This document shows, piece by piece, positions 1 to 64,000 of a DNA stretch of 64,000 bases (the stretch's first letter is position 1; every line of letters begins with the position of its first letter). The position numbers and the translations under genes are program-made. Where the stretch lies: the NCBI GenBank assembly GCA_001603955.1, contig LVAA01000035.1, positions 1-64,000 on the forward strand, written 5' to 3'. The notes under the pieces are model-generated. The model saw only the letters and a program-made list of their open reading frames with translations, had not been told where the DNA came from and searched no databases. This stretch comes from Syntrophobacterales bacterium Delta_02. GTDB lineage: Bacteria > Desulfobacterota > Syntrophorhabdia > Syntrophorhabdales > Syntrophorhabdaceae.

Positions 1-347
1 ATGGCCTCCTCGAGGCTGACGCACTTCCACCCGTGATAGACCATACGGGGCACCCTGACAAGCCGGGGATCGTGCTCGCCCACGAAGAACTCGTTGACCT
101 CTCCCCGGGTGGGTGAGCCCTCCCGGTCGTCGTAGAGGACGAGCTTTATCATTCCCCTGACGCAGGCGATGAAGTCGTCCTGCATCCTGTGGTAATGCCA
201 TGCCTTCACCACCTGGGGATAGGTGGTCGTCATGTAGACCTGGCCGAACTGAGTGAAGATCTCGTCGTCGCTGCGGAGGATCTCCATCAGCCTGCCCCTT
301 TCGTCGGGAATCACTTTCAACATCTTGATGGCGACGCCGTCTATCAT
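1..347 (-). CDS. rfbC: dTDP-4-dehydrorhamnose 3,5-epimerase-like protein, truncated by window start
   Basis: Minus-strand reading gives MIDGVAIKMLKVIPDERGRLMEILRSDDEIFTQFGQVYMTTTYPQVVKAWHYHRMQDDFIACVRGMIKLVLYDDREGSPTRG..., typical RmlC/RfbC cupin; overlaps rfbA by 4 nt. Confidence 0.85.
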   Translation of the reverse strand, partial: MIDGVAIKMLKVIPDERGRLMEILRSDDEIFTQFGQVYMTTTYPQVVKAWHYHRMQDDFIACVRGMIKLVLYDDREGSPTRGEVNEFFVGEHDPRLVRVPRMVYHGWKCVSLEEA

Positions 348-1090
348 AGCTTCTCTCCCGGGGCCACGTTGTTGGCCCCCGTCTGTGAAACGAGCATGCT
401 GGCGCGAAGAAGGGACTCGAAGGTACCCGCGTCCGTCCACCACCCCTCGAGCATCTCCCAGGTCATCGTACCATTCCCCACATAGGCGTTGTTCACGTCG
501 GTTATCTCGAGCTCGCCCCGTTCGGACGGTTTGAGGGTCTTCACGATGTCAAAAACGGTTGCGTCGTAAAGGTAGATGCCGATAACGGCGAGGTTGCTCC
601 GGGGATTCTTCGGTTTCTCAATGATGTTGACGAGCCTGCCGTCCGTGATCTCGGCTACGCCAAACCTCTCCGGATCGGGGACTTCCTTGAGCATGATCTT
701 CGCACCCCTCTTCTGCTCTTCGAAATCGCGAACCGCCTTGATGATGTTCCTTTCGATGATATTGTCGCCAAGGACGACGCAGATGGATTCCCCGTCGGCA
801 AAATACTCCGCCAGGGACAGGGCGTCGGCAATGCCGCCTTCCCCTTCCTGGTAGGTGTAGTTGAGATGCTTGAGCCCGAAGTCTTTTCCGTTACCCATGA
901 GGCGCAGGAAATCACCCGCGTGATTGCCGCCCGTCACGATCATGATGTCCGTTATGCCCGCGTTGATGAGGGTCTCTATGGGATAGTAGATCATGGGCTT
1001 GTCGTACACGGGCAGAAGATGCTTGTTCGTTATCCGCGTGAGAGGAGCGAGACGCGATCCCAGACCGCCTGCCAGTATGATACCCTTCAT
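344..1090 (-). CDS. rfbA: glucose-1-phosphate thymidylyltransferase
   Basis: MKGIILAGGLGSRLAPLTRITNKHLLPVYDKPMIYYP nucleotidyltransferase signature. Confidence 0.9.
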   Translation of the reverse strand: MKGIILAGGLGSRLAPLTRITNKHLLPVYDKPMIYYPIETLINAGITDIMIVTGGNHAGDFLRLMGNGKDFGLKHLNYTYQEGEGGIADALSLAEYFADGESICVVLGDNIIERNIIKAVRDFEEQKRGAKIMLKEVPDPERFGVAEITDGRLVNIIEKPKNPRSNLAVIGIYLYDATVFDIVKTLKPSERGELEITDVNNAYVGNGTMTWEMLEGWWTDAGTFESLLRASMLVSQTGANNVAPGEKL

Positions 1091-1106
1091 GTTAGCCCTC
1101 CTCCTT

Positions 1107-3158
1107 CTATCGGGATGTGATGCCGGTGAGATCGAAGGAGAGCTTGAAGCTCGTGTCCCTCGGCCTCTTGGTCTGCGACAGAGACAGCGCCACGGACCAG
1201 CAACCCGGTTTGTATCTCAGGCGATATTCCGTGTCGATCCACTCCTGATCCATGAACGTGTACCGTATGTTGTAGCCTCCTTCAAAGACCCAGTAAGCTG
1301 CGAACATCTCCACGAAGATATCGTTGTTGAGCCCTGAGTTGTAGTTATGAGCCACGACAGCGCTGTAGACGCCGGGAATGAGGTACGTCAGACTGTTCCT
1401 CAACGTCTTCGCGCCTTCGCCGTAAACGCTGAAAACGCTCTCGTGGGCAAAGCTGAGGTAGTCTATCGGCGACAGCGTGAATTTCAGGTCGATGTCGGAA
1501 AAGCGCGATCCCGAACCTTTGTAGATCTCCGACTCCTTGAGGTTGCCCGAAATGCCATAGGTCTGGGAGACCTCGAAAAAGGACATCTCCCTCCTGAAAC
1601 CGGTCTCCCCTGAGGTATCGTAAAGATAATGGTTGATCGAATAGGTGATCGCGTTCGTCTGGTTTATACTGTCATAGGCGTCTATCTTGGGCGTGTCCTT
1701 GTAGCCGGTGCCGGGGATGAAAGTATACCTGACATTGGGCCTGAAGATGCTTTGCATGGATTCCAGCCAGGACCACCCGGTATTGTAGCCCCGCATGAAC
1801 TGCATGTTGGCGTCACCGTCAAAGCGGAAGGTCTGGCGGTAGTTGCTGTTGCCTCCCGTACTGTCGCTGCGGTTCACCGCGTAGCCCGTCTCGTAGAGAG
1901 TACCGCTGAGAAGTGTGTTCAAGCCCTTGAAGGAGTATGGCAGCCTCAACGACGGGTCGACGGCGAGGCGCGTATAGGTTCCCCCCGTGTCGCGATAGAA
2001 ATTGGTCAGGGAGCTGTTGAGGTCGAGGTACATCTTTCCGCCGAAGACCGGTATGTATTCGGTGAAGTAGGTCACCTCGGGATAATACTGGAACAACGTG
2101 CCGTTGTCCCTCATGAGAAGGTTCCTGAACTGGGTGACCCCGCCGGTAAGGAGGGACCGGGGCAGGGGCTTCTCGACAAAGACCGTCGACTTGAGCTGGC
2201 TCTCGCTCCTTTCCTGTATGGACTGCCCGAAGTCCTTGAGATAATCGTTGTCGAAGACATGCCATATGCTGGCCTTGAACTGAAGGTCATTGAAGAACAC
2301 CTGCTGGTGTTTCGCCTTCACCTGGTATCGTGTGTGCCCGTAGTCGCTGTCGTCGATTATGTTGCCTTCCAGCTCTCCCCTAAGGTCTTCTCTCAAGGCA
2401 TACCGGAACTCGGTACCGAAGTTGACGCCCCTCTTTTCGATGTACTCGGCGGACATGGTGGCGTCCTTGTCCTTTGAAATGGCCCAGAAATAGGACAGCT
2501 TGAACTTGGCTCCATCCGCCGAAGAGAGCGCCATCCCCGGTATGAGAAATCCCGACTGTCTCTCCGCCTTGACGGGAAAGATCCCCCAGGGTATATAGAA
2601 GACGGGGACGCCGAGGATGTGGAACGTGGTGGATTTCGTCTTGGCGTACCCTTCGACGGTGATGTCCACCTCGTCGGAGGTGAACGTCCATTCCGGCTTG
2701 TCCCAGCCGCAGGTGGTGAATTTCCCTTTCTTGATCTTGTACTGGGATTCCCCGGTCTTCTCTATCTCGGCGCCGTTGATATAGACGTTGCCCGTCTTAA
2801 TGAACACCCGCGCCTTCTCCAAGGTCCCCTTCTTGGTCTCGAGATTGAGTTGCATTTGCTCGCATTCGATCCGGTCTCCCAGGTCCTCGTAAATGACGTT
2901 GCCCTCGGCGGTGACGTCGCGCGTGTTGTCGTCGAGGAAAACGTAATCCGCGAAAAGGGTGCGCGTCGCCTCCCTGACCTCGACGTTCCCGCGGGCCGTG
3001 TAAGTGTTGGCCGCGCGGTCATGTTCCACCTGGTCGGCGATGATCTGCACGGGGCCCTTCACGTCCCCGCTGCGGACACCGATCTGCTGTCCAGGAGATA
3101 CCAGCGGCAAAAACAAGACGAACATCATCGTAATGACAAGGATCCTAGAATATCTCAT
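1107..3158 (-). CDS. lptD: LPS-assembly protein LptD (OstA N-terminal plus beta-barrel)
   Basis: Signal peptide at MRYSRILVITMMFVLFLPLVSP; OstA-like repeats; PVFYIPWGIFPVKAERQSGFLIP motif; ORF extends upstream to 3230 but this start fits a signal peptide. Confidence 0.85.
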   Translation of the reverse strand: MRYSRILVITMMFVLFLPLVSPGQQIGVRSGDVKGPVQIIADQVEHDRAANTYTARGNVEVREATRTLFADYVFLDDNTRDVTAEGNVIYEDLGDRIECEQMQLNLETKKGTLEKARVFIKTGNVYINGAEIEKTGESQYKIKKGKFTTCGWDKPEWTFTSDEVDITVEGYAKTKSTTFHILGVPVFYIPWGIFPVKAERQSGFLIPGMALSSADGAKFKLSYFWAISKDKDATMSAEYIEKRGVNFGTEFRYALREDLRGELEGNIIDDSDYGHTRYQVKAKHQQVFFNDLQFKASIWHVFDNDYLKDFGQSIQERSESQLKSTVFVEKPLPRSLLTGGVTQFRNLLMRDNGTLFQYYPEVTYFTEYIPVFGGKMYLDLNSSLTNFYRDTGGTYTRLAVDPSLRLPYSFKGLNTLLSGTLYETGYAVNRSDSTGGNSNYRQTFRFDGDANMQFMRGYNTGWSWLESMQSIFRPNVRYTFIPGTGYKDTPKIDAYDSINQTNAITYSINHYLYDTSGETGFRREMSFFEVSQTYGISGNLKESEIYKGSGSRFSDIDLKFTLSPIDYLSFAHESVFSVYGEGAKTLRNSLTYLIPGVYSAVVAHNYNSGLNNDIFVEMFAAYWVFEGGYNIRYTFMDQEWIDTEYRLRYKPGCWSVALSLSQTKRPRDTSFKLSFDLTGITSR

Positions 3159-4416
3159 TGACGGCCCGTTTGGCCTCTCCGATCGTATAAAGTGAGCCCG
3201 TGACAAGGATGAGGTCCCCGTCCCCGGCAAGTTGCCGCGCCTTCCTGAGGGCGCTTCTCGTATCCTTCATGACAATGGGATCGCGAATGAGGCCCCTCAT
3301 GCTCTCCGCCTCCAGGGCGCGCTCCGTGTTCGGCTGCGTGAGTATGGCGAGATCGACACAGCCGTTCATGACCTCGAGCATCCTCCCGTACTGCTTGTCC
3401 CGCATGACACCGAAGACGAGAACCTTCCTGCGGTCCCTGTAGCGGGAGCGAAGGAACCTCGTCAACGCGCGTACACCGGAAAGGTTATGCGCGCCGTCGA
3501 GGATGACAAGCGGCCGCTCGCGCACCGTTTCCAGCCGTCCCTGCCATCTCACCGACGCCAGCGCGTCTCTCGCATGACCCTCTCCGACGCGAAACCCGCG
3601 CCGGGAAAGTGATTCGACGGCACACAGCGCGAGGGCAGCATTGGTAAGCTGATGGTCCCCCTCGAGGTTGAGGGCGATATCGTCGCAATCCCAGCCGACC
3701 CCGCGGTAGGAGAAACGTCTTTCGCCCTTCTTCCTGCAAAGGAAATCCCTTCCCAGCACGTGGATCGGGCTGGCAAGCTCACGGGCCCTCGCCGCGAGCA
3801 CCTCGAGGGCCTTGCCCCGGACGCCCGTTATCAGGGGAACGCCCTTTTTTATGATACCTGCCTTTTCGCCCGCGATCTTGCCGATGGTCCCTCCCAGTTC
3901 CTTCATGTGGTCAAAAGCGACGTTCGTGATGACCGTTGTCAGCGGCTCTATAACATTCGTGGAATCCAGTCTTCCACCGAGGCCCGTCTCCACGACGGCG
4001 ATGTCGACCTTTTCCCTCCGGAAATGCTCGAAGGCGAGGGCCGTCGTGAAATCGAAGTAGGTATAGAAGGGACCCGATCCGTTCCGATGCGCCCTGTTAC
4101 GGATGTGCTCCGCGAGAAAGGCCACCTCATCCTCCGTGATCTCTTCCTCGTTGACGGTGATGCGTTCCGTAAAGGATACCAGGTGGGGCGATGTGTATTT
4201 GCCGACCCGGTATCCCGCCGCTCTGAGCATACAGGAGATCATCGTGGCAACGGAACCCTTGCCGTTGGTCCCGGCCACGTGGACCGTCGTTAAGGACCTG
4301 TGAGGGTCGCCTATTGTACCGAGAAGCCGGGTAATATTCTCCAGTCCGAAAACGGAGCCGAATCTCTCCAGGCCGGAAAGATACTCCAGTGAGCTTTCAT
4401 AGCAGGCATCATTCAT
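3145..4416 (-). CDS. folC: bifunctional folylpolyglutamate synthase/dihydrofolate synthase
   Basis: HVAGTNGKGSVATMISCMLRAAGYRVGKYTSPHL Mur-ligase/FolC motif. Confidence 0.92.
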   Translation of the reverse strand: MNDACYESSLEYLSGLERFGSVFGLENITRLLGTIGDPHRSLTTVHVAGTNGKGSVATMISCMLRAAGYRVGKYTSPHLVSFTERITVNEEEITEDEVAFLAEHIRNRAHRNGSGPFYTYFDFTTALAFEHFRREKVDIAVVETGLGGRLDSTNVIEPLTTVITNVAFDHMKELGGTIGKIAGEKAGIIKKGVPLITGVRGKALEVLAARARELASPIHVLGRDFLCRKKGERRFSYRGVGWDCDDIALNLEGDHQLTNAALALCAVESLSRRGFRVGEGHARDALASVRWQGRLETVRERPLVILDGAHNLSGVRALTRFLRSRYRDRRKVLVFGVMRDKQYGRMLEVMNGCVDLAILTQPNTERALEAESMRGLIRDPIVMKDTRSALRKARQLAGDGDLILVTGSLYTIGEAKRAVNEIF

Positions 4417-5276
4417 GCGATCAGGGACAGCAGCGTATGAAGTGTCTGTTTCAGCTCTTTACGCGAGGAGATCATGTCGATCATGCCGTGTTCCAGAAGG
4501 TACTCCGCCCGCTGAAAGCCCGGAGGCAGCTTGGCCTTGATGGTCTCCTTGATCACTCTTTCCCCGGCAAAACCGATCATCGCCTTCGGTTCGGCGATGA
4601 TGATGTCGCCCAGCATTCCCATGCTCGCCGAGACACCACCGAGGGTGGGATCGGTGAGGACCGTTATATAGGGGACGCCGTTGCTCTTCACGTGATAGAT
4701 GGCTCCGGAAACCTTGGACATCTGCATGAGCGACATGATGCCTTCCTGCATCCTGGCACCGCCGGACGAGCAAAAGAGGATGACCGGCGTCTTTTGCCTT
4801 GCCCCTTCCTCAAGGGTCCTGGCAATCTTCTCGCCCACAACGCTTCCCAGGCTGCCGCCCATAAACTTGAAATCGAAAATGGCGGTGAGGACGGGGATGC
4901 CGCCTATCTTGGCACTGCCGCACATGAGGGCGTCGGGCCGCCTTGCTGTCTCCTGCGTCTCGACGAGTCTCGTCTTGTATGGCTTCGTGTCCTTGAACTT
5001 CAGGAAGTCCACGGGCTCCACTTTTTCATAGAACTCGGTGAAACTGCCCCTGTCGAAGGTCAATGCTATCCTGTTCTCAACAGAGATGGGGAAATGGTAA
5101 AAGCACTTGGGGCAGACATGGAGGTTGCGCTCGACCTCTTTCCTGTAGAGGAGTTCCTGACAGGAGTTGCATTTTCTCCAGAGCGATTCTTCTTTCTCCG
5201 CCTTGGAGATCTCCTTCTGGATATTGATCTCACGGTAGGGTTTCTTCTCTTTATCCCTTTTTTTGAATAATCCCAT
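4413..5276 (-). CDS. accD: acetyl-CoA carboxylase carboxyltransferase subunit beta
   Basis: N-terminal CxxC zinc ribbon plus CSSGGARMQEGIMSLMQMSK motif; 4-nt overlap with folC. Confidence 0.94.
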   Translation of the reverse strand: MGLFKKRDKEKKPYREINIQKEISKAEKEESLWRKCNSCQELLYRKEVERNLHVCPKCFYHFPISVENRIALTFDRGSFTEFYEKVEPVDFLKFKDTKPYKTRLVETQETARRPDALMCGSAKIGGIPVLTAIFDFKFMGGSLGSVVGEKIARTLEEGARQKTPVILFCSSGGARMQEGIMSLMQMSKVSGAIYHVKSNGVPYITVLTDPTLGGVSASMGMLGDIIIAEPKAMIGFAGERVIKETIKAKLPPGFQRAEYLLEHGMIDMISSRKELKQTLHTLLSLIA

Positions 5277-5320
5277 TACTTTTCCTGTTGAATTTTTGTT
5301 GAAAAACTACCAAAATAAGT

Positions 5321-5944
5321 ATGGCCATGTCAATAGAAAGGGTCACCATAGAATCGGACCAGAATATCGAGGGAATGCTCCGCCGGCAGAGCAGGAAAGC
5401 AGGCGTGGTCATATGCCATCCCCACCCTCTCTATGGCGGGAACATGTACAACAACGTTGTCAGCGCCATCGAGGACGGCTACGCCGCCCAGGGCTTCACG
5501 ACCCTCATCTTCAATTTCCGCGGCGTGGGGGACAGCAAGGGCGAATACGACGAGGGTGACGGAGAGGTGCGTGACGCCACCGCCGCATACGGGGTTCTGA
5601 AAGAACACCTCGACAACGACGCGCATATCACCCTTGCCGGCTATTCCTTCGGCGCCTGGGTCATCAGCAGGTCAGCCCTTGAAATAGACAGGTTCGACAG
5701 TCTTTTTCTCGTGTCATTTCCCTGTCTCATATACAAGTATGAGTACCTGAAGAAATTCAACAAGGAGATCATAATCGTTGGCGGCACCTATGACGACATA
5801 GCCCCCATGGACGATCTCTACGACCTCTACAAGGGCCTCACCACCCTGGACAAGCACCTGAAGGTCATCGATACAACCCATTTCTACGCCGGAAAAGAAA
5901 CCGAGCTCATAGACTTCATCAAGGAAACGATACCGAAAAGATAG
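5321..5944 (+). CDS. alpha/beta hydrolase family protein
   Basis: HPHPLYGGNMYNNVV, FNFRGVGDSKG and GYSFGAWV motifs. Confidence 0.8.
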   Translation: MAMSIERVTIESDQNIEGMLRRQSRKAGVVICHPHPLYGGNMYNNVVSAIEDGYAAQGFTTLIFNFRGVGDSKGEYDEGDGEVRDATAAYGVLKEHLDNDAHITLAGYSFGAWVISRSALEIDRFDSLFLVSFPCLIYKYEYLKKFNKEIIIVGGTYDDIAPMDDLYDLYKGLTTLDKHLKVIDTTHFYAGKETELIDFIKETIPKR

Positions 5945-6002
5945 AAGACAGACCCGGACGAGACCTTCTTAACCCTTCGCTCCTCCTTCCGATAATTGAG
6001 GT

Positions 6003-6107
6003 ATGATCATCGTTAAAGCAATGATCCTCATCTGCATGGTCGTCGTTCTGGGCGCTATCTGCCTGGGACGGTTGTTCCAGCCCATAGTGAGAAAGGACAG
6101 GGACTAG
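6003..6107 (+). CDS. putative 34-aa single-pass membrane microprotein
   Basis: ATG..TAG reading MIIVKAMILICMVVVLGAICLGRLFQPIVRKDRD; hydrophobic stretch then basic tail; below ORF-track cutoff; poor ribosome-binding-site spacing. Confidence 0.25.
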   Translation: MIIVKAMILICMVVVLGAICLGRLFQPIVRKDRD

Positions 6108-6431
6108 CCGGCCGCGATGGGCGACCGGGCGGGACAGGGGTGTCCTTAAGGTAGCGGCAGGCGGAACCTTTCCGACAGGTCCCGCACGAGCGGCACGGGC
6201 TGCAGGACATGCCGGCATGACATTTCCTGCCATCCCGGCGGACCTCCGGTCCGTCGTCCCTGTTTTCTTCATTCTTCTTGAATAGATACCCCACTGTATG
6301 CTAATTTGATTGTCAGAATCCAGCGGGTTTACGGCAGCCTGAAACGTGGAACATTTCCCGAACACAAGAAAACGTCCCAAGGTAACCGGCCCGGCCGGAT
6401 TACTTTCTATCTCAGCAAGGATTGTTTTGCC

Positions 6432-9188
6432 ATGGATTATAAAGACACACTGAACCTCCCCAAGACGCCCTTTCCGATGAGAGGCAACCTGCCCGTCAAG
6501 GAAAAGGACATGCTTGCCCGCTGGCAAGAGATCGACCTCTACCGGAAGCTCACCGAGGCGCGGAAAGACAGCCCCGCCTTCATACTCCACGACGGCCCCC
6601 CCTACGCCAACGGAAACATCCACCTGGGGACGGCCCTCAACAAGCTCCTCAAGGACATCATCATCAAGGCAAAGTTCATGACAGGCCACAGGGCGGACTA
6701 TATCCCGGGATGGGACTGCCACGGCCTGCCCATAGAACACCAGGTAGAGAAGAACGTCAAGCAAAAGAAGCTCGAGCTCTCCAAGCTGGAGACCCGGAAG
6801 GAATGCAGGGCCTATGCGCGGCAGTTCATCGACATCCAGCGGGAGGAGTTCAGGCGCCTCGGCGGCATCGGCGACTGGGAGCATCCCTATATCACCATGG
6901 ACTTCGACTACCAGGCGACGATCATCGAAGAGGCGGCGAAGTTCTTCCTCCGCGGCGAGGTCTACCGGAAGAAAAAGCCCGTCTACTGGTGCCTCAACTG
7001 CGAGACAGCCCTCGCCGAGGCCGAGATCGAATACGACACCAAGAGGTCCAGTTCCATATACGTCAAGTTCCCCTACACGGGCCAGAGAGAACCGGTCTTT
7101 GCCGGATATCCCGACAAACCCGTCTACATGCTGATCTGGACGACCACACCCTGGACGCTTCCCGCAAACCTGGCCATCGCCGTCCATCCCGATTTTACCT
7201 ACGTCTCCGTGGAGACGGACAAAGAGGTCTACATTGTCCTCAAAGACCTCCTCGAGGACATCATGAAGCGTGCAGGGATAACGGGATACCGTATTATCGG
7301 GGAGATAAGCCCCCCGACGCTTCGGGAGCTCACGTTCAAACATCCCTTCATCGACCGGCAGTCCGTCATCGTCTTCGCAGACTACGTCGCCGCCGATACG
7401 GGGACGGGCGCTGTACACACCGCGCCGGGCCATGGCGAGGAAGACTACGAGACGGGACTTGAGTACGGCCTCGACATCTATTCCCCCGTCAACGAAAAGG
7501 GTGCCTTCATAGAAGAGGTGGAGTTCTTCAAGGGCATGAACGTCTGGGAGGCCAATCCGAAGGTCATCGAGAAACTGAAGGAACTGGGGCTCCTCCTCCA
7601 CACGGAAGAAATCGAGCACTCCTACCCCCATTGCTGGCGCTGCAAGAAACCCGTCATATTCCGGGCGACGGAGCAGTGGTTCGTCTCCATGGACAGTCAC
7701 GGGCTGAGACAAAAGGCCCTGGGCGAGATCGACAGGACGCGGTGGATCCCTTCGTGGGGCCGCGACAGGATCTACAACATGCTTTCCGTCCGTCCCGACT
7801 GGTGCATCTCCCGGCAGCGCACCTGGGGCATCCCGATCACCATTTTCTACTGCGAAAAATGCCGTGAACCCTTCTGGAGCGAAGGGTCCTTCGCGCGTGT
7901 CGTCGAGGCCGTGAGACAATCCGGAGCGGACGTATGGTTCGAAAAGGAAGCGACCCACTTCCTGCCCGACGGCGCGAAGTGCAGCCACTGCGGCAACACG
8001 GCCTTTTCCAAGGAACAGGACATCCTCGACGTATGGTTCGATTCGGGTGTGAGCTGGGCGGCCGTCTGCAAGAAAAGACCGGAGTTGAAATACCCCGCCG
8101 ACCTCTATCTCGAGGGCAGCGACCAGCATCGGGGATGGTTCCACAGCTCTTTGCTCACCTCCGTGGGCAATGAAGGTCATGCCCCTTACAAGGCGGTGTT
8201 GACACACGGTTTCGTCGTGGACGGCTCGGGCAGAAAGATGTCCAAGTCCCTGGGGAACGTCATCGCCCCCAACGAGGTCATCGAGAAATTCGGCGCCGAG
8301 ATACTGCGCCTGTGGGTCACCTACGAAGACTACCGCGACGATATCAAGATATCCAAGGATATCATCAACCGCCTCGTGGAGACATACCGCCGGATCCGCA
8401 ACACCCTGCGGTTCCTCCACGCGAACATCAACGAGGACTTCGAGCCGGGCCGCGACACCGTCCCCTACGAAGGGCTCTCCCTCCTCGACAGGTGGCTCCT
8501 GTCGCGGCTTGCGAGGCTCATCGACCGTGTCAGGGAATCTTATGACAATTATACCCTGCACTCCATCTACCACGCGGTCCACAATTTTTGCACCGTCGAC
8601 CTCAGCGCTCTCTATCTGGACATCGTCAAGGACAGGATCTACGTGGAACACAGGGACGCCCGGAAACGAAGGGCATCCCAGACGGTCATCTACGAAACGC
8701 TCCTTGCCCTGGTCAAGCTCATAGCGCCCGTTCTTTCCTCCACGGCGGACGAGATGTGGTCCTATCTCAAGGGCTACGTCGATGAGCAGAGCGTTTTCCT
8801 GGCACAGTTCCCCACCACGAACAGGGACCTCATCAACGAGGCCATCGAGGAGAAGTGGGAAAGGATCTGGAAGATCAGGGAGCTCGCCAACAAGAAGATC
8901 GAGGAGAAGCGCACCGCAAAGGAGATCGGCCATTCTCTCGACACTAAGGTCATCATAGACGCCCCCGAGGAGGATCACGCGGCGCTCATGGAGTTGGGCG
9001 ACGAGCTCAAGGACGTCTTCATTGTCTCGCAGATAGAGGTCCGCAAGGCCGCCGGGCTCGATGTGACCGTCGTCAGGGCCGAGGGCGACAAGTGCGAGCG
9101 GTGCTGGCAATACGATACGAACATTCTTAGGGACGGGAAGTTCCCGAACGTGTGCAAGCGATGCGCCGATACCCTTTCTTTGCTCTAA
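6432..9188 (+). CDS. ileS: isoleucyl-tRNA synthetase
   Basis: HDGPPYANGNIHLGTALNK (HIGH), GRKMSKSLGN (KMSKS), C-terminal zinc finger CERCWQYD..CKRC. Confidence 0.96.
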   Translation: MDYKDTLNLPKTPFPMRGNLPVKEKDMLARWQEIDLYRKLTEARKDSPAFILHDGPPYANGNIHLGTALNKLLKDIIIKAKFMTGHRADYIPGWDCHGLPIEHQVEKNVKQKKLELSKLETRKECRAYARQFIDIQREEFRRLGGIGDWEHPYITMDFDYQATIIEEAAKFFLRGEVYRKKKPVYWCLNCETALAEAEIEYDTKRSSSIYVKFPYTGQREPVFAGYPDKPVYMLIWTTTPWTLPANLAIAVHPDFTYVSVETDKEVYIVLKDLLEDIMKRAGITGYRIIGEISPPTLRELTFKHPFIDRQSVIVFADYVAADTGTGAVHTAPGHGEEDYETGLEYGLDIYSPVNEKGAFIEEVEFFKGMNVWEANPKVIEKLKELGLLLHTEEIEHSYPHCWRCKKPVIFRATEQWFVSMDSHGLRQKALGEIDRTRWIPSWGRDRIYNMLSVRPDWCISRQRTWGIPITIFYCEKCREPFWSEGSFARVVEAVRQSGADVWFEKEATHFLPDGAKCSHCGNTAFSKEQDILDVWFDSGVSWAAVCKKRPELKYPADLYLEGSDQHRGWFHSSLLTSVGNEGHAPYKAVLTHGFVVDGSGRKMSKSLGNVIAPNEVIEKFGAEILRLWVTYEDYRDDIKISKDIINRLVETYRRIRNTLRFLHANINEDFEPGRDTVPYEGLSLLDRWLLSRLARLIDRVRESYDNYTLHSIYHAVHNFCTVDLSALYLDIVKDRIYVEHRDARKRRASQTVIYETLLALVKLIAPVLSSTADEMWSYLKGYVDEQSVFLAQFPTTNRDLINEAIEEKWERIWKIRELANKKIEEKRTAKEIGHSLDTKVIIDAPEEDHAALMELGDELKDVFIVSQIEVRKAAGLDVTVVRAEGDKCERCWQYDTNILRDGKFPNVCKRCADTLSLL

Positions 9189-9637
9189 TACCGGTCATCT
9201 TCGCCCTGGACAGGTTCACGAAGGCGCTCATCATGGGAAATCTCCCCGTGATGAGCGAGATGAAGGTGACATCTTTCCTCTCCATCGTCCACGTGAGGAA
9301 CCTGGGAGGTGTCTTCGGCGTCCTCAACGACAGCGGATATGCCAAATACATCTTCACCGTGGTGCCCGTCCTGGTCGCCGCCGCCTTAATATACATCCTC
9401 ATCCGGTACGCGATGAGAAAGGCGAAGACCTTCGCGCTGTGCCTCATCCTTGCCGGCGCCCTGGGCAACATATATGACCGCATATTCTACGGAAGCGTCG
9501 TCGACTTCCTTGACTTCCACTACGGGAAGTATCACTGGCCCGCCTTCAATGTGGCCGATATCGCTCTCTCCATCGGTATAGGCCTTCTCATCCTCCTGGA
9601 ATTGACCGAGGTAAAGGGGAAGCAACCCGCCCGCTGA
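9152..9637 (+). CDS. lspA: lipoprotein signal peptidase (signal peptidase II)
   Basis: VRNLGGVFGV and DFLDFHYGKYHWPAFNVADIALSIG motifs; overlaps ileS 3' end. Confidence 0.92.
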   Translation: MQAMRRYPFFALIPVIFALDRFTKALIMGNLPVMSEMKVTSFLSIVHVRNLGGVFGVLNDSGYAKYIFTVVPVLVAAALIYILIRYAMRKAKTFALCLILAGALGNIYDRIFYGSVVDFLDFHYGKYHWPAFNVADIALSIGIGLLILLELTEVKGKQPAR

Positions 9638-9682
9638 CACCGTACGTCCACACGGCACTCTGGGGCCGGAAGCGAGAACGGT

Positions 9683-9913
9683 ATGGATGATATCCTGCTA
9701 GAAGAAAAAAAGCTCAGAAGGCTTCGTTTTGTGGTCGATTTCGCGCTCGAGTTCATCCGCACCCAAGACATTTCCCAAGACCACGCCATACGCATCGTCG
9801 AAGGGGTCCGCAAACACGCGCTCAACCTCTTCCCCGGAAAAGAGGAAACCTTCGACATCATCTACGCCCCCCGCTTCAAAAGAACGCTGAACGAGAAGTA
9901 CAAAAGGGACTGA
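9683..9913 (+). CDS. small conserved-looking hypothetical protein
   Basis: 76-aa ORF downstream of lspA, ATG start. Confidence 0.5.
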   Translation: MDDILLEEKKLRRLRFVVDFALEFIRTQDISQDHAIRIVEGVRKHALNLFPGKEETFDIIYAPRFKRTLNEKYKRD

Positions 9914-9914
9914 T

Positions 9915-10029
9915 AAGACAGCTTGAACCGATCGAACCGTTTGAGCAGCTTGAACGGAAAAGATACTGTAGCTACCTGCTCTTTTTAACGTTCGAGCGGT
10001 TCAAGCTGTTCAAGCGGCTGCAACCGTCT
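9915..10029. repeat. 9-bp word dyad element, family 1 (consensus CTTGAACCG / CGGTTCAAG)
   Basis: Left arm gcttgaaccgatcgaaccgtttgagcagcttgaacgg; right arm cgttcgagcggttcaagctgttcaagcggctgcaaccg; fills a convergent gap. Confidence 0.85.
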
Positions 10030-11187
10030 TTACTTCTTGAATATCTTTTTTATCCCTTCGCCGATGCTCCCTATGCCCTCGCCTACCTTTTTGGTGCCTT
10101 CGGCGCCGAGGCCGAAGACCGACTCCCCGATGTCCTTTATGGAAAAGCCCAGCTTATCGGCGATGCCGAAGGAGAGTCTGCTTACGAAACTCTCCGCGAT
10201 GTTGAACCTTGGATTATCGAGATCGCCCGAAATAACGAAATCAAAGGGGATCCGCTCCCCACTCTTCTTCAGGAAGGCCACCACAAGCGCGACGGGCACA
10301 CCCATGAACCTGTCGCCCGGACCGGATGCGCTCCCGAATTCCAAGCCCTTGAGCACCCCCTTTCCCGGCGCCTGGATCCTGCGGGAAACGATCTTTGCCC
10401 GCACGTCGAGATCGAGAAACCCTTTCGTGACATTCACGTTCTGGCTTCCGTGGTAGTACGGTTTGAAGTGAGTGATGTCAAGCTCCCTCACCGAGGCCAC
10501 GCACTCCATGTCTCTGCTCCGAAACCTGATCTTGCCTTCGCTCTTCACGCTCGCCGTACTTCTGCCCTCGGGAATGACGGCCTTGAGGGTGTAACGTGTG
10601 AGATCGTTCGTGAAAGGTACCGTGAGGTTGCGCACTTCCGCGTTTATGTTCCGCGCCCTTGTCATCACCGGAACCTTCGGCGACTTGCGGTCGAGATAGT
10701 CCACGGACCCGTTGACGATGACAATCTTCTTGAGTATTACCGGCGTCCGCTCTCCTTCGGGCCGGCGGGTCCCGTCCTTCTTCTTCACGCCTCCCCGTTC
10801 TCTTTTATCACCCCCCGGAAAGGCAGGATTTACAAGATCGCCCTTCGCGTCGACCTCGACATACATATAGGGTTTTTCCACGCGGACGCTGGAAATAACG
10901 TACTTCTTCCTGAGAAGACCCATGAAGCTGGCCCTGACAACAACGTTCTCAACCTTTATCACCTGTCTGCCGGCCCTGTTCCGCATTGCAATATCGCGAA
11001 CATGGACGCTTCCCCATTTCAGCTCGATGCTCCCTATCGAGAAATCTTCACCCAGGGCTTCCTGGATACCGCTCCTGGCGATGACATTCGCATATTTGAC
11101 GAGAAAGATGGCCGCGATCAGGATAAGACAAAGAACCACCGTGGAAGAGATGACAAATACCCTGAACCCTCTGAGCTTGACCATCAT
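10030..11187 (-). CDS. AsmA/DUF748-like membrane-anchored protein
   Basis: N-terminal TM segment then beta-rich repeats (FSIGSIELKWGSVHVRDIAM, ITHFKPYY..VTKGFLDLDVRAKI) typical of the DUF748/AsmA superfamily. Confidence 0.65.
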   Translation of the reverse strand: MMVKLRGFRVFVISSTVVLCLILIAAIFLVKYANVIARSGIQEALGEDFSIGSIELKWGSVHVRDIAMRNRAGRQVIKVENVVVRASFMGLLRKKYVISSVRVEKPYMYVEVDAKGDLVNPAFPGGDKRERGGVKKKDGTRRPEGERTPVILKKIVIVNGSVDYLDRKSPKVPVMTRARNINAEVRNLTVPFTNDLTRYTLKAVIPEGRSTASVKSEGKIRFRSRDMECVASVRELDITHFKPYYHGSQNVNVTKGFLDLDVRAKIVSRRIQAPGKGVLKGLEFGSASGPGDRFMGVPVALVVAFLKKSGERIPFDFVISGDLDNPRFNIAESFVSRLSFGIADKLGFSIKDIGESVFGLGAEGTKKVGEGIGSIGEGIKKIFKK

Positions 11188-11293
11188 TTTTCCATCCTTG
11201 TCGAAATATTCTATACTAGTATACAGAACGGGGAGCCGGAAGGAAAGACGGGAGAACACCGCGGCTTCCCGCAACCGGAAAAGGAGGCCCTTC

Positions 11294-11608
11294 ATGTCCG
11301 TTCTATTTGAATTCGCAATGTTTCCCACAGACAAGGGTGAGAGCGTCAGCGCCTTCGTGTCGAGGCTCCTCAAGGTCATCGACCAGGGCGCGGCCGCCTA
11401 CCGCCTCACCCCGATGGGCACCGTCGTAGAGACAGACACCATGGACGAGGCCCTGTCCATTATCAAGACATGCTACGAACAGCTGGAACCCGACTGCGGC
11501 CGCATCTATTCCACGGTCAAGTTCGACATCCGCAAGGGCGCCTCAGGCAGACTGGAAGGCAAAATAGCCTCGGTCGAAGAAAAGGTAGGGAAGAAACTGA
11601 AAACCTGA
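11294..11608 (+). CDS. MTH1187/YqgV-type thiamine-binding protein
   Basis: MSVLFEFAMFPTDKGESVSAFVSRLLKVIDQGAAAYRLTPMGTVVETDTMDEAL. Confidence 0.8.
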   Translation: MSVLFEFAMFPTDKGESVSAFVSRLLKVIDQGAAAYRLTPMGTVVETDTMDEALSIIKTCYEQLEPDCGRIYSTVKFDIRKGASGRLEGKIASVEEKVGKKLKT

Positions 11609-11612
11609 AAAG

Positions 11613-11653
11613 ATGGTTGCAGCCGCTTGAACCGCTTGAGCCGCTTGAACGGA
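11613..11653. repeat. family 1 9-bp word array, left arm only
   Basis: ggttgcagccgcttgaaccgcttgagccgcttgaacgg; no clear inverted partner. Confidence 0.7.
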
Positions 11654-11920
11654 AAAGAAAAGACGTAACAACCCGAATGGCCTGCACGTTTCTAACGTTA
11701 AGACCGGGGAGGCCTGCTTTTGTCCGGCAAGAACTGCGAGAACAGGGATATGGCGCAGTAACCTGTGACGCGACGCAATGAACATGGCCGCCCCTTTTTC
11801 CGTGACCTACCCTGAATTCTCATCTTCGCTGCGGGCCTTTGTCAGGAAAGGAAATCACTTGACAGCTCAACGCGGGGGAAGCGTAAAATAGAACAGCAGT
11901 GACACATTCCGGGAGGCATC

Positions 11921-12547
11921 ATGGGTATGAGCTTCAACCCTTCAAAGGTCATCGCCGTGGGACTCAATTACAGTGACCACGCCAGGGAGCTGAAAATGGA
12001 CCTTCCCGGCTATCCACTCATCTTCATGAAACCGTCCACATCGGTCATCGGCGACGGCGACACCATCGTGTTCCCCGACCAGACGCAGGAGCTGCATTAT
12101 GAAGGAGAACTGGGCATCGTCATGGCCAAACGGGCGCGCAACGTCCCTGTCGGCGAGGCCCGCGATTTCATTGCCGGATTCACATGCGCCAACGACGTGA
12201 CCGCGAGGGACCTCCAGCGAATGGACGGCCAGTGGACACGGGCGAAATCCTTCGACACCTTCTGTCCCCTGGGACCGCGGATCGTCAGTGACATAGACCC
12301 GACCGCCCTCAGGATCATGACGCGCGTGAACGGCGAGGTGAAGCAGCAATCGACCACGGCCAACATGATCTTCAACGTCTATGACCTGGTTTCATTCATC
12401 TCGGGAATAATGACCCTGCTCCCCGGCGACGTCATCATTACCGGAACACCTCCCGGGGTAGGCTCCCTTCTCCCCGGGGACACCGTCGAGGTGGAGATCG
12501 AGGGCATAGGAATCCTTACGAACACGGTCACGGCCGCCGTGCCGTGA
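11921..12547 (+). CDS. fumarylacetoacetate hydrolase family protein
   Basis: [32 protein letters not shown] and ITGTPPGVG motifs. Confidence 0.9.
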
Positions 12548-12599
12548 ATACCCTGACCGCCGGGACCGAAACCGGCGTCATTGAACCCAAGGAGCAACC

Positions 12600-12929
12600 A
12601 TGGACAATATCACGTTTGACGATTTCATCAAAGTCGATCTGAGGGTGGCCGAGATAAAGGCCTGCGAGGATATCGAGGGAGCGGACAAGCTCTACAAGCT
12701 GACCATCGACATGGGCGAAGAACGCCTGATCGTCGCCGGTATCAAGCAATACTACACGAAGGAAGAACTGACAGGGAAGAAGATCGCCGTTGTGGCGAAC
12801 CTCGAGCCCCGCAAGCTCCGGGGCATCTTGTCCCACGGCATGCTTCTCGCCGCCTCCAACGAAGACAAGTCCTCCGTCGTCCTTCTGACACTCGACAAGG
12901 CCATACCGAACGGCAGCAAGATATCCTGA
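12600..12929 (+). CDS. MetRS beta-like tRNA-binding protein (EMAP/CsaA-like OB fold)
   Basis: DFIKVDLRVAEIKACEDIEGADKLYKLTIDMGEE..IVANLEPRKLRGILSHGMLLAA. Confidence 0.85.
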   Translation: MDNITFDDFIKVDLRVAEIKACEDIEGADKLYKLTIDMGEERLIVAGIKQYYTKEELTGKKIAVVANLEPRKLRGILSHGMLLAASNEDKSSVVLLTLDKAIPNGSKIS

Positions 12930-12936
12930 ACAGGGG

Positions 12937-14538
12937 ATGATCCAGCACATTTTCCTTTTCCTGGCAGGCCTCGCCCTTTTCCTCTTGGGCATGCTCAAGC
13001 TGAGCGAGCAGATGCAGCGGGTATTCAGCTCCCGGATACGGGAGTATATCCGTTTTTCCGTCAGGAAACCCTTTTACGGGCTGATCACGGGACTCGTGAC
13101 CACGATTTTCTTTCAGAGCAGTTCGGCGACGATGCTGCTCACCATGGGACTTGTCAGCGCAGGACTCGTGAGCTTCTATCATTCACTGGGGATCATTCTC
13201 GGCGCCGACATCGGGACAACGCTCACCGTACAGCTCGTCGTCTGGAAGGTGACGGACATATCCCCCCTTTTCCTCTTCAGCGGGATCGTGCTGTACTTTC
13301 TCGGCAAGGACCGAGCGAGAACCGTCGGTGAGGCGCTTCTCTATTTCGGCACCATATTCTACGGCCTGAGCCTCATCGGAGACGCGGCGGCCCCGCTCAA
13401 GGCGAGTCCCGTCTTCAGCCGCTATTTCCTTTCCACGCAGAATCCCCTGATGGCTCTCCTCATAGGTCTCGTCTTCACGGGGATCGTCCAGGCATCGGCC
13501 ATCCCCATCAGCATGCTCGTCATGCTCGGCATGCAGGGGCTCATGTCCATAGACAATGCCGTCCCCATAGTCATCGGCGCGAACGTCGGCACCACGGTGA
13601 CGGCCCTCATCGGCAGCCTGGCGAGCGATGTCAACGGCAGAAGGACCGCGATCGCGCACCTTATCTTCAAGTGTTCCGGCGCTCTCCTGTGCATGGCGTT
13701 CCTGTCGCCCTTCATCACAACGTTAAAGGCAATGTCATCGAGCATCGCCCAGCAGGTGGCGCTCTGCCATTTTCTTTTCAATATCTTCGTCGTCTTCATC
13801 TTCATGTTTTTCCTCACTCCTTTTTCGAACGCCATCCGCAGGGTCCTCCCCGGGGAACATGCCGTCATCGCCATGTGGCCGGAATACCTGGACACAAAAC
13901 GTCTCGGCAGTCCCGACATGGCCCTTGCCTGCGTCAGGAACGAGCTGAAACGGCAGATCGCGCTGGCGCAGCGGATGCTCCTGGAATCCCTGGAGTTGTT
14001 CATCTCTTACAAAAGGAACAAGCGGCAGAACGTCATGTACATGGAACTCGTGATGGACAACCTCCAGGCCGAGATCACGACATATCTCTGGGGTATCTCC
14101 TGCGGCGCCCTTTCACAGTCCCTCACGAAAAAACTCTTCGCCTTCTCCTCCTTCGCCTATGATATCGAACGCATGGGAGACCGTTCCGTTAACCTCGGTG
14201 AACTGGCGGAACAGAAGTTCAAGCGCAGGGCTCATTTCACCCCGGCCGCCAACGAGGAGCTTCGGGACATAGGCACCCTGGTGCTGGACAACCTCGCGGA
14301 CGCCGGCCGGCTGATCGAGAAGAAGGATGTCGCACTTGTGCGCGTCGTTATCGAGCGGGAACGCAGGATAGACGTAAAGATCAGGAAGGCGACGGGTAAC
14401 CACCTTGAGCGGTTCTACAAGAAACTCTGCCTCGCCGAGGCGGGACCCATATATGTGGATGTCCTCGTCAACCTGGAACACATATCAAACCACTGCCTCG
14501 TGATCGCCCAGCTCACGGACGAGTTGGAAGAAGACTAA
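12937..14538 (+). CDS. Na/Pi cotransporter family protein
   Basis: FFQSSSATMLLTMGLVSAG, GADIGTT and GANVGTTVTA repeats; C-terminal PhoU-like region. Confidence 0.88.
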   Translation: MIQHIFLFLAGLALFLLGMLKLSEQMQRVFSSRIREYIRFSVRKPFYGLITGLVTTIFFQSSSATMLLTMGLVSAGLVSFYHSLGIILGADIGTTLTVQLVVWKVTDISPLFLFSGIVLYFLGKDRARTVGEALLYFGTIFYGLSLIGDAAAPLKASPVFSRYFLSTQNPLMALLIGLVFTGIVQASAIPISMLVMLGMQGLMSIDNAVPIVIGANVGTTVTALIGSLASDVNGRRTAIAHLIFKCSGALLCMAFLSPFITTLKAMSSSIAQQVALCHFLFNIFVVFIFMFFLTPFSNAIRRVLPGEHAVIAMWPEYLDTKRLGSPDMALACVRNELKRQIALAQRMLLESLELFISYKRNKRQNVMYMELVMDNLQAEITTYLWGISCGALSQSLTKKLFAFSSFAYDIERMGDRSVNLGELAEQKFKRRAHFTPAANEELRDIGTLVLDNLADAGRLIEKKDVALVRVVIERERRIDVKIRKATGNHLERFYKKLCLAEAGPIYVDVLVNLEHISNHCLVIAQLTDELEED

Positions 14539-14541
14539 AAC

Positions 14542-14660
14542 AAACCGTTGAAACCGCTTGAACAGCTTGAGCCGCTTGAACGCTAAAAGAAGAAGAGGTT
14601 TCTTCGGTTTCTTAACGTTCAAACGGTTTAAGCGGCTCTAACGGTTCAAGCGGTGTCTTT
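14542..14660. repeat. 9-bp word dyad element, family 1
   Basis: aaaccgttgaaaccgcttgaacagcttgagccgcttgaacg ... cgttcaaacggtttaagcggctctaacggttcaagcgg. Confidence 0.85.
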
Positions 14661-14692
14661 TATGTTATAATGGGTGAAAAAAGGAGGACCGC

Positions 14693-14896
14693 ATGGCCGA
14701 GGCCAAACTCGAGATAGACGGCATGAGCTGCCAGCATTGCGTCATGGCGGTGAAGAAGGCCCTCGGCGGCGTCGCCGGGGTTGACTCGAGCGATGTGGAG
14801 ATCGGAAGCGCCGTCGTCAGGTACGATGACGGCAAGGCAAGCCGCAAGGACCTGGAAGCGGCCATCGAGAAGGCGGGGTTCTCCGTCAAACGTTAA
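14693..14896 (+). CDS. heavy-metal-associated (CopZ-like) domain protein
   Basis: LEIDGMSCQHCVMAVKKAL GMxCxxC motif. Confidence 0.88.
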   Translation: MAEAKLEIDGMSCQHCVMAVKKALGGVAGVDSSDVEIGSAVVRYDDGKASRKDLEAAIEKAGFSVKR

Positions 14897-14934
14897 AAAA
14901 AGGAACAGTTGCGGGAAGCGGGGTAAAGCAGGTC

Positions 14935-16002
14935 ATGGATGAGCTGATCAGGGCGATCGACAGCGCCCAGGATCTCGAGAAGAAGGTGGAATATTACTTC
15001 ACCCTCGCGGGCGATGAGAGGGTTTCCCTGCTCAAAGACCTCGGGGAGCAAAGGAACGAGGAGACCGGCGTTCTTCTCAATGCCATCTACCTCCAGGAAA
15101 CGGACAAGGAGATCCGCAAACTTATCCGCAAGACCATATTCCGCCTGAGGTCATCGGGCGTGAAGGTAGAAGAGCTCCGCCCGGAGGGCGAATCCGTTCT
15201 CAGGAAGGTGGAGGAGGTACGGGTCAATATGGGCTTCCTGACAAACTTCGACCATGCCGGTTCCCGGATGGTCATGGCGGCGTACGAGGTCAGGAAGAAC
15301 ACCTTCGTCTTTCTCAATGGCGATCTCCATTTCCGTGAAGGCCTGCGCGAGCTCATGAGCTCGCCGGTGGACAGGAGGTCCCTCGAGCAGATCGTGGCCA
15401 CCTACAGGGACAATACGAAAGAACCGGCCTTCCTCGTCGAGGTATCCCCAGCCTACGCGGCGTTCATCGTCGAGGAAGGTGCGAAACTGTCCGGTCGTTT
15501 CACGGACGCCATAGGGTCCCTTAAGTCCTTTGTCGCTCAACTGAAAGATTCCGTTCACAAGCCGGACGACATCCACTCCCTCCGCGTGGCAGACGACGTC
15601 GTTCCCCTGCCCCTCCACGATGTTCTCAGGCACGAGATCTTCACGCCTTTCTCCCTCTCCTGGGAAGGCATCGAAGAGGACCGCAAGTCCTACCTCTCGA
15701 CGGGAGGGTCCACGATCGTCCTGCCCCAACACATGATGGAAGAAAAAAAGGAGACCTACCTCAGGGACCTCATGGGGCGCCATGATATCGCGTCACAGGC
15801 GCCTCTTTTCAAACGCCTCCTCGAGGACTACGCCTATCTCTTCCACTGCATCGGCGATCACGCGCGGTACCGGGGGACGCTCTCGATCATTCGGGACACA
15901 ACGGCCCTCGATCACGCTCTTTCCTTCTTTGTGAGAAAGAGCCTGGAGGCCCGGCAGGAGTTTCCTGCCGGAGGCGACCTCATAATCGATCCTTATGGCT
16001 AG
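14935..16002 (+). CDS. hypothetical protein
   Basis: 355-aa ORF overlapping rlmE start. Confidence 0.7.
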   Translation: MDELIRAIDSAQDLEKKVEYYFTLAGDERVSLLKDLGEQRNEETGVLLNAIYLQETDKEIRKLIRKTIFRLRSSGVKVEELRPEGESVLRKVEEVRVNMGFLTNFDHAGSRMVMAAYEVRKNTFVFLNGDLHFREGLRELMSSPVDRRSLEQIVATYRDNTKEPAFLVEVSPAYAAFIVEEGAKLSGRFTDAIGSLKSFVAQLKDSVHKPDDIHSLRVADDVVPLPLHDVLRHEIFTPFSLSWEGIEEDRKSYLSTGGSTIVLPQHMMEEKKETYLRDLMGRHDIASQAPLFKRLLEDYAYLFHCIGDHARYRGTLSIIRDTTALDHALSFFVRKSLEARQEFPAGGDLIIDPYG

Positions 16003-16624
16003 ATTCATCCTCAAAGACCCATTCTACAAGAAAGCAAAGCAGGAAGGGTTCCGTGCAAGGAGCGCGTACAAGCTCAAGGAGATCGAGGACAGGTTCCATC
16101 TCGTGCGCAAAGGGAATACCGTTCTGGACCTCGGGTGTTCGCCGGGGAGCTTCCTCCAGGTCCTCGCCGGGATGGTCGGCGAGAAGGGGACCGTCATCGG
16201 CATCGACATCCTGCCGACCCCGCCTCTCCCCCTCACGAATGTCACCACCGTAGAGGCAGACATACGGGAGACGGATGTCCTGGACCTTCTGAAGCGCTTC
16301 TCCCTCTCCGCCGTCGACGCCGTCACCTGCGACATAGCGCCCAACCTCTCGGGGATCCGCGACGTGGATGACGCGCGCATCGAAGAGCTCTTCGCCAGTG
16401 TCCTCAAGGTCGTCGACGAGGCCCTCAAACCCGGCGGCCACTTCATCATCAAGTCTTTCTCGACGGGCGTTCAGAAGCGTATTGCGGCCGAGCTCCAGAT
16501 GCGCTTCCGCAAGGTCTCCCAGTACAAACCGGCTGCCTCCCGAAGCGTGAGCTCCGAGGTGTTCTTCGTGTGCGCGGGGAAGAAAGAGACCGTCGCAGGT
16601 CGCAAGTCTCAGGTCACAGGCTAG
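15995..16624 (+). CDS. rlmE: 23S rRNA (uridine-2'-O)-methyltransferase RlmE/FtsJ family
   Basis: YKLKEIEDRFHLVRKGNTVLDLGCSPGSFLQVL; SSEVFFVCAGKK C-terminus; the last ~10 codons come from a repeat array. Confidence 0.9.
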   Translation: MARFILKDPFYKKAKQEGFRARSAYKLKEIEDRFHLVRKGNTVLDLGCSPGSFLQVLAGMVGEKGTVIGIDILPTPPLPLTNVTTVEADIRETDVLDLLKRFSLSAVDAVTCDIAPNLSGIRDVDDARIEELFASVLKVVDEALKPGGHFIIKSFSTGVQKRIAAELQMRFRKVSQYKPAASRSVSSEVFFVCAGKKETVAGRKSQVTG

Positions 16625-16745
16625 AAGGGGCCCGGACTTCAGTCAACAGGGGTCAGGGAGCAGCAAGTTTTTTCGGCCTTTTTTGCCTTTAGGCTTGCGA
16701 CCTGGGACTTGCGACCTGGGACAGTCCTTGGCCTGCGACGTGAGG
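16589..16745. repeat. 7-bp word dyad element, family 3 (GTCGCAG/CTTGCGACCTGGGA)
   Basis: cgtcgcaggtcgcaagtctcaggtcacaggc ... aggcttgcgacctgggacttgcgacctgggac; contains the rlmE stop. Confidence 0.8.
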
Positions 16746-16753
16746 CGTTAGCC

Positions 16754-18922
16754 TCACCTGCTTTCCAGCATCTCTTTCAACTTCACATAGTCCGGCTTGC
16801 CGGTGCCCAGCTTCGGCAGTTCCTTCATGTAGATGATCTCACGGGGGAAGGTCAGATCGGAATGGCCTTTTTCCCGGAGGACGTCGCGGACCTTCCTCAA
16901 GTCCGCGTCCCTGGCGTTCGTCACGAGGACGAGTCTTTCTCCCTTGCGCTCGTCGGAGACGGCCATGACGGCAAGCTCCCGCCGCACGCCGAATACGCCG
17001 GCGAGGGCCTCTTCGATGGCCGTAAGGGATATCATCTCCCCGCTTATCTTGGAGAAGCGCTTCAGCCTCCCCACAATGGTCACGAAGCCGCTGTCGTCCA
17101 CCTCCACGATGTCGCCCGTGTCGTACCAGCCGCCGTCCTCCACGAGATACTTGTGGTTCGCGGCCTCATTGTCCAGGTATCCCATCATGACGTTCCGGCC
17201 CTTCACGAAGAGACGGCCTACACGTCCTTCTTTCGAGTCTATGCCGCCCACAGGCATCACCTTGTACTCAATGCCGGGGAGCACCTTGCCGACACTGCCG
17301 TGCTTGTTCTCGAGGGCGCTGTTCATGCAGATGATGGGGGCGCATTCCGTGGCACCATAGCCGGACATGACCCGTACGCCGAAGACCTTCGCGTAGTATT
17401 CAAAAACGGCCTCGCTCAACGCCTCTGCTCCGCAGAATACGTAGCGCATGGTGTGGAAATCGTAGGGATTGGCCCTCCGGGCGTAGCCGTTAAGGAAAAC
17501 GTTCGTCCCCATGATGACGGTGCAGCCCTCTTCGTAGGCGATCTCGGGCACGATCCTGTAGTGCAGCGGGCTCACGTACAAGAAAGATCGGGCACCGGCA
17601 AACACCGGCAGGAAGACCCCGATAGTGAGACCGAAACTGTGGAATATGGGCAGGGCATTAAGGAAATAGTCCCCGGTTCCCACGTCGACGCGGGAGAGGG
17701 CCTGCCATATGTTGGCTATGATGTTCTCGTGCGACAGGCACACCCCCTTGGGCAGGCCTTCCGAACCCGAGGTAAAAAGAATGGCGGCAGGGGCGTTGTG
17801 CTCTCCCTCCGACACGCGGGCGAGCCCTCCGGGGAAGATCGACCTCAGGACAGCCCTCAGCCTGTCGCCCGCGCCGATGGAAGCCTTAAGGTCCTCGAGA
17901 TAGACAATGCGGGCGCCTTCAAAAATACCGGGATCGATCTTCACACGTTCGAGGAATGCCCGGGACGTGATGATGACCTTGAGGCCGGCAAGCTCCATGG
18001 CGTGCCGCAAGGCCCTGGGACCCACGGAATAGTTGAGAAGGACAGGGACCTTCCGGAACATCAGGAGCCCGTAGATGACGAGCGCCGTGGCGACGAGGTT
18101 CGGCAGGAGGATGCCCGCGTTCCGGCCTTCGCTGCTCGAGAGCTTTTCCCCCAGGGCAAACCCCCCGATAAGGGCCTTGCGGCAAGTCACTTCGACCCCC
18201 GTGGCATCCTTGAAAAGCGGCTTCGAGCCCCTCTCCCTGCATATGCGGATGAACTCGCGGCCGAGCGTCGAGGGCTTGTAATGTGCCTCGTAGAACATCT
18301 CGCACAGCATCCCGTAGATGGTCAGCGCCGCCTCGCGCTTCCTGTCGTGGGGTTGAAAGCGTTCAAGGTCGATGGGAGGGCACACCTCACCTATCGTCAG
18401 CGTTATAGGGCCAAATATCTTCCTTCCGGGGTGTTTTTTCGCGAAGATGGTATCATAGGTACCTCCGAGGTGCACGGGGAGGATCCTCGCGCCCGTCTTG
18501 TATGCGACGAAACCGGCGCCTTCGTAGATCTTCATCAGGTTGCCCGTCCTCGTGATGCGTCCCTCGGGAAAGACGAGGAGCGCCGTGCCCCGGTTCACCT
18601 CATCGATGACACCCTTCAGGGAATAGGGGTTCATCGTGTCGATCTGCACGGTGTACCGGTTCTGCATGAAGGGCCTGAGGAGCAGTTCCCGTGCCCTGCC
18701 CCGATTGACAAGTATCCTGAGGTCCACGTCGATGTAGGTCCACAGGATGATGCCGTCGAGCAGGCTGGCGTGGTTCGATATGACCATGAGCTTGTCGAAA
18801 GTACGGGGAATCCTGTCGCGTCCCTCGACCTTGATCCCGTGAAACACCTTCAGGTAGGTCTTGAATATGGCCCGCACCCCTTCTTCAAAAAGCGTCCTCA
18901 GGAGACCGCGTTCCTTCCTCAT
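16754..18922 (-). CDS. acyltransferase plus acyl-ACP/CoA synthetase fusion (Aas-like)
   Basis: PlsC-type NHASLLDG..FPEGRITRTG followed by adenylation domain FTSGSEGLPKGVCLSHEN and GYGATECAP. Confidence 0.85.
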   Translation of the reverse strand: MRKERGLLRTLFEEGVRAIFKTYLKVFHGIKVEGRDRIPRTFDKLMVISNHASLLDGIILWTYIDVDLRILVNRGRARELLLRPFMQNRYTVQIDTMNPYSLKGVIDEVNRGTALLVFPEGRITRTGNLMKIYEGAGFVAYKTGARILPVHLGGTYDTIFAKKHPGRKIFGPITLTIGEVCPPIDLERFQPHDRKREAALTIYGMLCEMFYEAHYKPSTLGREFIRICRERGSKPLFKDATGVEVTCRKALIGGFALGEKLSSSEGRNAGILLPNLVATALVIYGLLMFRKVPVLLNYSVGPRALRHAMELAGLKVIITSRAFLERVKIDPGIFEGARIVYLEDLKASIGAGDRLRAVLRSIFPGGLARVSEGEHNAPAAILFTSGSEGLPKGVCLSHENIIANIWQALSRVDVGTGDYFLNALPIFHSFGLTIGVFLPVFAGARSFLYVSPLHYRIVPEIAYEEGCTVIMGTNVFLNGYARRANPYDFHTMRYVFCGAEALSEAVFEYYAKVFGVRVMSGYGATECAPIICMNSALENKHGSVGKVLPGIEYKVMPVGGIDSKEGRVGRLFVKGRNVMMGYLDNEAANHKYLVEDGGWYDTGDIVEVDDSGFVTIVGRLKRFSKISGEMISLTAIEEALAGVFGVRRELAVMAVSDERKGERLVLVTNARDADLRKVRDVLREKGHSDLTFPREIIYMKELPKLGTGKPDYVKLKEMLESR

Positions 18923-19419
18923 CGTCCCTCCCGCCCCGCTTCGGGTGCCAGCTTTTCCTTCGCGTTGCTCCGGACCTTTTCCAGCGTCCTGTTGAGCTGC
19001 ACGAGATCCGACCGGGGTATTCCGGACATCAGGAGACCCACGCCTTTGAGGTAGCCCGGCTCCAACACGTTCACCGCCCTGACGCCCTCCGCAGTCATCC
19101 TTACCATCTTCACACGGCGGTCATTCGGGTGGGCGCAGCGCTCCGCGAGGCCCGTTCTTTCCAACCTGTCGACGATTCCCGTCATATCGGCCTTGTTGAC
19201 AACGAGACGTCTGCTCAGCTCTGCCTGAGAGAGGGCGTTCCCGTCGGTGTACTTGAGCTGGACGAGCACATTGAACTGGGCGTCGGTCAGCTTGTGCCCC
19301 TGAAAATACCTGAAGGCGGCTCTGGCGATCAGGGTCCCGGTGTAAACAATACTGAGCAGGCTTTCATGTTCGACCGTCTCAACAGGCCGTTCAAGCCCCA
19401 ACTCATCCGCAAGCCCCAT
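18919..19419 (-). CDS. MarR family transcriptional regulator
   Basis: LSQAELSRRLVVNKADMTGIVDRLERTGLAERCAHPNDRRVKMVRMT. Confidence 0.88.
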   Translation of the reverse strand: MGLADELGLERPVETVEHESLLSIVYTGTLIARAAFRYFQGHKLTDAQFNVLVQLKYTDGNALSQAELSRRLVVNKADMTGIVDRLERTGLAERCAHPNDRRVKMVRMTAEGVRAVNVLEPGYLKGVGLLMSGIPRSDLVQLNRTLEKVRSNAKEKLAPEAGREGR

Positions 19420-19510
19420 GGAAAAACCTCCATATAGTTTAGATGTGAACTGTTTGAATGTATACTATGGCCTCAGGCAGATGTCAAGGGGCAGGGAGGA
19501 AGGAGTGTGA

Positions 19511-19668
19511 ATAGGGGTAGATAGGACCTATAGGATAATAGGACCAATAGGACACCTTGAAGGCAATTGTTTGCCCGCAACCGGCGATCGATCCGTCCTA
19601 TAGGCCCTGAGCGTCTTATGGGTCTTATGGGTCCTATAGGTCCTATTACTCCTATTCGTCCTATTAAG
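19511..19668. repeat. ~9-bp word dyad element, family 4 (GGGTCTTAT/GGTCCTATA)
   Basis: taggacctataggataataggaccaatagg ... gtcttatgggtcttatgggtcctataggtcctattactcctattcgtcctatt. Confidence 0.8.
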
Positions 19669-19739
19669 GACCCCCTTTCCCTGCCCCCTATCCCCTTAAG
19701 TTTCTTTTCCATCATCCGATAAATTTTCCAGAGGACGGT

Positions 19740-19943
19740 ATGATCGAGCCTGTATCTTCCATTATGAGCTACGTCATGAGCCGCAATGAGGCCACCATGT
19801 CCCTGGCAAAGAGCCGGATCGAGGCGGAGGCAGCGGTTGCCCAGGTCATTCTTGAGGCTGCACAGAACATCGAGCGCATGACCATGGCCTCTTCGTCCGC
19901 TGCGTCGCCCTTCCTCGGATCGAATATCGACATTTACGTTTAG
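19740..19943 (+). CDS. YjfB-like putative motility protein
   Basis: 67 aa with small amphipathic YjfB-type sequence ending GSNIDIYV. Confidence 0.55.
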   Translation: MIEPVSSIMSYVMSRNEATMSLAKSRIEAEAAVAQVILEAAQNIERMTMASSSAASPFLGSNIDIYV

Positions 19944-20056
19944 AGCGCACCGAACGCTTAACTTCTTTCATGCAACCCCCGAAACTGGTATAATTTTGGC
20001 ATATGTGACAGGGGCGGAGTAGGATCCACACTCTCACGGAGCAGGAGGTCAACGGC

Positions 20057-21811
20057 ATGGCAAGAGACGTATCGTTCAAGACTGGGAGGAAAACCCCTAC
20101 CCTTTTCAGACTCCTCAGAGACCGCTACCTGAAGGACGGTATCGATGAAGGTTACATTGCCTTCAAATGGGGAAATTGGGAAAAGAACCCCTCCAGCACG
20201 GTCTTCCGTGCGGTAAAGAACAACAGGGTCGTGGGATGGATCTTCTACGACAGGAAAACCAGCACCGTCGAGGAAATACTCGTGGATGGCACGTGGAAAG
20301 GCAAGGACCCCCGTCCGGCGATGCTCGACACTCTCATCGCCCGCGAAAGCCTGGTGGCGGCATCTCTCCTGAAAACGGACCAGGAAAAGTACAGGTTTCT
20401 TCTCGAGTACGGCTTCAGACCTACCCTTTTCTTCCGGCGCAACGGCTTCGATCTCATCAAAATGGAGCTGAGCACATCGGTGCTGATAAAGAAAACGGCC
20501 GCCGGCAAACCTTTTCACGCTTATAGAAAAAAGGAACGCGTGGCCGTCGAAAAGATACCTCCCACCCAGACATACGACGAGATCAAGAGGGGCCTCGGCA
20601 GCCTTATCGACAGACTCGGGGGGCTCAGGCGGTTCGTCAAGCCCGGCCAGACCGTCGCCATCAAGCCGAATGTCGTGAGCGACCACGGCTTAAAAGACGG
20701 AAAGCTCGTGGGCGGCGTCGTCACCGACATTCGTGTCGTCAAGGCCCTGACAGAGATGGTCCTCGGTCTCGCGTCGCATGTGTACATCACCGAAGGCTCT
20801 TCGATCAACCGCAGCGCAACCTCCAGGATGTTCAGCCATTATGGCTACGACGAGATCGTCGCCCTCGACCCCGGGAAGGTCAGTCTCGTAGACCTCAATA
20901 CGGACAGGTTCATCGAAAAGCATGTGCCGGGCTGCAAACGCATGTCATCCCGGAAGGTTCCCGCCACCCTGGAGATGGTCGACGTCATCATCAACGTGCC
21001 GGTCTTGAAGATCCATTTCGCCGCCATCTCCTCCCTGGCCATCAAGAGCCTCCAGGGAGCCGTGCCGCCGATAGAGAAATACATGTCCCATTTCTTCGGC
21101 CTCTGGCAGAGCCTCGTAAACATCCATCACCTCGTCAAGCCCAAACTGACCATCATCGACGGTCTCACGGGCCTCGAGGACTTCGGGCCTGTCTCGGGCA
21201 CCCCCATCAAGATGGATGTCCTCGTGGGCGGCACGAACCCCGTCGCCGTCGATGCCGTGGCCATGGAGATCATGGGAATCGATCCCCGGACATCGCCGCC
21301 CGTGTTCCTTGCGTGGATGCAGGGTCTGGGACCGCTCGAGAAGAACAAGATAAACGTCGTCGGCACCCCGGTTGAAGAGGTGGCAAAAAAGTTCGTGCAG
21401 CCCACCATCGATGTCAGCGGCGGCGCCTGGCTCAAGGTCCATGCCGACGAGGCATGTCCGGGCTGCAAGGGTTACCTGCACTTCGTCCTTTCCAAGCTGC
21501 GCAGGCCCGATCCCGCGGACCCCGGCCGGTCCCTCATCGACAGGCCTCTCGAGAAAAAGGCCAACATCTTCCTGGGCCCATCGACAACACAACCCGTCAG
21601 CCCCGATGAGACGAACGTCTTCATGGGTGTCTGCCAGCAGCACAACGCCGGCCTCGGTACACACATGCCCGGCTGCCCTCCCCACGCGGAGGTAATCACA
21701 AAGGCCGTTTACAGCCTTTTCCCCGACATAGAACCCCCTAAATACGCCGACGAAACGGAAGAAACAAAACTGGGAAAAATGCTGGAAGAAATACTACACA
21801 AAACCGCTTGA
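20057..21811 (+). CDS. DUF362 domain protein with N-terminal GNAT-like region
   Basis: DUF362 core VAIKPNVVSDHG..YITEGSSINRSATSRMF..INVPVLKIHFAAISSLAIKSLQG; extra ~170-aa N-terminal domain. Confidence 0.75.
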   Translation: MARDVSFKTGRKTPTLFRLLRDRYLKDGIDEGYIAFKWGNWEKNPSSTVFRAVKNNRVVGWIFYDRKTSTVEEILVDGTWKGKDPRPAMLDTLIARESLVAASLLKTDQEKYRFLLEYGFRPTLFFRRNGFDLIKMELSTSVLIKKTAAGKPFHAYRKKERVAVEKIPPTQTYDEIKRGLGSLIDRLGGLRRFVKPGQTVAIKPNVVSDHGLKDGKLVGGVVTDIRVVKALTEMVLGLASHVYITEGSSINRSATSRMFSHYGYDEIVALDPGKVSLVDLNTDRFIEKHVPGCKRMSSRKVPATLEMVDVIINVPVLKIHFAAISSLAIKSLQGAVPPIEKYMSHFFGLWQSLVNIHHLVKPKLTIIDGLTGLEDFGPVSGTPIKMDVLVGGTNPVAVDAVAMEIMGIDPRTSPPVFLAWMQGLGPLEKNKINVVGTPVEEVAKKFVQPTIDVSGGAWLKVHADEACPGCKGYLHFVLSKLRRPDPADPGRSLIDRPLEKKANIFLGPSTTQPVSPDETNVFMGVCQQHNAGLGTHMPGCPPHAEVITKAVYSLFPDIEPPKYADETEETKLGKMLEEILHKTA

Positions 21812-21902
21812 ACCGCTTGAGCCGTTTGAGCCGTTTGAGCGGAGAAAAGACTTCTTCTGAAACGTTCAAGCGGCTCAAGCGGCTCAAGCGGTTCTAACCG
21901 TC
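21800..21902. repeat. 9-bp word dyad element, family 1
   Basis: aaccgcttgaaccgcttgagccgtttgagccgtttgagcgg ... cgttcaagcggctcaagcggctcaagcggttc; includes the DUF362 stop TGA. Confidence 0.9.
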
Positions 21903-21904
21903 TC

Positions 21905-22642
21905 TCAGACTCCCCACCCTCCCGACACCTTTATTTCCGTGCCGGTTACATAGGATGCGTCGTCAGAGGCGAGAAAGGCGACCACGCGGGCCACTTCTTC
22001 CGGTTCGCCTATTCTGCCGAGGATGCTGTCCGCTATGATGGGATCCCTGTACTTCTCGGGCATTCTCATGATGGGCGGGGTCCGTATCATACCCGGCACA
22101 ACAGCATTAATGGTCACACCGTCCCTTCCCCCTTCCCGCGCCAGCGTCTTCGTCAAGCCCAGGACCCCGGCCTTGGCCGCCGCATAGGCCACCTCGCCCT
22201 TGGCGCCCATGAGCCCGTAAATGGAGCTCACGTTGACAACACGGCCCCACTTGTTGACGCGCATCTGCGGAAGGAGCAGTTTCGAAAGGAGAAAGGGCAC
22301 GCCGAGATGGATGGAGAGAACGGCATTGTAGTCGGTCTTGTCGATCTTCGCCGTGATGCCGGGCCTGTCAAACCCGGCGTTGTTAACGAGAATGTCTATC
22401 CTGTGGACCGCCAGAAGCTCCTCGACCATCTTCACGAGAGGCTGCGTGTGGGTAAGGTCGATGATCCGGAAGACAACATCGACGCCTTTCGCTTTCAGGT
22501 CGCGGGCAACGTGGGGAAGGGTCTTCCTGTTCTTGTCGAGGAGAATGAGACGTGCCCCCCGCTCTCCGAAAACCTCGGCGCATGCCTTGCCGATACCCTG
22601 CCCGGCCCCGGTGATCAATGCAGTTCTGTCTTTCAGGCTCAT
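21905..22642 (-). CDS. SDR family oxidoreductase (FabG-like)
   Basis: TALITGAGQGIGKACAEVFGERGA, NNAGFDRPG, YAAAKAGVLGLTKTLARE. Confidence 0.9.
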   Translation of the reverse strand: MSLKDRTALITGAGQGIGKACAEVFGERGARLILLDKNRKTLPHVARDLKAKGVDVVFRIIDLTHTQPLVKMVEELLAVHRIDILVNNAGFDRPGITAKIDKTDYNAVLSIHLGVPFLLSKLLLPQMRVNKWGRVVNVSSIYGLMGAKGEVAYAAAKAGVLGLTKTLAREGGRDGVTINAVVPGMIRTPPIMRMPEKYRDPIIADSILGRIGEPEEVARVVAFLASDDASYVTGTEIKVSGGWGV

Positions 22643-22801
22643 TTGCGCTCCTCGTGATATTGCAGAAATGTCTCACTGAAACGCCGTTATTTTACCGCAA
22701 CGCGGGAACAGGTTACAACAAAATGTCAAAAGACTTGATTTCTTCGCCGAGTTCCTTTATTTCCTATAGTACGGACTTGTCCGAGAAAGAAGGCAGGATA
22801 C

Positions 22802-23128
22802 ATGGAGTTATTCGTAGTGATGGATAGATCGATACTGGGCCGCGGCGTCTTCGCCGTCTTCTCCACCATCGAAAGAGCGCAGTCATTCAGCGATGTCCTG
22901 TACCGAAACACCCGTTTCCAGAGCGAGGTGAAGGCCTGCCCCATCATCGGAGGGTTGGGCGACCCGGACAGGGTCTACGCGGCTCATTTCTACGACGATT
23001 TCTACGACACCCATGTGTTCGACGGCATATACTCCGACAGCAACCTGGCATATGACGCTGTCGGCAGGAAAGGGCTCATCATACGATTCGTCATAGACTC
23101 CCCCGAAGACAAGGAAATCATCGCCTGA
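22802..23128 (+). CDS. hypothetical protein
   Basis: 108-aa ATG ORF. Confidence 0.6.
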   Translation: MELFVVMDRSILGRGVFAVFSTIERAQSFSDVLYRNTRFQSEVKACPIIGGLGDPDRVYAAHFYDDFYDTHVFDGIYSDSNLAYDAVGRKGLIIRFVIDSPEDKEIIA

Positions 23129-23226
23129 ACAAGGATCATCGCCCTGGCATCCATGTGACAATTATCATCGACTTTATTGAGGATACCATTTATGTTACTC
23201 TTAATGCAGAGGGAGACTGCTAGCCG

Positions 23227-25788
23227 ATGAAGGTGTCCGGGTTCTTTCCGAAGCGTTTCGGGTCCCGTCTTTTCATAATGACGATCATAGCAGGGTTCAT
23301 CCCCATCGCGATCTTCAGTATCCTCATCCACACCTTCTCGGGGCGGTTTGAATCGAGCGTCCGTCGCGCCGTCGAGGACGGATACACAGAGGAGTGGACC
23401 CAGAGTTCCATCCTCCTGACAAAGATCGGTGAAGCGTCGATACGCCAGAAGGCTTACGACATAGCGGCCCAGCTTAACCTCACTCTTCAGTCCCATCCCT
23501 ACATGACACTCGGCGATCTCAGGCGCGACGCGAAGTTCCGCAGCGTGGCCGTGCAGGGTATCGGGGAACACGGTTACACGGGTCTCCACGAAACAGATAC
23601 CGGCATCATCCGTTTTCACCGTGACCAGAAAGTCGAAAACACCGGCACACGGGCCTTTGAGAAGACACTTCCCGCATACTGGCGGATCATCGAGGCAGGA
23701 CGCAGCGGCGAACCATCCGGCGGTTATTTCGACTGGACAGAATCTGACGGCATTACCACCCAGAAATACATGTATGTCGTGCCCCTGTCCCAGCGCACTG
23801 CTGATGGCAAACGTCTCAGCGTGTTCGTGACCACCTATCTCGATGAGTTCACAAAACCCTTGAGAGAAGCCCACGCCATCCAGCAGAAGACGGCGAGAAA
23901 CGTTATCCATACAACATCGGACCTCCTCGGTTCTTTTCGGGACAACGGGCTTCTCTTCATGGGGATAGGCATCCTCCTCGTGTCTTTTGTTGCCCTCGCC
24001 ATCGGCATGTATTTCTCGCGGGGCATCTCCCGCCTGAGCGAGGCGACAAAGAGGGTCAACGAAGGGGATTTCAAGGTATCGGTGCAGCCCGTTCTCTCGG
24101 GAGAGATCAAGAACCTGATGGAAGATTTCAACCGCATGGTGGCCCGTCTCAATGAGACGACGGTCTCCAAGGAACTCCTCGAAGAGAGTGAAAAGAGGCT
24201 CCTCGAGGCGAACATCGACCTCAGGCGCGAGATAGCCGTCCGTTCACTTGCCGAAAAGGCCCTCGCGGCGGAGAAAGAGCGCCTTGCCGTCACGCTCCGG
24301 TCCATCGGGGACGGTGTCATCACCGTCGATACGGAGGCCAAGGTCATACTCATCAACAGGGCCGCCGAAACACTCACCGGTCACTCACAGAAAGAGGCCG
24401 AAGGCAGGCCGTTCACGGCGGTCTTTCCTGTCAGGCAGAACAACATGCACGTGGAAGGTGACGACCCCGTCAGAGCCCTCCTGAAGAGCACCGAGCCGGC
24501 CTCCCTCCCAACGCCATCAACGCTGATGGGACGTGATGGGACGGAACGGCTGGTCGCCACAACGGCATCGCTCATCCGCAGTGAAGATGCGACCGTCATC
24601 GGCGCCGTGATAGTGTTCCGTGACATCACCGAGCAGCAGAGGATGGAGGCTGAACTTCTCAAGGCGCGAAAGCTCGAGTCCATCGGCACCCTTGCCGGCG
24701 GCATCGCTCACGATTTCAACAACCTCCTCGCGGTTATCCTGGGGAACATATCCTTCGCCCGGATGCTCCTCGACGACAACCAGAAGGCCGTGAAGAGGCT
24801 GGATGAGGCGGAAAAGGCAACGATCAGGGGCAAGGACCTTTCCTACCGGCTTCTCACCTTCGCCCGGGGCGGCGCACCGGTGAAGAAACCAGCCGTACTC
24901 GACGACATTATCCGCGATGCCGCGGAACTCACGGCAAGCGGTTCCACTTCAAAGTGCATCTACGAGTTTCCCGACGATCTTTACCGGGCGCAGATCGATG
25001 AAGGACAGATCCGGCAGGTCATCCACAACCTGGTCATGAATGCCCGGGAATCCATGCCTGACGGGGGCACAATCAGGATAGCCGCCGAGAACGTGGACCT
25101 CGTTCATCCCGAAGGGCCTCTGGCTCCCGGCAGGTACATCCACCTGACCATTGAGGACTCGGGGTGCGGCATCTCCCCGGAGGACCTCGAACGCGTGTTC
25201 GACCCCTACTTCACGACCAAGGAAATGGGCAGCGAGAAGGGAATGGGCCTGGGCCTGGCGATCTGCTATTCCATAGTCAAGAATCACAACGGCTATATCT
25301 CCATCTCATCGGAACCCGGCGCGGGGACAACAGTGTCCGTGTATCTCGAGGCTTACGATTCCCACGTGGAATCATGGCCCGCCCTCACCGTGCCGCGCGA
25401 AGGGAAGGGAAGGAGGGTCCTCTACATGGATGACGAGGAGCAGGTCCGGGACCTGGCGGGACAGATACTCCAGCATCTGGGATATGACGTCGAATTCGCC
25501 CGGGACGGGGCCGAGGCGATAGAACTCTTCCGGAACGGGATTGACTCCGGCGCACCCTACGACCTTGTCGTGCTTGACCTTACCGTGCCCGGGGGGATGG
25601 GGGGCCGCGAGGCAATGGAGAACATCCTTGCCATCAACCCCATGGTCAAGGCCGTTGTGTCCAGCGGGTACGTGAATGACGCAATCGTGCGCGACTACAG
25701 GAAGTATGGTTTTTCCGGGGTGGTCGCCAAGCCTTACTCGATCGAACAGTTCAGGAGGGTCATTGAGAGCGTGTTCAACGGGGCCTGA
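23227..25788 (+). CDS. hybrid sensor histidine kinase (TM/sensor, HAMP, PAS, HisKA, HATPase, receiver)
   Basis: PAS GDGVITVDTEAKVILINRAAE, H-box GTLAGGIAHDFNNLLAVILGN, G-box GMGLGLAICYSIVKNHNG, receiver VLYMDDEEQVRDL..LVVLDLTVPGGMGG. Confidence 0.92.
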   Translation: MKVSGFFPKRFGSRLFIMTIIAGFIPIAIFSILIHTFSGRFESSVRRAVEDGYTEEWTQSSILLTKIGEASIRQKAYDIAAQLNLTLQSHPYMTLGDLRRDAKFRSVAVQGIGEHGYTGLHETDTGIIRFHRDQKVENTGTRAFEKTLPAYWRIIEAGRSGEPSGGYFDWTESDGITTQKYMYVVPLSQRTADGKRLSVFVTTYLDEFTKPLREAHAIQQKTARNVIHTTSDLLGSFRDNGLLFMGIGILLVSFVALAIGMYFSRGISRLSEATKRVNEGDFKVSVQPVLSGEIKNLMEDFNRMVARLNETTVSKELLEESEKRLLEANIDLRREIAVRSLAEKALAAEKERLAVTLRSIGDGVITVDTEAKVILINRAAETLTGHSQKEAEGRPFTAVFPVRQNNMHVEGDDPVRALLKSTEPASLPTPSTLMGRDGTERLVATTASLIRSEDATVIGAVIVFRDITEQQRMEAELLKARKLESIGTLAGGIAHDFNNLLAVILGNISFARMLLDDNQKAVKRLDEAEKATIRGKDLSYRLLTFARGGAPVKKPAVLDDIIRDAAELTASGSTSKCIYEFPDDLYRAQIDEGQIRQVIHNLVMNARESMPDGGTIRIAAENVDLVHPEGPLAPGRYIHLTIEDSGCGISPEDLERVFDPYFTTKEMGSEKGMGLGLAICYSIVKNHNGYISISSEPGAGTTVSVYLEAYDSHVESWPALTVPREGKGRRVLYMDDEEQVRDLAGQILQHLGYDVEFARDGAEAIELFRNGIDSGAPYDLVVLDLTVPGGMGGREAMENILAINPMVKAVVSSGYVNDAIVRDYRKYGFSGVVAKPYSIEQFRRVIESVFNGA

Positions 25789-25797
25789 CAAAGACCG

Positions 25798-25826
25798 TTG
25801 AATTCCCGCCGAAACTGCCATATAAT
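25798..25826 (+). promoter_or_regulatory. sigma70-like promoter for riboswitch/P-type ATPase transcript
   Basis: TTGAAT (25798) - 17 bp - TATAAT (25821). Confidence 0.6.
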
Positions 25827-25837
25827 GATCGGACACT

Positions 25838-25936
25838 GAAGGGGAGTAGCTATACGGGACAGGGTCAACAACACGGAGCGGCGCTCCTGGCCTTGTCGTC
25901 GGTCACGATGGATGCGGCCGACCCTGCGAGACCTTC
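25838..25936 (+). ncRNA. yybP-ykoY-like (Mn2+) riboswitch
   Basis: GAAGGGGAGTAGC at the 5' side and CCTGCGAGACCTTC at the 3' side match the conserved ends of the yybP-ykoY motif; sits in the long leader of a cation P-type ATPase. Confidence 0.75.
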
Positions 25937-25950
25937 GGCATGGAGATCTT

Positions 25951-25975
25951 CTTCACGCTGAAGCGTCTTTTTTTT
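25951..25975 (+). terminator. putative intrinsic terminator/expression platform of the riboswitch
   Basis: CTTCA-CGC-TGAAG short hairpin followed by cgtc and T8. Confidence 0.45.
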
Positions 25976-26279
25976 GTGTCAGTCTTCGGGGAAAAAGGTG
26001 TCCTGGAGGCCCCATGGCATCGAGCGATCTGTCTGAAGATCTTTTTGAAGGAACCCGCACCGGGCTCCGGACCTTGCAGTCCCCGTGGAAACAGGGTGCC
26101 ACAATACTTCACGAGTTGACGCGATAGGCCATCGAAGGGGGACAGCCTCATCGGCGCCATCGTCGGCACGTCGGCCTCGAACCGACCGGTATGCCGGCTG
26201 GAGATACCAACAAGCGCAATCTTTGCCGGAGCGGCCGACCGACACCACGGCCAGCCGTATCAGGGAAAAGGAGAGAACG

Positions 26280-28919
26280 GTGGAAAATGTTTGCTATCAC
26301 AGGGAAGCGGTGGAATCCCTCTGTGAGCACCTGAGGAGCCAGACCACGGGTCTCGGCAGCGACGAGGCTGAAAAAAGGCTCCATCAATACGGACCCAACG
26401 AACTGAAGGCCAAAAAGAGGAGAACACCCGTCATGATGCTCCTTGATCAATTCAAGGACTTCATGATCCTCATCCTTCTCGCCGCAGCCGTCGTGTCCGG
26501 TGTCGTTGGGGAACTGACGGACACTCTCATCATCATGGCCATAGTCATTGCCAACGCGGTCATCGGTTTCGTCCAGGAGTACAGGGCCGAAAAGGCCATC
26601 GAGGCATTAAAGCAGATGGCCGCGCCCATGGCTACCGTTCTCAGGGACGGCAGTGTCCGGTCTCTAGCCTCGCGGGACATCGTCCCGGGGGATGTCGTTT
26701 TCCTCGAGGCGGGCGCCATTGTCCCCGCGGACATGCGTCTTATCGAAAGCGCCCGGATGCTCGTCGACGAGGCCGCACTCACAGGCGAATCCGTCCCCGT
26801 GGAGAAATCCGTCGCGGAACTCCGCGACGCGGATATCTGCATCGGCGACAGGGTGAACATGGCCTACAAGGGGACCATCGTCACCTATGGCAGAGGAACC
26901 GGCCTCGTCATCGGCACCGGCATGGAGACGGAACTGGGAAAGATCGCCTCCATGCTCCAGGACGAAGAGGAGGTCAGGACCCCCCTTCAGAAACGGTTGA
27001 CGGTCTTCGGCAAGAATCTCGCCACAGCCATCCTCATTATATGCGCCGTAGTCTTCCTTATCGGCCTTCTCCGGGGAGAGAAACCCCTCCTCATGCTCCT
27101 CACGGCCATCTCCCTTGCCGTTGCGGCAATACCCGAGGCGCTGCCCGCGGTCATCACCATATCTTTGGCCCTCGGTGCGAAGAAGATGGTGAAAAAGAAC
27201 GCGCTCATCAGGAAACTTCCCGCAGTGGAGACACTCGGATCCGTCACATACATCTGTTCAGACAAAACGGGAACGCTCACATACAACCGCATGGCCGTCG
27301 AGGAACTCTACGCCGGGGGAGATATCATCAAGAACATCGGGGAAGGAGCCCGAGGGCTCAAAGAGCTCATGACGGGTGTGGCCCTCAATAACGACTCCCG
27401 GGAAGGCAGTGACGGCACTTTCATCGGAGACCCCACGGAAATCGCGCTCTACACCGTCGCCCGCGATAATGGGTACCAAAGGGAAAAGCTAGAAACGGAG
27501 CTCCCCCGCGTCGGCGAGCTTCCCTTCGATTCCGATCGCAAGTGCATGACCACCATCCACAGCCTGGCGACCGGAGGTTTCGTGTCCTACACCAAAGGCG
27601 CCCCCGACGTTCTCATCGACCGGGCCCGGAGTATGTGGGTAGATGGTTTACAGGTACCCATGGACAAACAGGCGATCCTTGAGGCGAACGAAGACATGGC
27701 GCAGAGAGGCCTCCGGGTCCTGTGCATCGCCATGAGGACCTGGGAGACGCTCCCGGGAGAACGTTCCGTCGACACGATGGAGAATGACCTGACCATACTC
27801 GGCCTTGTCGGAATGATGGACCCTCCCCGCGATGAGGCGAAGAAAGCAGTCGATCTCTGCAGAATGGCGGGGATCAAACCCGTCATGATCACCGGGGACC
27901 ATCCCGTCACGGCCGCCGCCATCGCGAAGCGGATCGGCATCCTCGATGAGACAAGTAACGGTGTCATGACGGGAAAGGAACTTGCCGCGCTCAGCGATGA
28001 GGTCTTTGCATCGAAGGTCGAACATATAGAGGCCTACGCCCGGGTCGCCCCCGAGCAGAAGCTGAAGATCGTCAAGGCACTGCAAAAAAAACACCAGTTC
28101 GTGGCAATGACGGGCGACGGCGTCAACGACGCCCCCGCCCTCAAACGGGCCGACATCGGCGTTGCCATGGGCATAACGGGCACGGACGTCTCCAAGGAGG
28201 CAGCCCACATGATCCTCCTTGACGACAACTTCTCGACCATCGTACGGGCAGTGGGGGAAGGAAGGAAGATCTACGACAACATCCGCAAGTTCATAAGATA
28301 CCTCCTCGCCACGAACACCGGGGAGATCATGACGATATTCTTCGCTCAGATCCTGGGTTTTCCCATCCCCCTCCTGCCGATACACATCCTCTGGGTCAAC
28401 CTTATCACCGACAGTCTCCCTGCCCTCGCCCTTTCGGTCGAACCGGCGGAGGACGACGTCATGCAACGCCCGCCGAGAGACCCCCGGGAAAGCATCTTTG
28501 CCGATGGCCTCGGCATCCACGTTATCTGGGTGGGAACCCTCATGGCCTTTCTCGTGCTCTCCGTGCAGTATGTTTCCATGACGTTCTGCAATGGGGAATG
28601 GCAAACGATGGTCTTTACGGTGCTGTGCTTCACTCAGTTCGCGCACGCCCTGGCAATCCGGTCCGACAAAAAATCGCTCTTCAGACAGGGCCTCATGTCC
28701 AACAAGGTCCTTCTCGGAGCTGTCGTCCTGTCCATAATGATGCAACTCGCCGTCATCTACGTGGGACCGCTCAACACCATCTTCAGAACACAGCCCCTGA
28801 CCCTCGGGGAGTTGGCGGCCTGCGTGGGGATCTCGTCGATCATCTTCTTCGGTGTCGAAACGGAAAAGCTCATCCGCCGCGTCAGGGCGCGCCGCGCTTC
28901 CGGAAACCCACGGGGTTGA
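26280..28919 (+). CDS. cation-translocating P-type ATPase (PMCA/Ca2+-type family)
   Basis: GTG start; ICSDKTGTLTYNRM, TGES, VAMTGDGVNDAPALKRADIGVAMG. Confidence 0.9.
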   Translation: MENVCYHREAVESLCEHLRSQTTGLGSDEAEKRLHQYGPNELKAKKRRTPVMMLLDQFKDFMILILLAAAVVSGVVGELTDTLIIMAIVIANAVIGFVQEYRAEKAIEALKQMAAPMATVLRDGSVRSLASRDIVPGDVVFLEAGAIVPADMRLIESARMLVDEAALTGESVPVEKSVAELRDADICIGDRVNMAYKGTIVTYGRGTGLVIGTGMETELGKIASMLQDEEEVRTPLQKRLTVFGKNLATAILIICAVVFLIGLLRGEKPLLMLLTAISLAVAAIPEALPAVITISLALGAKKMVKKNALIRKLPAVETLGSVTYICSDKTGTLTYNRMAVEELYAGGDIIKNIGEGARGLKELMTGVALNNDSREGSDGTFIGDPTEIALYTVARDNGYQREKLETELPRVGELPFDSDRKCMTTIHSLATGGFVSYTKGAPDVLIDRARSMWVDGLQVPMDKQAILEANEDMAQRGLRVLCIAMRTWETLPGERSVDTMENDLTILGLVGMMDPPRDEAKKAVDLCRMAGIKPVMITGDHPVTAAAIAKRIGILDETSNGVMTGKELAALSDEVFASKVEHIEAYARVAPEQKLKIVKALQKKHQFVAMTGDGVNDAPALKRADIGVAMGITGTDVSKEAAHMILLDDNFSTIVRAVGEGRKIYDNIRKFIRYLLATNTGEIMTIFFAQILGFPIPLLPIHILWVNLITDSLPALALSVEPAEDDVMQRPPRDPRESIFADGLGIHVIWVGTLMAFLVLSVQYVSMTFCNGEWQTMVFTVLCFTQFAHALAIRSDKKSLFRQGLMSNKVLLGAVVLSIMMQLAVIYVGPLNTIFRTQPLTLGELAACVGISSIIFFGVETEKLIRRVRARRASGNPRG

Positions 28920-28944
28920 TTTTGACGTTGATGCCCTTTATAAT
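28916..28944 (+). promoter_or_regulatory. sigma70-like promoter upstream of cyclase-like gene
   Basis: TTGATT - 17 bp - TATAAT; -10 ends 12 bp before ATG at 28957. Confidence 0.5.
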
Positions 28945-28956
28945 GTGGACCGGGCC

Positions 28957-29946
28957 ATGACAACGGAAAGATCCAGGGCAAACAACGCCTATGTCGCTTA
29001 TTTCGACGTGCTGGGGTTCACGTCCCGGTTCCTGTCGGGCGACCTGAGGAACCGCTATGAGAAACTCATCGCCGCCATCGACGGACGGGGCGACAAGGAC
29101 GTAACTTATTTCCTTTTCTCCGACAGCATCGTGGTCATCTCGAGGTTCTTCGCAAAGGTTAGGGAAACGGCCCGCTCCATTTATACCTGGGGCATCCTGA
29201 ACGACTTCTGGCTCCGGGGCGGCATCGCCCATGGCGGCCTGACACCGCTCGACTTCTCCACTTTCGTCAGCGGCAACAGGGTCATCCTTCCCTTCCTCGG
29301 CGAGGGGTACCTCAAGGCCTACAAGCTGGAATCGACATTGAACATCTCGGGCATCGCGCTCGACGGCGTCTTCTTCGAGCCCGGGAAGGAATGCGCGGCC
29401 CTGAAGAGACGGGTCGATTTCATCGAATACGAAGAATACCTGCCCAAGCGCGGATACGAGGACTCGAAGCTCCTCCTCCTTCCCGAGGAAGGATCCCTCA
29501 GGCAGATCGTGGACACGATGTATTTCGAAGAAATGCTCAAGTCACACGTCAATGACATCGACAAATATATCAACACCTTCATCTTCTTCATCGAAACGCT
29601 GCTGAGGACGGCCGACCACCCGACGGTCCTCAAATTCCTCGACAATCTTCTCAAGGAACTTGAACTCCATGGCGGGCACGTGCTCATCCCGAGCAAGGTC
29701 ATCATCATCTTCGTCGCCGTCATCGAAGGCCTCATCCGGCGTTTCAGGTCAGGCACCTTCGATGACGTCCCCGGAAATCCCCGTGAGACCCTTGAAACAT
29801 ACGTGGGCAACATCCTCGGCACCCTCAAGACCCAGGGCTACCTTCCCACCTTCGTGGACTACGTCCTGGAATACGACAAGAAACGGCACACAACGGTCTA
29901 CAAGGACATCAACAGGCTCCGCGCAGACTGGTCGGGATTCCACTAG
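28957..29946 (+). CDS. nucleotidyl-cyclase-fold-like hypothetical protein
   Basis: AYVAYFDVLGFTSRFLSG ... YFLFSDSIVVISRF ... RGGIAHG resembles class III cyclase-fold Asp pair (FDxxGF, SDS). Confidence 0.55.
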   Translation: MTTERSRANNAYVAYFDVLGFTSRFLSGDLRNRYEKLIAAIDGRGDKDVTYFLFSDSIVVISRFFAKVRETARSIYTWGILNDFWLRGGIAHGGLTPLDFSTFVSGNRVILPFLGEGYLKAYKLESTLNISGIALDGVFFEPGKECAALKRRVDFIEYEEYLPKRGYEDSKLLLLPEEGSLRQIVDTMYFEEMLKSHVNDIDKYINTFIFFIETLLRTADHPTVLKFLDNLLKELELHGGHVLIPSKVIIIFVAVIEGLIRRFRSGTFDDVPGNPRETLETYVGNILGTLKTQGYLPTFVDYVLEYDKKRHTTVYKDINRLRADWSGFH

Positions 29947-29949
29947 AAA

Positions 29950-30060
29950 AAATGGTTGCAGCCGCTTGAGCTGCTTGAACAGCTTGAACGGGAAGAAGCA
30001 ACCGTGCAGAGCAGGAACGTTCAAGCGGCTCGAGCGGTTCAAGCGGTTCAAGCAGTCTTT
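29950..30060. repeat. 9-bp word dyad element, family 1
   Basis: ggttgcagccgcttgagctgcttgaacagcttgaacg ... cgttcaagcggctcgagcggttcaagcggttcaagc; fills the convergent gap. Confidence 0.9.
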
Positions 30061-30393
30061 TTACTGACACATGAACGACTGGCCGGGGGCGAGATAGCAG
30101 GTCTTGCCCTTGGGGAAGGCTTTGGTGATGTTGTAATCCACCGTGCCGTTGGTGTAGTGGCAGATCATGCTGCTGCCGCGCACCGCATTCTCCTTGATCG
30201 CCAGAGTGAAGGTGCTCCTGGCGGGTATCGCATCCCAGCCGGTCACCGTCCCTGCAGCCCTGATGCCTACCTCCACATTGACAGCGCGAGGACACACGTA
30301 CGATTCGCCCGGTCTGGCGGGTTCGGCTGCATACAGGGAAACCGCGAGCAAGCAAACGAAAAACACGACAGCCACAACAAATATCCTTTTCAT
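30061..30393 (-). CDS. secreted hypothetical protein
   Basis: Signal peptide MKRIFVVAVVFFVCLLAVSLYAAEP. Confidence 0.65.
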   Translation of the reverse strand: MKRIFVVAVVFFVCLLAVSLYAAEPARPGESYVCPRAVNVEVGIRAAGTVTGWDAIPARSTFTLAIKENAVRGSSMICHYTNGTVDYNITKAFPKGKTCYLAPGQSFMCQ

Positions 30394-30641
30394 GAAACTC
30401 CTCCCTCTCTTCTTCGGCATGAAGACACTATACCATACACGGCGATGATGGTCCTCATTCTTTCCATGTATTCCTCCTCTTTCCTGTCATGAGCCTCCCC
30501 TTGCATCGATGGATCGGAGGACAACCAGTATTCAGGATACACTCCCGGAGCGAGGGTGGGAAGAAAAATCTGTTTTTCGGCACTGGCGCTGTGGTACCAT
30601 AGGGGCATGGAGATACACGATATTCGAAAGGAGGTCCGGAA

Positions 30642-30923
30642 ATGGGTATGACCCATGTGGATGGCAAGAACAAGGGCGCTCTTGTTCTCTATGCCCTCAG
30701 CACCTGCGTCTGGTGCAGGATGATGAAGGGCTTTCTTGCCAAAATGGGGATCGGTTACGACTACATCGACGTCGATACGCTGGAAGGCGAAGAGAAAGCG
30801 CGGACCGTCGAGGAGCTCAAGCACTGGAACCCGAAGTGCTCCTTTCCCTCCCTCGTCGTGAATGGTGAAAAGTGCGTTATCGGGTTCAACGAGAATACCC
30901 TGAGAGAGGCTCTCAACCTGTGA
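30642..30923 (+). CDS. glutaredoxin family protein
   Basis: LYALSTCVWCRMMKGFLAKMGIGYDYIDVD; CxxC. Confidence 0.88.
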   Translation: MGMTHVDGKNKGALVLYALSTCVWCRMMKGFLAKMGIGYDYIDVDTLEGEEKARTVEELKHWNPKCSFPSLVVNGEKCVIGFNENTLREALNL

Positions 30924-31456
30924 ACGACGGATCGGCAAAAAATCCGAAAGAGGCGGACCTTTTTTACGAAGACCTCCTGGCCCGGTCGAAGGCATCGGGA
31001 TACCATCTCAATCCCGATACCGGTTTTGTCAGGGCGCTAGTCGAGGGGCTTCTGACAAACATCAGGAGATATGGCTACGCGGCCTGCCCCTGCCGGCTTG
31101 CCTCGGGCAGGAAAGAGGACGACATGGATATCATCTGTCCCTGCGACTACCGGGACGCGGACCTTGGCGAGCATGGCTCCTGTTTCTGTGCGCTCTACGT
31201 CTCGCAGGACGTTGCGCAGGGAACCCGCTCCCTCGCGTCCATCCCGGAAAGAAGGCCCGCGGAAGGTTCCCGCCGTCGAGACAGCGTGTCCGTCACGGGG
31301 ATCTCCCGTCCCTCCCTTCCCGTGTGGAGGTGCAGGGTTTGCGGGTATCTTTGCGCCAGGGAAACACCCCCGGAAACATGCCCCATCTGCAGGGCCGCCG
31401 GGGAACGCTTCGAGCTTTTTCTCCAGGGAGGCCCGGAACAGGCGGGGATCCCGTGA
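30920..31456 (+). CDS. ferredoxin-thioredoxin reductase catalytic-like domain with C-terminal rubredoxin-like domain
   Basis: GYAACPCRLASG..IICPCDYR..HGSCFCALYV FTR cysteines; C-terminal WRCRVCGYLC..CPICRA; GTG start overlapping glutaredoxin stop. Confidence 0.82.
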   Translation: MNDGSAKNPKEADLFYEDLLARSKASGYHLNPDTGFVRALVEGLLTNIRRYGYAACPCRLASGRKEDDMDIICPCDYRDADLGEHGSCFCALYVSQDVAQGTRSLASIPERRPAEGSRRRDSVSVTGISRPSLPVWRCRVCGYLCARETPPETCPICRAAGERFELFLQGGPEQAGIP

Positions 31457-31920
31457 AGGCAACCGACGTTATCGACAGGAAAATACTCAATATTCTCCAG
31501 GAAGAACTTCCTCTCACGGAAAGGCCCTTTGAGGCTGTGGGAACACAGATCGGCCTCACCGAGGAAGAAACCCGAAGAAGAGTGGCGAGCCTCAAGGATC
31601 AGGGCTACATACGGCGCATCGGGCCGGTGCTCGATGCAAAGCGGATGGGATACACAAGCCTCCTGTGCGGTGTCGCCGTCCCCCCGGACAGACTCGAAGG
31701 GATCGCTCGCGTGGTGAGCGGCGAGCCGGGGGTCACGCACAATTACGAACGCGAAGGGGAGCTGAACCTCTGGTTCACCGTCACGATGGAGAGGAAGGAA
31801 GATATCGAAAGGTTCCTCTCGACTCTGGAAGAAACGTTTTCGGTCACCGTTCACCGGTTCCCCGAAAAACGGACCTTCAAGATAAGGACCCGTTTCCCCG
31901 TACCCGTACCTGAAGACTGA
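31453..31920 (+). CDS. Lrp/AsnC-type AhbA/AhbB (siroheme decarboxylase) family protein
   Basis: DVIDRKILNILQEELPLTERPFEAVGTQIGLTEEE..RRIGPVLDAKRMGYTSLLCGVAVP; GTG start. Confidence 0.75.
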   Translation: MKATDVIDRKILNILQEELPLTERPFEAVGTQIGLTEEETRRRVASLKDQGYIRRIGPVLDAKRMGYTSLLCGVAVPPDRLEGIARVVSGEPGVTHNYEREGELNLWFTVTMERKEDIERFLSTLEETFSVTVHRFPEKRTFKIRTRFPVPVPED

Positions 31921-31939
31921 AGACCAGCAGGAAGGAGAC

Positions 31940-34486
31940 ATGACCGAGAACACATCCGCCGCGACGCACAAACGCGTCTTCCTCGTCGATGGACATTCCT
32001 ATCTCTACCGCGCGTTCTATGCGACGCCCCACCTTTCCAACTCGCGGGGGGTCCCCACGAATGCGATCTACGCCTTTGTGAGCATGCTGCGGAAGCTCCT
32101 CGGCAGTGAGAACCCGGATGCCCTCATCGTCGTCTTCGACTCCCGGGGCCCCTCCTTCAGGGAGGAGATATCGCGGGAATACAAGGCTCACCGCCCGGCC
32201 ATGCCCGACAATCTCGCCCTTCAGGTACCTTTCGTCAAACAGATCATCGATGCCATGGGGCTGCCCGTCGTCGAGAAAGAAGGCTTCGAGGCGGACGATA
32301 TCATTGCCACCATCACGGAACGCCTTAAGGTAAGGGATGACGTGATGACCTTCATCGTGACGGGCGACAAGGACATGATGCAGCTCGTGGGCGAGAAGGT
32401 CCGCATCCTCGACTCCATGAAGAACCTCGTCATAGGCGAGGCGGATGTGGTCGAAAAGTTCGGTGTCGCGCCGCGGAATGTCGTGGACTATCTTTCGCTT
32501 TGCGGCGACGTTTCCGACAATATCCCGGGCGTGCCGGGCATCGGCGAGAAAACGGCCCGGGAACTCGTCTCCTCACTGGGGTCCGTCGAGGAGATCTATG
32601 CCCGCATCGACGAGATAAAGAAAAAGGCCGTCAGGGAAAGACTCATAGCGGGCCGGGAAAAAGCGGAAATGAGCAAGAAGCTCGCCACGCTCAGGTACGA
32701 CGTCCCCGTCGAGACCCACGTGGAGGACCTGACCGAAAGGCCGCAGGACCTCGAGAGGCTCCGCAGGCTCTACAGGGAACTGGAATTCACCGCCCTTTAC
32801 CGGGAGATCCGCCTCGAGGGGAGAGAAAGGAAGGACGTGAAGGAAAAGACACTCGCCGAGCTTGCAGCGGACCGCGTGTCGGTAGCAGCCCTCTTCCGGG
32901 GAAGGAACGCCGGCGACCTGCACGTTGAGGCCTTTGCCGTCTTCGACGGCGAAGGGGTCTTCTTCTCCACCGACGGCGCGGACCTGGCGGCAATCCTCCG
33001 TAACGCGAAGGAGGTGACGGCCCATGACCTGAAACCCTTCTTCGTGGTCGCAGGCGATCTCCTCAGGGAGAAGAAGGTCTTTGACACCATGCTTGCCGCC
33101 TATCTCGTGAACCCCCTGCGCAAGGACTTCACACCGGGACCGATAGTGGAGGAATATCTCGATGGGGACGTATCCGCGACAGATGCGCCATCATCCCTCC
33201 GCAGTCTCGCCGCGTGCCTCCCCGACCTTGCCGATGCCCTCAGGGCACAGCTTGGCGAACTTCAGCTGTCGGACCTTTTTTTCGGCACCGAACTGCCCCT
33301 CGTCGAGGTGCTCGCCGATATGGAGAAGACCGGCGTCAGGGTCGACAGGCGCAAGCTCGCTGAATTGTCCCGCGATTTCGATCAGCGTCTCACGGGAATT
33401 GTCAGGGACATCTACGCCCATTCCGGCGGGCCTTTCAACATCAATTCCCCGCAACAGCTCAGCCGGGTACTCTTCGAGATCCTCGGGTTGACCCCCGTCA
33501 AGAGAACGAAGACGGGGTTCTCAACGGATACCGCAGTCCTGGAGGCACTTTCCGGGAGCCACCCCCTGCCCGCCAGGATCCTTGAGTACCGCACGCTCAC
33601 GAAACTGAAGAATACCTATATCGATGTGTTGCCCACCCTCATCAACCCGCACACGGGAAGGATACACACGACCTTCAACCAGATGGTCGCCGCGACGGGG
33701 CGGCTCTCGAGCAGCGACCCCAACCTCCAGAACATCCCCGTACGTGGACAGGAAGGGCCGAGGATCCGTGAGTCCTTCGTGCCCGAGGACGGGTGCCTTC
33801 TCCTATCCTCGGACTACTCCCAGATCGAGCTTCGTGTCCTGGCGCACCTGTCAGGTGACGAGGAACTTATCGACACATTCCATCGCCACGAGGACATCCA
33901 TTCCACGGTAGCCCGGGATGTCTTTCGCGTGGCGGCCGGAGAGGTGACACAGGACATGCGGCGCACCGCCAAGGTGATCAACTTCGGCATCATTTACGGC
34001 ATGAGCGCCTTCGGGCTCGCCAGGGAGCTCGGTGTGGGTCAGAAGGAGGCCCAGGAGTACATCGACAGTTACTTTGAGCGTCACAGGGCCGTGAGAACAT
34101 TCATGGACAGCGTCATCGAGGAGGCGCGGACGAAAGGGTTCGTGAGAACGCTCCTCGGGAGGATGCGGTTCATACCGGAACTGGGGAATTCGGACCCATC
34201 CGTCCGCCAGCTCGGCGAGCGGGTCGCGATGAACACTCCCATACAGGGCACCGCCGCGGACATCATAAAGATGGCCATGATCAACATCCACAAGGCGATG
34301 ACCCTCAAAGGCCTCTCTTCACGGCTCATCCTGCAGATACATGACGAACTACTCTGCGAGGTCACCCTCGATGAAGCCGAAACAGTGAAACAACTCGTCA
34401 AAGAGGAGATGGAAAAGGTGATCGAACTCAAGGTCCCCCTCACCGTTTCCATCGGAATCGGGCATAGTTGGGCGGAGGCCCACTGA
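31940..34486 (+). CDS. polA: DNA polymerase I
   Basis: 5'-3' exonuclease FLVDGHSYLYRAFYA and polymerase motifs SSDYSQIELRVLAHLSGD, RRTAKVINFGIIYGMSAFGLA, LQIHDELLCEV. Confidence 0.96.
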   Translation: MTENTSAATHKRVFLVDGHSYLYRAFYATPHLSNSRGVPTNAIYAFVSMLRKLLGSENPDALIVVFDSRGPSFREEISREYKAHRPAMPDNLALQVPFVKQIIDAMGLPVVEKEGFEADDIIATITERLKVRDDVMTFIVTGDKDMMQLVGEKVRILDSMKNLVIGEADVVEKFGVAPRNVVDYLSLCGDVSDNIPGVPGIGEKTARELVSSLGSVEEIYARIDEIKKKAVRERLIAGREKAEMSKKLATLRYDVPVETHVEDLTERPQDLERLRRLYRELEFTALYREIRLEGRERKDVKEKTLAELAADRVSVAALFRGRNAGDLHVEAFAVFDGEGVFFSTDGADLAAILRNAKEVTAHDLKPFFVVAGDLLREKKVFDTMLAAYLVNPLRKDFTPGPIVEEYLDGDVSATDAPSSLRSLAACLPDLADALRAQLGELQLSDLFFGTELPLVEVLADMEKTGVRVDRRKLAELSRDFDQRLTGIVRDIYAHSGGPFNINSPQQLSRVLFEILGLTPVKRTKTGFSTDTAVLEALSGSHPLPARILEYRTLTKLKNTYIDVLPTLINPHTGRIHTTFNQMVAATGRLSSSDPNLQNIPVRGQEGPRIRESFVPEDGCLLLSSDYSQIELRVLAHLSGDEELIDTFHRHEDIHSTVARDVFRVAAGEVTQDMRRTAKVINFGIIYGMSAFGLARELGVGQKEAQEYIDSYFERHRAVRTFMDSVIEEARTKGFVRTLLGRMRFIPELGNSDPSVRQLGERVAMNTPIQGTAADIIKMAMINIHKAMTLKGLSSRLILQIHDELLCEVTLDEAETVKQLVKEEMEKVIELKVPLTVSIGIGHSWAEAH

Positions 34487-35351
34487 CGGCGGGTTCCGAG
34501 GAAACCGCCAGCAGCTCCGCGCAGGCGATGAAGACAAAAACAGAGAAATAGACCCAGAAAAGGAAGGCGATGAAGACGCCATAGGTGCCGAAGAAGGTTG
34601 TGAATCGCCCTATGTAGAGAACGAAGTACTGGAAGAAGTACTTGCCCCCGTGCCACATCGCAGCTCCCAGAACGGATGCGAGCAAAAGCTTTCTTCTGTC
34701 CCGCACGGGCGTTAGGACATAGTAGAGAAACCAGAACATCCCCGCAACCAGAAAGAGATCGAGGACGGAAAAGAACTGCACCACGGAAGCGCGCGTGACG
34801 GCCCCTCCGAAGGCCTTTACCACCTTCACCTGCATCATCACGGAGAAGACATAGCTGAAAAAGATGATGGTCTGAATAAAGGCAAAGGCAAGGGTAAGGA
34901 TGAATTCCTCCTCCTTGCCCTTGATGAACCCCTTCTTCGTCTTGCCGAACATGAGCTGAAAAGAAGGACGCAGGACGGCAAAGAGCCGCGATGTGAACAG
35001 GAGGAGAAAGAGAAGGCCCAGCGGGCCCGAAAGCCTCTTGGACAACGAGATGACGTTTATCTCCTTGAGGACCTTCTTGACGATGACCGCGTTATAAGGA
35101 GCCGGTATGGCCCGGGCGATGTATTTCTCCATCTGAACGCCGGTATGGCCCACATCGATGACATACCCGAGGATGAAAAAGGAGAAGAGCGTGAAAGGTA
35201 TAAATGTGAGCAGCACATAGAAGGCTATGGAAGACACCATGATATTCGCATGGTCCGCCTGGTATTTCTTAAAAACCTTCTTTCCTGTGGCGGCAAAAGA
35301 TCTCGAGACTGCAAGACCCCTGCTGGTCATGTTCCTGACCCGCCTGTTCAT
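34440..35351 (-). CDS. YihY/BrkB family membrane protein
   Basis: SSIAFYVLLTFIPFTLFSFFILGYV and multiple TM segments; overlaps polA 3' end on opposite strand. Confidence 0.82.
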   Translation of the reverse strand: MNRRVRNMTSRGLAVSRSFAATGKKVFKKYQADHANIMVSSIAFYVLLTFIPFTLFSFFILGYVIDVGHTGVQMEKYIARAIPAPYNAVIVKKVLKEINVISLSKRLSGPLGLLFLLLFTSRLFAVLRPSFQLMFGKTKKGFIKGKEEEFILTLAFAFIQTIIFFSYVFSVMMQVKVVKAFGGAVTRASVVQFFSVLDLFLVAGMFWFLYYVLTPVRDRRKLLLASVLGAAMWHGGKYFFQYFVLYIGRFTTFFGTYGVFIAFLFWVYFSVFVFIACAELLAVSSEPAVSGPPPNYARFRWKR

Positions 35352-35365
35352 TGAAGCACCGCTGA

Positions 35366-35455
35366 AACAGGTAATGGGTAATGGGTGATGGGTGATGGGA
35401 AAAGAGGAAGGCGGTTTGTCAATGACCTATGACCCATGACCTATGACCCGGTTCT
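35366..35455. repeat. 7-bp word dyad element, family 5 (ATGGGTG/ATGACCC)
   Basis: ggtaatgggtaatgggtgatgggtgatggg ... atgacctatgacccatgacctatgaccc. Confidence 0.85.
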
Positions 35456-35475
35456 ATCCTATCCTATCCTTATCC
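35455..35475. repeat. TATCC pentanucleotide tandem repeat
   Basis: TATCC x3 then T and TATCC, overlapping 3' end of permease gene. Confidence 0.7.
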
Positions 35476-36442
35476 TCGGATCCGCCACCGCGTAGGAAAC
35501 GTCCGCGACCAGGTTCCCGACCAGCGTCAGGAAGGCGCCGATGACAAGGATCCCCATGATCGTCGGGTAATCCCTGGCCATGACGCTGAAATAGAAGAGC
35601 TGTCCCATGCCGGGGATGGAAAAGATGCTTTCAAAGATGACGCTGCCGCCTATGAGACCGGGGATGGAAAGTCCGAGGATGGTGATGACAGGCAGCAGGG
35701 CGTTGCGCAGGGCGTGCTTTCTTATGACCATGCTCTCGGGAAGCCCCTTGGCGTATGCGGTGGTAATGTATTCCTGTCTCAGGACCTCGAGGAGACTGCT
35801 CTTCATGTACCGCGAGATACCCGCGAGACTGCCCACCGCGGAGATGCAGACGGGCAGCACGAGGTGCCTCGTCACGTCGAAGACCTTCTCGAGGATATTC
35901 ATCTCCCCGAAGTCGTAGGACTTGATGCCCGACACGGGAAGGACCTCCAGGTAGACCCCGAAAAAAATCATGGCGAGCAGCGCCACCCAGAAGGTCGGCG
36001 CGGCATACCCGGCAAACACGAAGGAGGTCAGGAACCTGTCCAGGAACGTATCCTTGTAGCGGGCGCAATAGATGCCTATGGGTATGCCGAAAATGAAGAT
36101 AAGCCCCATCGAGAGGAGATTGATGAGTATGGTGATGGGCAATCTCTCCTTGATCTTGTCGATGACGGGGCGCCTGTCCGTGGCGAAGGATATGCCGAAA
36201 TCGAGACGCACGATCCTCTTGAGCCATGTCCAGTACTGGACATAAAGCGGTTTGTCGAGGCCGTAGAAGGAGCGGATACGCTCCCGCGCCTCCTTGGTGA
36301 TCTTCGGGTTCATCTCGGCCTCAAGCGCCCCCGGCTCCCCGGGCACCAGATGGATCACGGCAAAGGAGATAAGGGTGATCCCGAAGACCATGGGAATCAT
36401 GAAAAAGAGGCGCTTAAGGAGATACCGCAGCATTCGATCCAT
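35459..36442 (-). CDS. ABC transporter permease (DppB/OppB type)
   Basis: [34 protein letters not shown]. Confidence 0.9.
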
Positions 36443-38060
36443 ACCTCATCTGGTTTTCCGGCACGTACCATTTGATGAAATTGTACATTATGCCCGCCGG
36501 CGCTGACTCCACCGCCTTGAAGCGCTTGTGGAGGGCCACCGTGCTGTAAGGGACAAAAAGAAACGTGTATGGCTGTTCCTCGGCAAGGACCTCCTGAAGG
36601 CGGTCAAGGTATTTCTTCCTTTCCGCACGGTCGAGAGTGTGACGCGCCTTGATGAGCAACTCGTCGGCTTCCCTGTTCTCGAACCCGATGAAGTTCAACT
36701 CCTTAGGCCCCTGTTTCGAGGAATGCCATATATCGAACAGATCGGGGTCGTTGGGCACCGTCCAGCCGAGGAGGACCGCCTCAAAACTCCTTTTGTCGAT
36801 GAAGTCGTTGATGAGCGTCGCCCATTCGAGAACACGTATCTTCATCGTGATGCCGATGGCCGAGAGCCTGCGCTGGATAAGTTCCGCGCTCTGTATGCGT
36901 ACCACGTTGCCCTGGTTGACAAGAATGGTGAACTCAAAGGGCCTTCCGCCCTTCCTGAGCGTCCCGTCGGCATCACGTTCGAATCCGGCCTCCTTAAGGA
37001 GAGCAAGGGCCTTCTCGGGACTGTATTCGTACCGCTTCACATTGCCGTCGTATGCCCACATATCGGGTTTGAAAGGACCCGTCGCCTCTATCCCCTGGCC
37101 GAGAAGAATCCCGTCGATGATCTCCTGCTTGTTGATGGCATGGGCCATGGCCTGGCGGACCCTCCTGTCCCGGAAGAAATCGTGGCGCAGGTTGTAGCCG
37201 ATGTAGGTATAGGCAAAAGCGAGGTATTTGAACCTGTTGAATTCCCGCTTGAACGCCGGGTAATCGGTCTGCTTGACATACTGCAGCGGTGTCAGGCCCA
37301 TGAGGTCGATGGAGTTGTTCTTGAGCTCGAGGAACATGGTGGCCGTATCGGGGATGATCTTCATCATGTAACGTCCGATGTAGGGCCTTCCTTCGAAGTA
37401 ATCCGGGTTCGCGGTGAGGATGACCCGGTCGCCGGGGACCCATTCGGTGAAGATGTATGGCCCCGTGCCGACAGGCTTTCGCTTGAGAGGCGACATGCTG
37501 ATGTCCTTTCCTTCGAGGAGATGCCTCGGCATGATGGAAGCCGACCAGCTGATAAGGGCCGGGGCGAAGGGCTTGTCGTAGGCAACCCGGAATGTATGGT
37601 CATCGAGGACCTCGGCCTTTCTGACGAGCTTGAAATCACCGGAATAAGGGGTAGGTGTCCGGGGATCGATGGTCACCTGGTATGTATACATCACATCGTG
37701 GGCCGTAAAGGGTTTGCCATCCTGCCATTTCACACCCTTCCTCAGTTTGAAGGTGATGGAAAGGTTGTCTTTCGAGACCTCCCACGACTCGGCGAGATCG
37801 CCGACGATGTTCAGGTCCTTGTCGTACTTGACGAGGCCGTTATAGACATAGGAGGCGATCTCGTGGGACGAAGAATCGTTGGAAAGCATGGGGATCAGAT
37901 TCGAAGGCTCACCTATCGAACCCGTTATCAGCATGTCCCCGTACGCGGGCTTCCCCGGGTCGTCGTAGCGTGCGGCGTCCTTTTTCCTGCCGCAGGAAAG
38001 AAAGAGGCAAAGGCAGACGAAGCACACAAGAATCAGGGTCTTCTTATTCACCATGGGCAC
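36414..38060 (-). CDS. peptide ABC transporter substrate-binding lipoprotein
   Basis: Lipobox [12 protein letters not shown] family 5 motifs [31 protein letters not shown]. Confidence 0.9.
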
Positions 38061-38182
38061 AATTGAAGCTAATTCTAGCAGAGACCCCTGTCAAAGTAAA
38101 GAAAGCTGCGGATCACGAAGCACCGAAGTCCGGGCGCGCGAACAGGTGATATCCTTCGGAAGAGACCCGTCCCGTACAGGGG

Positions 38183-38920
38183 CTATTCGTCCTGAAAAAG
38201 ACCGTCCTTGAGCCAGAGATGGTTCAAGTCCCTGCCGTGACGGCCCTCGGTGTGACGCTGCCTGATGGGACCCGCGGGCCTCCCCCCGACCATCACCGAG
38301 GCCCCGACATCTTCGGTGACTATGGACCCGGCCGCCACTATTGCCTCATCTCCTATGGAAACCCCCGAGAGGATTATAGACGCTGTATAGACGACCACAT
38401 GGTTGCCGATGGCAACCTTTCTGTAGGTACGCCTCGTGTGGTCCGATTCGCTGTGGGAATGGGTGAATACCTGCACGTTCTCGGCGAGACCGGTGCTGTT
38501 CCCGATGGTGATGCCGCCCTTGGAATCGAGGTACACCCCGCGGTTCAGGAAGACATCATCGCCCACCTCGATGCCCTGGCCGAAGTTGAAACGCACGTTC
38601 TCCTCGGCGATAAAGTTCTTCCCGCACTTCCTGAAAAGCGCCTTCGCTATGATCCGCCGAAAGGGGATGGAAAAGCCGGCATTGAGACAGACAGGGCTCT
38701 TGTCAAGTGCGTCCCAGAGGAAATGGAGGAACCGCTGGCTTTCCGTAAAGCCAAAGTCGTCGACTCTGGGGAGAAAGTCGCTGTAGAGCCTAAGCTCCCG
38801 CAGGTTCTCCACCGGATACCCGGCGATGCCGGTCAGCCACAGGATATCGGCGACACCCTTCCCGTTGAGCCCCGAGGCAATGATCTTTTCCGCCTTTTCA
38901 AGTTTTTCCGCAGTGTTCAT
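38183..38920 (-). CDS. hexapeptide-repeat acyltransferase (maltose/galactoside O-acetyltransferase-like)
   Basis: RGVYLDSKGGITIGNSTGLAENVQVFTHSH and IGNHVVVYTASIILSGVSIGDEAIVAAGSIV left-handed beta-helix repeats. Confidence 0.85.
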   Translation of the reverse strand: MNTAEKLEKAEKIIASGLNGKGVADILWLTGIAGYPVENLRELRLYSDFLPRVDDFGFTESQRFLHFLWDALDKSPVCLNAGFSIPFRRIIAKALFRKCGKNFIAEENVRFNFGQGIEVGDDVFLNRGVYLDSKGGITIGNSTGLAENVQVFTHSHSESDHTRRTYRKVAIGNHVVVYTASIILSGVSIGDEAIVAAGSIVTEDVGASVMVGGRPAGPIRQRHTEGRHGRDLNHLWLKDGLFQDE

Positions 38921-39080
38921 GGATCACCCGGTACCTGAATTAGTTGAAAACATGAAGTGAATCCTATATAACATCACGGGGCCTGTCAACGGCAAAGTTA
39001 TATCCATGCCCCCGCCGGGTACCTGACAGGCAAGATCCGTTGTAAATGCGCTGTGACAAGAGGATTGGAGCATTATTCAT

Positions 39081-40025
39081 ATGTACATAAATGCAATCTC
39101 ACACTACCTTCCGAGCACGATCGTCGGCAACGGGCACTATACACGGCTCAACGGGCTTTCCGACGACTGGATATTCAGAAGGTCGGGCATCCGGCAGAGG
39201 ACGAGGGCCACGGATGGCGAGAACACCAACACCATGGCCATCGATGCGATAACGCCGCTGATCGGCAAGCTTCCCTATCAGATCGCCGATGTCGACCTCA
39301 TCGTGGGAGCGACATACACGCCGTACGATACGGTAGGCACCCTTGCCCATGCCATACAGGGCCACTTCAACATACCCCGGGCCGCAGCCGTGACGATCAC
39401 CTCGGCGTGCTCATCCTTCGTGAACGCCGTCGAGATCGTCGAGGGATATTTTGCGACGGGAAAGGCGACAAAGGCTCTCGTCATCGCCTCGGAGCACAAT
39501 CTCGCGTACACCGATGACACCGACCAGGTATCGGGTCATCTGTGGGGGGACGGCGCCGGCTGCATCTTCGTCTCCGCGGGCAGATACTCTTCCGAAGACA
39601 TCGAGATAGTAGACGTCCATACGTCGGGCCTCGGCCACATCGGAAAAGGCGTGTCAGGCGTGTACCTCAGGCCTTCGAACGGGGGGCTCACCATGCCACA
39701 CGGACGGGACATCTTCATGCACGCCTGCAATTTCATGGCGACCGAGGCGCAGGACATAGTGGAAAAGAACAGGTACATTCTGGACGATGTGGACTACCTC
39801 GTCCCCCACCAGGCGAATGCCCGGATCATCGACCATGTCGCGAAGACGCTCGGTGTCGACAATTCGAAGGTGATATCCAACATAGAGGACACGGGGAATA
39901 CAGGCTGCGCAAGCACCGTCATCTGCCTTTCACAGAATTGGGAACGGTTCATGAAAGACGACCTCATACTCGTGACCGTCTTCGGCGGAGGATATTCCAG
40001 CGGCTCGATGCTGCTCAGGAAATAA
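39081..40025 (+). CDS. ketoacyl-ACP synthase III family protein
   Basis: DDWIFRRSGIRQRTRA, VTITSACSSFVNAVEI active-site Cys, VPHQANARI, EDTGNTGCAS. Confidence 0.9.
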   Translation: MYINAISHYLPSTIVGNGHYTRLNGLSDDWIFRRSGIRQRTRATDGENTNTMAIDAITPLIGKLPYQIADVDLIVGATYTPYDTVGTLAHAIQGHFNIPRAAAVTITSACSSFVNAVEIVEGYFATGKATKALVIASEHNLAYTDDTDQVSGHLWGDGAGCIFVSAGRYSSEDIEIVDVHTSGLGHIGKGVSGVYLRPSNGGLTMPHGRDIFMHACNFMATEAQDIVEKNRYILDDVDYLVPHQANARIIDHVAKTLGVDNSKVISNIEDTGNTGCASTVICLSQNWERFMKDDLILVTVFGGGYSSGSMLLRK

Positions 40026-40153
40026 AGACGGTTTCAGGTTTCAGGTTTCAGGTTTCAGGCAAAACATCTCCGGAAATTGGCCCGCGTTCCACCTCTCTCG
40101 TTCCTTTGTTTCTTTGGCTTTTAACCTGGAACTTGAAACCTGAAACCGTCTTT
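40026..40153. repeat. 7-bp word dyad element, family 2 (GGTTTCA/TGAAACC)
   Basis: agacggtttcaggtttcaggtttcaggtttcagg ... cctggaacttgaaacctgaaaccgtct. Confidence 0.9.
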
Positions 40154-40218
40154 CTATCCCGTCTTCTATCCCGTCTTCTATATTGACACCCGGGTGACCT
40201 TCGTTGCATAATGGAAAT

Positions 40219-40779
40219 ATGGAACTATTGAAAGCGATCCATGAAAGACGGAGCGTAAGAAAATACAAGAACGATCCGGTGCCCGAGGAGATACTCACGG
40301 AGATACTCGAGGCGGCCCGGCGCTCGCCTTCCTGGGCCAACACCCAGGTGTGGCGTTTCATAGTGGTCAAGGACCGGAAGGTCAAGGAAGGTCTCCTCGA
40401 TTGCCTCGGCCCGACCAACCCCGCGCGGGCGGCTATCGTGGAGGCGCCCGTTGTCATCTGCGTCGCCGCAAAGAGAGGCGTTTCCGGCTGTCACAAGGGA
40501 ACACCGGCAACCGACAAGGGTGATTGGTTCATGTTCGACGCTGGCATCGCCATGGAACACATCGTTCTCGCGGCATGGAACTTCGGCCTTGGCACCGTCC
40601 ACGTGGGAAGTTTCGACGCGAAAAAGGCGGAGTACGTTTTGAAGATCCCCGAAGGATATTCCATCACCGAGATGGCCCCGCTCGGCTATTTCGACGAGAC
40701 CCCCCGCGAGACCCCCCGCAAACCCCTCGCCGAACTGGTCTTCCTCAACACCTTCGGCGAACCTTACAAAAACCGTTAA
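40219..40779 (+). CDS. nitroreductase family protein
   Basis: IHERRSVRKYKNDPVPEEILTEILEAARRSPSWANTQVWRFIVV. Confidence 0.9.
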   Translation: MELLKAIHERRSVRKYKNDPVPEEILTEILEAARRSPSWANTQVWRFIVVKDRKVKEGLLDCLGPTNPARAAIVEAPVVICVAAKRGVSGCHKGTPATDKGDWFMFDAGIAMEHIVLAAWNFGLGTVHVGSFDAKKAEYVLKIPEGYSITEMAPLGYFDETPRETPRKPLAELVFLNTFGEPYKNR

Positions 40780-40922
40780 AACCGCTCGAGCCGCTTGAGC
40801 CGCTTGAGCCGCTTGAACGTTAAGAATAAAACTGCAGAGGCTTTTCGGGCGAACAAATAACAGGGAACGGGTATTTCCTTTCCCAACGCTCAAACGGTTC
40901 AAGCGGCTCAAGCGGTCTTTTC
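40770..40922. repeat. 9-bp word dyad element, family 1
   Basis: aaccgttaaaaccgctcgagccgcttgagccgcttgagccgcttgaacg ... cgctcaaacggttcaagcggctcaagcgg; includes nitroreductase stop TAA. Confidence 0.88.
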
Positions 40923-40928
40923 CTGTCT

Positions 40929-41309
40929 TTACCCGTATCCCAGCTCCGCCAGTCTTTCTTCGGTCATGCCTATGTAGTGGGCCACTTCGTGGACGACGGT
41001 GATCTCTATCTCTTCTTCCAGTTCTTCCCGGGTCTCGCACATCTCCTCCAGGGGCTCCTGAAAGAGATAGATCATGTCGGGATAGAGAGGAGGGATCGTC
41101 GCGGAACGCTCGATGAGGGGAACACCCTGGAAAAGACCCAGGGGACAGTCATCGTGGTGTATCCCCATCTCCCGCATCATCGCCGGCGAGGGACGTTTTT
41201 TCACCGTTATGACAATGTTGTCCAGGTACTGGCGGATATCGGGGGGGATCCTCTCTATCGCCCGGGCAACGACACGATCGAATTGAGCTTCACTGAGCCT
41301 GACGGGCAC
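40929..41309 (-). CDS. zincin-like metallopeptidase domain protein
   Basis: EITVVHEVAHYIGMTEERLAELGYG (HExxH). Confidence 0.85.
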   Translation of the reverse strand: MPVRLSEAQFDRVVARAIERIPPDIRQYLDNIVITVKKRPSPAMMREMGIHHDDCPLGLFQGVPLIERSATIPPLYPDMIYLFQEPLEEMCETREELEEEIEITVVHEVAHYIGMTEERLAELGYG

Positions 41310-41345
41310 GGGCTCCCTCCCTGAGCAAGCATTGAACGGACGCGA

Positions 41346-42053
41346 TCAATCGAGGCTGCGCTCCCGCGAGTCGCGAAGGCCCTCGAGTACGGCGACGAAC
41401 TCGCTGAGGATTATCGCCGTCGCCCCCCACACCTTGTGTCCCTGGACACCGAAATAGGGGATGCGCCTCATGGCCCCCTCTATGAACCATTCCTCGACGG
41501 CGACATTCTTTTCGTCAAGGAAATGGGAAACAGGCACTTCAAGGACCTGCGAGACCTCGATGGCCTGGGGAATGAAAGAAGGCCGGTAGGGCTGGTAAGC
41601 GACAAAGGGATGAACGCAGAAATTGCTCGGTTCTATATACAGGGGTGTCAGCGCGCCCACGATCCGCATGTCGTCAGTGCAAACCCCCAGTTCTTCACAG
41701 GCCTCACGAAGAGCGGTGCGGGAAAGGGAGTCATCCTGCGGCTCACGCGCCCCCCCGGGAAAACTGACCTGTCCCTTGTGAACCGCGACATTCTGCGTGC
41801 GGACCGTGAGGGGAATGACAAGCTCGTCGTCTTCCCCGGGGTACAGGAGGAGGAGGACCGCTCCCGCGAAAGGCTGGCCTTTCCCGGGAGGCGGTACGAA
41901 CGCCCGGTGTGACGGCGACATGCGCCGCTGGGCGTCGTAACCCGGCAGGGTCATCTTCAGCGCCCGCTCTATCTCGTCCGGTGTGAATCTATCTCCGATA
42001 ATGTCCTCGCAAAGAATACCGCCGTCACGGAGAACCCGCCCGAATGCAGACAT
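41346..42053 (-). CDS. NUDIX hydrolase, CoA pyrophosphatase-like
   Basis: GQVSFPGGAREPQDDSLSRTALREACEELGV Nudix box; start uncertain, ORF open to 42179. Confidence 0.88.
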   Translation of the reverse strand: MSAFGRVLRDGGILCEDIIGDRFTPDEIERALKMTLPGYDAQRRMSPSHRAFVPPPGKGQPFAGAVLLLLYPGEDDELVIPLTVRTQNVAVHKGQVSFPGGAREPQDDSLSRTALREACEELGVCTDDMRIVGALTPLYIEPSNFCVHPFVAYQPYRPSFIPQAIEVSQVLEVPVSHFLDEKNVAVEEWFIEGAMRRIPYFGVQGHKVWGATAIILSEFVAVLEGLRDSRERSLD

Positions 42054-42230
42054 CCCGCCAGGTTCGTCTGCGGGATACGCATCACCTGCGGGTCCGCTCC
42101 CGCCGGAGGGCCGCTCCCCCGAATCGCGGAAGCGTAGTACCTGTTTCTTGCCGGGTTTGAAAATGGCCGTGACAGGCATGCCTTCCGCCTGTCCCGTTCC
42201 GGTCTTTCGACCCGACCAAACCGGGTCGAT

Positions 42231-42524
42231 CTACAACACCCCGATACCCATGCCCACCACGCCGGGTCCGGAATCGTACGCCTCCGTCATTGACCTCGAG
42301 TCGTCCTCGATCTCGTTCTCGAGGCGCAGGGTCACCTTCTTTATCTCACCGAGGATCCTCATCCCCGTCTTGAAGGGGTCCTTCGCGGATATGATCTGCC
42401 CTTTCGCCATTTCTTCAAGCGCCAGCAGTGCTGCCATGAAGTTCTTGTCTACGGCTGAACTCTTTGCCGTTGACGTCTTTTTCCTGGTGACCTTGCTTTT
42501 TCCCTTCGGTTTCATCACCGCCAT
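42231..42524 (-). CDS. hypothetical protein
   Basis: 97-aa ORF with basic N-terminus. Confidence 0.5.
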   Translation of the reverse strand: MAVMKPKGKSKVTRKKTSTAKSSAVDKNFMAALLALEEMAKGQIISAKDPFKTGMRILGEIKKVTLRLENEIEDDSRSMTEAYDSGPGVVGMGIGVL

Positions 42525-42660
42525 ACAACACCTCCTGACTAGGTTAGGCGTCCAATCACCGCATAAGCCCGGAGCTTGCCTTCACCGGGCGCGACCTCCC
42601 GCAACCCCAAGAAACATCCATATCTCAATTATATTGCTATTACGCGGTTCGTCAAGCAAA

Positions 42661-42842
42661 GAACCGTCGCAGGTCGCAGGCTAAAGACCGTCACAAGCCA
42701 CAGGTCTCACGTCACACGTTTAAAACCCAACAAGAACCCGCTATATGGCTCAACAATCATGTTGACAGCCCATCCCCTTCCACGGTCTTTTTTTTTGGCG
42801 ACCTGTGACGTGCGACGGGCTAAGCCCTTGGGCTTGTGACGA
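42661..42842. repeat. 7-bp word dyad element, family 3
   Basis: cgtcgcaggtcgcaggctaaagaccgtcacaagccacaggtctcacgtcacacg ... ggcgacctgtgacgtgcgacgggctaagcccttgggcttgtgacg. Confidence 0.75.
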
Positions 42843-42845
42843 TGT

Positions 42846-43340
42846 TCATCCCGCGACGAGCACCTGCCAGATGAAGGCACCTATCATAAGCGAGGCAACG
42901 ATGATCTTGAAAAGGCTCCCTGATAGAAAACCGATGAAGGTGCCCCAACCGGACAGCCAGGCCTCGCGGTGCGACCTCCCTGCCAGAAGCTCTCCCGCGA
43001 CGGCCCCGATAATGGGACCGATGATGATTCCTGGCAAGCCGGCGACAACGGCCCCGAAGACGGCACCCAGCACCGCACCCCAGAAACCGTAACGCGACGC
43101 GCCGTAACGCTTCGCTCCGATAGATCCGGCGTAAAGATCGACAAGCAGGGTGATGCCCGTGACCACACCCCAAACGATGACACTGAGAAGACCGTACGCC
43201 TTCCACCCGGAGATGAAACCGTAAAAAATGAGACATGCGTATATAAGCGGTACTCCGGGAAGCACGGGAAGAAACGTCCCGGCAAGACCGGCAAGCATAA
43301 CTATCACCGTGAAGGCAATCCAGAATGTCTCCATAATCAA
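42846..43340 (-). CDS. DUF456 family membrane protein
   Basis: GLAGTFLPVLPGVPLIYACLIFYG and Gly-rich TM repeats. Confidence 0.82.
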   Translation of the reverse strand: MIMETFWIAFTVIVMLAGLAGTFLPVLPGVPLIYACLIFYGFISGWKAYGLLSVIVWGVVTGITLLVDLYAGSIGAKRYGASRYGFWGAVLGAVFGAVVAGLPGIIIGPIIGAVAGELLAGRSHREAWLSGWGTFIGFLSGSLFKIIVASLMIGAFIWQVLVAG

Positions 43341-43349
43341 GAATAACCC

Positions 43350-43448
43350 TGAACGGTTTCAGGTTTCAACTTCCACGGGAAAAGGCGGTTTCAGGTTTCA
43401 GGAAAAAGACAAAAACAGTGTAAGGCTTGAAACCTGAAACCGCCTTTT
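43350..43448. repeat. 7-bp word dyad element, family 2, near-perfect ~20-bp stem with flanking A/T tracts
   Basis: aaaggcggtttcaggtttca ... tgaaacctgaaaccgccttttc. Confidence 0.9.
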
Positions 43449-43518
43449 CGATTGACGGCGATATACCTCCATAATAAACTGTTTTCATATTCCAAGAACA
43501 GGGTCGAGGAAAAAAGGG

Positions 43519-44016
43519 ATGCCCCGGAGAGACAAAGACAGCGCCGATTTTGATTCCGTCATAAAGAGACACGTCTGGAGACTCGTCGGAATGGGAGCCT
43601 GTCTCGGCGCCGTCGTCATGGTGGTCATCTTCTCGGGTTATCATTTCGGAGGTTTCTCCTACTTCTGCGGCTCCTGCCACAGCATGGAGAACAATTATTT
43701 CGCGTGGAAGGCCTCCAGGCATAAGCAGTTCGCCTGCATCGAGTGCCACATGCCCCGCGACAACCTGGCGTACGCCGTCGCCTACAAGACCTATGCGGGC
43801 CTCCGCGACGTGGTGGGTGAAACGATGCGGACATATCCCTTCACCATCAAGCTCACGGAACACGCTCGGACAATAGCAAACTCCAACTGCCTGAGGTGCC
43901 ACTTCTCGACCGTCGAGAACACGCCCATGGCAAAGGGCAACCCTCAGTGCATGAAGTGTCACAGGTTTCTCGTCCATGGAAGACCCATGGAGCAGGGAGG
44001 GAACAGGTTTGAATAG
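43519..44016 (+). CDS. nrfH: cytochrome c nitrite reductase small subunit (tetraheme NapC/NirT type)
   Basis: TM anchor plus CxxCH motifs CGSCH, CIECH, CLRCH, CMKCH. Confidence 0.9.
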   Translation: MPRRDKDSADFDSVIKRHVWRLVGMGACLGAVVMVVIFSGYHFGGFSYFCGSCHSMENNYFAWKASRHKQFACIECHMPRDNLAYAVAYKTYAGLRDVVGETMRTYPFTIKLTEHARTIANSNCLRCHFSTVENTPMAKGNPQCMKCHRFLVHGRPMEQGGNRFE

Positions 44017-45286
44017 AAAACCCATCGTGGTCATTGCCGTCACCGTCGTCCTCATCCTCGTGGCCGTGGCAGCGGTTCGGTCCTTCTTCTGGAAGCCCTC
44101 CGACAGATCGGAGGTGAGAGCCGTACCCGAAGGGGAATACGATCCCGCCGTCTGGGGACGCCGCTACCCCCTCGAGTACGGAAGCTTCCAGAAGAACCTG
44201 GAGATGACCGCGTCACCCACGGACTTTGGCGGTTCCGTGAAGTTCCAGCACTCCCTCAGGCAACCCGAGAACCTCACGAACTTCAAGGGCATGGCCTTCG
44301 GCAAAGACTACACGGAAGACCGGGGGCACACGTACGCCCTCACTGACCTCAAGGAATCCAAGAGGATCACCCTCCAAAGCCCCGGCGCGTGCATGACATG
44401 TAAATCCGCCCACATCATCGATATCTACAAGAGCCAGGGAGAGGCCTACGCGAAAAAACCTCTCGGAGAACTGTTCGTGAAGATGAAACACTCCATCACC
44501 TGCGCGAATTGCCACGATCCTGCCACAATGTCGCTTCGCGTCTCCAATCCAGCCTTCATCGAAGCCATGCGAAAAAAGGGCATCGACGTCGCGAAGGCGC
44601 CACGGGAAGAGATGCGCAGTTACGTGTGCGGTCAGTGCCATGCCGAATACTACTTTGAACCTGAAACAACACGGGTGGTACTGCCCTGGGACAAGGGGCT
44701 GCATCCTGAGCAGGTCTATGCCTTCTACAGCGGAAAACCCGGCGGCTTCGAAGGCGACTGGGTGCATCCCGACTCGCAGACGGCGATGCTGAAGGCCCAG
44801 CACCCCGATTTCGAGATATTCTCGGCAGGCGCTCACGCCAGGGCAGGTATATCCTGCGCTGATTGCCACATGCCGTACATGCGGGAGCAGGGCAGGAAGT
44901 ATAGCTCCCATTGGGTGACGAGCCCCATGAAGCATATCGACGCGTCCTGCCGGCGATGCCACCCCGAAGAGGCAAAATGGCTCCTCGGCCGTGTGAAGAC
45001 AACGCAGAAAAGCGTATGGGAACTGCAGCACACAGCGGGGATAACGGTCTCGAAGGCCCACGAGGCCGTGGCCCGTGCGGCCGCCCTCGCCGAGACGAAC
45101 AAAGGGGAGCTGGACAAGGCGAGGGAATATCTGCGAAAAGCCCAGTGGTACTGGGATTTTGTCGCTGCCGAGAACAGCATGGGTTTCCACAACCCGGCCC
45201 TGTGCCTCAACATCCTTGGCCAATCCATCGACCTGGCCCACAAGGCCAGGGAAGCCGCGGGAAAGGCATCGGGAACCACCCCGTGA
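44009..45286 (+). CDS. nrfA: ammonia-forming cytochrome c nitrite reductase
   Basis: CMTCK catalytic heme site plus CANCH, CGQCH, CADCH, CRRCH; likely TTG start overlapping nrfH. Confidence 0.93.
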   Translation: MNRKPIVVIAVTVVLILVAVAAVRSFFWKPSDRSEVRAVPEGEYDPAVWGRRYPLEYGSFQKNLEMTASPTDFGGSVKFQHSLRQPENLTNFKGMAFGKDYTEDRGHTYALTDLKESKRITLQSPGACMTCKSAHIIDIYKSQGEAYAKKPLGELFVKMKHSITCANCHDPATMSLRVSNPAFIEAMRKKGIDVAKAPREEMRSYVCGQCHAEYYFEPETTRVVLPWDKGLHPEQVYAFYSGKPGGFEGDWVHPDSQTAMLKAQHPDFEIFSAGAHARAGISCADCHMPYMREQGRKYSSHWVTSPMKHIDASCRRCHPEEAKWLLGRVKTTQKSVWELQHTAGITVSKAHEAVARAAALAETNKGELDKAREYLRKAQWYWDFVAAENSMGFHNPALCLNILGQSIDLAHKAREAAGKASGTTP

Positions 45287-45611
45287 CCACAACACGGGTA
45301 TCTTTCTTACTTCTGTGTCCGCATCAAAGATGCCTTCAGGCTGTACGTGAAATAACATCATGATATCAATACATTACGTGCTGTAACTGTCCTGCTTTTT
45401 ATTGCACTTGCCGGTTTCCTTGCTATACTTGTTATAAGTCGTATAGCGGGTCAGGGTGGGGAAGGCACAGCAGGGGTTTGTCTTCTCCAACTGCAAGTGA
45501 GAAACAACAGGAAATCGCGTTCGGACGCGGAAAGCCGCGGCTGTCGGTAACCTGGCCATACCGGTCGGGGCGACCGTACAGCCCCGCGGAAAATGATAGC
45601 AAGGGGGAATA

Positions 45612-46472
45612 GTGGACAATTCCGGTACTGCCGGAAAGCGACCTGTGCGGTGCGGGACTCCGTCATCGTCCCGCCGGCCGGTCACCCAGGAAACCCTGGA
45701 GCAGCGGGTGCAACAGCGAACGGCACAGCTGTCCGAACTGAACGAGCTCCTCAGGCAGGAGATCGGGGAGCGCAGGAAGATGGAAGCCGCCCTGCAGGAT
45801 TCCCGGGAAAGGCTGCGTCACCTGAGCATACATCTCCAGAAGATCAGGGAAGAGGAGCGCACCTCACTGTCGCGGGAACTCCATGACGAATTCGGTCAGA
45901 CCCTCACGGGCATGAAACTGGATGTGAGCTGGATAAAGAGAAGGGTCGCCTCCGATGACGGTCTCGTTGTGGAGCGGCTCAATTCCGTGCTGGCGGCCCT
46001 CGATCACACCATTATCGCGGTGCAGCGTATGTCAGCCAGGCTCCGGCCCGTGGCTCTCGACGATTTCGGCCTCAGGGACGCGGTGGAACTCGCCGCCAGA
46101 GATGTCACAAAAAGAACGAACATCGTATGTCACATCATCTCCGAGCCCCACAATATGACCCTCAACGACACCGTCACCACCGAGGCGTTCCGTGTTCTCC
46201 AGGAAGCACTTACAAACATCGTGCGCCACTCCGGGGCACGCGAGGTCACGATACTGCTCAGGAAACGAAAGGACGTCTTCACCATGGAGGTAAGTGACGA
46301 CGGCAAAGGCATCAGGAAAAAGGAGCTGGTCAATCCGAGGTCCATCGGTTTGACAGGTATGCACGAACGGGCGCATGCGCTGGGTGGAACGCTGGCCATT
46401 ATGGGTGTGCGTGGTAAAGGCACCTCGGTCACTCTCACCGTTCCGCTCCGTCCGGTCAGGCGTGACAACTAA
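45612..46472 (+). CDS. NarX-type (HisKA_3) sensor histidine kinase
   Basis: EEERTSLSRELHDEFGQTLTGMKLDVSWIKRR; HATPase DDGKGI..GLTGMHERAHALGGTLAI. Confidence 0.85.
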   Translation: MDNSGTAGKRPVRCGTPSSSRRPVTQETLEQRVQQRTAQLSELNELLRQEIGERRKMEAALQDSRERLRHLSIHLQKIREEERTSLSRELHDEFGQTLTGMKLDVSWIKRRVASDDGLVVERLNSVLAALDHTIIAVQRMSARLRPVALDDFGLRDAVELAARDVTKRTNIVCHIISEPHNMTLNDTVTTEAFRVLQEALTNIVRHSGAREVTILLRKRKDVFTMEVSDDGKGIRKKELVNPRSIGLTGMHERAHALGGTLAIMGVRGKGTSVTLTVPLRPVRRDN

Positions 46473-46486
46473 AGAGGAACAGACAG

Positions 46487-47119
46487 ATGCTGCGAGTCAT
46501 TATCGCCGACGACCATCCCGTGGTACTCAAGGGCCTCAGAGAGATCCTGCAGGAGAATTTCAGCGGCATGACCTTCGATGAGGTCCGCAAAGGCTACGAA
46601 CTCATCACCAAGATACACCAGAACGATTACAACCTGGTGCTTCTTGATATCTCTCTTCCCGACATAAACGGACTCGAGGTACTCAAGGAGATCAAGAAGA
46701 AAAGGACGCGTCTGCCTGTCCTCGTCGTGAGCATGTATCCTGAGGAACAGTACGCTATCCGGTCGATAAAGGCCGGCGCGCAGGGTTACATAACAAAGCG
46801 GAGCGCATCGGACGAACTGGTGGCCGCGGTGAACAAGATATTGTCGGGCAAGAGATACATCAACCCCGCCTTTGCGGAACAGATGGTCATCGACTTCGAA
46901 TCCGATACGGAAGCCCCGCCTCACGAGAAGCTTTCCATCCGCGAAATGCAGGTAATGAAGATGGTAGCCAGCGGATTGACGAACAAGGAGATAGCCGAAC
47001 AACTCCACCTCAGCATAAATACCGTCCGGACCTACCGGGTCCGCATCCTTGAAAAGATCTCCGTCAGGAAGACCAACGAATTGATCTGGTACGCCGTGAA
47101 GTACGGTCTCGTCGAGTGA
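46487..47119 (+). CDS. NarL/LuxR-type response regulator
   Basis: MLRVIIADDHPVVLKGLREIL; LLDISLPDINGLEVL; LSIREMQVMKMVASGLTNKEIAEQLHLSINTVRTYRVRILEKI. Confidence 0.93.
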   Translation: MLRVIIADDHPVVLKGLREILQENFSGMTFDEVRKGYELITKIHQNDYNLVLLDISLPDINGLEVLKEIKKKRTRLPVLVVSMYPEEQYAIRSIKAGAQGYITKRSASDELVAAVNKILSGKRYINPAFAEQMVIDFESDTEAPPHEKLSIREMQVMKMVASGLTNKEIAEQLHLSINTVRTYRVRILEKISVRKTNELIWYAVKYGLVE

Positions 47120-47163
47120 AGACGGCTTGAACCGTTTGAAATGCATTAAAGACTATCAAACCG
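47118..47163. repeat. degenerate family 1 element
   Basis: gacggcttgaaccgtttgaaatgcattaaagactatcaaaccgcc. Confidence 0.45.
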
Positions 47164-47171
47164 CCGCAAGA

Positions 47172-47194
47172 TCCCGGGGGAGACACCCCCGGGA
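47172..47194. terminator. perfect GC hairpin TCCCGGGGG-agaca-CCCCCGGGA
   Basis: 9-bp perfect stem, 5-nt loop, after response regulator gene; no U tract. Confidence 0.5.
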
Positions 47195-47368
47195 GGTCAT
47201 CGGATAAGAAACGATGACAGGTTGTCTGAACGAAATTACCACAAGATAAATGTCGATTCTGCGACAGACAGGGGGACGGTCCTATTGTAGAGTCTCTATA
47301 AGAGGGATTCTGGACACGGAGACTTTTCACGGGCCTTGTCATCGAACCTCGGATGGTGTGTTGCGGAG

Positions 47369-47641
47369 ATGCCCGACAAACAGGACAAGAAGAAGGTCAC
47401 ATTCAAACTGCATGAGCCGTCGGCCCACGAGGTGCTCATGACGGGAAGCTTCTGTGACCGGCGCGAGACCACACGGCCGCTCAAGAGATGCAAGGATGGA
47501 ACCTGGAGAACAACGATTAGACTCGACCCGGGGGTCCACGAATACCGCATAATAGTGAGCGGCGTCCGGCGGAGTGGATCCGGTCCCACAGCCCGAAGGG
47601 CGGGGAAGCCCGGCATCTTCAACTGCGTGGTGTGGGTGTAA
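47369..47641 (+). CDS. glycogen-binding (CBM48/isoamylase early-set) domain protein
   Basis: VTFKLHEPSAHEVLMTGSFCDR..RPLKRCKDGTWRTTIRLDPGVHEYRIIVSG. Confidence 0.8.
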   Translation: MPDKQDKKKVTFKLHEPSAHEVLMTGSFCDRRETTRPLKRCKDGTWRTTIRLDPGVHEYRIIVSGVRRSGSGPTARRAGKPGIFNCVVWV

Positions 47642-47644
47642 AAA

Positions 47645-47698
47645 AGGTTTCAGGTCCAAGGGGGTAAAGACGGTTTCAAGTTTCAGGTTTCAGGCAAA
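47645..47698. repeat. family 2 7-bp word array, left arm only
   Basis: aggtttcaggtccaagggggtaaagacggtttcaagtttcaggtttcagg. Confidence 0.7.
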
Positions 47699-47923
47699 AG
47701 ACAGGGACAGCATCTTTACAACAAGAGGATACGGTTTCTGTAGTCTCCGCCAGTCCCCGATCGTGGTTTCTTCGTTGTTCCGACGGGTCGCTTTTCAGGA
47801 GGTCCGGGAAGGGCTGATCCACCGGTCTCACCGTCAACCGATATGATTCCTTTTCCTGCCCCCTGCCCCTGTGCCCTATTCACGCCTCCCACTCCCTGTG
47901 TTAGACTGTGAGGCAGAGGCGAT

Positions 47924-49030
47924 ATGGGAAAAAAGATCGGGCTGGGGTTCCGTGCTCTCGTCATGCTGATCATGTACCTTGCCCTCTCGGGTTGCGCAAC
48001 ATCCCCTGAGTTCGATGAGGCGGCTTGGAGAAAGAAGGTGGAGGAGGCGCGTACGCGCGATCTCTACGCGCCGCATCACAGGGACGGGGAATACTTCAAT
48101 CCATGGATGCCGATGGAGGAAAAGGGCTTCCTGCATTTCTTGAAATGGAAATTCTTCCTCTCCCGGGAATACTCGGCAGAGGAAAAGGAATTCCTGCCCG
48201 CTTTCATTCCCAGCGCCGCGGAGCGCGTCAAGAAAGCACCCGAGGGTGATCTTCTCCTCTGGATAGGTCACGCAACCTTTCTCATCCGCCTCGATTCCCA
48301 GTTCTGGCTGACCGACCCCATGCTCTCCGACAGGGCACTCCTGCCCCGAAGAAAGACACGTCCCGCCATGACCACCGATGAACTGAAGGGCCTCGGCGCA
48401 CCCGGGCTCAACGTCATCATATCCCACAATCATTACGACCACCTGGACAGGGAGACCATCGAAGCCCTGCCGGCCAACACCCGCTTCTTCGTCCCAATGG
48501 GTATAAAGGAGTTCATCACAAGGCTCGGAAAGAACGATGTCGTCGAGATGGACTGGTGGCAAAGCGTCGACGCAGGCGGCGGAACGAAGGTCGTCTGCCT
48601 GCCGGCGCAGCACTGGTCCCGCCGGATCGGCCAGGCCGCGAACAGCACCCTTTGGGCAAGCTTCCTCATCGTTTCTCCGGGAATCACCCTCTTTTACGGC
48701 GGGGACAGCGGATATTTCATAGGTTTTCGCGAGATAGGCAGGCGCTATGCCGGGATAGACTACGCCCTGATACCGATAACCGCCTACCATCCGCGCTGGT
48801 TCATGCATTACGCCCACATGGATATCGATGAATCCATTGAGGCGTTCGATGATCTGGGAGGCCGGTATTTCGTACCTACCCAGTGGGGCACCTTCCATCT
48901 CGGCGACGACCCGCCGGGATTTCCCGCCCTTGATCTGAAAAGAAGGATCTCCGCAAGGAATCTCGATCCATCGCGGTTCCTCATCATGGATATCGGCCAG
49001 ATATTGCCCTTGTCGGGAAAGTCAGAGTGA
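47924..49030 (+). CDS. MBL-fold metallo-hydrolase lipoprotein (NAPE-PLD/RomA-like)
   Basis: Lipobox ALSGCAT; IGHATFLIRLDSQFWLTDPMLSDRA; NVIISHNHYDHLDRETI; YGGDSGY. Confidence 0.88.
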   Translation: MGKKIGLGFRALVMLIMYLALSGCATSPEFDEAAWRKKVEEARTRDLYAPHHRDGEYFNPWMPMEEKGFLHFLKWKFFLSREYSAEEKEFLPAFIPSAAERVKKAPEGDLLLWIGHATFLIRLDSQFWLTDPMLSDRALLPRRKTRPAMTTDELKGLGAPGLNVIISHNHYDHLDRETIEALPANTRFFVPMGIKEFITRLGKNDVVEMDWWQSVDAGGGTKVVCLPAQHWSRRIGQAANSTLWASFLIVSPGITLFYGGDSGYFIGFREIGRRYAGIDYALIPITAYHPRWFMHYAHMDIDESIEAFDDLGGRYFVPTQWGTFHLGDDPPGFPALDLKRRISARNLDPSRFLIMDIGQILPLSGKSE

Positions 49031-49143
49031 TCCTCCCGCTCCAACTTTCCCTTCCTCTTTGTTGTAATCGTCTCTTCCCTGTATTATAATGGCCTCCAGG
49101 TACATACCCGGATAATAAACTCAATGCGCCAGGGAGGATGATT

Positions 49144-49668
49144 ATGAAGACAAAGATAACGGTTCTGTGTGCTCTGTGCGTTCTCGTTGCGGCATGCTTC
49201 ATGGCCGGGTGCGGCAGGGAAGAATCCGCAACCTTTACGACCCCGGAGGGCAAGGTAACGGTGACGGCGAAACAGTCGGGCGAGGAAGGCACGGTAAAGG
49301 TGGAGACGAAGCAAGGCACCGCCACCTTCAAGACGGGTCCGCAGGCGGTCAACGAGGCTGAACTGGGTGTGCCCGCCTATCCCGGTGCGCAGGTGGTCTC
49401 TTCCGGACAGTACGGCGAAACAAAAGACTCCCGGTCCGGATCGGCTTCCGTTGTCCTGCTCAGCACGAACGACTCATTTGATAAGGTCGTCGCATTTTAC
49501 AAGGCCAACATGAAAGACATCCGCCAGACGATGGACCAGTCAATAGGGGGCCAAAAGATGGCGGTGTTCATGACGGGCAAAGAGGGGAACATGAGAAACG
49601 TCCAGATCGTTGCCAGCGCCTCGGGTGGTCCGACGAACATACACATAACGAAGGTGACGGAAAAGTAG
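49144..49668 (+). CDS. hypothetical lipoprotein
   Basis: Lipobox ACFMAGCG; start 49138 or 49144. Confidence 0.75.
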   Translation: MKTKITVLCALCVLVAACFMAGCGREESATFTTPEGKVTVTAKQSGEEGTVKVETKQGTATFKTGPQAVNEAELGVPAYPGAQVVSSGQYGETKDSRSGSASVVLLSTNDSFDKVVAFYKANMKDIRQTMDQSIGGQKMAVFMTGKEGNMRNVQIVASASGGPTNIHITKVTEK

Positions 49669-49671
49669 GAG

Positions 49672-49757
49672 AAATGGGTCACAGGTAACAGGTGATGGGT
49701 CGTGGGAAACTCGAAACGTTCTCCCAACCGCCCATTACCTGTCACCCATGACCTGGT
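49672..49757. repeat. 7-bp word dyad element, family 5
   Basis: aatgggtcacaggtaacaggtgatgggtcgtggga ... tcccaaccgcccattacctgtcacccatgacct. Confidence 0.85.
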
Positions 49758-49758
49758 C

Positions 49759-50217
49759 TCACTTTATCCATAGGAGGTCTTTCCTTATCCACCCCGTATC
49801 ACCCCATTCGTCGCGGAGCCTCAACCAGTTACCTTTCGATGAGATAACCTTGTACGTGTAGTACTTGAGGGCCGGGCTGTCCTTGACGGTGGAATAGCGT
49901 GTACCGGGACCCTTGCGTACCCGCGCTCTCTCAACCTTCACCACGGCGCACCGGCACCTGCGAGTAACCAGGCTCCTGTGTATCCAGTACGTGTCGCCGT
50001 CGCAATCCCTGACGGCATACCACCTCTTGTCAGTGGATTCCCCCACCTTCTCAAAGGGCATGTACATGTAGACCTGCCACGTCACTTCATGGTTCTTTCC
50101 AGGCCCCGACCTCAAATTCGCTTTCGACACCCTGACACACAGCGCCGCCGCGGACGACGCAATGACGAGAACCGCCAGTATGACGGCTGTGGAGAAGATG
50201 GCAAATCTCGTCTTCAT
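49759..50217 (-). CDS. bacterial SH3 domain protein, secreted
   Basis: Signal peptide then LCVRVSKANLRSGPGKNHEVTWQV and ARVRKGPGTRYSTV SH3_3 repeats. Confidence 0.82.
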   Translation of the reverse strand: MKTRFAIFSTAVILAVLVIASSAAALCVRVSKANLRSGPGKNHEVTWQVYMYMPFEKVGESTDKRWYAVRDCDGDTYWIHRSLVTRRCRCAVVKVERARVRKGPGTRYSTVKDSPALKYYTYKVISSKGNWLRLRDEWGDTGWIRKDLLWIK

Positions 50218-50375
50218 GAACAGTCCCTCCCTGTGCTCTTTGCGTTGGATCCTGTTATTCTACTTCTTCGGGAAGGACGCGTCGGTAAAACAGTTTACAG
50301 GAAAGGATGCTACAGGGCAGTGGGGATCGTTTCACAGGGTTCGGCCCACCAGGGTTCCCCGTCGCGGAAAAGGAT

Positions 50376-50414
50376 GATAGGCCCTGCAGGACTCATGCAG
50401 CCTGCCGGACCTAT
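50376..50414. repeat. imperfect dyad gataggccctgcagg...cctgccggacctatc
   Basis: 15-bp arms with 13 matches; adjacent single family 2-like arm cttgaaccttgaacctggaaccgcc to 50462. Confidence 0.6.
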
Positions 50415-50461
50415 CTCTTTCTTCTCCCTGATACCCTTGAACCTTGAACCTGGAACCGCCT

Positions 50462-50758
50462 CTAATAGGGATACACGTATACTCTCGGCGGCGGCGGATA
50501 GTAGTAATATACTCTCGGCGGCGGAGGTGGGGGAGCCGGCACGACGTACATGGGTTCCGGCCGGGCCAGAGTGCTTCCTATGATTGTCCCGGCAATGAGC
50601 CCGCTCGTGACTCCGACAAGGCCCCAACCCGCGCCTCTGCAACAGGATCCGCGGTAATACGGCCTGTGATGATATCTGCCCCTGGCCTCGCTGACGGCAG
50701 GTATGACCGCGATCATGAGAATTACAAAAGCGAGAAGGACTAAAACCGTTCTTTTCAT
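50462..50758 (-). CDS. secreted Gly/Pro/Tyr-rich hypothetical protein
   Basis: Signal peptide MKRTVLVLLAFVILMIAVIPAVSEA; C-terminal PPPPPPRVYYYYPPPPRVYVYPY repeat. Confidence 0.65.
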   Translation of the reverse strand: MKRTVLVLLAFVILMIAVIPAVSEARGRYHHRPYYRGSCCRGAGWGLVGVTSGLIAGTIIGSTLARPEPMYVVPAPPPPPPRVYYYYPPPPRVYVYPY

Positions 50759-50906
50759 GACCCCTCCATCGATCCGGATTCTGTGATGCTTTGTTTCGTA
50801 GATGTATAGCAAGATCGGTACCATCCGGCGAGCCGCCTTCAACTAACCGGTAATTCAGGTCTTCTTGCCGCCGGAGTGCTGATGGCAAAAGATTGGGAGG
50901 CAAGAT

Positions 50907-50947
50907 CTGTCGACACGGAACGAAAAATACGACATTACCGTCGACAG
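50907..50947. other. candidate left end of Mu-like element (or terminal dyad)
   Basis: CTGTCGACacggaacgaaaaatacgacattaccGTCGACAG inverted repeat beginning TG at 50908, with three CGACA motifs, at the switch from chromosome to low-GC DNA; TTACGACATC reappears inverted at 51061-51070. Confidence 0.35.
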
Positions 50948-51128
50948 GGTGTGTAGGGGGGTGTGATAACTAAGTACCGAATAATGTTATAAGTCACTTC
51001 TGACTAATCTTACGGTGGGTAAAATTAAGGGGATTTTGGGGGTGTTTTCAAGAGAGGTTTGATGTCGTAATAAGAAACAGCTCTACCATTGCTTTTGGAT
51101 TGGGACTAGTTTCCTGTGGGTCTGACAG

Positions 51129-52328
51129 TTATCCAAGCACTAATTTTATAACCCGATCCCTATGCCAATCTTTGTATTCGGGCATTCGAAAAGCTCTTGG
51201 ACGTACCCATCTTTCCAAGGCTTGTTCGGCTACTTCAGTTACGTGACATACATCCTGATAGTCGGGTGTTTCTTGTGCTCCACGTAGTATCTCCAAAGTA
51301 TTGCTGGCCATTTCGCATATGAACACTTCTCTACGAACACCATGCCGTAAGAAGTCTCTGTTAATTCCGATCAGTTCCATCGCCGCTCTTATGCTTCTGA
51401 GCCTCCAATTCGGTCCATTTCCATAACGGTTATTGGAATAATAGTTGTGTCCTTTGAATTTCAAGTATTCGCGAATCTTTGCGAACAAATCATCTGGTAT
51501 GTGAAAATGACCATATCCTGACGTGTAACCCACAGACCGGAAGTAATGCCTTCCGTCTAATCTGAGCCGGTTATAAACAGACGATCTGCCAAGAGCAGAT
51601 GTGGTAGTCACCACTAGAAGGTATGGTTGTTTTGCTTTCCCCGATATGATGCCGACCGTGTTTCCGTATTTCTCGGAAAACATGCTGATAATCTCTCTCG
51701 TTCTAACCAAGCAAGCAATCAACTTGCCGCCGAGCAACATGTTGTATGGGGGGAGTGCCCCCATAACATACGCATCCATAACATCAACAAGACGCTCTTT
51801 GCGGTCAGACCCGCTCCAGCCTATCGCTTCATCTCGAGCCTTCAGGTTAAAAACAGGATCACCCAGCGCAATCACGCCTATCAGTTTGTGGTTGTGATCA
51901 TCCCACACAAGGAAACGCATTCTGCGACCAAAACCTTCGGAAACAGGGATGCTCCAAGTAAGTGTTGCAAAGCGGAAAAGTCTGCTCTCAATCGTATTGG
52001 TTTGAACCATTTGAAGCCGAGGTTTTATGCGGTTTGGTTTGATATCCTTACCTGAGGCAAAATATCTCAATAACTCTGAAGCATTCTTTTGGATAAACAC
52101 CAGCGATTGTAGTTGTTTATTCTGGCGTTGAAACGAATGTCGTAGACGGATGGTATTCTTGCTAAGTTCCATCAGGCCGCAGGTGCCCTTTCCCGTTCGC
52201 CTGAGTTCTAGCAGATCAAAATGTGCGTCCAAATCCTGTTTGATCTGTGCCTCGAGACTCTCCAATTCAGCTTGATGAATATCGGGCTTAGATAGTGTGC
52301 GTTCTGCCTTACCCAGAATTACTGCCAC
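51129..52328 (-). CDS. DUF4338 / Druantia DruA-like protein
   Basis: MRFLVWDDHNHKLIGVIALGDPVFNLKARDEAIGWSG and VDVMDAYVMGALPPYNMLLGGKLIACLVRT are recognisable DUF4338 core motifs; GTG start overlaps upstream stop (TAGTG). Confidence 0.78.
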   Translation of the reverse strand: MAVILGKAERTLSKPDIHQAELESLEAQIKQDLDAHFDLLELRRTGKGTCGLMELSKNTIRLRHSFQRQNKQLQSLVFIQKNASELLRYFASGKDIKPNRIKPRLQMVQTNTIESRLFRFATLTWSIPVSEGFGRRMRFLVWDDHNHKLIGVIALGDPVFNLKARDEAIGWSGSDRKERLVDVMDAYVMGALPPYNMLLGGKLIACLVRTREIISMFSEKYGNTVGIISGKAKQPYLLVVTTTSALGRSSVYNRLRLDGRHYFRSVGYTSGYGHFHIPDDLFAKIREYLKFKGHNYYSNNRYGNGPNWRLRSIRAAMELIGINRDFLRHGVRREVFICEMASNTLEILRGAQETPDYQDVCHVTEVAEQALERWVRPRAFRMPEYKDWHRDRVIKLVLG

Positions 52329-53398
52329 TACGCTAATCCTTGGGGTGCTGTTAGTCTAATGACCCACGATGCTCCGATGCCTTCGCTGAAGGATTCAGTA
52401 AAATACTTTGCCGGGACGCTGGTCACGATTGTCAGAGACTTAATTAACGAAGAGACTATCCAGCAAGCTATGGTCTGCAGTTTTGATCCCAATATGGCCA
52501 AATGGACATCATACTTCTGTAGCAGTGCTGGATCAGAGAATAAGAGGAGGACAATTTGCTCTACAGACTTCCTATAGTCGAATGTACTCATATCTCTGAC
52601 ACTCCAATCTTTAATCAAAGACTCGTTGATGTCTATTAACGCTTGATAACGCCATGCATTCCGAGGCAAACGTGGCCTACCCGCTATGAAAAGCATATCG
52701 GAGTAACTCTCTTGTTTAAGGATCGCTGCAAGGCGGGCTGACTTAAAGGGCAGGAAACCGACTAACGCCCTTCCATGGCCTGGAGAATCATAGCCCTCAT
52801 GTCCTTCTACCAATTCAACCCGATGCTCATAACCAAACAGCCATGGTGCCTTATCGACTAGGTCTATGATAGAATTTGTGCCTATCTGCTCCCTTAGCGT
52901 CTTCCAGGCCTCCTCTTTCGGCCAATATTCTTGCGGTTCGCTGTATCCCAAGTACACCTTATGATTCGATTTGCTCGCCAAATCCAATGCCATAAAAAGA
53001 CTTCGGTTTGATAATCCTGTGATATCTATAAGGACTTCTTCTGTGTCGACCATGGCCAATGCTTGCTTGAGCCAGACGCCATCATTAGAGTTTGGGACAA
53101 CAGACCACTTGCCCGGTGCCGCCCCCTCCGCAAGGGTTTCAAACTCACGGCGATATTTCACGTTCCAGTCATCACCTTGAAGGCTGGGGGAATACCTACT
53201 GATTATCACCGTTGTAGGCTTCGACCGCGAATTAGTGATCTTCTGCAGTATCGCTAGAGATCGCTCTTCGAAACCTTCCGTTACTATGAGACTGATACGC
53301 TCCGTAAGGCTGTTGAGATACGCGTCAAAGTCTTGTTCAGGCTTTGCTTTCAGCAAATATTCTGCACACCTGGTTTCTTCTAAGCTAAGCAACCCCAT
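52328..53398 (-). CDS. Rossmann-like hypothetical protein of the putative defence operon
   Basis: RISLIVTEGFEERSLAILQKI..EVLIDITGLSNRSLFMALDLASKSNHKVYLGY; overlaps neighbours on both sides. Confidence 0.65.
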   Translation of the reverse strand: MGLLSLEETRCAEYLLKAKPEQDFDAYLNSLTERISLIVTEGFEERSLAILQKITNSRSKPTTVIISRYSPSLQGDDWNVKYRREFETLAEGAAPGKWSVVPNSNDGVWLKQALAMVDTEEVLIDITGLSNRSLFMALDLASKSNHKVYLGYSEPQEYWPKEEAWKTLREQIGTNSIIDLVDKAPWLFGYEHRVELVEGHEGYDSPGHGRALVGFLPFKSARLAAILKQESYSDMLFIAGRPRLPRNAWRYQALIDINESLIKDWSVRDMSTFDYRKSVEQIVLLLFSDPALLQKYDVHLAILGSKLQTIACWIVSSLIKSLTIVTSVPAKYFTESFSEGIGASWVIRLTAPQGLA

Positions 53399-55922
53399 TT
53401 TGCTCCTCAAATAATGGAATATTGCCCTTGGGTTTCTTCCAAATCTTTTTCGGGTTTAGCAGCCACTTTTCGTATTCACTGATGTTCAGATCAACGCAGC
53501 CATCTCTTGAAGGGCTGAAAGGGAAACAGGGGGCATAGAGTCTTCGAAAGTATAACTTGCGCGTTGGCAGTCCCCCTTTGCTCTTACCACTACCTCCTGG
53601 TATAAGAACACTGTGTTTGAAAAGTTCATCCTGCATTCTTCTTGCCTCTTCGGACAACTCCTCAGTTCCTTCAATTTCAATCCTTAGCCGTTCATCAGGG
53701 TCGTTCTTATTGTGGGAATTCAGAAGGTATTGCTTTAAAAGGTTTCCCAGACCCTCTGCAAACTCATAAAGTTTGGGGCCATACACCGCTGTCGACCGAA
53801 GCATGGCTAGTTGGCGAAAGGCGAACTGTTTTGTAGTCTCATCTTGGCTCTTAGCCGGAATACTAGCATTACTTCCCCATCTTCCGGCAACAAGGGAATG
53901 GAGAAGCTCAATGATGTAGCTCACATCACCCGAACAGAGACGACAAAGAAGACGAAAACCGTAAAAGCGGGCATCCCCGGGCCGACTCTGCTTACATATA
54001 TAAGTACCAAAGTTCCCATCGTGCGCATGTTCATCGAGCATCGCTCTAAGCTCCCCGATACTCCCCAACCCAGTCTCTTCGAATCTCACCTGCAGAATAA
54101 GCTCAAAGAACTCAAGGCACCTTCTTTCTTCTGCTCTAAAGTACACTTCGCCCAAATTAACCTTTGTAAGCTCCCGTCCTTCCTTATATTTTCTGCCGAG
54201 TGTATCACTAAGGACGGGGCCATCCCCTTCACTACTGAGTTTGATTCTCACCTCACTAGACAGTCTAAAAATGACCGGGTTGTAAGCGCTAATCGCGAAA
54301 GGGGGAAGAAGAGTGGGACTATAATCATCAAGAAGAAACCACACTTCTTTCGATCGAACCCAATTGAGTGACCTGACCGCCCGAGCCAAATGGTACAATA
54401 CATTGTCCGCGGACATATCGGTTGGTTTGTACGCTGACGGGTCGGGTAAGTTCGACAATTCGACAACCCGCCTCTCGACAGCTTCCAGCAAGTTGCTGTA
54501 TTGAATGCCGTTACGACCATTACCGTCTAGACATAGAAGTGATGCAAAAACAGGAACAAGTTGTCCGAGTTCCTCCTGAGATATGGCCGCTAAACGTTCA
54601 AGGTGAAGCCAGGATAACGTTCTAAGTATCTCATACATGAAATGAATATTAATGAATTCACGGCAAAAATCCTCAGCGAGATTCCTATTAGAATCCTCAA
54701 GCTTCTTGTAAGGGGAACGAATAAAGGGGGTGCGAAGCTCTCCCAAGCGAACCAGGAATCCTACATACTTTGAGGAATTCAATCGGTTTTCGACTTCTTC
54801 TCGGGAGTTTTCTCCTTTTTCCGGGCGAGCCTGGCTTGATATAGAAAGATATCGCAAAAGCATCGTCTTCCCGCAACCCCTAGGACCCGTTATCAAAACC
54901 GGTTCTGATTTCTCAATTCTGTCTTTCCACCTGAGCGTATCTCGAAACAAAAGGCCTATGTCTTGGGGGGCGAGATTTATTGCATTGGTGTTCGACAGGG
55001 GTTCTGTTAGAGAGACTCGCGATTGTGTCTTCATTTCCTCGAAGGAAGGAAATTCATTTCCAGTAATGGCTTCACTCACCGTGTTACGAAGTTCCGTAAC
55101 AACTTGTGCTGGATCGAGGTTTCTTCTGGAAACGTTTGGGTCTGAAAGGCGCTGCCCGAGCTGTCGCAGATTCCTCACAAACGATCGGTCTATCGGACCA
55201 AGCCTAGTGAAATTGGACTTTTCAAAACAAGCAGCTAGGCTGAGTATGTGCTTGCTAAGGTAGACGTAGTCGGAACGTACCTCATGTTCGGTTTCACCCG
55301 GCAACACTGTCACGGCCGATCCAAAATCTATCAGTTTTGCCTCGTAATGCTCTGGAAGATTTTCATCCGGAGCCACACTCCGAACGAGGATGTTGTCGTC
55401 GTGTAAGTCATGGTGCCAAAGCTGTCTCGTATGCATTCGAGCCAAACCACTACTAATCCCAGCCAGGATGTCTACTACATCAATCTTGGTTGGCCTAAAG
55501 TCTTCCTTCTCAATAATCTTGCCCAACGGTATTGCGTTCTCAACATACTCGAAAACAAGACACAGGACCTCAACTTCCTTTTCGAACAGCTTTAGGCGCG
55601 TGTTAATGGCACGAACGAATCGAGCAATGTTCCTATGAGGGGAACAAGCCACTAGAGCCTTTACTTCATGATCTGTCACCTCGGCCTTCGCCAATCGGTG
55701 CGTTGGTATGAGCTTGAGCGCGAACTCTTGGTAATCATCACGAACCTTCACGGTCCAGCCATAAAAACCTCGTCCTATAATCTCAACGGGTTCGTAATCG
55801 TCAATTCTCGCTTCCAGAAGCTGGGGTCCTATATCGATGGGGCTGCCACAATTCGGACATGAACCGTCATACATGTCGGATTTGCCGGAACAAAAACAAC
55901 AACCGTACTCTTTTGTGGACAT
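53385..55922 (-). CDS. Zn-ribbon / Ser-Thr protein kinase / P-loop (ORC-CDC6-like) ATPase fusion
   Basis: CCFCSGKSDMYDGSCPNCG; kinase VEIIGRGFYGWTVKV, LWHHDLHDDNILV, KLIDFGSAV; Walker A VLITGPRGCGKTMLLRYLS; Walker B-like VWFLLDDYS. ORF open to 55955. Confidence 0.82.
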   Translation of the reverse strand: MSTKEYGCCFCSGKSDMYDGSCPNCGSPIDIGPQLLEARIDDYEPVEIIGRGFYGWTVKVRDDYQEFALKLIPTHRLAKAEVTDHEVKALVACSPHRNIARFVRAINTRLKLFEKEVEVLCLVFEYVENAIPLGKIIEKEDFRPTKIDVVDILAGISSGLARMHTRQLWHHDLHDDNILVRSVAPDENLPEHYEAKLIDFGSAVTVLPGETEHEVRSDYVYLSKHILSLAACFEKSNFTRLGPIDRSFVRNLRQLGQRLSDPNVSRRNLDPAQVVTELRNTVSEAITGNEFPSFEEMKTQSRVSLTEPLSNTNAINLAPQDIGLLFRDTLRWKDRIEKSEPVLITGPRGCGKTMLLRYLSISSQARPEKGENSREEVENRLNSSKYVGFLVRLGELRTPFIRSPYKKLEDSNRNLAEDFCREFINIHFMYEILRTLSWLHLERLAAISQEELGQLVPVFASLLCLDGNGRNGIQYSNLLEAVERRVVELSNLPDPSAYKPTDMSADNVLYHLARAVRSLNWVRSKEVWFLLDDYSPTLLPPFAISAYNPVIFRLSSEVRIKLSSEGDGPVLSDTLGRKYKEGRELTKVNLGEVYFRAEERRCLEFFELILQVRFEETGLGSIGELRAMLDEHAHDGNFGTYICKQSRPGDARFYGFRLLCRLCSGDVSYIIELLHSLVAGRWGSNASIPAKSQDETTKQFAFRQLAMLRSTAVYGPKLYEFAEGLGNLLKQYLLNSHNKNDPDERLRIEIEGTEELSEEARRMQDELFKHSVLIPGGSGKSKGGLPTRKLYFRRLYAPCFPFSPSRDGCVDLNISEYEKWLLNPKKIWKKPKGNIPLFEEQNGVA

Positions 55923-55926
55923 TTCT

Positions 55927-56511
55927 CTAACTCCCCCCGCTATTCGTCCTGCCACTAGCTTGGAAAATCTCTTTTGATATTGCTTCGAGTCTATCTAAAA
56001 CGTGGCTGACGGAGAACCCCGAGACAAAGGCCAGAGCGTAGAGCAAGTATCTTCCTCTGTCGGAGATCTCCTCTGTCGGCAGCTTTGACAACACTTGAAA
56101 CCCTATGAAGGTGAGGGTATAGGCGAGAGCACCCAAAACAGCACCCAACAAAGGGCGCGTCAGATAATAAAACAACCAGCCCAGACTCCAGTCAGTCGTT
56201 GAACCATTCAACCCCGAGGTTTTGGCAGCGCTTTCTGTTATCAATACCTTGTAATATTTTCGGCTTGATGCCATCGCCGCTCCTAGCATTCCGAACGCCC
56301 CGCAGAGAAAATGCGTTCTCAGCAGTTCTCTAGTGGCGAGAATCGGGACAGCATTGAGATGTATCACAACAAGTATGGTTAAAGCGAGAAAGATGTACAT
56401 CACGAGCGCCACGCCCACTACATAGCAACCAATGGGGTAACTTGCTTTCATGCTCTGCGTCTCTTCCTTTCTGGTCGTCTCAGAACCGTCTGTGTATTGG
56501 GTCTCTGACAC
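55927..56511 (-). CDS. multi-pass membrane protein, first gene of putative operon
   Basis: Several hydrophobic segments (CYVVGVALVMYIFLALTILVVIHL; LLGAVLGALAYTLTFIGFQVL); start 56511 or 56448. Confidence 0.6.
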   Translation of the reverse strand: MSETQYTDGSETTRKEETQSMKASYPIGCYVVGVALVMYIFLALTILVVIHLNAVPILATRELLRTHFLCGAFGMLGAAMASSRKYYKVLITESAAKTSGLNGSTTDWSLGWLFYYLTRPLLGAVLGALAYTLTFIGFQVLSKLPTEEISDRGRYLLYALAFVSGFSVSHVLDRLEAISKEIFQASGRTNSGGS

Positions 56512-56561
56512 AGTTCATCGTTCCATCGTTCATTCTCTGCAGATCTCCGGCAACGGCCAGC

Positions 56562-56575
56562 AAGATTCGAATCTT
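56562..56575. promoter_or_regulatory. perfect 14-bp palindrome AAGATTCGAATCTT upstream of the operon
   Basis: Perfect dyad in the leader between repressor gene and membrane-protein gene. Confidence 0.4.
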
Positions 56576-56636
56576 CGCCAGTATAGAAGTCTCATGATTG
56601 GTGCAGAAACCTTGCGAGTTGACTGCCCATATGGCC

Positions 56637-57317
56637 TTATCTCTCCAATTCCCTTGCGAACCATATAACCTTACCATTGATCTTTGCTTGATCAGCTTGA
56701 ACTTCAAAAGCCTCGTACATCTTATTATCGCTGATGATTCTTACTCGGTCCCCGATAGGCTGAATTCTCTTAATCATAATCACATCGTCCAAAGCAATAG
56801 CGTAGACACCGCCCTGGGGTTCTAAATAGTTCCTTCCGCGATCGATGAGAACAAGGTCACCGTTCAGGAGTGTCGGTTGCATGCTATCCCCAGAAACCTT
56901 TATGAGAACCATATCTTTCGCGCTGCCCTTCCGGGCGATCCATTCCTTCCGGAAGGCCACCCTCATTTCTATGGAATTCTCGGGAGCAAATCCGGTTCCG
57001 GCACTGATTCTACCGCTCACCTGGGGAACATACGTGAAACCTGGTTCTCCTGCGTGTTCAAGGTGACTCAAATCCTTTTTCCGCGATTTCTCTTCCGTTC
57101 CGGCATGCTTCGTGGCTACTTGGCCTGTAAGCAACCAATTCAGCGACAAACCTTCTTCTTCACATAATGAAACAATAAGATCGTAAGGAACAGTGGACCG
57201 TTTTCGCCAATTTGAAACAGTAGTGGGCTTAACATTAAGCAGCTTGGCAAGGGCCGTGTCATTCTTAAGGCCTTTAAACTCAATAATCTTGTCTAAAATC
57301 TCATTAATAGTGCGCAT
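56637..57317 (-). CDS. phage repressor, XRE HTH plus S24/LexA-like peptidase domain
   Basis: N-terminal HTH TALAKLLNVKPTTVSNWRKRSTVP; S24 KVSGDSMQPTLLNGDLVLIDRG. Confidence 0.9.
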   Translation of the reverse strand: MRTINEILDKIIEFKGLKNDTALAKLLNVKPTTVSNWRKRSTVPYDLIVSLCEEEGLSLNWLLTGQVATKHAGTEEKSRKKDLSHLEHAGEPGFTYVPQVSGRISAGTGFAPENSIEMRVAFRKEWIARKGSAKDMVLIKVSGDSMQPTLLNGDLVLIDRGRNYLEPQGGVYAIALDDVIMIKRIQPIGDRVRIISDNKMYEAFEVQADQAKINGKVIWFARELER

Positions 57318-57325
57318 AATGACTT

Positions 57326-57340
57326 TCCACAGTATGTGGA
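57326..57340. promoter_or_regulatory. candidate repressor operator TCCACA-gta-TGTGGA
   Basis: Perfect inverted repeat between repressor and divergent HTH gene; TTTGTGGATAT half-site again at 57366-57376. Confidence 0.6.
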
Positions 57341-57348
57341 TTATTCTC

Positions 57349-57379
57349 TTGACACATTATTTCAGTTTGTGGATATAAT
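57349..57379 (+). promoter_or_regulatory. early promoter of prophage
   Basis: TTGACA at 57349, TATAAT at 57374 (19-bp spacer), overlapping TGTGGAT half-site. Confidence 0.6.
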
Positions 57380-57385
57380 CTAACC

Positions 57386-57607
57386 ATGGCAACAACAGAG
57401 ACCAAAAAAAAGATCCAGAAACTCATGATCGACAGGGACGTGAAGGGCGCCGCCATCGCCCGGAAGGTGGGCTGCACGCGCCAGAACGTGTACCACGTCA
57501 TAACCGGTCGGCAGGTGTCGCCCCACATACGCCAGGCGATCGCCGAGTCCCTGGGCGTCCAGGTCTCGGACCTCTGGCCGGCCGAAGCATCCGAGGAGGC
57601 CGCATAG
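57386..57607 (+). CDS. Cro/Ner-like HTH DNA-binding protein
   Basis: LMIDRDVKGAAIARKVGCTRQNVYHVITGRQVSPHIRQAIAESLGV. Confidence 0.82.
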   Translation: MATTETKKKIQKLMIDRDVKGAAIARKVGCTRQNVYHVITGRQVSPHIRQAIAESLGVQVSDLWPAEASEEAA

Positions 57608-57676
57608 GTGACGGGCATGAGGATACTCCCCATAGAGAAAGTCCTGCAGATAGGCATTGAAAGCGGCATTTTCCCG

Positions 57677-58174
57677 TCATTCATACTGGGTCACGAGTTC
57701 CCAAAAGGTCCGGTCCACGATGTCATACTCGCGGAACCGGGTGCACAGGTAGATGACAAGATCGGCAGGGACGAGTAAGTGATAAAGGACCGTATCAGCA
57801 TTGAAGAACGCCAGCCTGAAGGAGGAGGTTACCTTCCTCTGCCGCATGAGCCGTCTGTGGGCGTTCGCCAGCTCGACCTGGTGGTACCCCTCCCTGTTCT
57901 CGATCTCATCGATCCCGATACATATCGCGGCACGTATGAATGCCTCGAAGCCCTCGTAGGGCAGCCTGTCGAAGATCGCCACGGGCTTGTACCCCTTCGT
58001 GAGCACATATCCCCTGAGGTACGGCACAGCCGCCTTGTTCGCGTTCGCGGCGGGCGTGTTCGCAAAACCGAGCTTCTTTCCCTTGGCTCCCGCAGGCCGG
58101 CGTCTTATCTCCTCGAGATCCTTCTCAACGCTGAACACCGGCTCATACCTGAGCGCTGTGGCCGTATTTTCCAT
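57677..58174 (-). CDS. hypothetical protein, antisense to prophage early operon
   Basis: 165-aa minus-strand ORF with no competing plus-strand gene. Confidence 0.55.
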   Translation of the reverse strand: MENTATALRYEPVFSVEKDLEEIRRRPAGAKGKKLGFANTPAANANKAAVPYLRGYVLTKGYKPVAIFDRLPYEGFEAFIRAAICIGIDEIENREGYHQVELANAHRRLMRQRKVTSSFRLAFFNADTVLYHLLVPADLVIYLCTRFREYDIVDRTFWELVTQYE

Positions 58175-58238
58175 ACCTTCCCTGCATTTCCTGATTTCAA
58201 AGATAGTTTGATTCTAACAAACAGAACAGGGGTTTGCA

Positions 58239-58721
58239 ATGTCAAAAGTTAAGCGGAAAATTGACAGCCGCCAGGGGGGACTCTTCGAGTACCTGAAACC
58301 TGAAAGACCCCCCGCTCCCGGGAGCCTCAACGTCAGCGCCCGGATCCGCCAGGCCGTCTCCTCGGCCATCAAGAAGTCCGGCATGGACCGCGTCGACATC
58401 TGCTCGGCGATCTACAAGCTCACCGGAATCGAGGTGCCGAAGAGCACCCTCGACAACTGGTCGGCGGAGAGCCGGGACCTGGCGGGCGACATCATAGACA
58501 ACAACGGCAACAAGAGATGGGGCATGTCCGTCGACGTCCTCGCCGCCTTCTGTCAGGTCTGCGGCGACTACGAGGTGCTCTTCATCCTCGTCGAGGCCTG
58601 CAACTACAAGGCCCTGAAGGGCAAGGACGTGGTCCGGGCCCGGGCAGGGCTTCTCAAGGAAGAGATCACCAAGAAACAACAGGAGCTCAAGGAGCTGGAG
58701 CGGGCGCTCCTCGAACACTAA
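58239..58721 (+). CDS. phage-associated hypothetical protein (possible DNA-binding)
   Basis: 160 aa, KSGMDRVDICSAIYKLTGIEVPKSTLDNWSAE HTH-like. Confidence 0.7.
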   Translation: MSKVKRKIDSRQGGLFEYLKPERPPAPGSLNVSARIRQAVSSAIKKSGMDRVDICSAIYKLTGIEVPKSTLDNWSAESRDLAGDIIDNNGNKRWGMSVDVLAAFCQVCGDYEVLFILVEACNYKALKGKDVVRARAGLLKEEITKKQQELKELERALLEH

Positions 58722-58735
58722 AGAAGGAGGGACAT

Positions 58736-59035
58736 GTGGCAACGACCTACAAACGCATTGAGGCGGTGAGAAAGACCGGCGAGATTCTGAAGTTCCTCGC
58801 CGGCCAGAAGGAACCGGTTCCGTGCCCGAAGATAGCCCAGGCGGTGAACCTGCCGACGGGCACGGCCATGTGCCACCTCGCGACCCTGGAGGACCTGGGG
58901 TTCGTATCGACCGTCGGCGACCGGTTCCGCCTCGGCATGGGCCTCGCCCTCTTCTGGGCGCGGGTCAAGAGCACCCTTGAGGCGGAGAAGACCCGCATAG
59001 AGCAGAACATCAAGTCCCTGGACATGGAGGAATGA
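58736..59035 (+). CDS. IclR-type winged-helix protein
   Basis: AVRKTGEILKFLAGQKEPVPCPKIAQAVNLPTGTAMCHLATLEDLGFV; GTG start. Confidence 0.75.
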   Translation: MATTYKRIEAVRKTGEILKFLAGQKEPVPCPKIAQAVNLPTGTAMCHLATLEDLGFVSTVGDRFRLGMGLALFWARVKSTLEAEKTRIEQNIKSLDMEE

Positions 59036-59036
59036 T

Positions 59037-59969
59037 ATGGCGCGCAAACCGAAGGTAACAGACGAACAGGTCGAGGCCTCGAAGGAGATCTACCGGATCG
59101 CCCGGGAAGAGGCGGACATCGAGATGACGAAGCTGCGAGGGGAAATGGCAGCCAAGCTTCCCCAGTACGAGGCCATGGGTATTCTCAGGAAGATCCAGCA
59201 CGACAGGGCCTACAACGACCTTATCGAAGCCCTGGTTCTCTTCAGGATTAAGGATAGCAAAGCATACAAGGACGGCGGGTTGAACTGGGAAGATTTCTGC
59301 AGCGCCGCCGGGTACGACCGCAGAAGAGCGGACGAGATAATCAGTGATGTGCGGCCGGTATTCCAGACTTTTTCGGCGGATTTCGCCGGTTTTCTAGGAA
59401 TCGGTTTCAATAAAATCAGATACTTGGGCAAATCGGTTTCGGCGGAATCCGCCAGTTTTGAGGATGGCGCCCTCGTTATCGAAGGCGAGAAAATCCCCCT
59501 TACCCCCGAGCACAGGGATGAGATTGAGGCGGCGATCGACAAGCTCCAGGAGGAACTGAAGCAACAGAAGGAAGACTCCGCCGCGCAGAAGAAGGCCTTC
59601 GAGCGCGTCCAGGCCGACACCCACAAGACGGTGACGAAGCTCGAGAAGGAGCTCGCCCGTCGCAAAGGGTTCCTCGACAACAAAGAACTGAGCGACGAGG
59701 AGGCCGCCTTCGCGAGTAAGATCGCCGCGCTTAAGACGGCCTTCGACGGGTACCTCCTTACCATCGACCCCGAGAACATCGAGGAGCTTGAGCTGAAGAG
59801 GGAGCCTTCGGTGCGCATGCGGGCGGAGTACATCACGGCCCTCTCGTACATGAAGATGCAGATCCTCAAGATGTACGACATCGCCGAGGAGATGTTCGGG
59901 GACTGCATCATGATCCCCGAGAAGGCCCCGGACTTCGGCATGCCGGGACAAGAAAAAGGGTCCGAGTGA
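59037..59969 (+). CDS. phage-associated coiled-coil hypothetical protein
   Basis: 310 aa upstream of and overlapping transposase gene. Confidence 0.7.
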   Translation: MARKPKVTDEQVEASKEIYRIAREEADIEMTKLRGEMAAKLPQYEAMGILRKIQHDRAYNDLIEALVLFRIKDSKAYKDGGLNWEDFCSAAGYDRRRADEIISDVRPVFQTFSADFAGFLGIGFNKIRYLGKSVSAESASFEDGALVIEGEKIPLTPEHRDEIEAAIDKLQEELKQQKEDSAAQKKAFERVQADTHKTVTKLEKELARRKGFLDNKELSDEEAAFASKIAALKTAFDGYLLTIDPENIEELELKREPSVRMRAEYITALSYMKMQILKMYDIAEEMFGDCIMIPEKAPDFGMPGQEKGSE

Positions 59970-61690
59970 GGCAGGCGGACATGTGGCAGGAAGAACTGGC
60001 GGCTGAACTGAGTAGCGCAGGCGACGCATCGGCACGATCGAAGGTGGTCGAGGAGTACGCCCAAAGGACGGGCATGAGCTCCCAACACCTTTACCGCGTC
60101 GCTCGCCGGTTCGGGTACGCCTCCGGCCGCCGCAGCCGCGCCGACAAGGGCGTCCGCAAGTCCGGCCTCACCGATCAGCAGGTCGACCTTGTCGCCGGGC
60201 TCATCCACAAGACGGCCCGGGAGGTGAAGGGCCCTATCATGCCTGTCGAGCGCTCTCTGGAGATCGCCGTCGACTCGGGATACATCGACGCCGACCAGGT
60301 GACGCCCGCCGGCATGCGGCATATCCTGCGCACGGCCCGGCTCAACGACGCGAGCCTCAAGGTCGCCGATCCCCACGGCCGCATGCGTTCCCTCCACCCC
60401 AACCACTGCCACGTCTTCGACGTCTCCGTCTGCATCCAGTATTACTTGAAGGGCAAGAAGGGCCTGTGCATCATGGACGAGCGGGACTTCTACAAGAACA
60501 AGCTCCACAACTACGCCAAGATCAAGGCACGGCTCTTGAGATATGTCGTCGTCGACCACTTCTCGGGGATGTTCTACTTTCGGTACTTCGAGGCGGCCGG
60601 GGAGACACAGAACAACCTCTATTCCTTCCTCATCGAGGCCTGGCGGGGCCGGGACGACGAGAGGTATCCCTTCCGCGGGGTTCCCTTCCACCTCCTCATG
60701 GACAACGGAGCGGCGAACTCCGCCCGGGCCGTCGTCTCCTTCCTTAACCGCCTCGAGATCAACATCCCCCCGGGGAGACCTTACAACTCTGAGCGCCAGG
60801 GCGCCGTGGAGGTCATGCACAACATCATCGAGGAGTGGTTCGAGTCGGGTTTAAGACTCCAGCCCGCCTACGATATCGACACCCTCAACGTCTGGGCATA
60901 CGATTTCTGTGTCAAGCATAACGCGGGCCGGGTGCATACCCGCCACGGGATGACCCGCACGCAGTGCTGGCTCATGATAAAGGAAAACGAGCTCCGGGAG
61001 CTCCCCGGCAGGGAGATCCTCTCGGAGCTTTACTCGTATACGGATGAGCAGTTCACCCGCCTCGTCAACAGGGATTACGCCATATCATACAAGGGGGAGA
61101 GCTACAACTTAAAGCACGTCGAGGGCATTGTGCCCGGCGTCTCGACGGTGCGGATCATCATAAAACCCTTCACCCCCGAGACGATCGGCGTCGCCTTCCG
61201 CGACGTGGTCTACGAGGTGAAACCCATAAAAACCCTGCCGGCCGAACTCGGGGCGTTCCCCGTCACCGCGGCGGTGATCGGCGAGGAGTATAAGGCACAG
61301 CCCGACAGCATCGTCCAGAAGGCGAAGAAGCGTATCGACAACATGGCTTACGGGGAAGACCCCAAGAAAGACCAGGCCCCCTTTGCAGGCCTCAAGGTCT
61401 TCGGCCACCAGGCGGACAAGATCGATCTCACGCTGATCCCCCGCAAGGGAACACCCATGGAGATCGACCGGGCCATCCTGGAGAAAAGGATATCCTTCAC
61501 GGAGTTCTTAAAGCGCCTTACAGGCCGGGTGGGGGCTATATCGAAGGAGACAAACCAGGCCCTCCGGGGTGCATTCGGGGATTCCATCGAGATATCGAAG
61601 GCGGACGAGGTCATCGCCCAGATCGAGGCGGAGGGTAACTGGAACACGGACACCGGACACAACGGCGGCATGCAGTCCGCCAATCAATAA
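59966..61690 (+). CDS. MuA-type DDE transposase/integrase
   Basis: HVFDVSVCIQYY (D), FHLLMDNGAANSARAVVSFLNRL (D), RPYNSERQGAVEVMHNIIEEWFE (E); C-terminal Mu-type beta domain. Confidence 0.88.
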   Translation: MRQADMWQEELAAELSSAGDASARSKVVEEYAQRTGMSSQHLYRVARRFGYASGRRSRADKGVRKSGLTDQQVDLVAGLIHKTAREVKGPIMPVERSLEIAVDSGYIDADQVTPAGMRHILRTARLNDASLKVADPHGRMRSLHPNHCHVFDVSVCIQYYLKGKKGLCIMDERDFYKNKLHNYAKIKARLLRYVVVDHFSGMFYFRYFEAAGETQNNLYSFLIEAWRGRDDERYPFRGVPFHLLMDNGAANSARAVVSFLNRLEINIPPGRPYNSERQGAVEVMHNIIEEWFESGLRLQPAYDIDTLNVWAYDFCVKHNAGRVHTRHGMTRTQCWLMIKENELRELPGREILSELYSYTDEQFTRLVNRDYAISYKGESYNLKHVEGIVPGVSTVRIIIKPFTPETIGVAFRDVVYEVKPIKTLPAELGAFPVTAAVIGEEYKAQPDSIVQKAKKRIDNMAYGEDPKKDQAPFAGLKVFGHQADKIDLTLIPRKGTPMEIDRAILEKRISFTEFLKRLTGRVGAISKETNQALRGAFGDSIEISKADEVIAQIEAEGNWNTDTGHNGGMQSANQ

Positions 61691-61707
61691 TCAAGGGAGG
61701 TGAGGAT

Positions 61708-62946
61708 GTGGGACGAAAAGCGACGGCATACGGATTAACGATAAACCCTATCATCCTGAAGCAACTGCTTGTCGATTGCGACATCAACCAGGGAGCCCTC
61801 GGAGAGGTGACAGGCCTTGCCCGGACAACCATCAACATCGTGGTCAACAGGGGATACATCCCCCTCGAGCACCCGGAGTTCAAGTCCCTGGTCGAGGAGT
61901 TCATCGGCGGCAACGTGCGCGCCCGGAAATGGCTGGCGCACCACTGCCTGAAGGTCGAGAACATCTGGGACCCCTTGGGGCGCGTGCTTAAGAACTCTCA
62001 GCCCGTCGGCAGCGTAGCGAGAATGATGGCGACGAGGCACAGGCGGGAAGTCAGCGGCGATTCGGAACATGTTCGAGTAATACGGGAGGTGGAAGTGATA
62101 ACGGAAGACACAAAGAGGCATTTCAGGCTTTTCAAGAACCCCTTCATCAACGACGTCCAGGAGGAGAAGGACATCTACATGTCCTCCGAGCACCACTACA
62201 TCGAGGCGGCGATGATCGACGCGGCCAAGCACGCGGGCTTCCTGGCGGTGGTGGGGGAGGTACAGAGCGGCAAATCCATCATGCGCCGCAAGGTGGTCCT
62301 CACCCTGCAGCGCGAGGGAAACGTCCGGGTCATCTTCCCCCAGATCGTCGACAAGGACCGGGTGACGGCGGGGTCCCTGTGCGACGCGATCATCCACGAC
62401 ATAAGCAGTGAGAAGCCGAAGGTGAAGCTCGAGGAGAAGTCCCGCCAGGTCCTGCGGCTCCTTCTCGCCCGCCACAAGCAGGGCTCCCGGCACGTCATCA
62501 TCATCGAAGAGGCACACGATCTGGGCTTTAAGGTCTTGAAGCTCCTCAAGCGGTTCTACGAGTTCGAGGACGGCTACACCAAGCTCCTCGGCATCATCCT
62601 TATCGGCCAGCCGGAGCTCAAGGACAAGCTCGACGAGGGTGATCACCCGGACATGCGCGAGGTCATCCGAAGGATCCAGATCGCGGAGATCCGGGGTCTC
62701 AACGGCAACGTGAAAGACTACCTCATGCTCAAGTTCAAACGGGTCGGCGCAAAGGCGGAGGACGTCTTCACCGATGAGGCAATCGCCTCACTGTCGAGGC
62801 GGCTCACCGACAGGGACGGAAGGACGGGCAAGACGATAAGCCACGCCTACCCGGGCCTCGTCAACAACTACGCGGCGAAGGCGATGAACCTCGCCTGCCA
62901 GATGGGCTGCGAGAAGGTGACGGAAGAGGTGGTGATGGAGATATGA
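61708..62946 (+). CDS. MuB-type AAA ATPase, transposition target selector
   Basis: N-terminal HTH; Walker A GEVQSGKSIMRRKVV; Walker B HVIIIEEAHDL; directly follows transposase. Confidence 0.88.
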   Translation: MGRKATAYGLTINPIILKQLLVDCDINQGALGEVTGLARTTINIVVNRGYIPLEHPEFKSLVEEFIGGNVRARKWLAHHCLKVENIWDPLGRVLKNSQPVGSVARMMATRHRREVSGDSEHVRVIREVEVITEDTKRHFRLFKNPFINDVQEEKDIYMSSEHHYIEAAMIDAAKHAGFLAVVGEVQSGKSIMRRKVVLTLQREGNVRVIFPQIVDKDRVTAGSLCDAIIHDISSEKPKVKLEEKSRQVLRLLLARHKQGSRHVIIIEEAHDLGFKVLKLLKRFYEFEDGYTKLLGIILIGQPELKDKLDEGDHPDMREVIRRIQIAEIRGLNGNVKDYLMLKFKRVGAKAEDVFTDEAIASLSRRLTDRDGRTGKTISHAYPGLVNNYAAKAMNLACQMGCEKVTEEVVMEI

Positions 62947-63155
62947 GGACACGGCCGAGGACGCAATTCCACAAGCAGCAGGCGAGTACCGGCGGGCATT
63001 CCGGGAACACAGGGAGCCCGACCGGAAAACCGTCCAGATACCCCAATGGCGACGTCTGGTGCCAGCATCACGGGGACCGCATCGATCACGCGGTCTGCAT
63101 AACGAGAGCAGTGCGGCAGCCCGACAAATGCCGGGGCTGTCCGCTCAACCTCTAA
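62943..63155 (+). CDS. small Cys-containing phage protein
   Basis: 70 aa, ATGA overlap with upstream gene; WCQHHGD..CITRAV..CRGCPL. Confidence 0.55.
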   Translation: MRTRPRTQFHKQQASTGGHSGNTGSPTGKPSRYPNGDVWCQHHGDRIDHAVCITRAVRQPDKCRGCPLNL

Positions 63156-63168
63156 GGAGGCAGGAATC

Positions 63169-63387
63169 ATGGGGAAACTTTTGAGTCTCATTATCGGTGA
63201 AGAGGAGAGGCCCGTACAGGCGATTCCCCTCGAACATGCGGTTCTCTGCATGAACTGCGAGACCGTGTTCGACATGGCGGAGCGCATCTGCCCTGTCTGC
63301 TGCAGCGAGACCTTCCTCAACATAGGGGTCGCCCTGGGTGATGAGGAGACGAAGTCACGGATCCGGCGACAGGCGGTGACGGCATGA
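63169..63387 (+). CDS. small zinc-ribbon phage protein
   Basis: CMNCETVFDMAERICPVCC. Confidence 0.65.
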   Translation: MGKLLSLIIGEEERPVQAIPLEHAVLCMNCETVFDMAERICPVCCSETFLNIGVALGDEETKSRIRRQAVTA

Positions 63388-63560
63388 AGGCGGCGGTCGA
63401 GGTATACAGGGACATGTGCATCATCAAGATCCTCGATGACACCGGCGCCGTCACGGACCGGTTCGAGACAAATGAGATCTTCGTACAGAACTACATACAC
63501 GAGAGAGGAGAGGCCGATCCGGAGGGAACCCTCCCGATCGTGCCTAAGACAGTGAACTAA
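63384..63560 (+). CDS. 58-aa phage hypothetical protein
   Basis: MKAAVEVYRDMCIIKILDDTGAVTDRFETNEIFVQNYIHERGEADPEGTLPIVPKTVN; ATGA overlap; below ORF-track cutoff. Confidence 0.55.
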   Translation: MKAAVEVYRDMCIIKILDDTGAVTDRFETNEIFVQNYIHERGEADPEGTLPIVPKTVN

Positions 63561-63571
63561 GGAGGATATGT

Positions 63572-64000
63572 ATGCCAACACTGGGAGAGATTGAAACATT
63601 GACGAAGTCCTGGGCCGACGCCCAGGACAGCCTCGTGGAGACCATCCAGGGCCTGGAGGACGCGGTAGAATCGCTTAGGCGCCAGTACCTTCCCGCACTG
63701 AAGAGGCAGGTGGCCATCGCCGCCGAAAGGAAGGCACAGCTCAGGGCCGCAATCGAGGACGCGAGGACGCTCTTCACACGCCCCAAGACCCTCGTTATCC
63801 ACGGAGTGAAGGTGGGCTACGAGAAGGGGAAGGAGGAAGTCATCATCGAAGACGAGGACCTCACCGTCGTGCTCCTTGAGAAACACTTCCCGGAACAGAA
63901 GGACCTCTACATCAAGACAAAGAAGACCGTCAAGAAGCGGGCCGTCAAGGACCTCTCCGAGCTTGAACTGAAATCCATCGCGGTGACGGTCACGGATCCC
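63572..64000 (+). CDS. gam: host-nuclease inhibitor Gam-like protein, truncated by window end
   Basis: MPTLGEIETLTKSWADAQDSLVETIQGLEDAVESLRRQYLPALKRQVAIAAERKAQLRAAIED..FTRPKTLVIHGVKVGYEKGKE; Mu Gam-like. Confidence 0.8.
   Translation, partial: MPTLGEIETLTKSWADAQDSLVETIQGLEDAVESLRRQYLPALKRQVAIAAERKAQLRAAIEDARTLFTRPKTLVIHGVKVGYEKGKEEVIIEDEDLTVVLLEKHFPEQKDLYIKTKKTVKKRAVKDLSELELKSIAVTVTDP

What the first reader, a model, noticed from the sequence alone, without database searches (positions are those of the whole stretch)
51129..56511. Candidate undescribed defence operon: membrane protein + kinase/ATPase fusion + Rossmann-like protein + DruA-like DUF4338 protein
Four same-strand genes are packed with overlaps or near-zero gaps (TAGTG between the last two; ~14-nt overlap of the Rossmann gene with the kinase-ATPase; ~5-nt gap to the membrane gene), implying one coupled operon. 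DUF4338 is the DruA family, known from the Druantia anti-phage system, but none of the large Druantia DruE helicase is visible. Instead the DruA-like protein is paired with a fused kinase/ATPase and a Rossmann-like protein. I do not recognise this composition as a named system. Function is inference.
Basis: partly seen in the sequence, partly recalled or inferred. Interest (0 to 1): 0.88.

Follow-up and report, generated by a model that had tools for sequence, protein, structure and literature searches.

The report
Prophage-borne split kinase-ATPase/CARF operon with DruA
A Mu-like virus dormant in this bacterium carries, at its left end, a four-gene operon that looks like an antiviral defence system: a known kinase-ATPase-nucleotide-sensor module, here split into two genes and combined with a Druantia-type DruA protein and a membrane protein, a combination I also found in an unrelated Bacteroidales genome.

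Summary
In detail: four same-strand genes with the stated overlaps. The "kinase/ATPase fusion" and the "Rossmann-like protein" are the two halves of one known architecture, zinc ribbon-kinase-AAA(ORC/CDC6-like)-CARF (described as a fused protein in 2014; PADLOC PDLC01925), here split. The last gene is a true DruA (PF14236), closest to Druantia I DruA, but there is no DruE, so this is not Druantia. The operon is cargo of a 41.4-kb Mu-like prophage (50952-92394; 6-bp target duplication; site uninterrupted in relatives), lying between its left end and its repressor gene; an AIPR gene sits at the right end. The same four genes, in another order, occur in a Bacteroidales genome; a Planctomycetota relative (54-55% identical) has only the core pair. 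Relatives outside this clade usually lie beside a DNA methyltransferase (47 of 65 loci); this clade does not. DruA is related, through a short transposon-linked DUF4338 form, to phage Mu Mom, a DNA-modifying enzyme. Best reading: a nucleotide-gated kinase/ATPase defence module, with DruA probably in the methyltransferase's place. Defence, the ligand and the kinase target are inferred, untested. New variant of a known kind.

The parts
55927..56511 (-). Small membrane protein (194 aa; 174 aa if started at the ATG at 56451), about 3 predicted hydrophobic segments; first gene of the operon
   Evidence: hydropathy count; no Pfam, PADLOC, NCBIfam or PHROG family at significance; homologue in the Bacteroidales operon L024:11110-11652 (30% identity over 155 columns, single-pair E 3e-14)
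53385..55955 (-). Zinc ribbon (C19-x2-C22...C33-x2-C36), Ser/Thr-type protein kinase with intact catalytic residues (K81, H181-x-D183, N188, D210-F-G) and ORC/CDC6-like AAA+ ATPase (Walker A GPRGCGKT with an arginine in the P-loop; Walker B LLDD); likely start ATG at 55922
   Evidence: searches (PF00069, PF24389; PDLC01925 positions 5-815), invariant residues
52328..53410 (-). CARF protein (360 aa, likely start ATG 53398): two Rossmann-like domains in tandem; the detached C-terminal third of the fused family
   Evidence: PDLC01925 positions 892-1185, E 3e-20; other CARF6 models; model pLDDT 91; Foldseek hits to Can1 6sce (prob 1.00), Csm6 and Can2
51129..52328 (-). DruA (PF14236/DUF4338), 399 aa, overlaps the stop of the CARF gene (TAGTG); last gene
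   Evidence: E 1e-82; PDLC00002, 566 bits; 49-50% identical to DruA of plasmid Druantia I operons
56637..57317 (-). Prophage CI-type repressor (HTH + S24 peptidase), directly upstream of the operon on the same strand
57386..57607 (+). Cro/Ner-like HTH regulator, divergent from the repressor
59966..61690 (+). MuA-like DDE transposase of the carrier prophage
   Evidence: phrog_310, E 1.5e-54
61708..62946 (+). MuB-like transposition ATPase
   Evidence: phrog_296; AAA_22
50952..64000 (.). Part of the Mu-like prophage inside the window. Full element: contig C239 50952-92394 (41,443 bp), TGTAG...CTACA ends, 6-bp target duplication AGGGTG (50946-50951 and 92395-92400)
   Evidence: empty site in same-genus genomes G010, G004, G005

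Best explanation
This is a defence-type operon carried as cargo by a Mu-like transposable prophage, built on the zinc ribbon-kinase-AAA/CARF signalling module. Most likely working: (1) the ORC/CDC6-like AAA ATPase with its zinc ribbon senses invading nucleic acid or its replication; (2) the tandem CARF protein, bound to the ATPase-kinase, reads a nucleotide signal or phage-derived nucleotide and gates the complex; (3) the activated kinase phosphorylates a partner, the candidates being the membrane protein (membrane damage or exclusion) and host proteins, which stops the infection; (4) DruA, a relative of the Mom DNA-modification family, sits where the sister systems usually have a DNA methyltransferase and probably supplies the nucleic-acid recognition or marking function. 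Shown here: composition, intact catalytic motifs, CARF fold by prediction, split versus fused homologues, methyltransferase partners in most sister systems, DruA-Mom relatedness through an intermediate family, and prophage location. Inferred: steps 1-4 and defence itself. The confidence given is for 'prophage-borne defence operon using this signalling module'; the detailed order of steps I put at about 0.25.
For: One PADLOC model, CARF_STK_AAA, covers both middle proteins end to end; the three domains occur as one gene (48 loci with an ORF of 1100 aa or more), two genes (window; Bradyrhizobium type; L023; L024) or three genes (L014 kinase/ATPase/CARF), which ties them functionally. Same four genes adjacent in Bacteroidales L024 in another order. 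Kinase, Walker and zinc-ribbon residues invariant. CARF model pLDDT 91 with Can1/Csm6/Can2 hits. Sister systems: C5 methyltransferase in 36 of 48 fused loci (with Vsr in 11, GHKL in 15, Z1 in 8, several also with a DUF4420 nuclease) and an N4/N6 methyltransferase upstream in 9 of 9 split-b loci, and a methyltransferase-like gene upstream in L210 and L211. DruA homologues also accompany Druantia I DruBCDE and NurA-HerA pairs. Inside a prophage proven by ends, target duplication and empty site; low G+C (46-47% against about 60%); AIPR/Abi-alpha-like gene at the other end.
Against: No experiment shows protection for any member of the family. L023 has the core pair without DruA or the membrane gene, on its contig or (DruA) in its genome, so the full four-gene set may not be obligatory. 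Only two four-gene loci were found. Window DruA groups with Druantia I DruA, not with the L024 DruA, so DruA was swapped or acquired twice. No Cas10 over the family cut-off in the host genome, so the CARF ligand has no known source. Mom's HY and D are not conserved at the aligned sites in DruA, so catalysis is doubtful. 18 of 65 loci outside this clade show no clustered methyltransferase within the stretch examined.
Confidence: 0.62

Rival explanations
1. The functional unit is only the two-gene core (kinase-ATPase plus CARF); DruA and the membrane protein are separate passengers that happen to be co-transcribed.
For: L023, the closest relative (54-55% identity), has only the pair and its genome has no PF14236 match. 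DruA of the window and of L024 are not sister sequences.
Against: The membrane protein and a DruA are adjacent to the pair again in Bacteroidales L024, in a different order, with zero to short gaps; gene overlaps in the window indicate coupled expression. DruA-family genes matched in 57 of 395 genomes of the host phylum sample, so adjacency to this pair by chance is unlikely.
Confidence: 0.2
2. A prophage maintenance or superinfection-control module rather than a general defence system: the kinase acts on the prophage's own repressor or on host proteins to tune lysogeny.
For: The operon lies directly downstream of the CI-type repressor gene on the same strand, a lysogenic-conversion position; kinases are known prophage cargo (phrog_2361 match).
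Against: Homologues lie in plasmids and bacterial chromosomes beside restriction-modification genes.
Confidence: 0.12
3. A degenerate or novel Druantia subtype with an unseen DruE elsewhere.
For: DruA is 49-50% identical to Druantia I DruA and nested with it in the tree.
Against: No DruB, DruC, DruD or DruE in the neighbourhood; a DruE query gave nothing in the host genome at E<=1e-5; DruA homologues occur in other cores (NurA-HerA).
Confidence: 0.04

Closest known systems
ZnR-STK-AAA-CARF family (Makarova et al. 2014, PMC4012209; PADLOC CARF6 CARF_STK_AAA, PDLC01925)
   Same: Same domains in the same order over two adjacent genes, same P-loop arginine, intact kinase and AAA residues
   Different: Split into two genes; partners are DruA and a membrane protein instead of the C5 methyltransferase, Vsr, GHKL, Z1 and nucleoside-phosphorylase-like genes seen with fused members
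Druantia type I
   Same: DruA 49-50% identical to plasmid Druantia I DruA
   Different: No DruB, C, D or E; no helicase
Restriction-modification neighbourhoods with MORC/paraMORC ATPases (Iyer et al. 2008, PMC2292703)
   Same: Fused relatives of the module sit among C5 methyltransferases, Vsr nucleases and GHKL ATPases of that kind
   Different: That paper's text does not mention a kinase domain or phosphorylase by the terms searched; the window itself has none of those partners
Type III CRISPR CARF effectors (Can1, Csm6, Can2)
   Same: CARF fold; tandem CARF in one chain as in Can1 (Foldseek prob 1.00, TMq 0.48)
   Different: No nuclease domain and no Cas10 over cut-off in the genome; output predicted to be a kinase/ATPase
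MADS (MAD6 kinase) and Pgl/BREX-2 (PglW)
   Same: Kinase plus ATPase in a methylation-linked defence setting
   Different: NCBIfam MAD6 score 40 against cut-off 460; no PglX, PglZ or other MAD components among the four genes
Phage Mu Mom
   Same: Transitive homology: transposon-type DUF4338 to Mom (prob 96.0, E 4e-9) and to DruA (prob 96.5, E 8e-10), with negative controls
   Different: Direct DruA-Mom comparison is not significant; Mom's HY and D positions are not kept in DruA

Membership tests
ZnR-STK-AAA-CARF (CARF6) family | Zinc ribbon, protein kinase, AAA with arginine in the P-loop, then CARF | tested here: met
   CARF is on a separate adjacent gene
ZnR-STK-AAA-CARF (CARF6) family | All domains in one polypeptide | tested here: not met
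   Split at 53385-53410; split forms also in L023, L024, L014, L078 and others. I therefore call it a split variant, not a standard member
ZnR-STK-AAA-CARF (CARF6) family | C-terminal wHTH after CARF (2014 description) | tested here: not met
   The AF2 model shows a second Rossmann-like alpha/beta domain, not a wHTH (secondary structure read by eye)
Druantia type I | DruE helicase with DruB, DruC and DruD | tested here: not met
   None in the operon; no DruE match in the genome (no positive control for that search)
Druantia type I | DruA (PF14236) | tested here: met
Mu-like transposable prophage (carrier) | MuA-like transposase, MuB-like ATPase, repressor/ner at left, virion genes, target duplication | tested here: met
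Type III CRISPR ancillary effector | Linked or in-genome Cas10 as source of cyclic oligoadenylate | tested here: inconclusive
   Only two sub-cut-off matches to PF22335; the prophage could meet Cas10 in other hosts
MADS | MAD6 kinase above curated cut-off | tested here: not met
   40 bits against 460
Mom / GNAT-like DNA modification enzymes (for DruA) | Significant profile similarity | tested here: inconclusive
   Direct: prob below 1%. Through transposon-type DUF4338: both links E about 1e-9, nulls E 0.03 or more
Mom / GNAT-like DNA modification enzymes (for DruA) | Conserved HY and D of Mom | tested here: not met
   Present in transposon-type DUF4338, replaced in window and Druantia DruA (alignments; read by eye)
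Antiphage defence system | Protection in an infection assay | not testable with these tools

The most novel reading that the evidence does not exclude
DruA is a nucleic-acid-modifying (or modified-base-reading) enzyme descended from the Mom lineage, and it stands in for the DNA methyltransferase in this CARF-gated kinase system, making a new class of restriction-modification-like immunity whose self-mark is not methylation and whose output is a kinase signal.
Probability: 0.15. Interest if true: 0.85.

Novelty: new variant of a known kind. Interest (0 to 1): 0.62.

Why it matters
It puts a catalogued kinase-ATPase-CARF architecture, for which I found no experimental study, into a small four-gene operon on a mobile phage, with catalytic residues intact, so it can be cloned and tested directly. 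The occurrence of one, two or three genes for the same three domains defines the core. DruA turns up with three unrelated cores (Druantia I, NurA-HerA, and this one) and is traceable to phage Mu Mom, which gives a concrete, testable hypothesis for the unknown role of DruA: action on nucleic acid, perhaps in the place of a methyltransferase.

Tried and rejected
AlphaFold2 of DruA with 15 sequences gave pLDDT 60.6 and no fold hit: discarded. Direct hhalign of DruA against Mom failed and a wider DruA-centred profile also failed; only the transposon-type profile worked, and a shared-sequence comparison in that call was circular and was replaced by independent ones. Close relatives of DruA and of the CARF protein in viral contigs by single-sequence scans: none. 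Phage records: no relative of the kinase-ATPase. PDB by sequence: nothing for CARF, only generic kinases for the kinase-ATPase. Druantia, MADS and BREX/Pgl membership considered and rejected. Promoter and terminator scans gave no more than shuffles. The 2020 CARF classification paper looked up by DOI is not held.

Full report
Observation. Pfam identifies DruA (PF14236, E 1e-82), a protein kinase (PF00069) and an ORC-CDC6-like ATPase (PF24389); the Rossmann protein and the membrane protein have no Pfam family.

Identity of the core. PADLOC's single model PDLC01925 (CARF6, CARF_STK_AAA, 1187 positions) matches the kinase-ATPase at 5-815 and the Rossmann protein at 892-1185. The pair is therefore a split form of the family that Makarova et al. 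[quoted passage not shown] The P-loop here is GPRGCGKT, with that arginine; zinc-ribbon cysteines, kinase lysine, HxD, N and DFG aspartate, and Walker A/B residues are invariant in alignments. The CARF protein is predicted with pLDDT 91 as two Rossmann-like domains in tandem and matches Can1, Csm6 and Can2 in the PDB. By prediction, no wHTH is present.

Relatives. One scan of 84,980 species genomes gave 62 loci. With plasmid and viral loci, 68 loci including the window were analysed. 48 have an ORF of at least 1100 aa (fused form). Nine form a second split clade ('b', Bradyrhizobium type; in L014 the kinase and ATPase are separate genes too). The window's clade ('a') holds the window, a Planctomycetota locus (L023, 54-55% identity) and a Bacteroidales locus (L024, 26-27%). 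L024 has DruA (E 1e-89), kinase-ATPase, CARF and a homologue of the membrane protein (30% identity) in the order DruA - kinase-ATPase - CARF - membrane; the window order is membrane - kinase-ATPase - CARF - DruA. Retention of the set with a changed order is the best evidence that the four genes work together. L023 has the pair only, and no PF14236 in its genome, so the pair is the core.

Partners of the sister clades. In the fused clade a C5 DNA methyltransferase is present in 36 of 48 loci and a roughly 400-aa protein with a weak pyrimidine-nucleoside-phosphorylase match in 32 (directly upstream in 30); Vsr, GHKL and Z1 genes recur, and several loci have a DUF4420 nuclease. In clade b an N4/N6 methyltransferase lies upstream in 9 of 9. 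Two further loci from a phylum search, L210 and L211, have a methyltransferase-like gene directly upstream too (identified by eye from the sequence). Overall 47 of the 65 non-a loci carry one of the two methyltransferase clusters; none of the three clade-a loci does. Hence the proposal, an inference, that DruA takes the methyltransferase's place.

DruA. The closest DruA proteins by plasmid search are in Druantia I operons with the large helicase; a tree puts the window DruA with them (98/98) and not with the L024 DruA, which is on a long branch. In the host phylum, other full-length DruA genes lie beside NurA-HerA pairs in most of the loci fetched, and shorter DUF4338 proteins occur alone or fused to Tn5-type transposases. 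A profile of these short forms matches phage Mu Mom proteins with probability 96.0, E 4.4e-9, and independently matches the window-plus-Druantia DruA profile with probability 96.5, E 7.7e-10; reversed, shuffled and unrelated profiles gave E of 0.03 or worse. Direct DruA-Mom comparison was not significant, and Mom's HY and D are not kept in DruA, so a Mom-like reaction is not claimed. That Mom has a GNAT-like fold and modifies adenine is from my own knowledge. I could not check whether Pfam already places DruA in the acetyltransferase clan; no held paper was found to name DUF4338 with Mom.

Location. The contig carries a complete-looking Mu-like prophage: repressor and ner, MuA and MuB, terminase, portal, sheath, tape measure, baseplate, a D12-class methyltransferase and, at the right end, an AIPR/Abi-alpha-like gene. 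The ends are 50952 and 92394 with 6-bp duplication AGGGTG and TGTAG...CTACA; a 13-14 bp repeat occurs inverted near both ends. The joined flanks align continuously with three same-genus genomes. The operon (46-47% G+C against about 60%) is thus prophage cargo between the left end and the repressor.

Mechanism. Most likely a nucleotide-gated kinase/ATPase defence module (see best explanation). Composition, motifs, fold prediction and mobility are shown; sensing, ligand, phosphorylation target and protection are inferred. The host phylum is that of a Desulfobacterales genome (G147 is given as 'same phylum'; its contig agrees with L034 in length and protein).

Caveats. Gene calls in the related loci are mechanical ORFs; neighbour clusters are single-linkage at E 1e-5. 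Only two four-gene loci are known. Genome searches sampled one genome per species. The DruE search had no positive control.

Noticed in passing
L007:6507-8228 (contig C239 90507-92228): AIPR / Abi-alpha-like gene, low G+C, at the right end of the same Mu-like prophage: a second defence-type cargo gene.
   Followed up: partly
L007:5312-6100 (C239 89312-90100): D12-class adenine DNA methyltransferase just left of the AIPR gene in the prophage.
   Followed up: partly
L240:1189-3474, L245:1165-3297: DUF4338 (DruA-type) domains fused N-terminally to Tn5-type transposase domains; multi-copy short DUF4338 genes in some genomes (G256, G363) suggest transposon association.
   Followed up: partly
L249, L250, L252, L253, L254, L255: Full-length DruA-family genes next to a NurA-like plus HerA-like pair, sometimes with an N4/N6 methyltransferase or a sacsin/NOV protein: possibly a further DruA-containing defence type.
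   Followed up: partly
L034:1429-2652, L030:7781-8986 and 30 other fused loci: A roughly 400-aa protein resembling pyrimidine nucleoside phosphorylase lies mostly directly upstream of the fused kinase-ATPase-CARF gene; role unexplained.
   Followed up: partly
L014:10118-11041, L078:10741-11664, L080: ThyX-type thymidylate synthase downstream of clade-b kinase-ATPase/CARF operons; a second link to thymidine metabolism.
   Followed up: no
L023:14028-15185: Caspase-domain (Peptidase_C14) gene close to the two-gene core in the Planctomycetota relative, on the opposite strand.
   Followed up: no
IMGVR_UViG_2751185576_000004 (L002): The IMG/VR prophage record starts at the end of the kinase-ATPase gene, so it leaves out the CARF and druA genes; the empty-site boundary shows they belong to the element.
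   Followed up: yes
L087-L166: Marine phages related to Pelagibacter phage Mosig carry a conserved DUF4338 protein of about 430 aa of unknown function.
   Followed up: no
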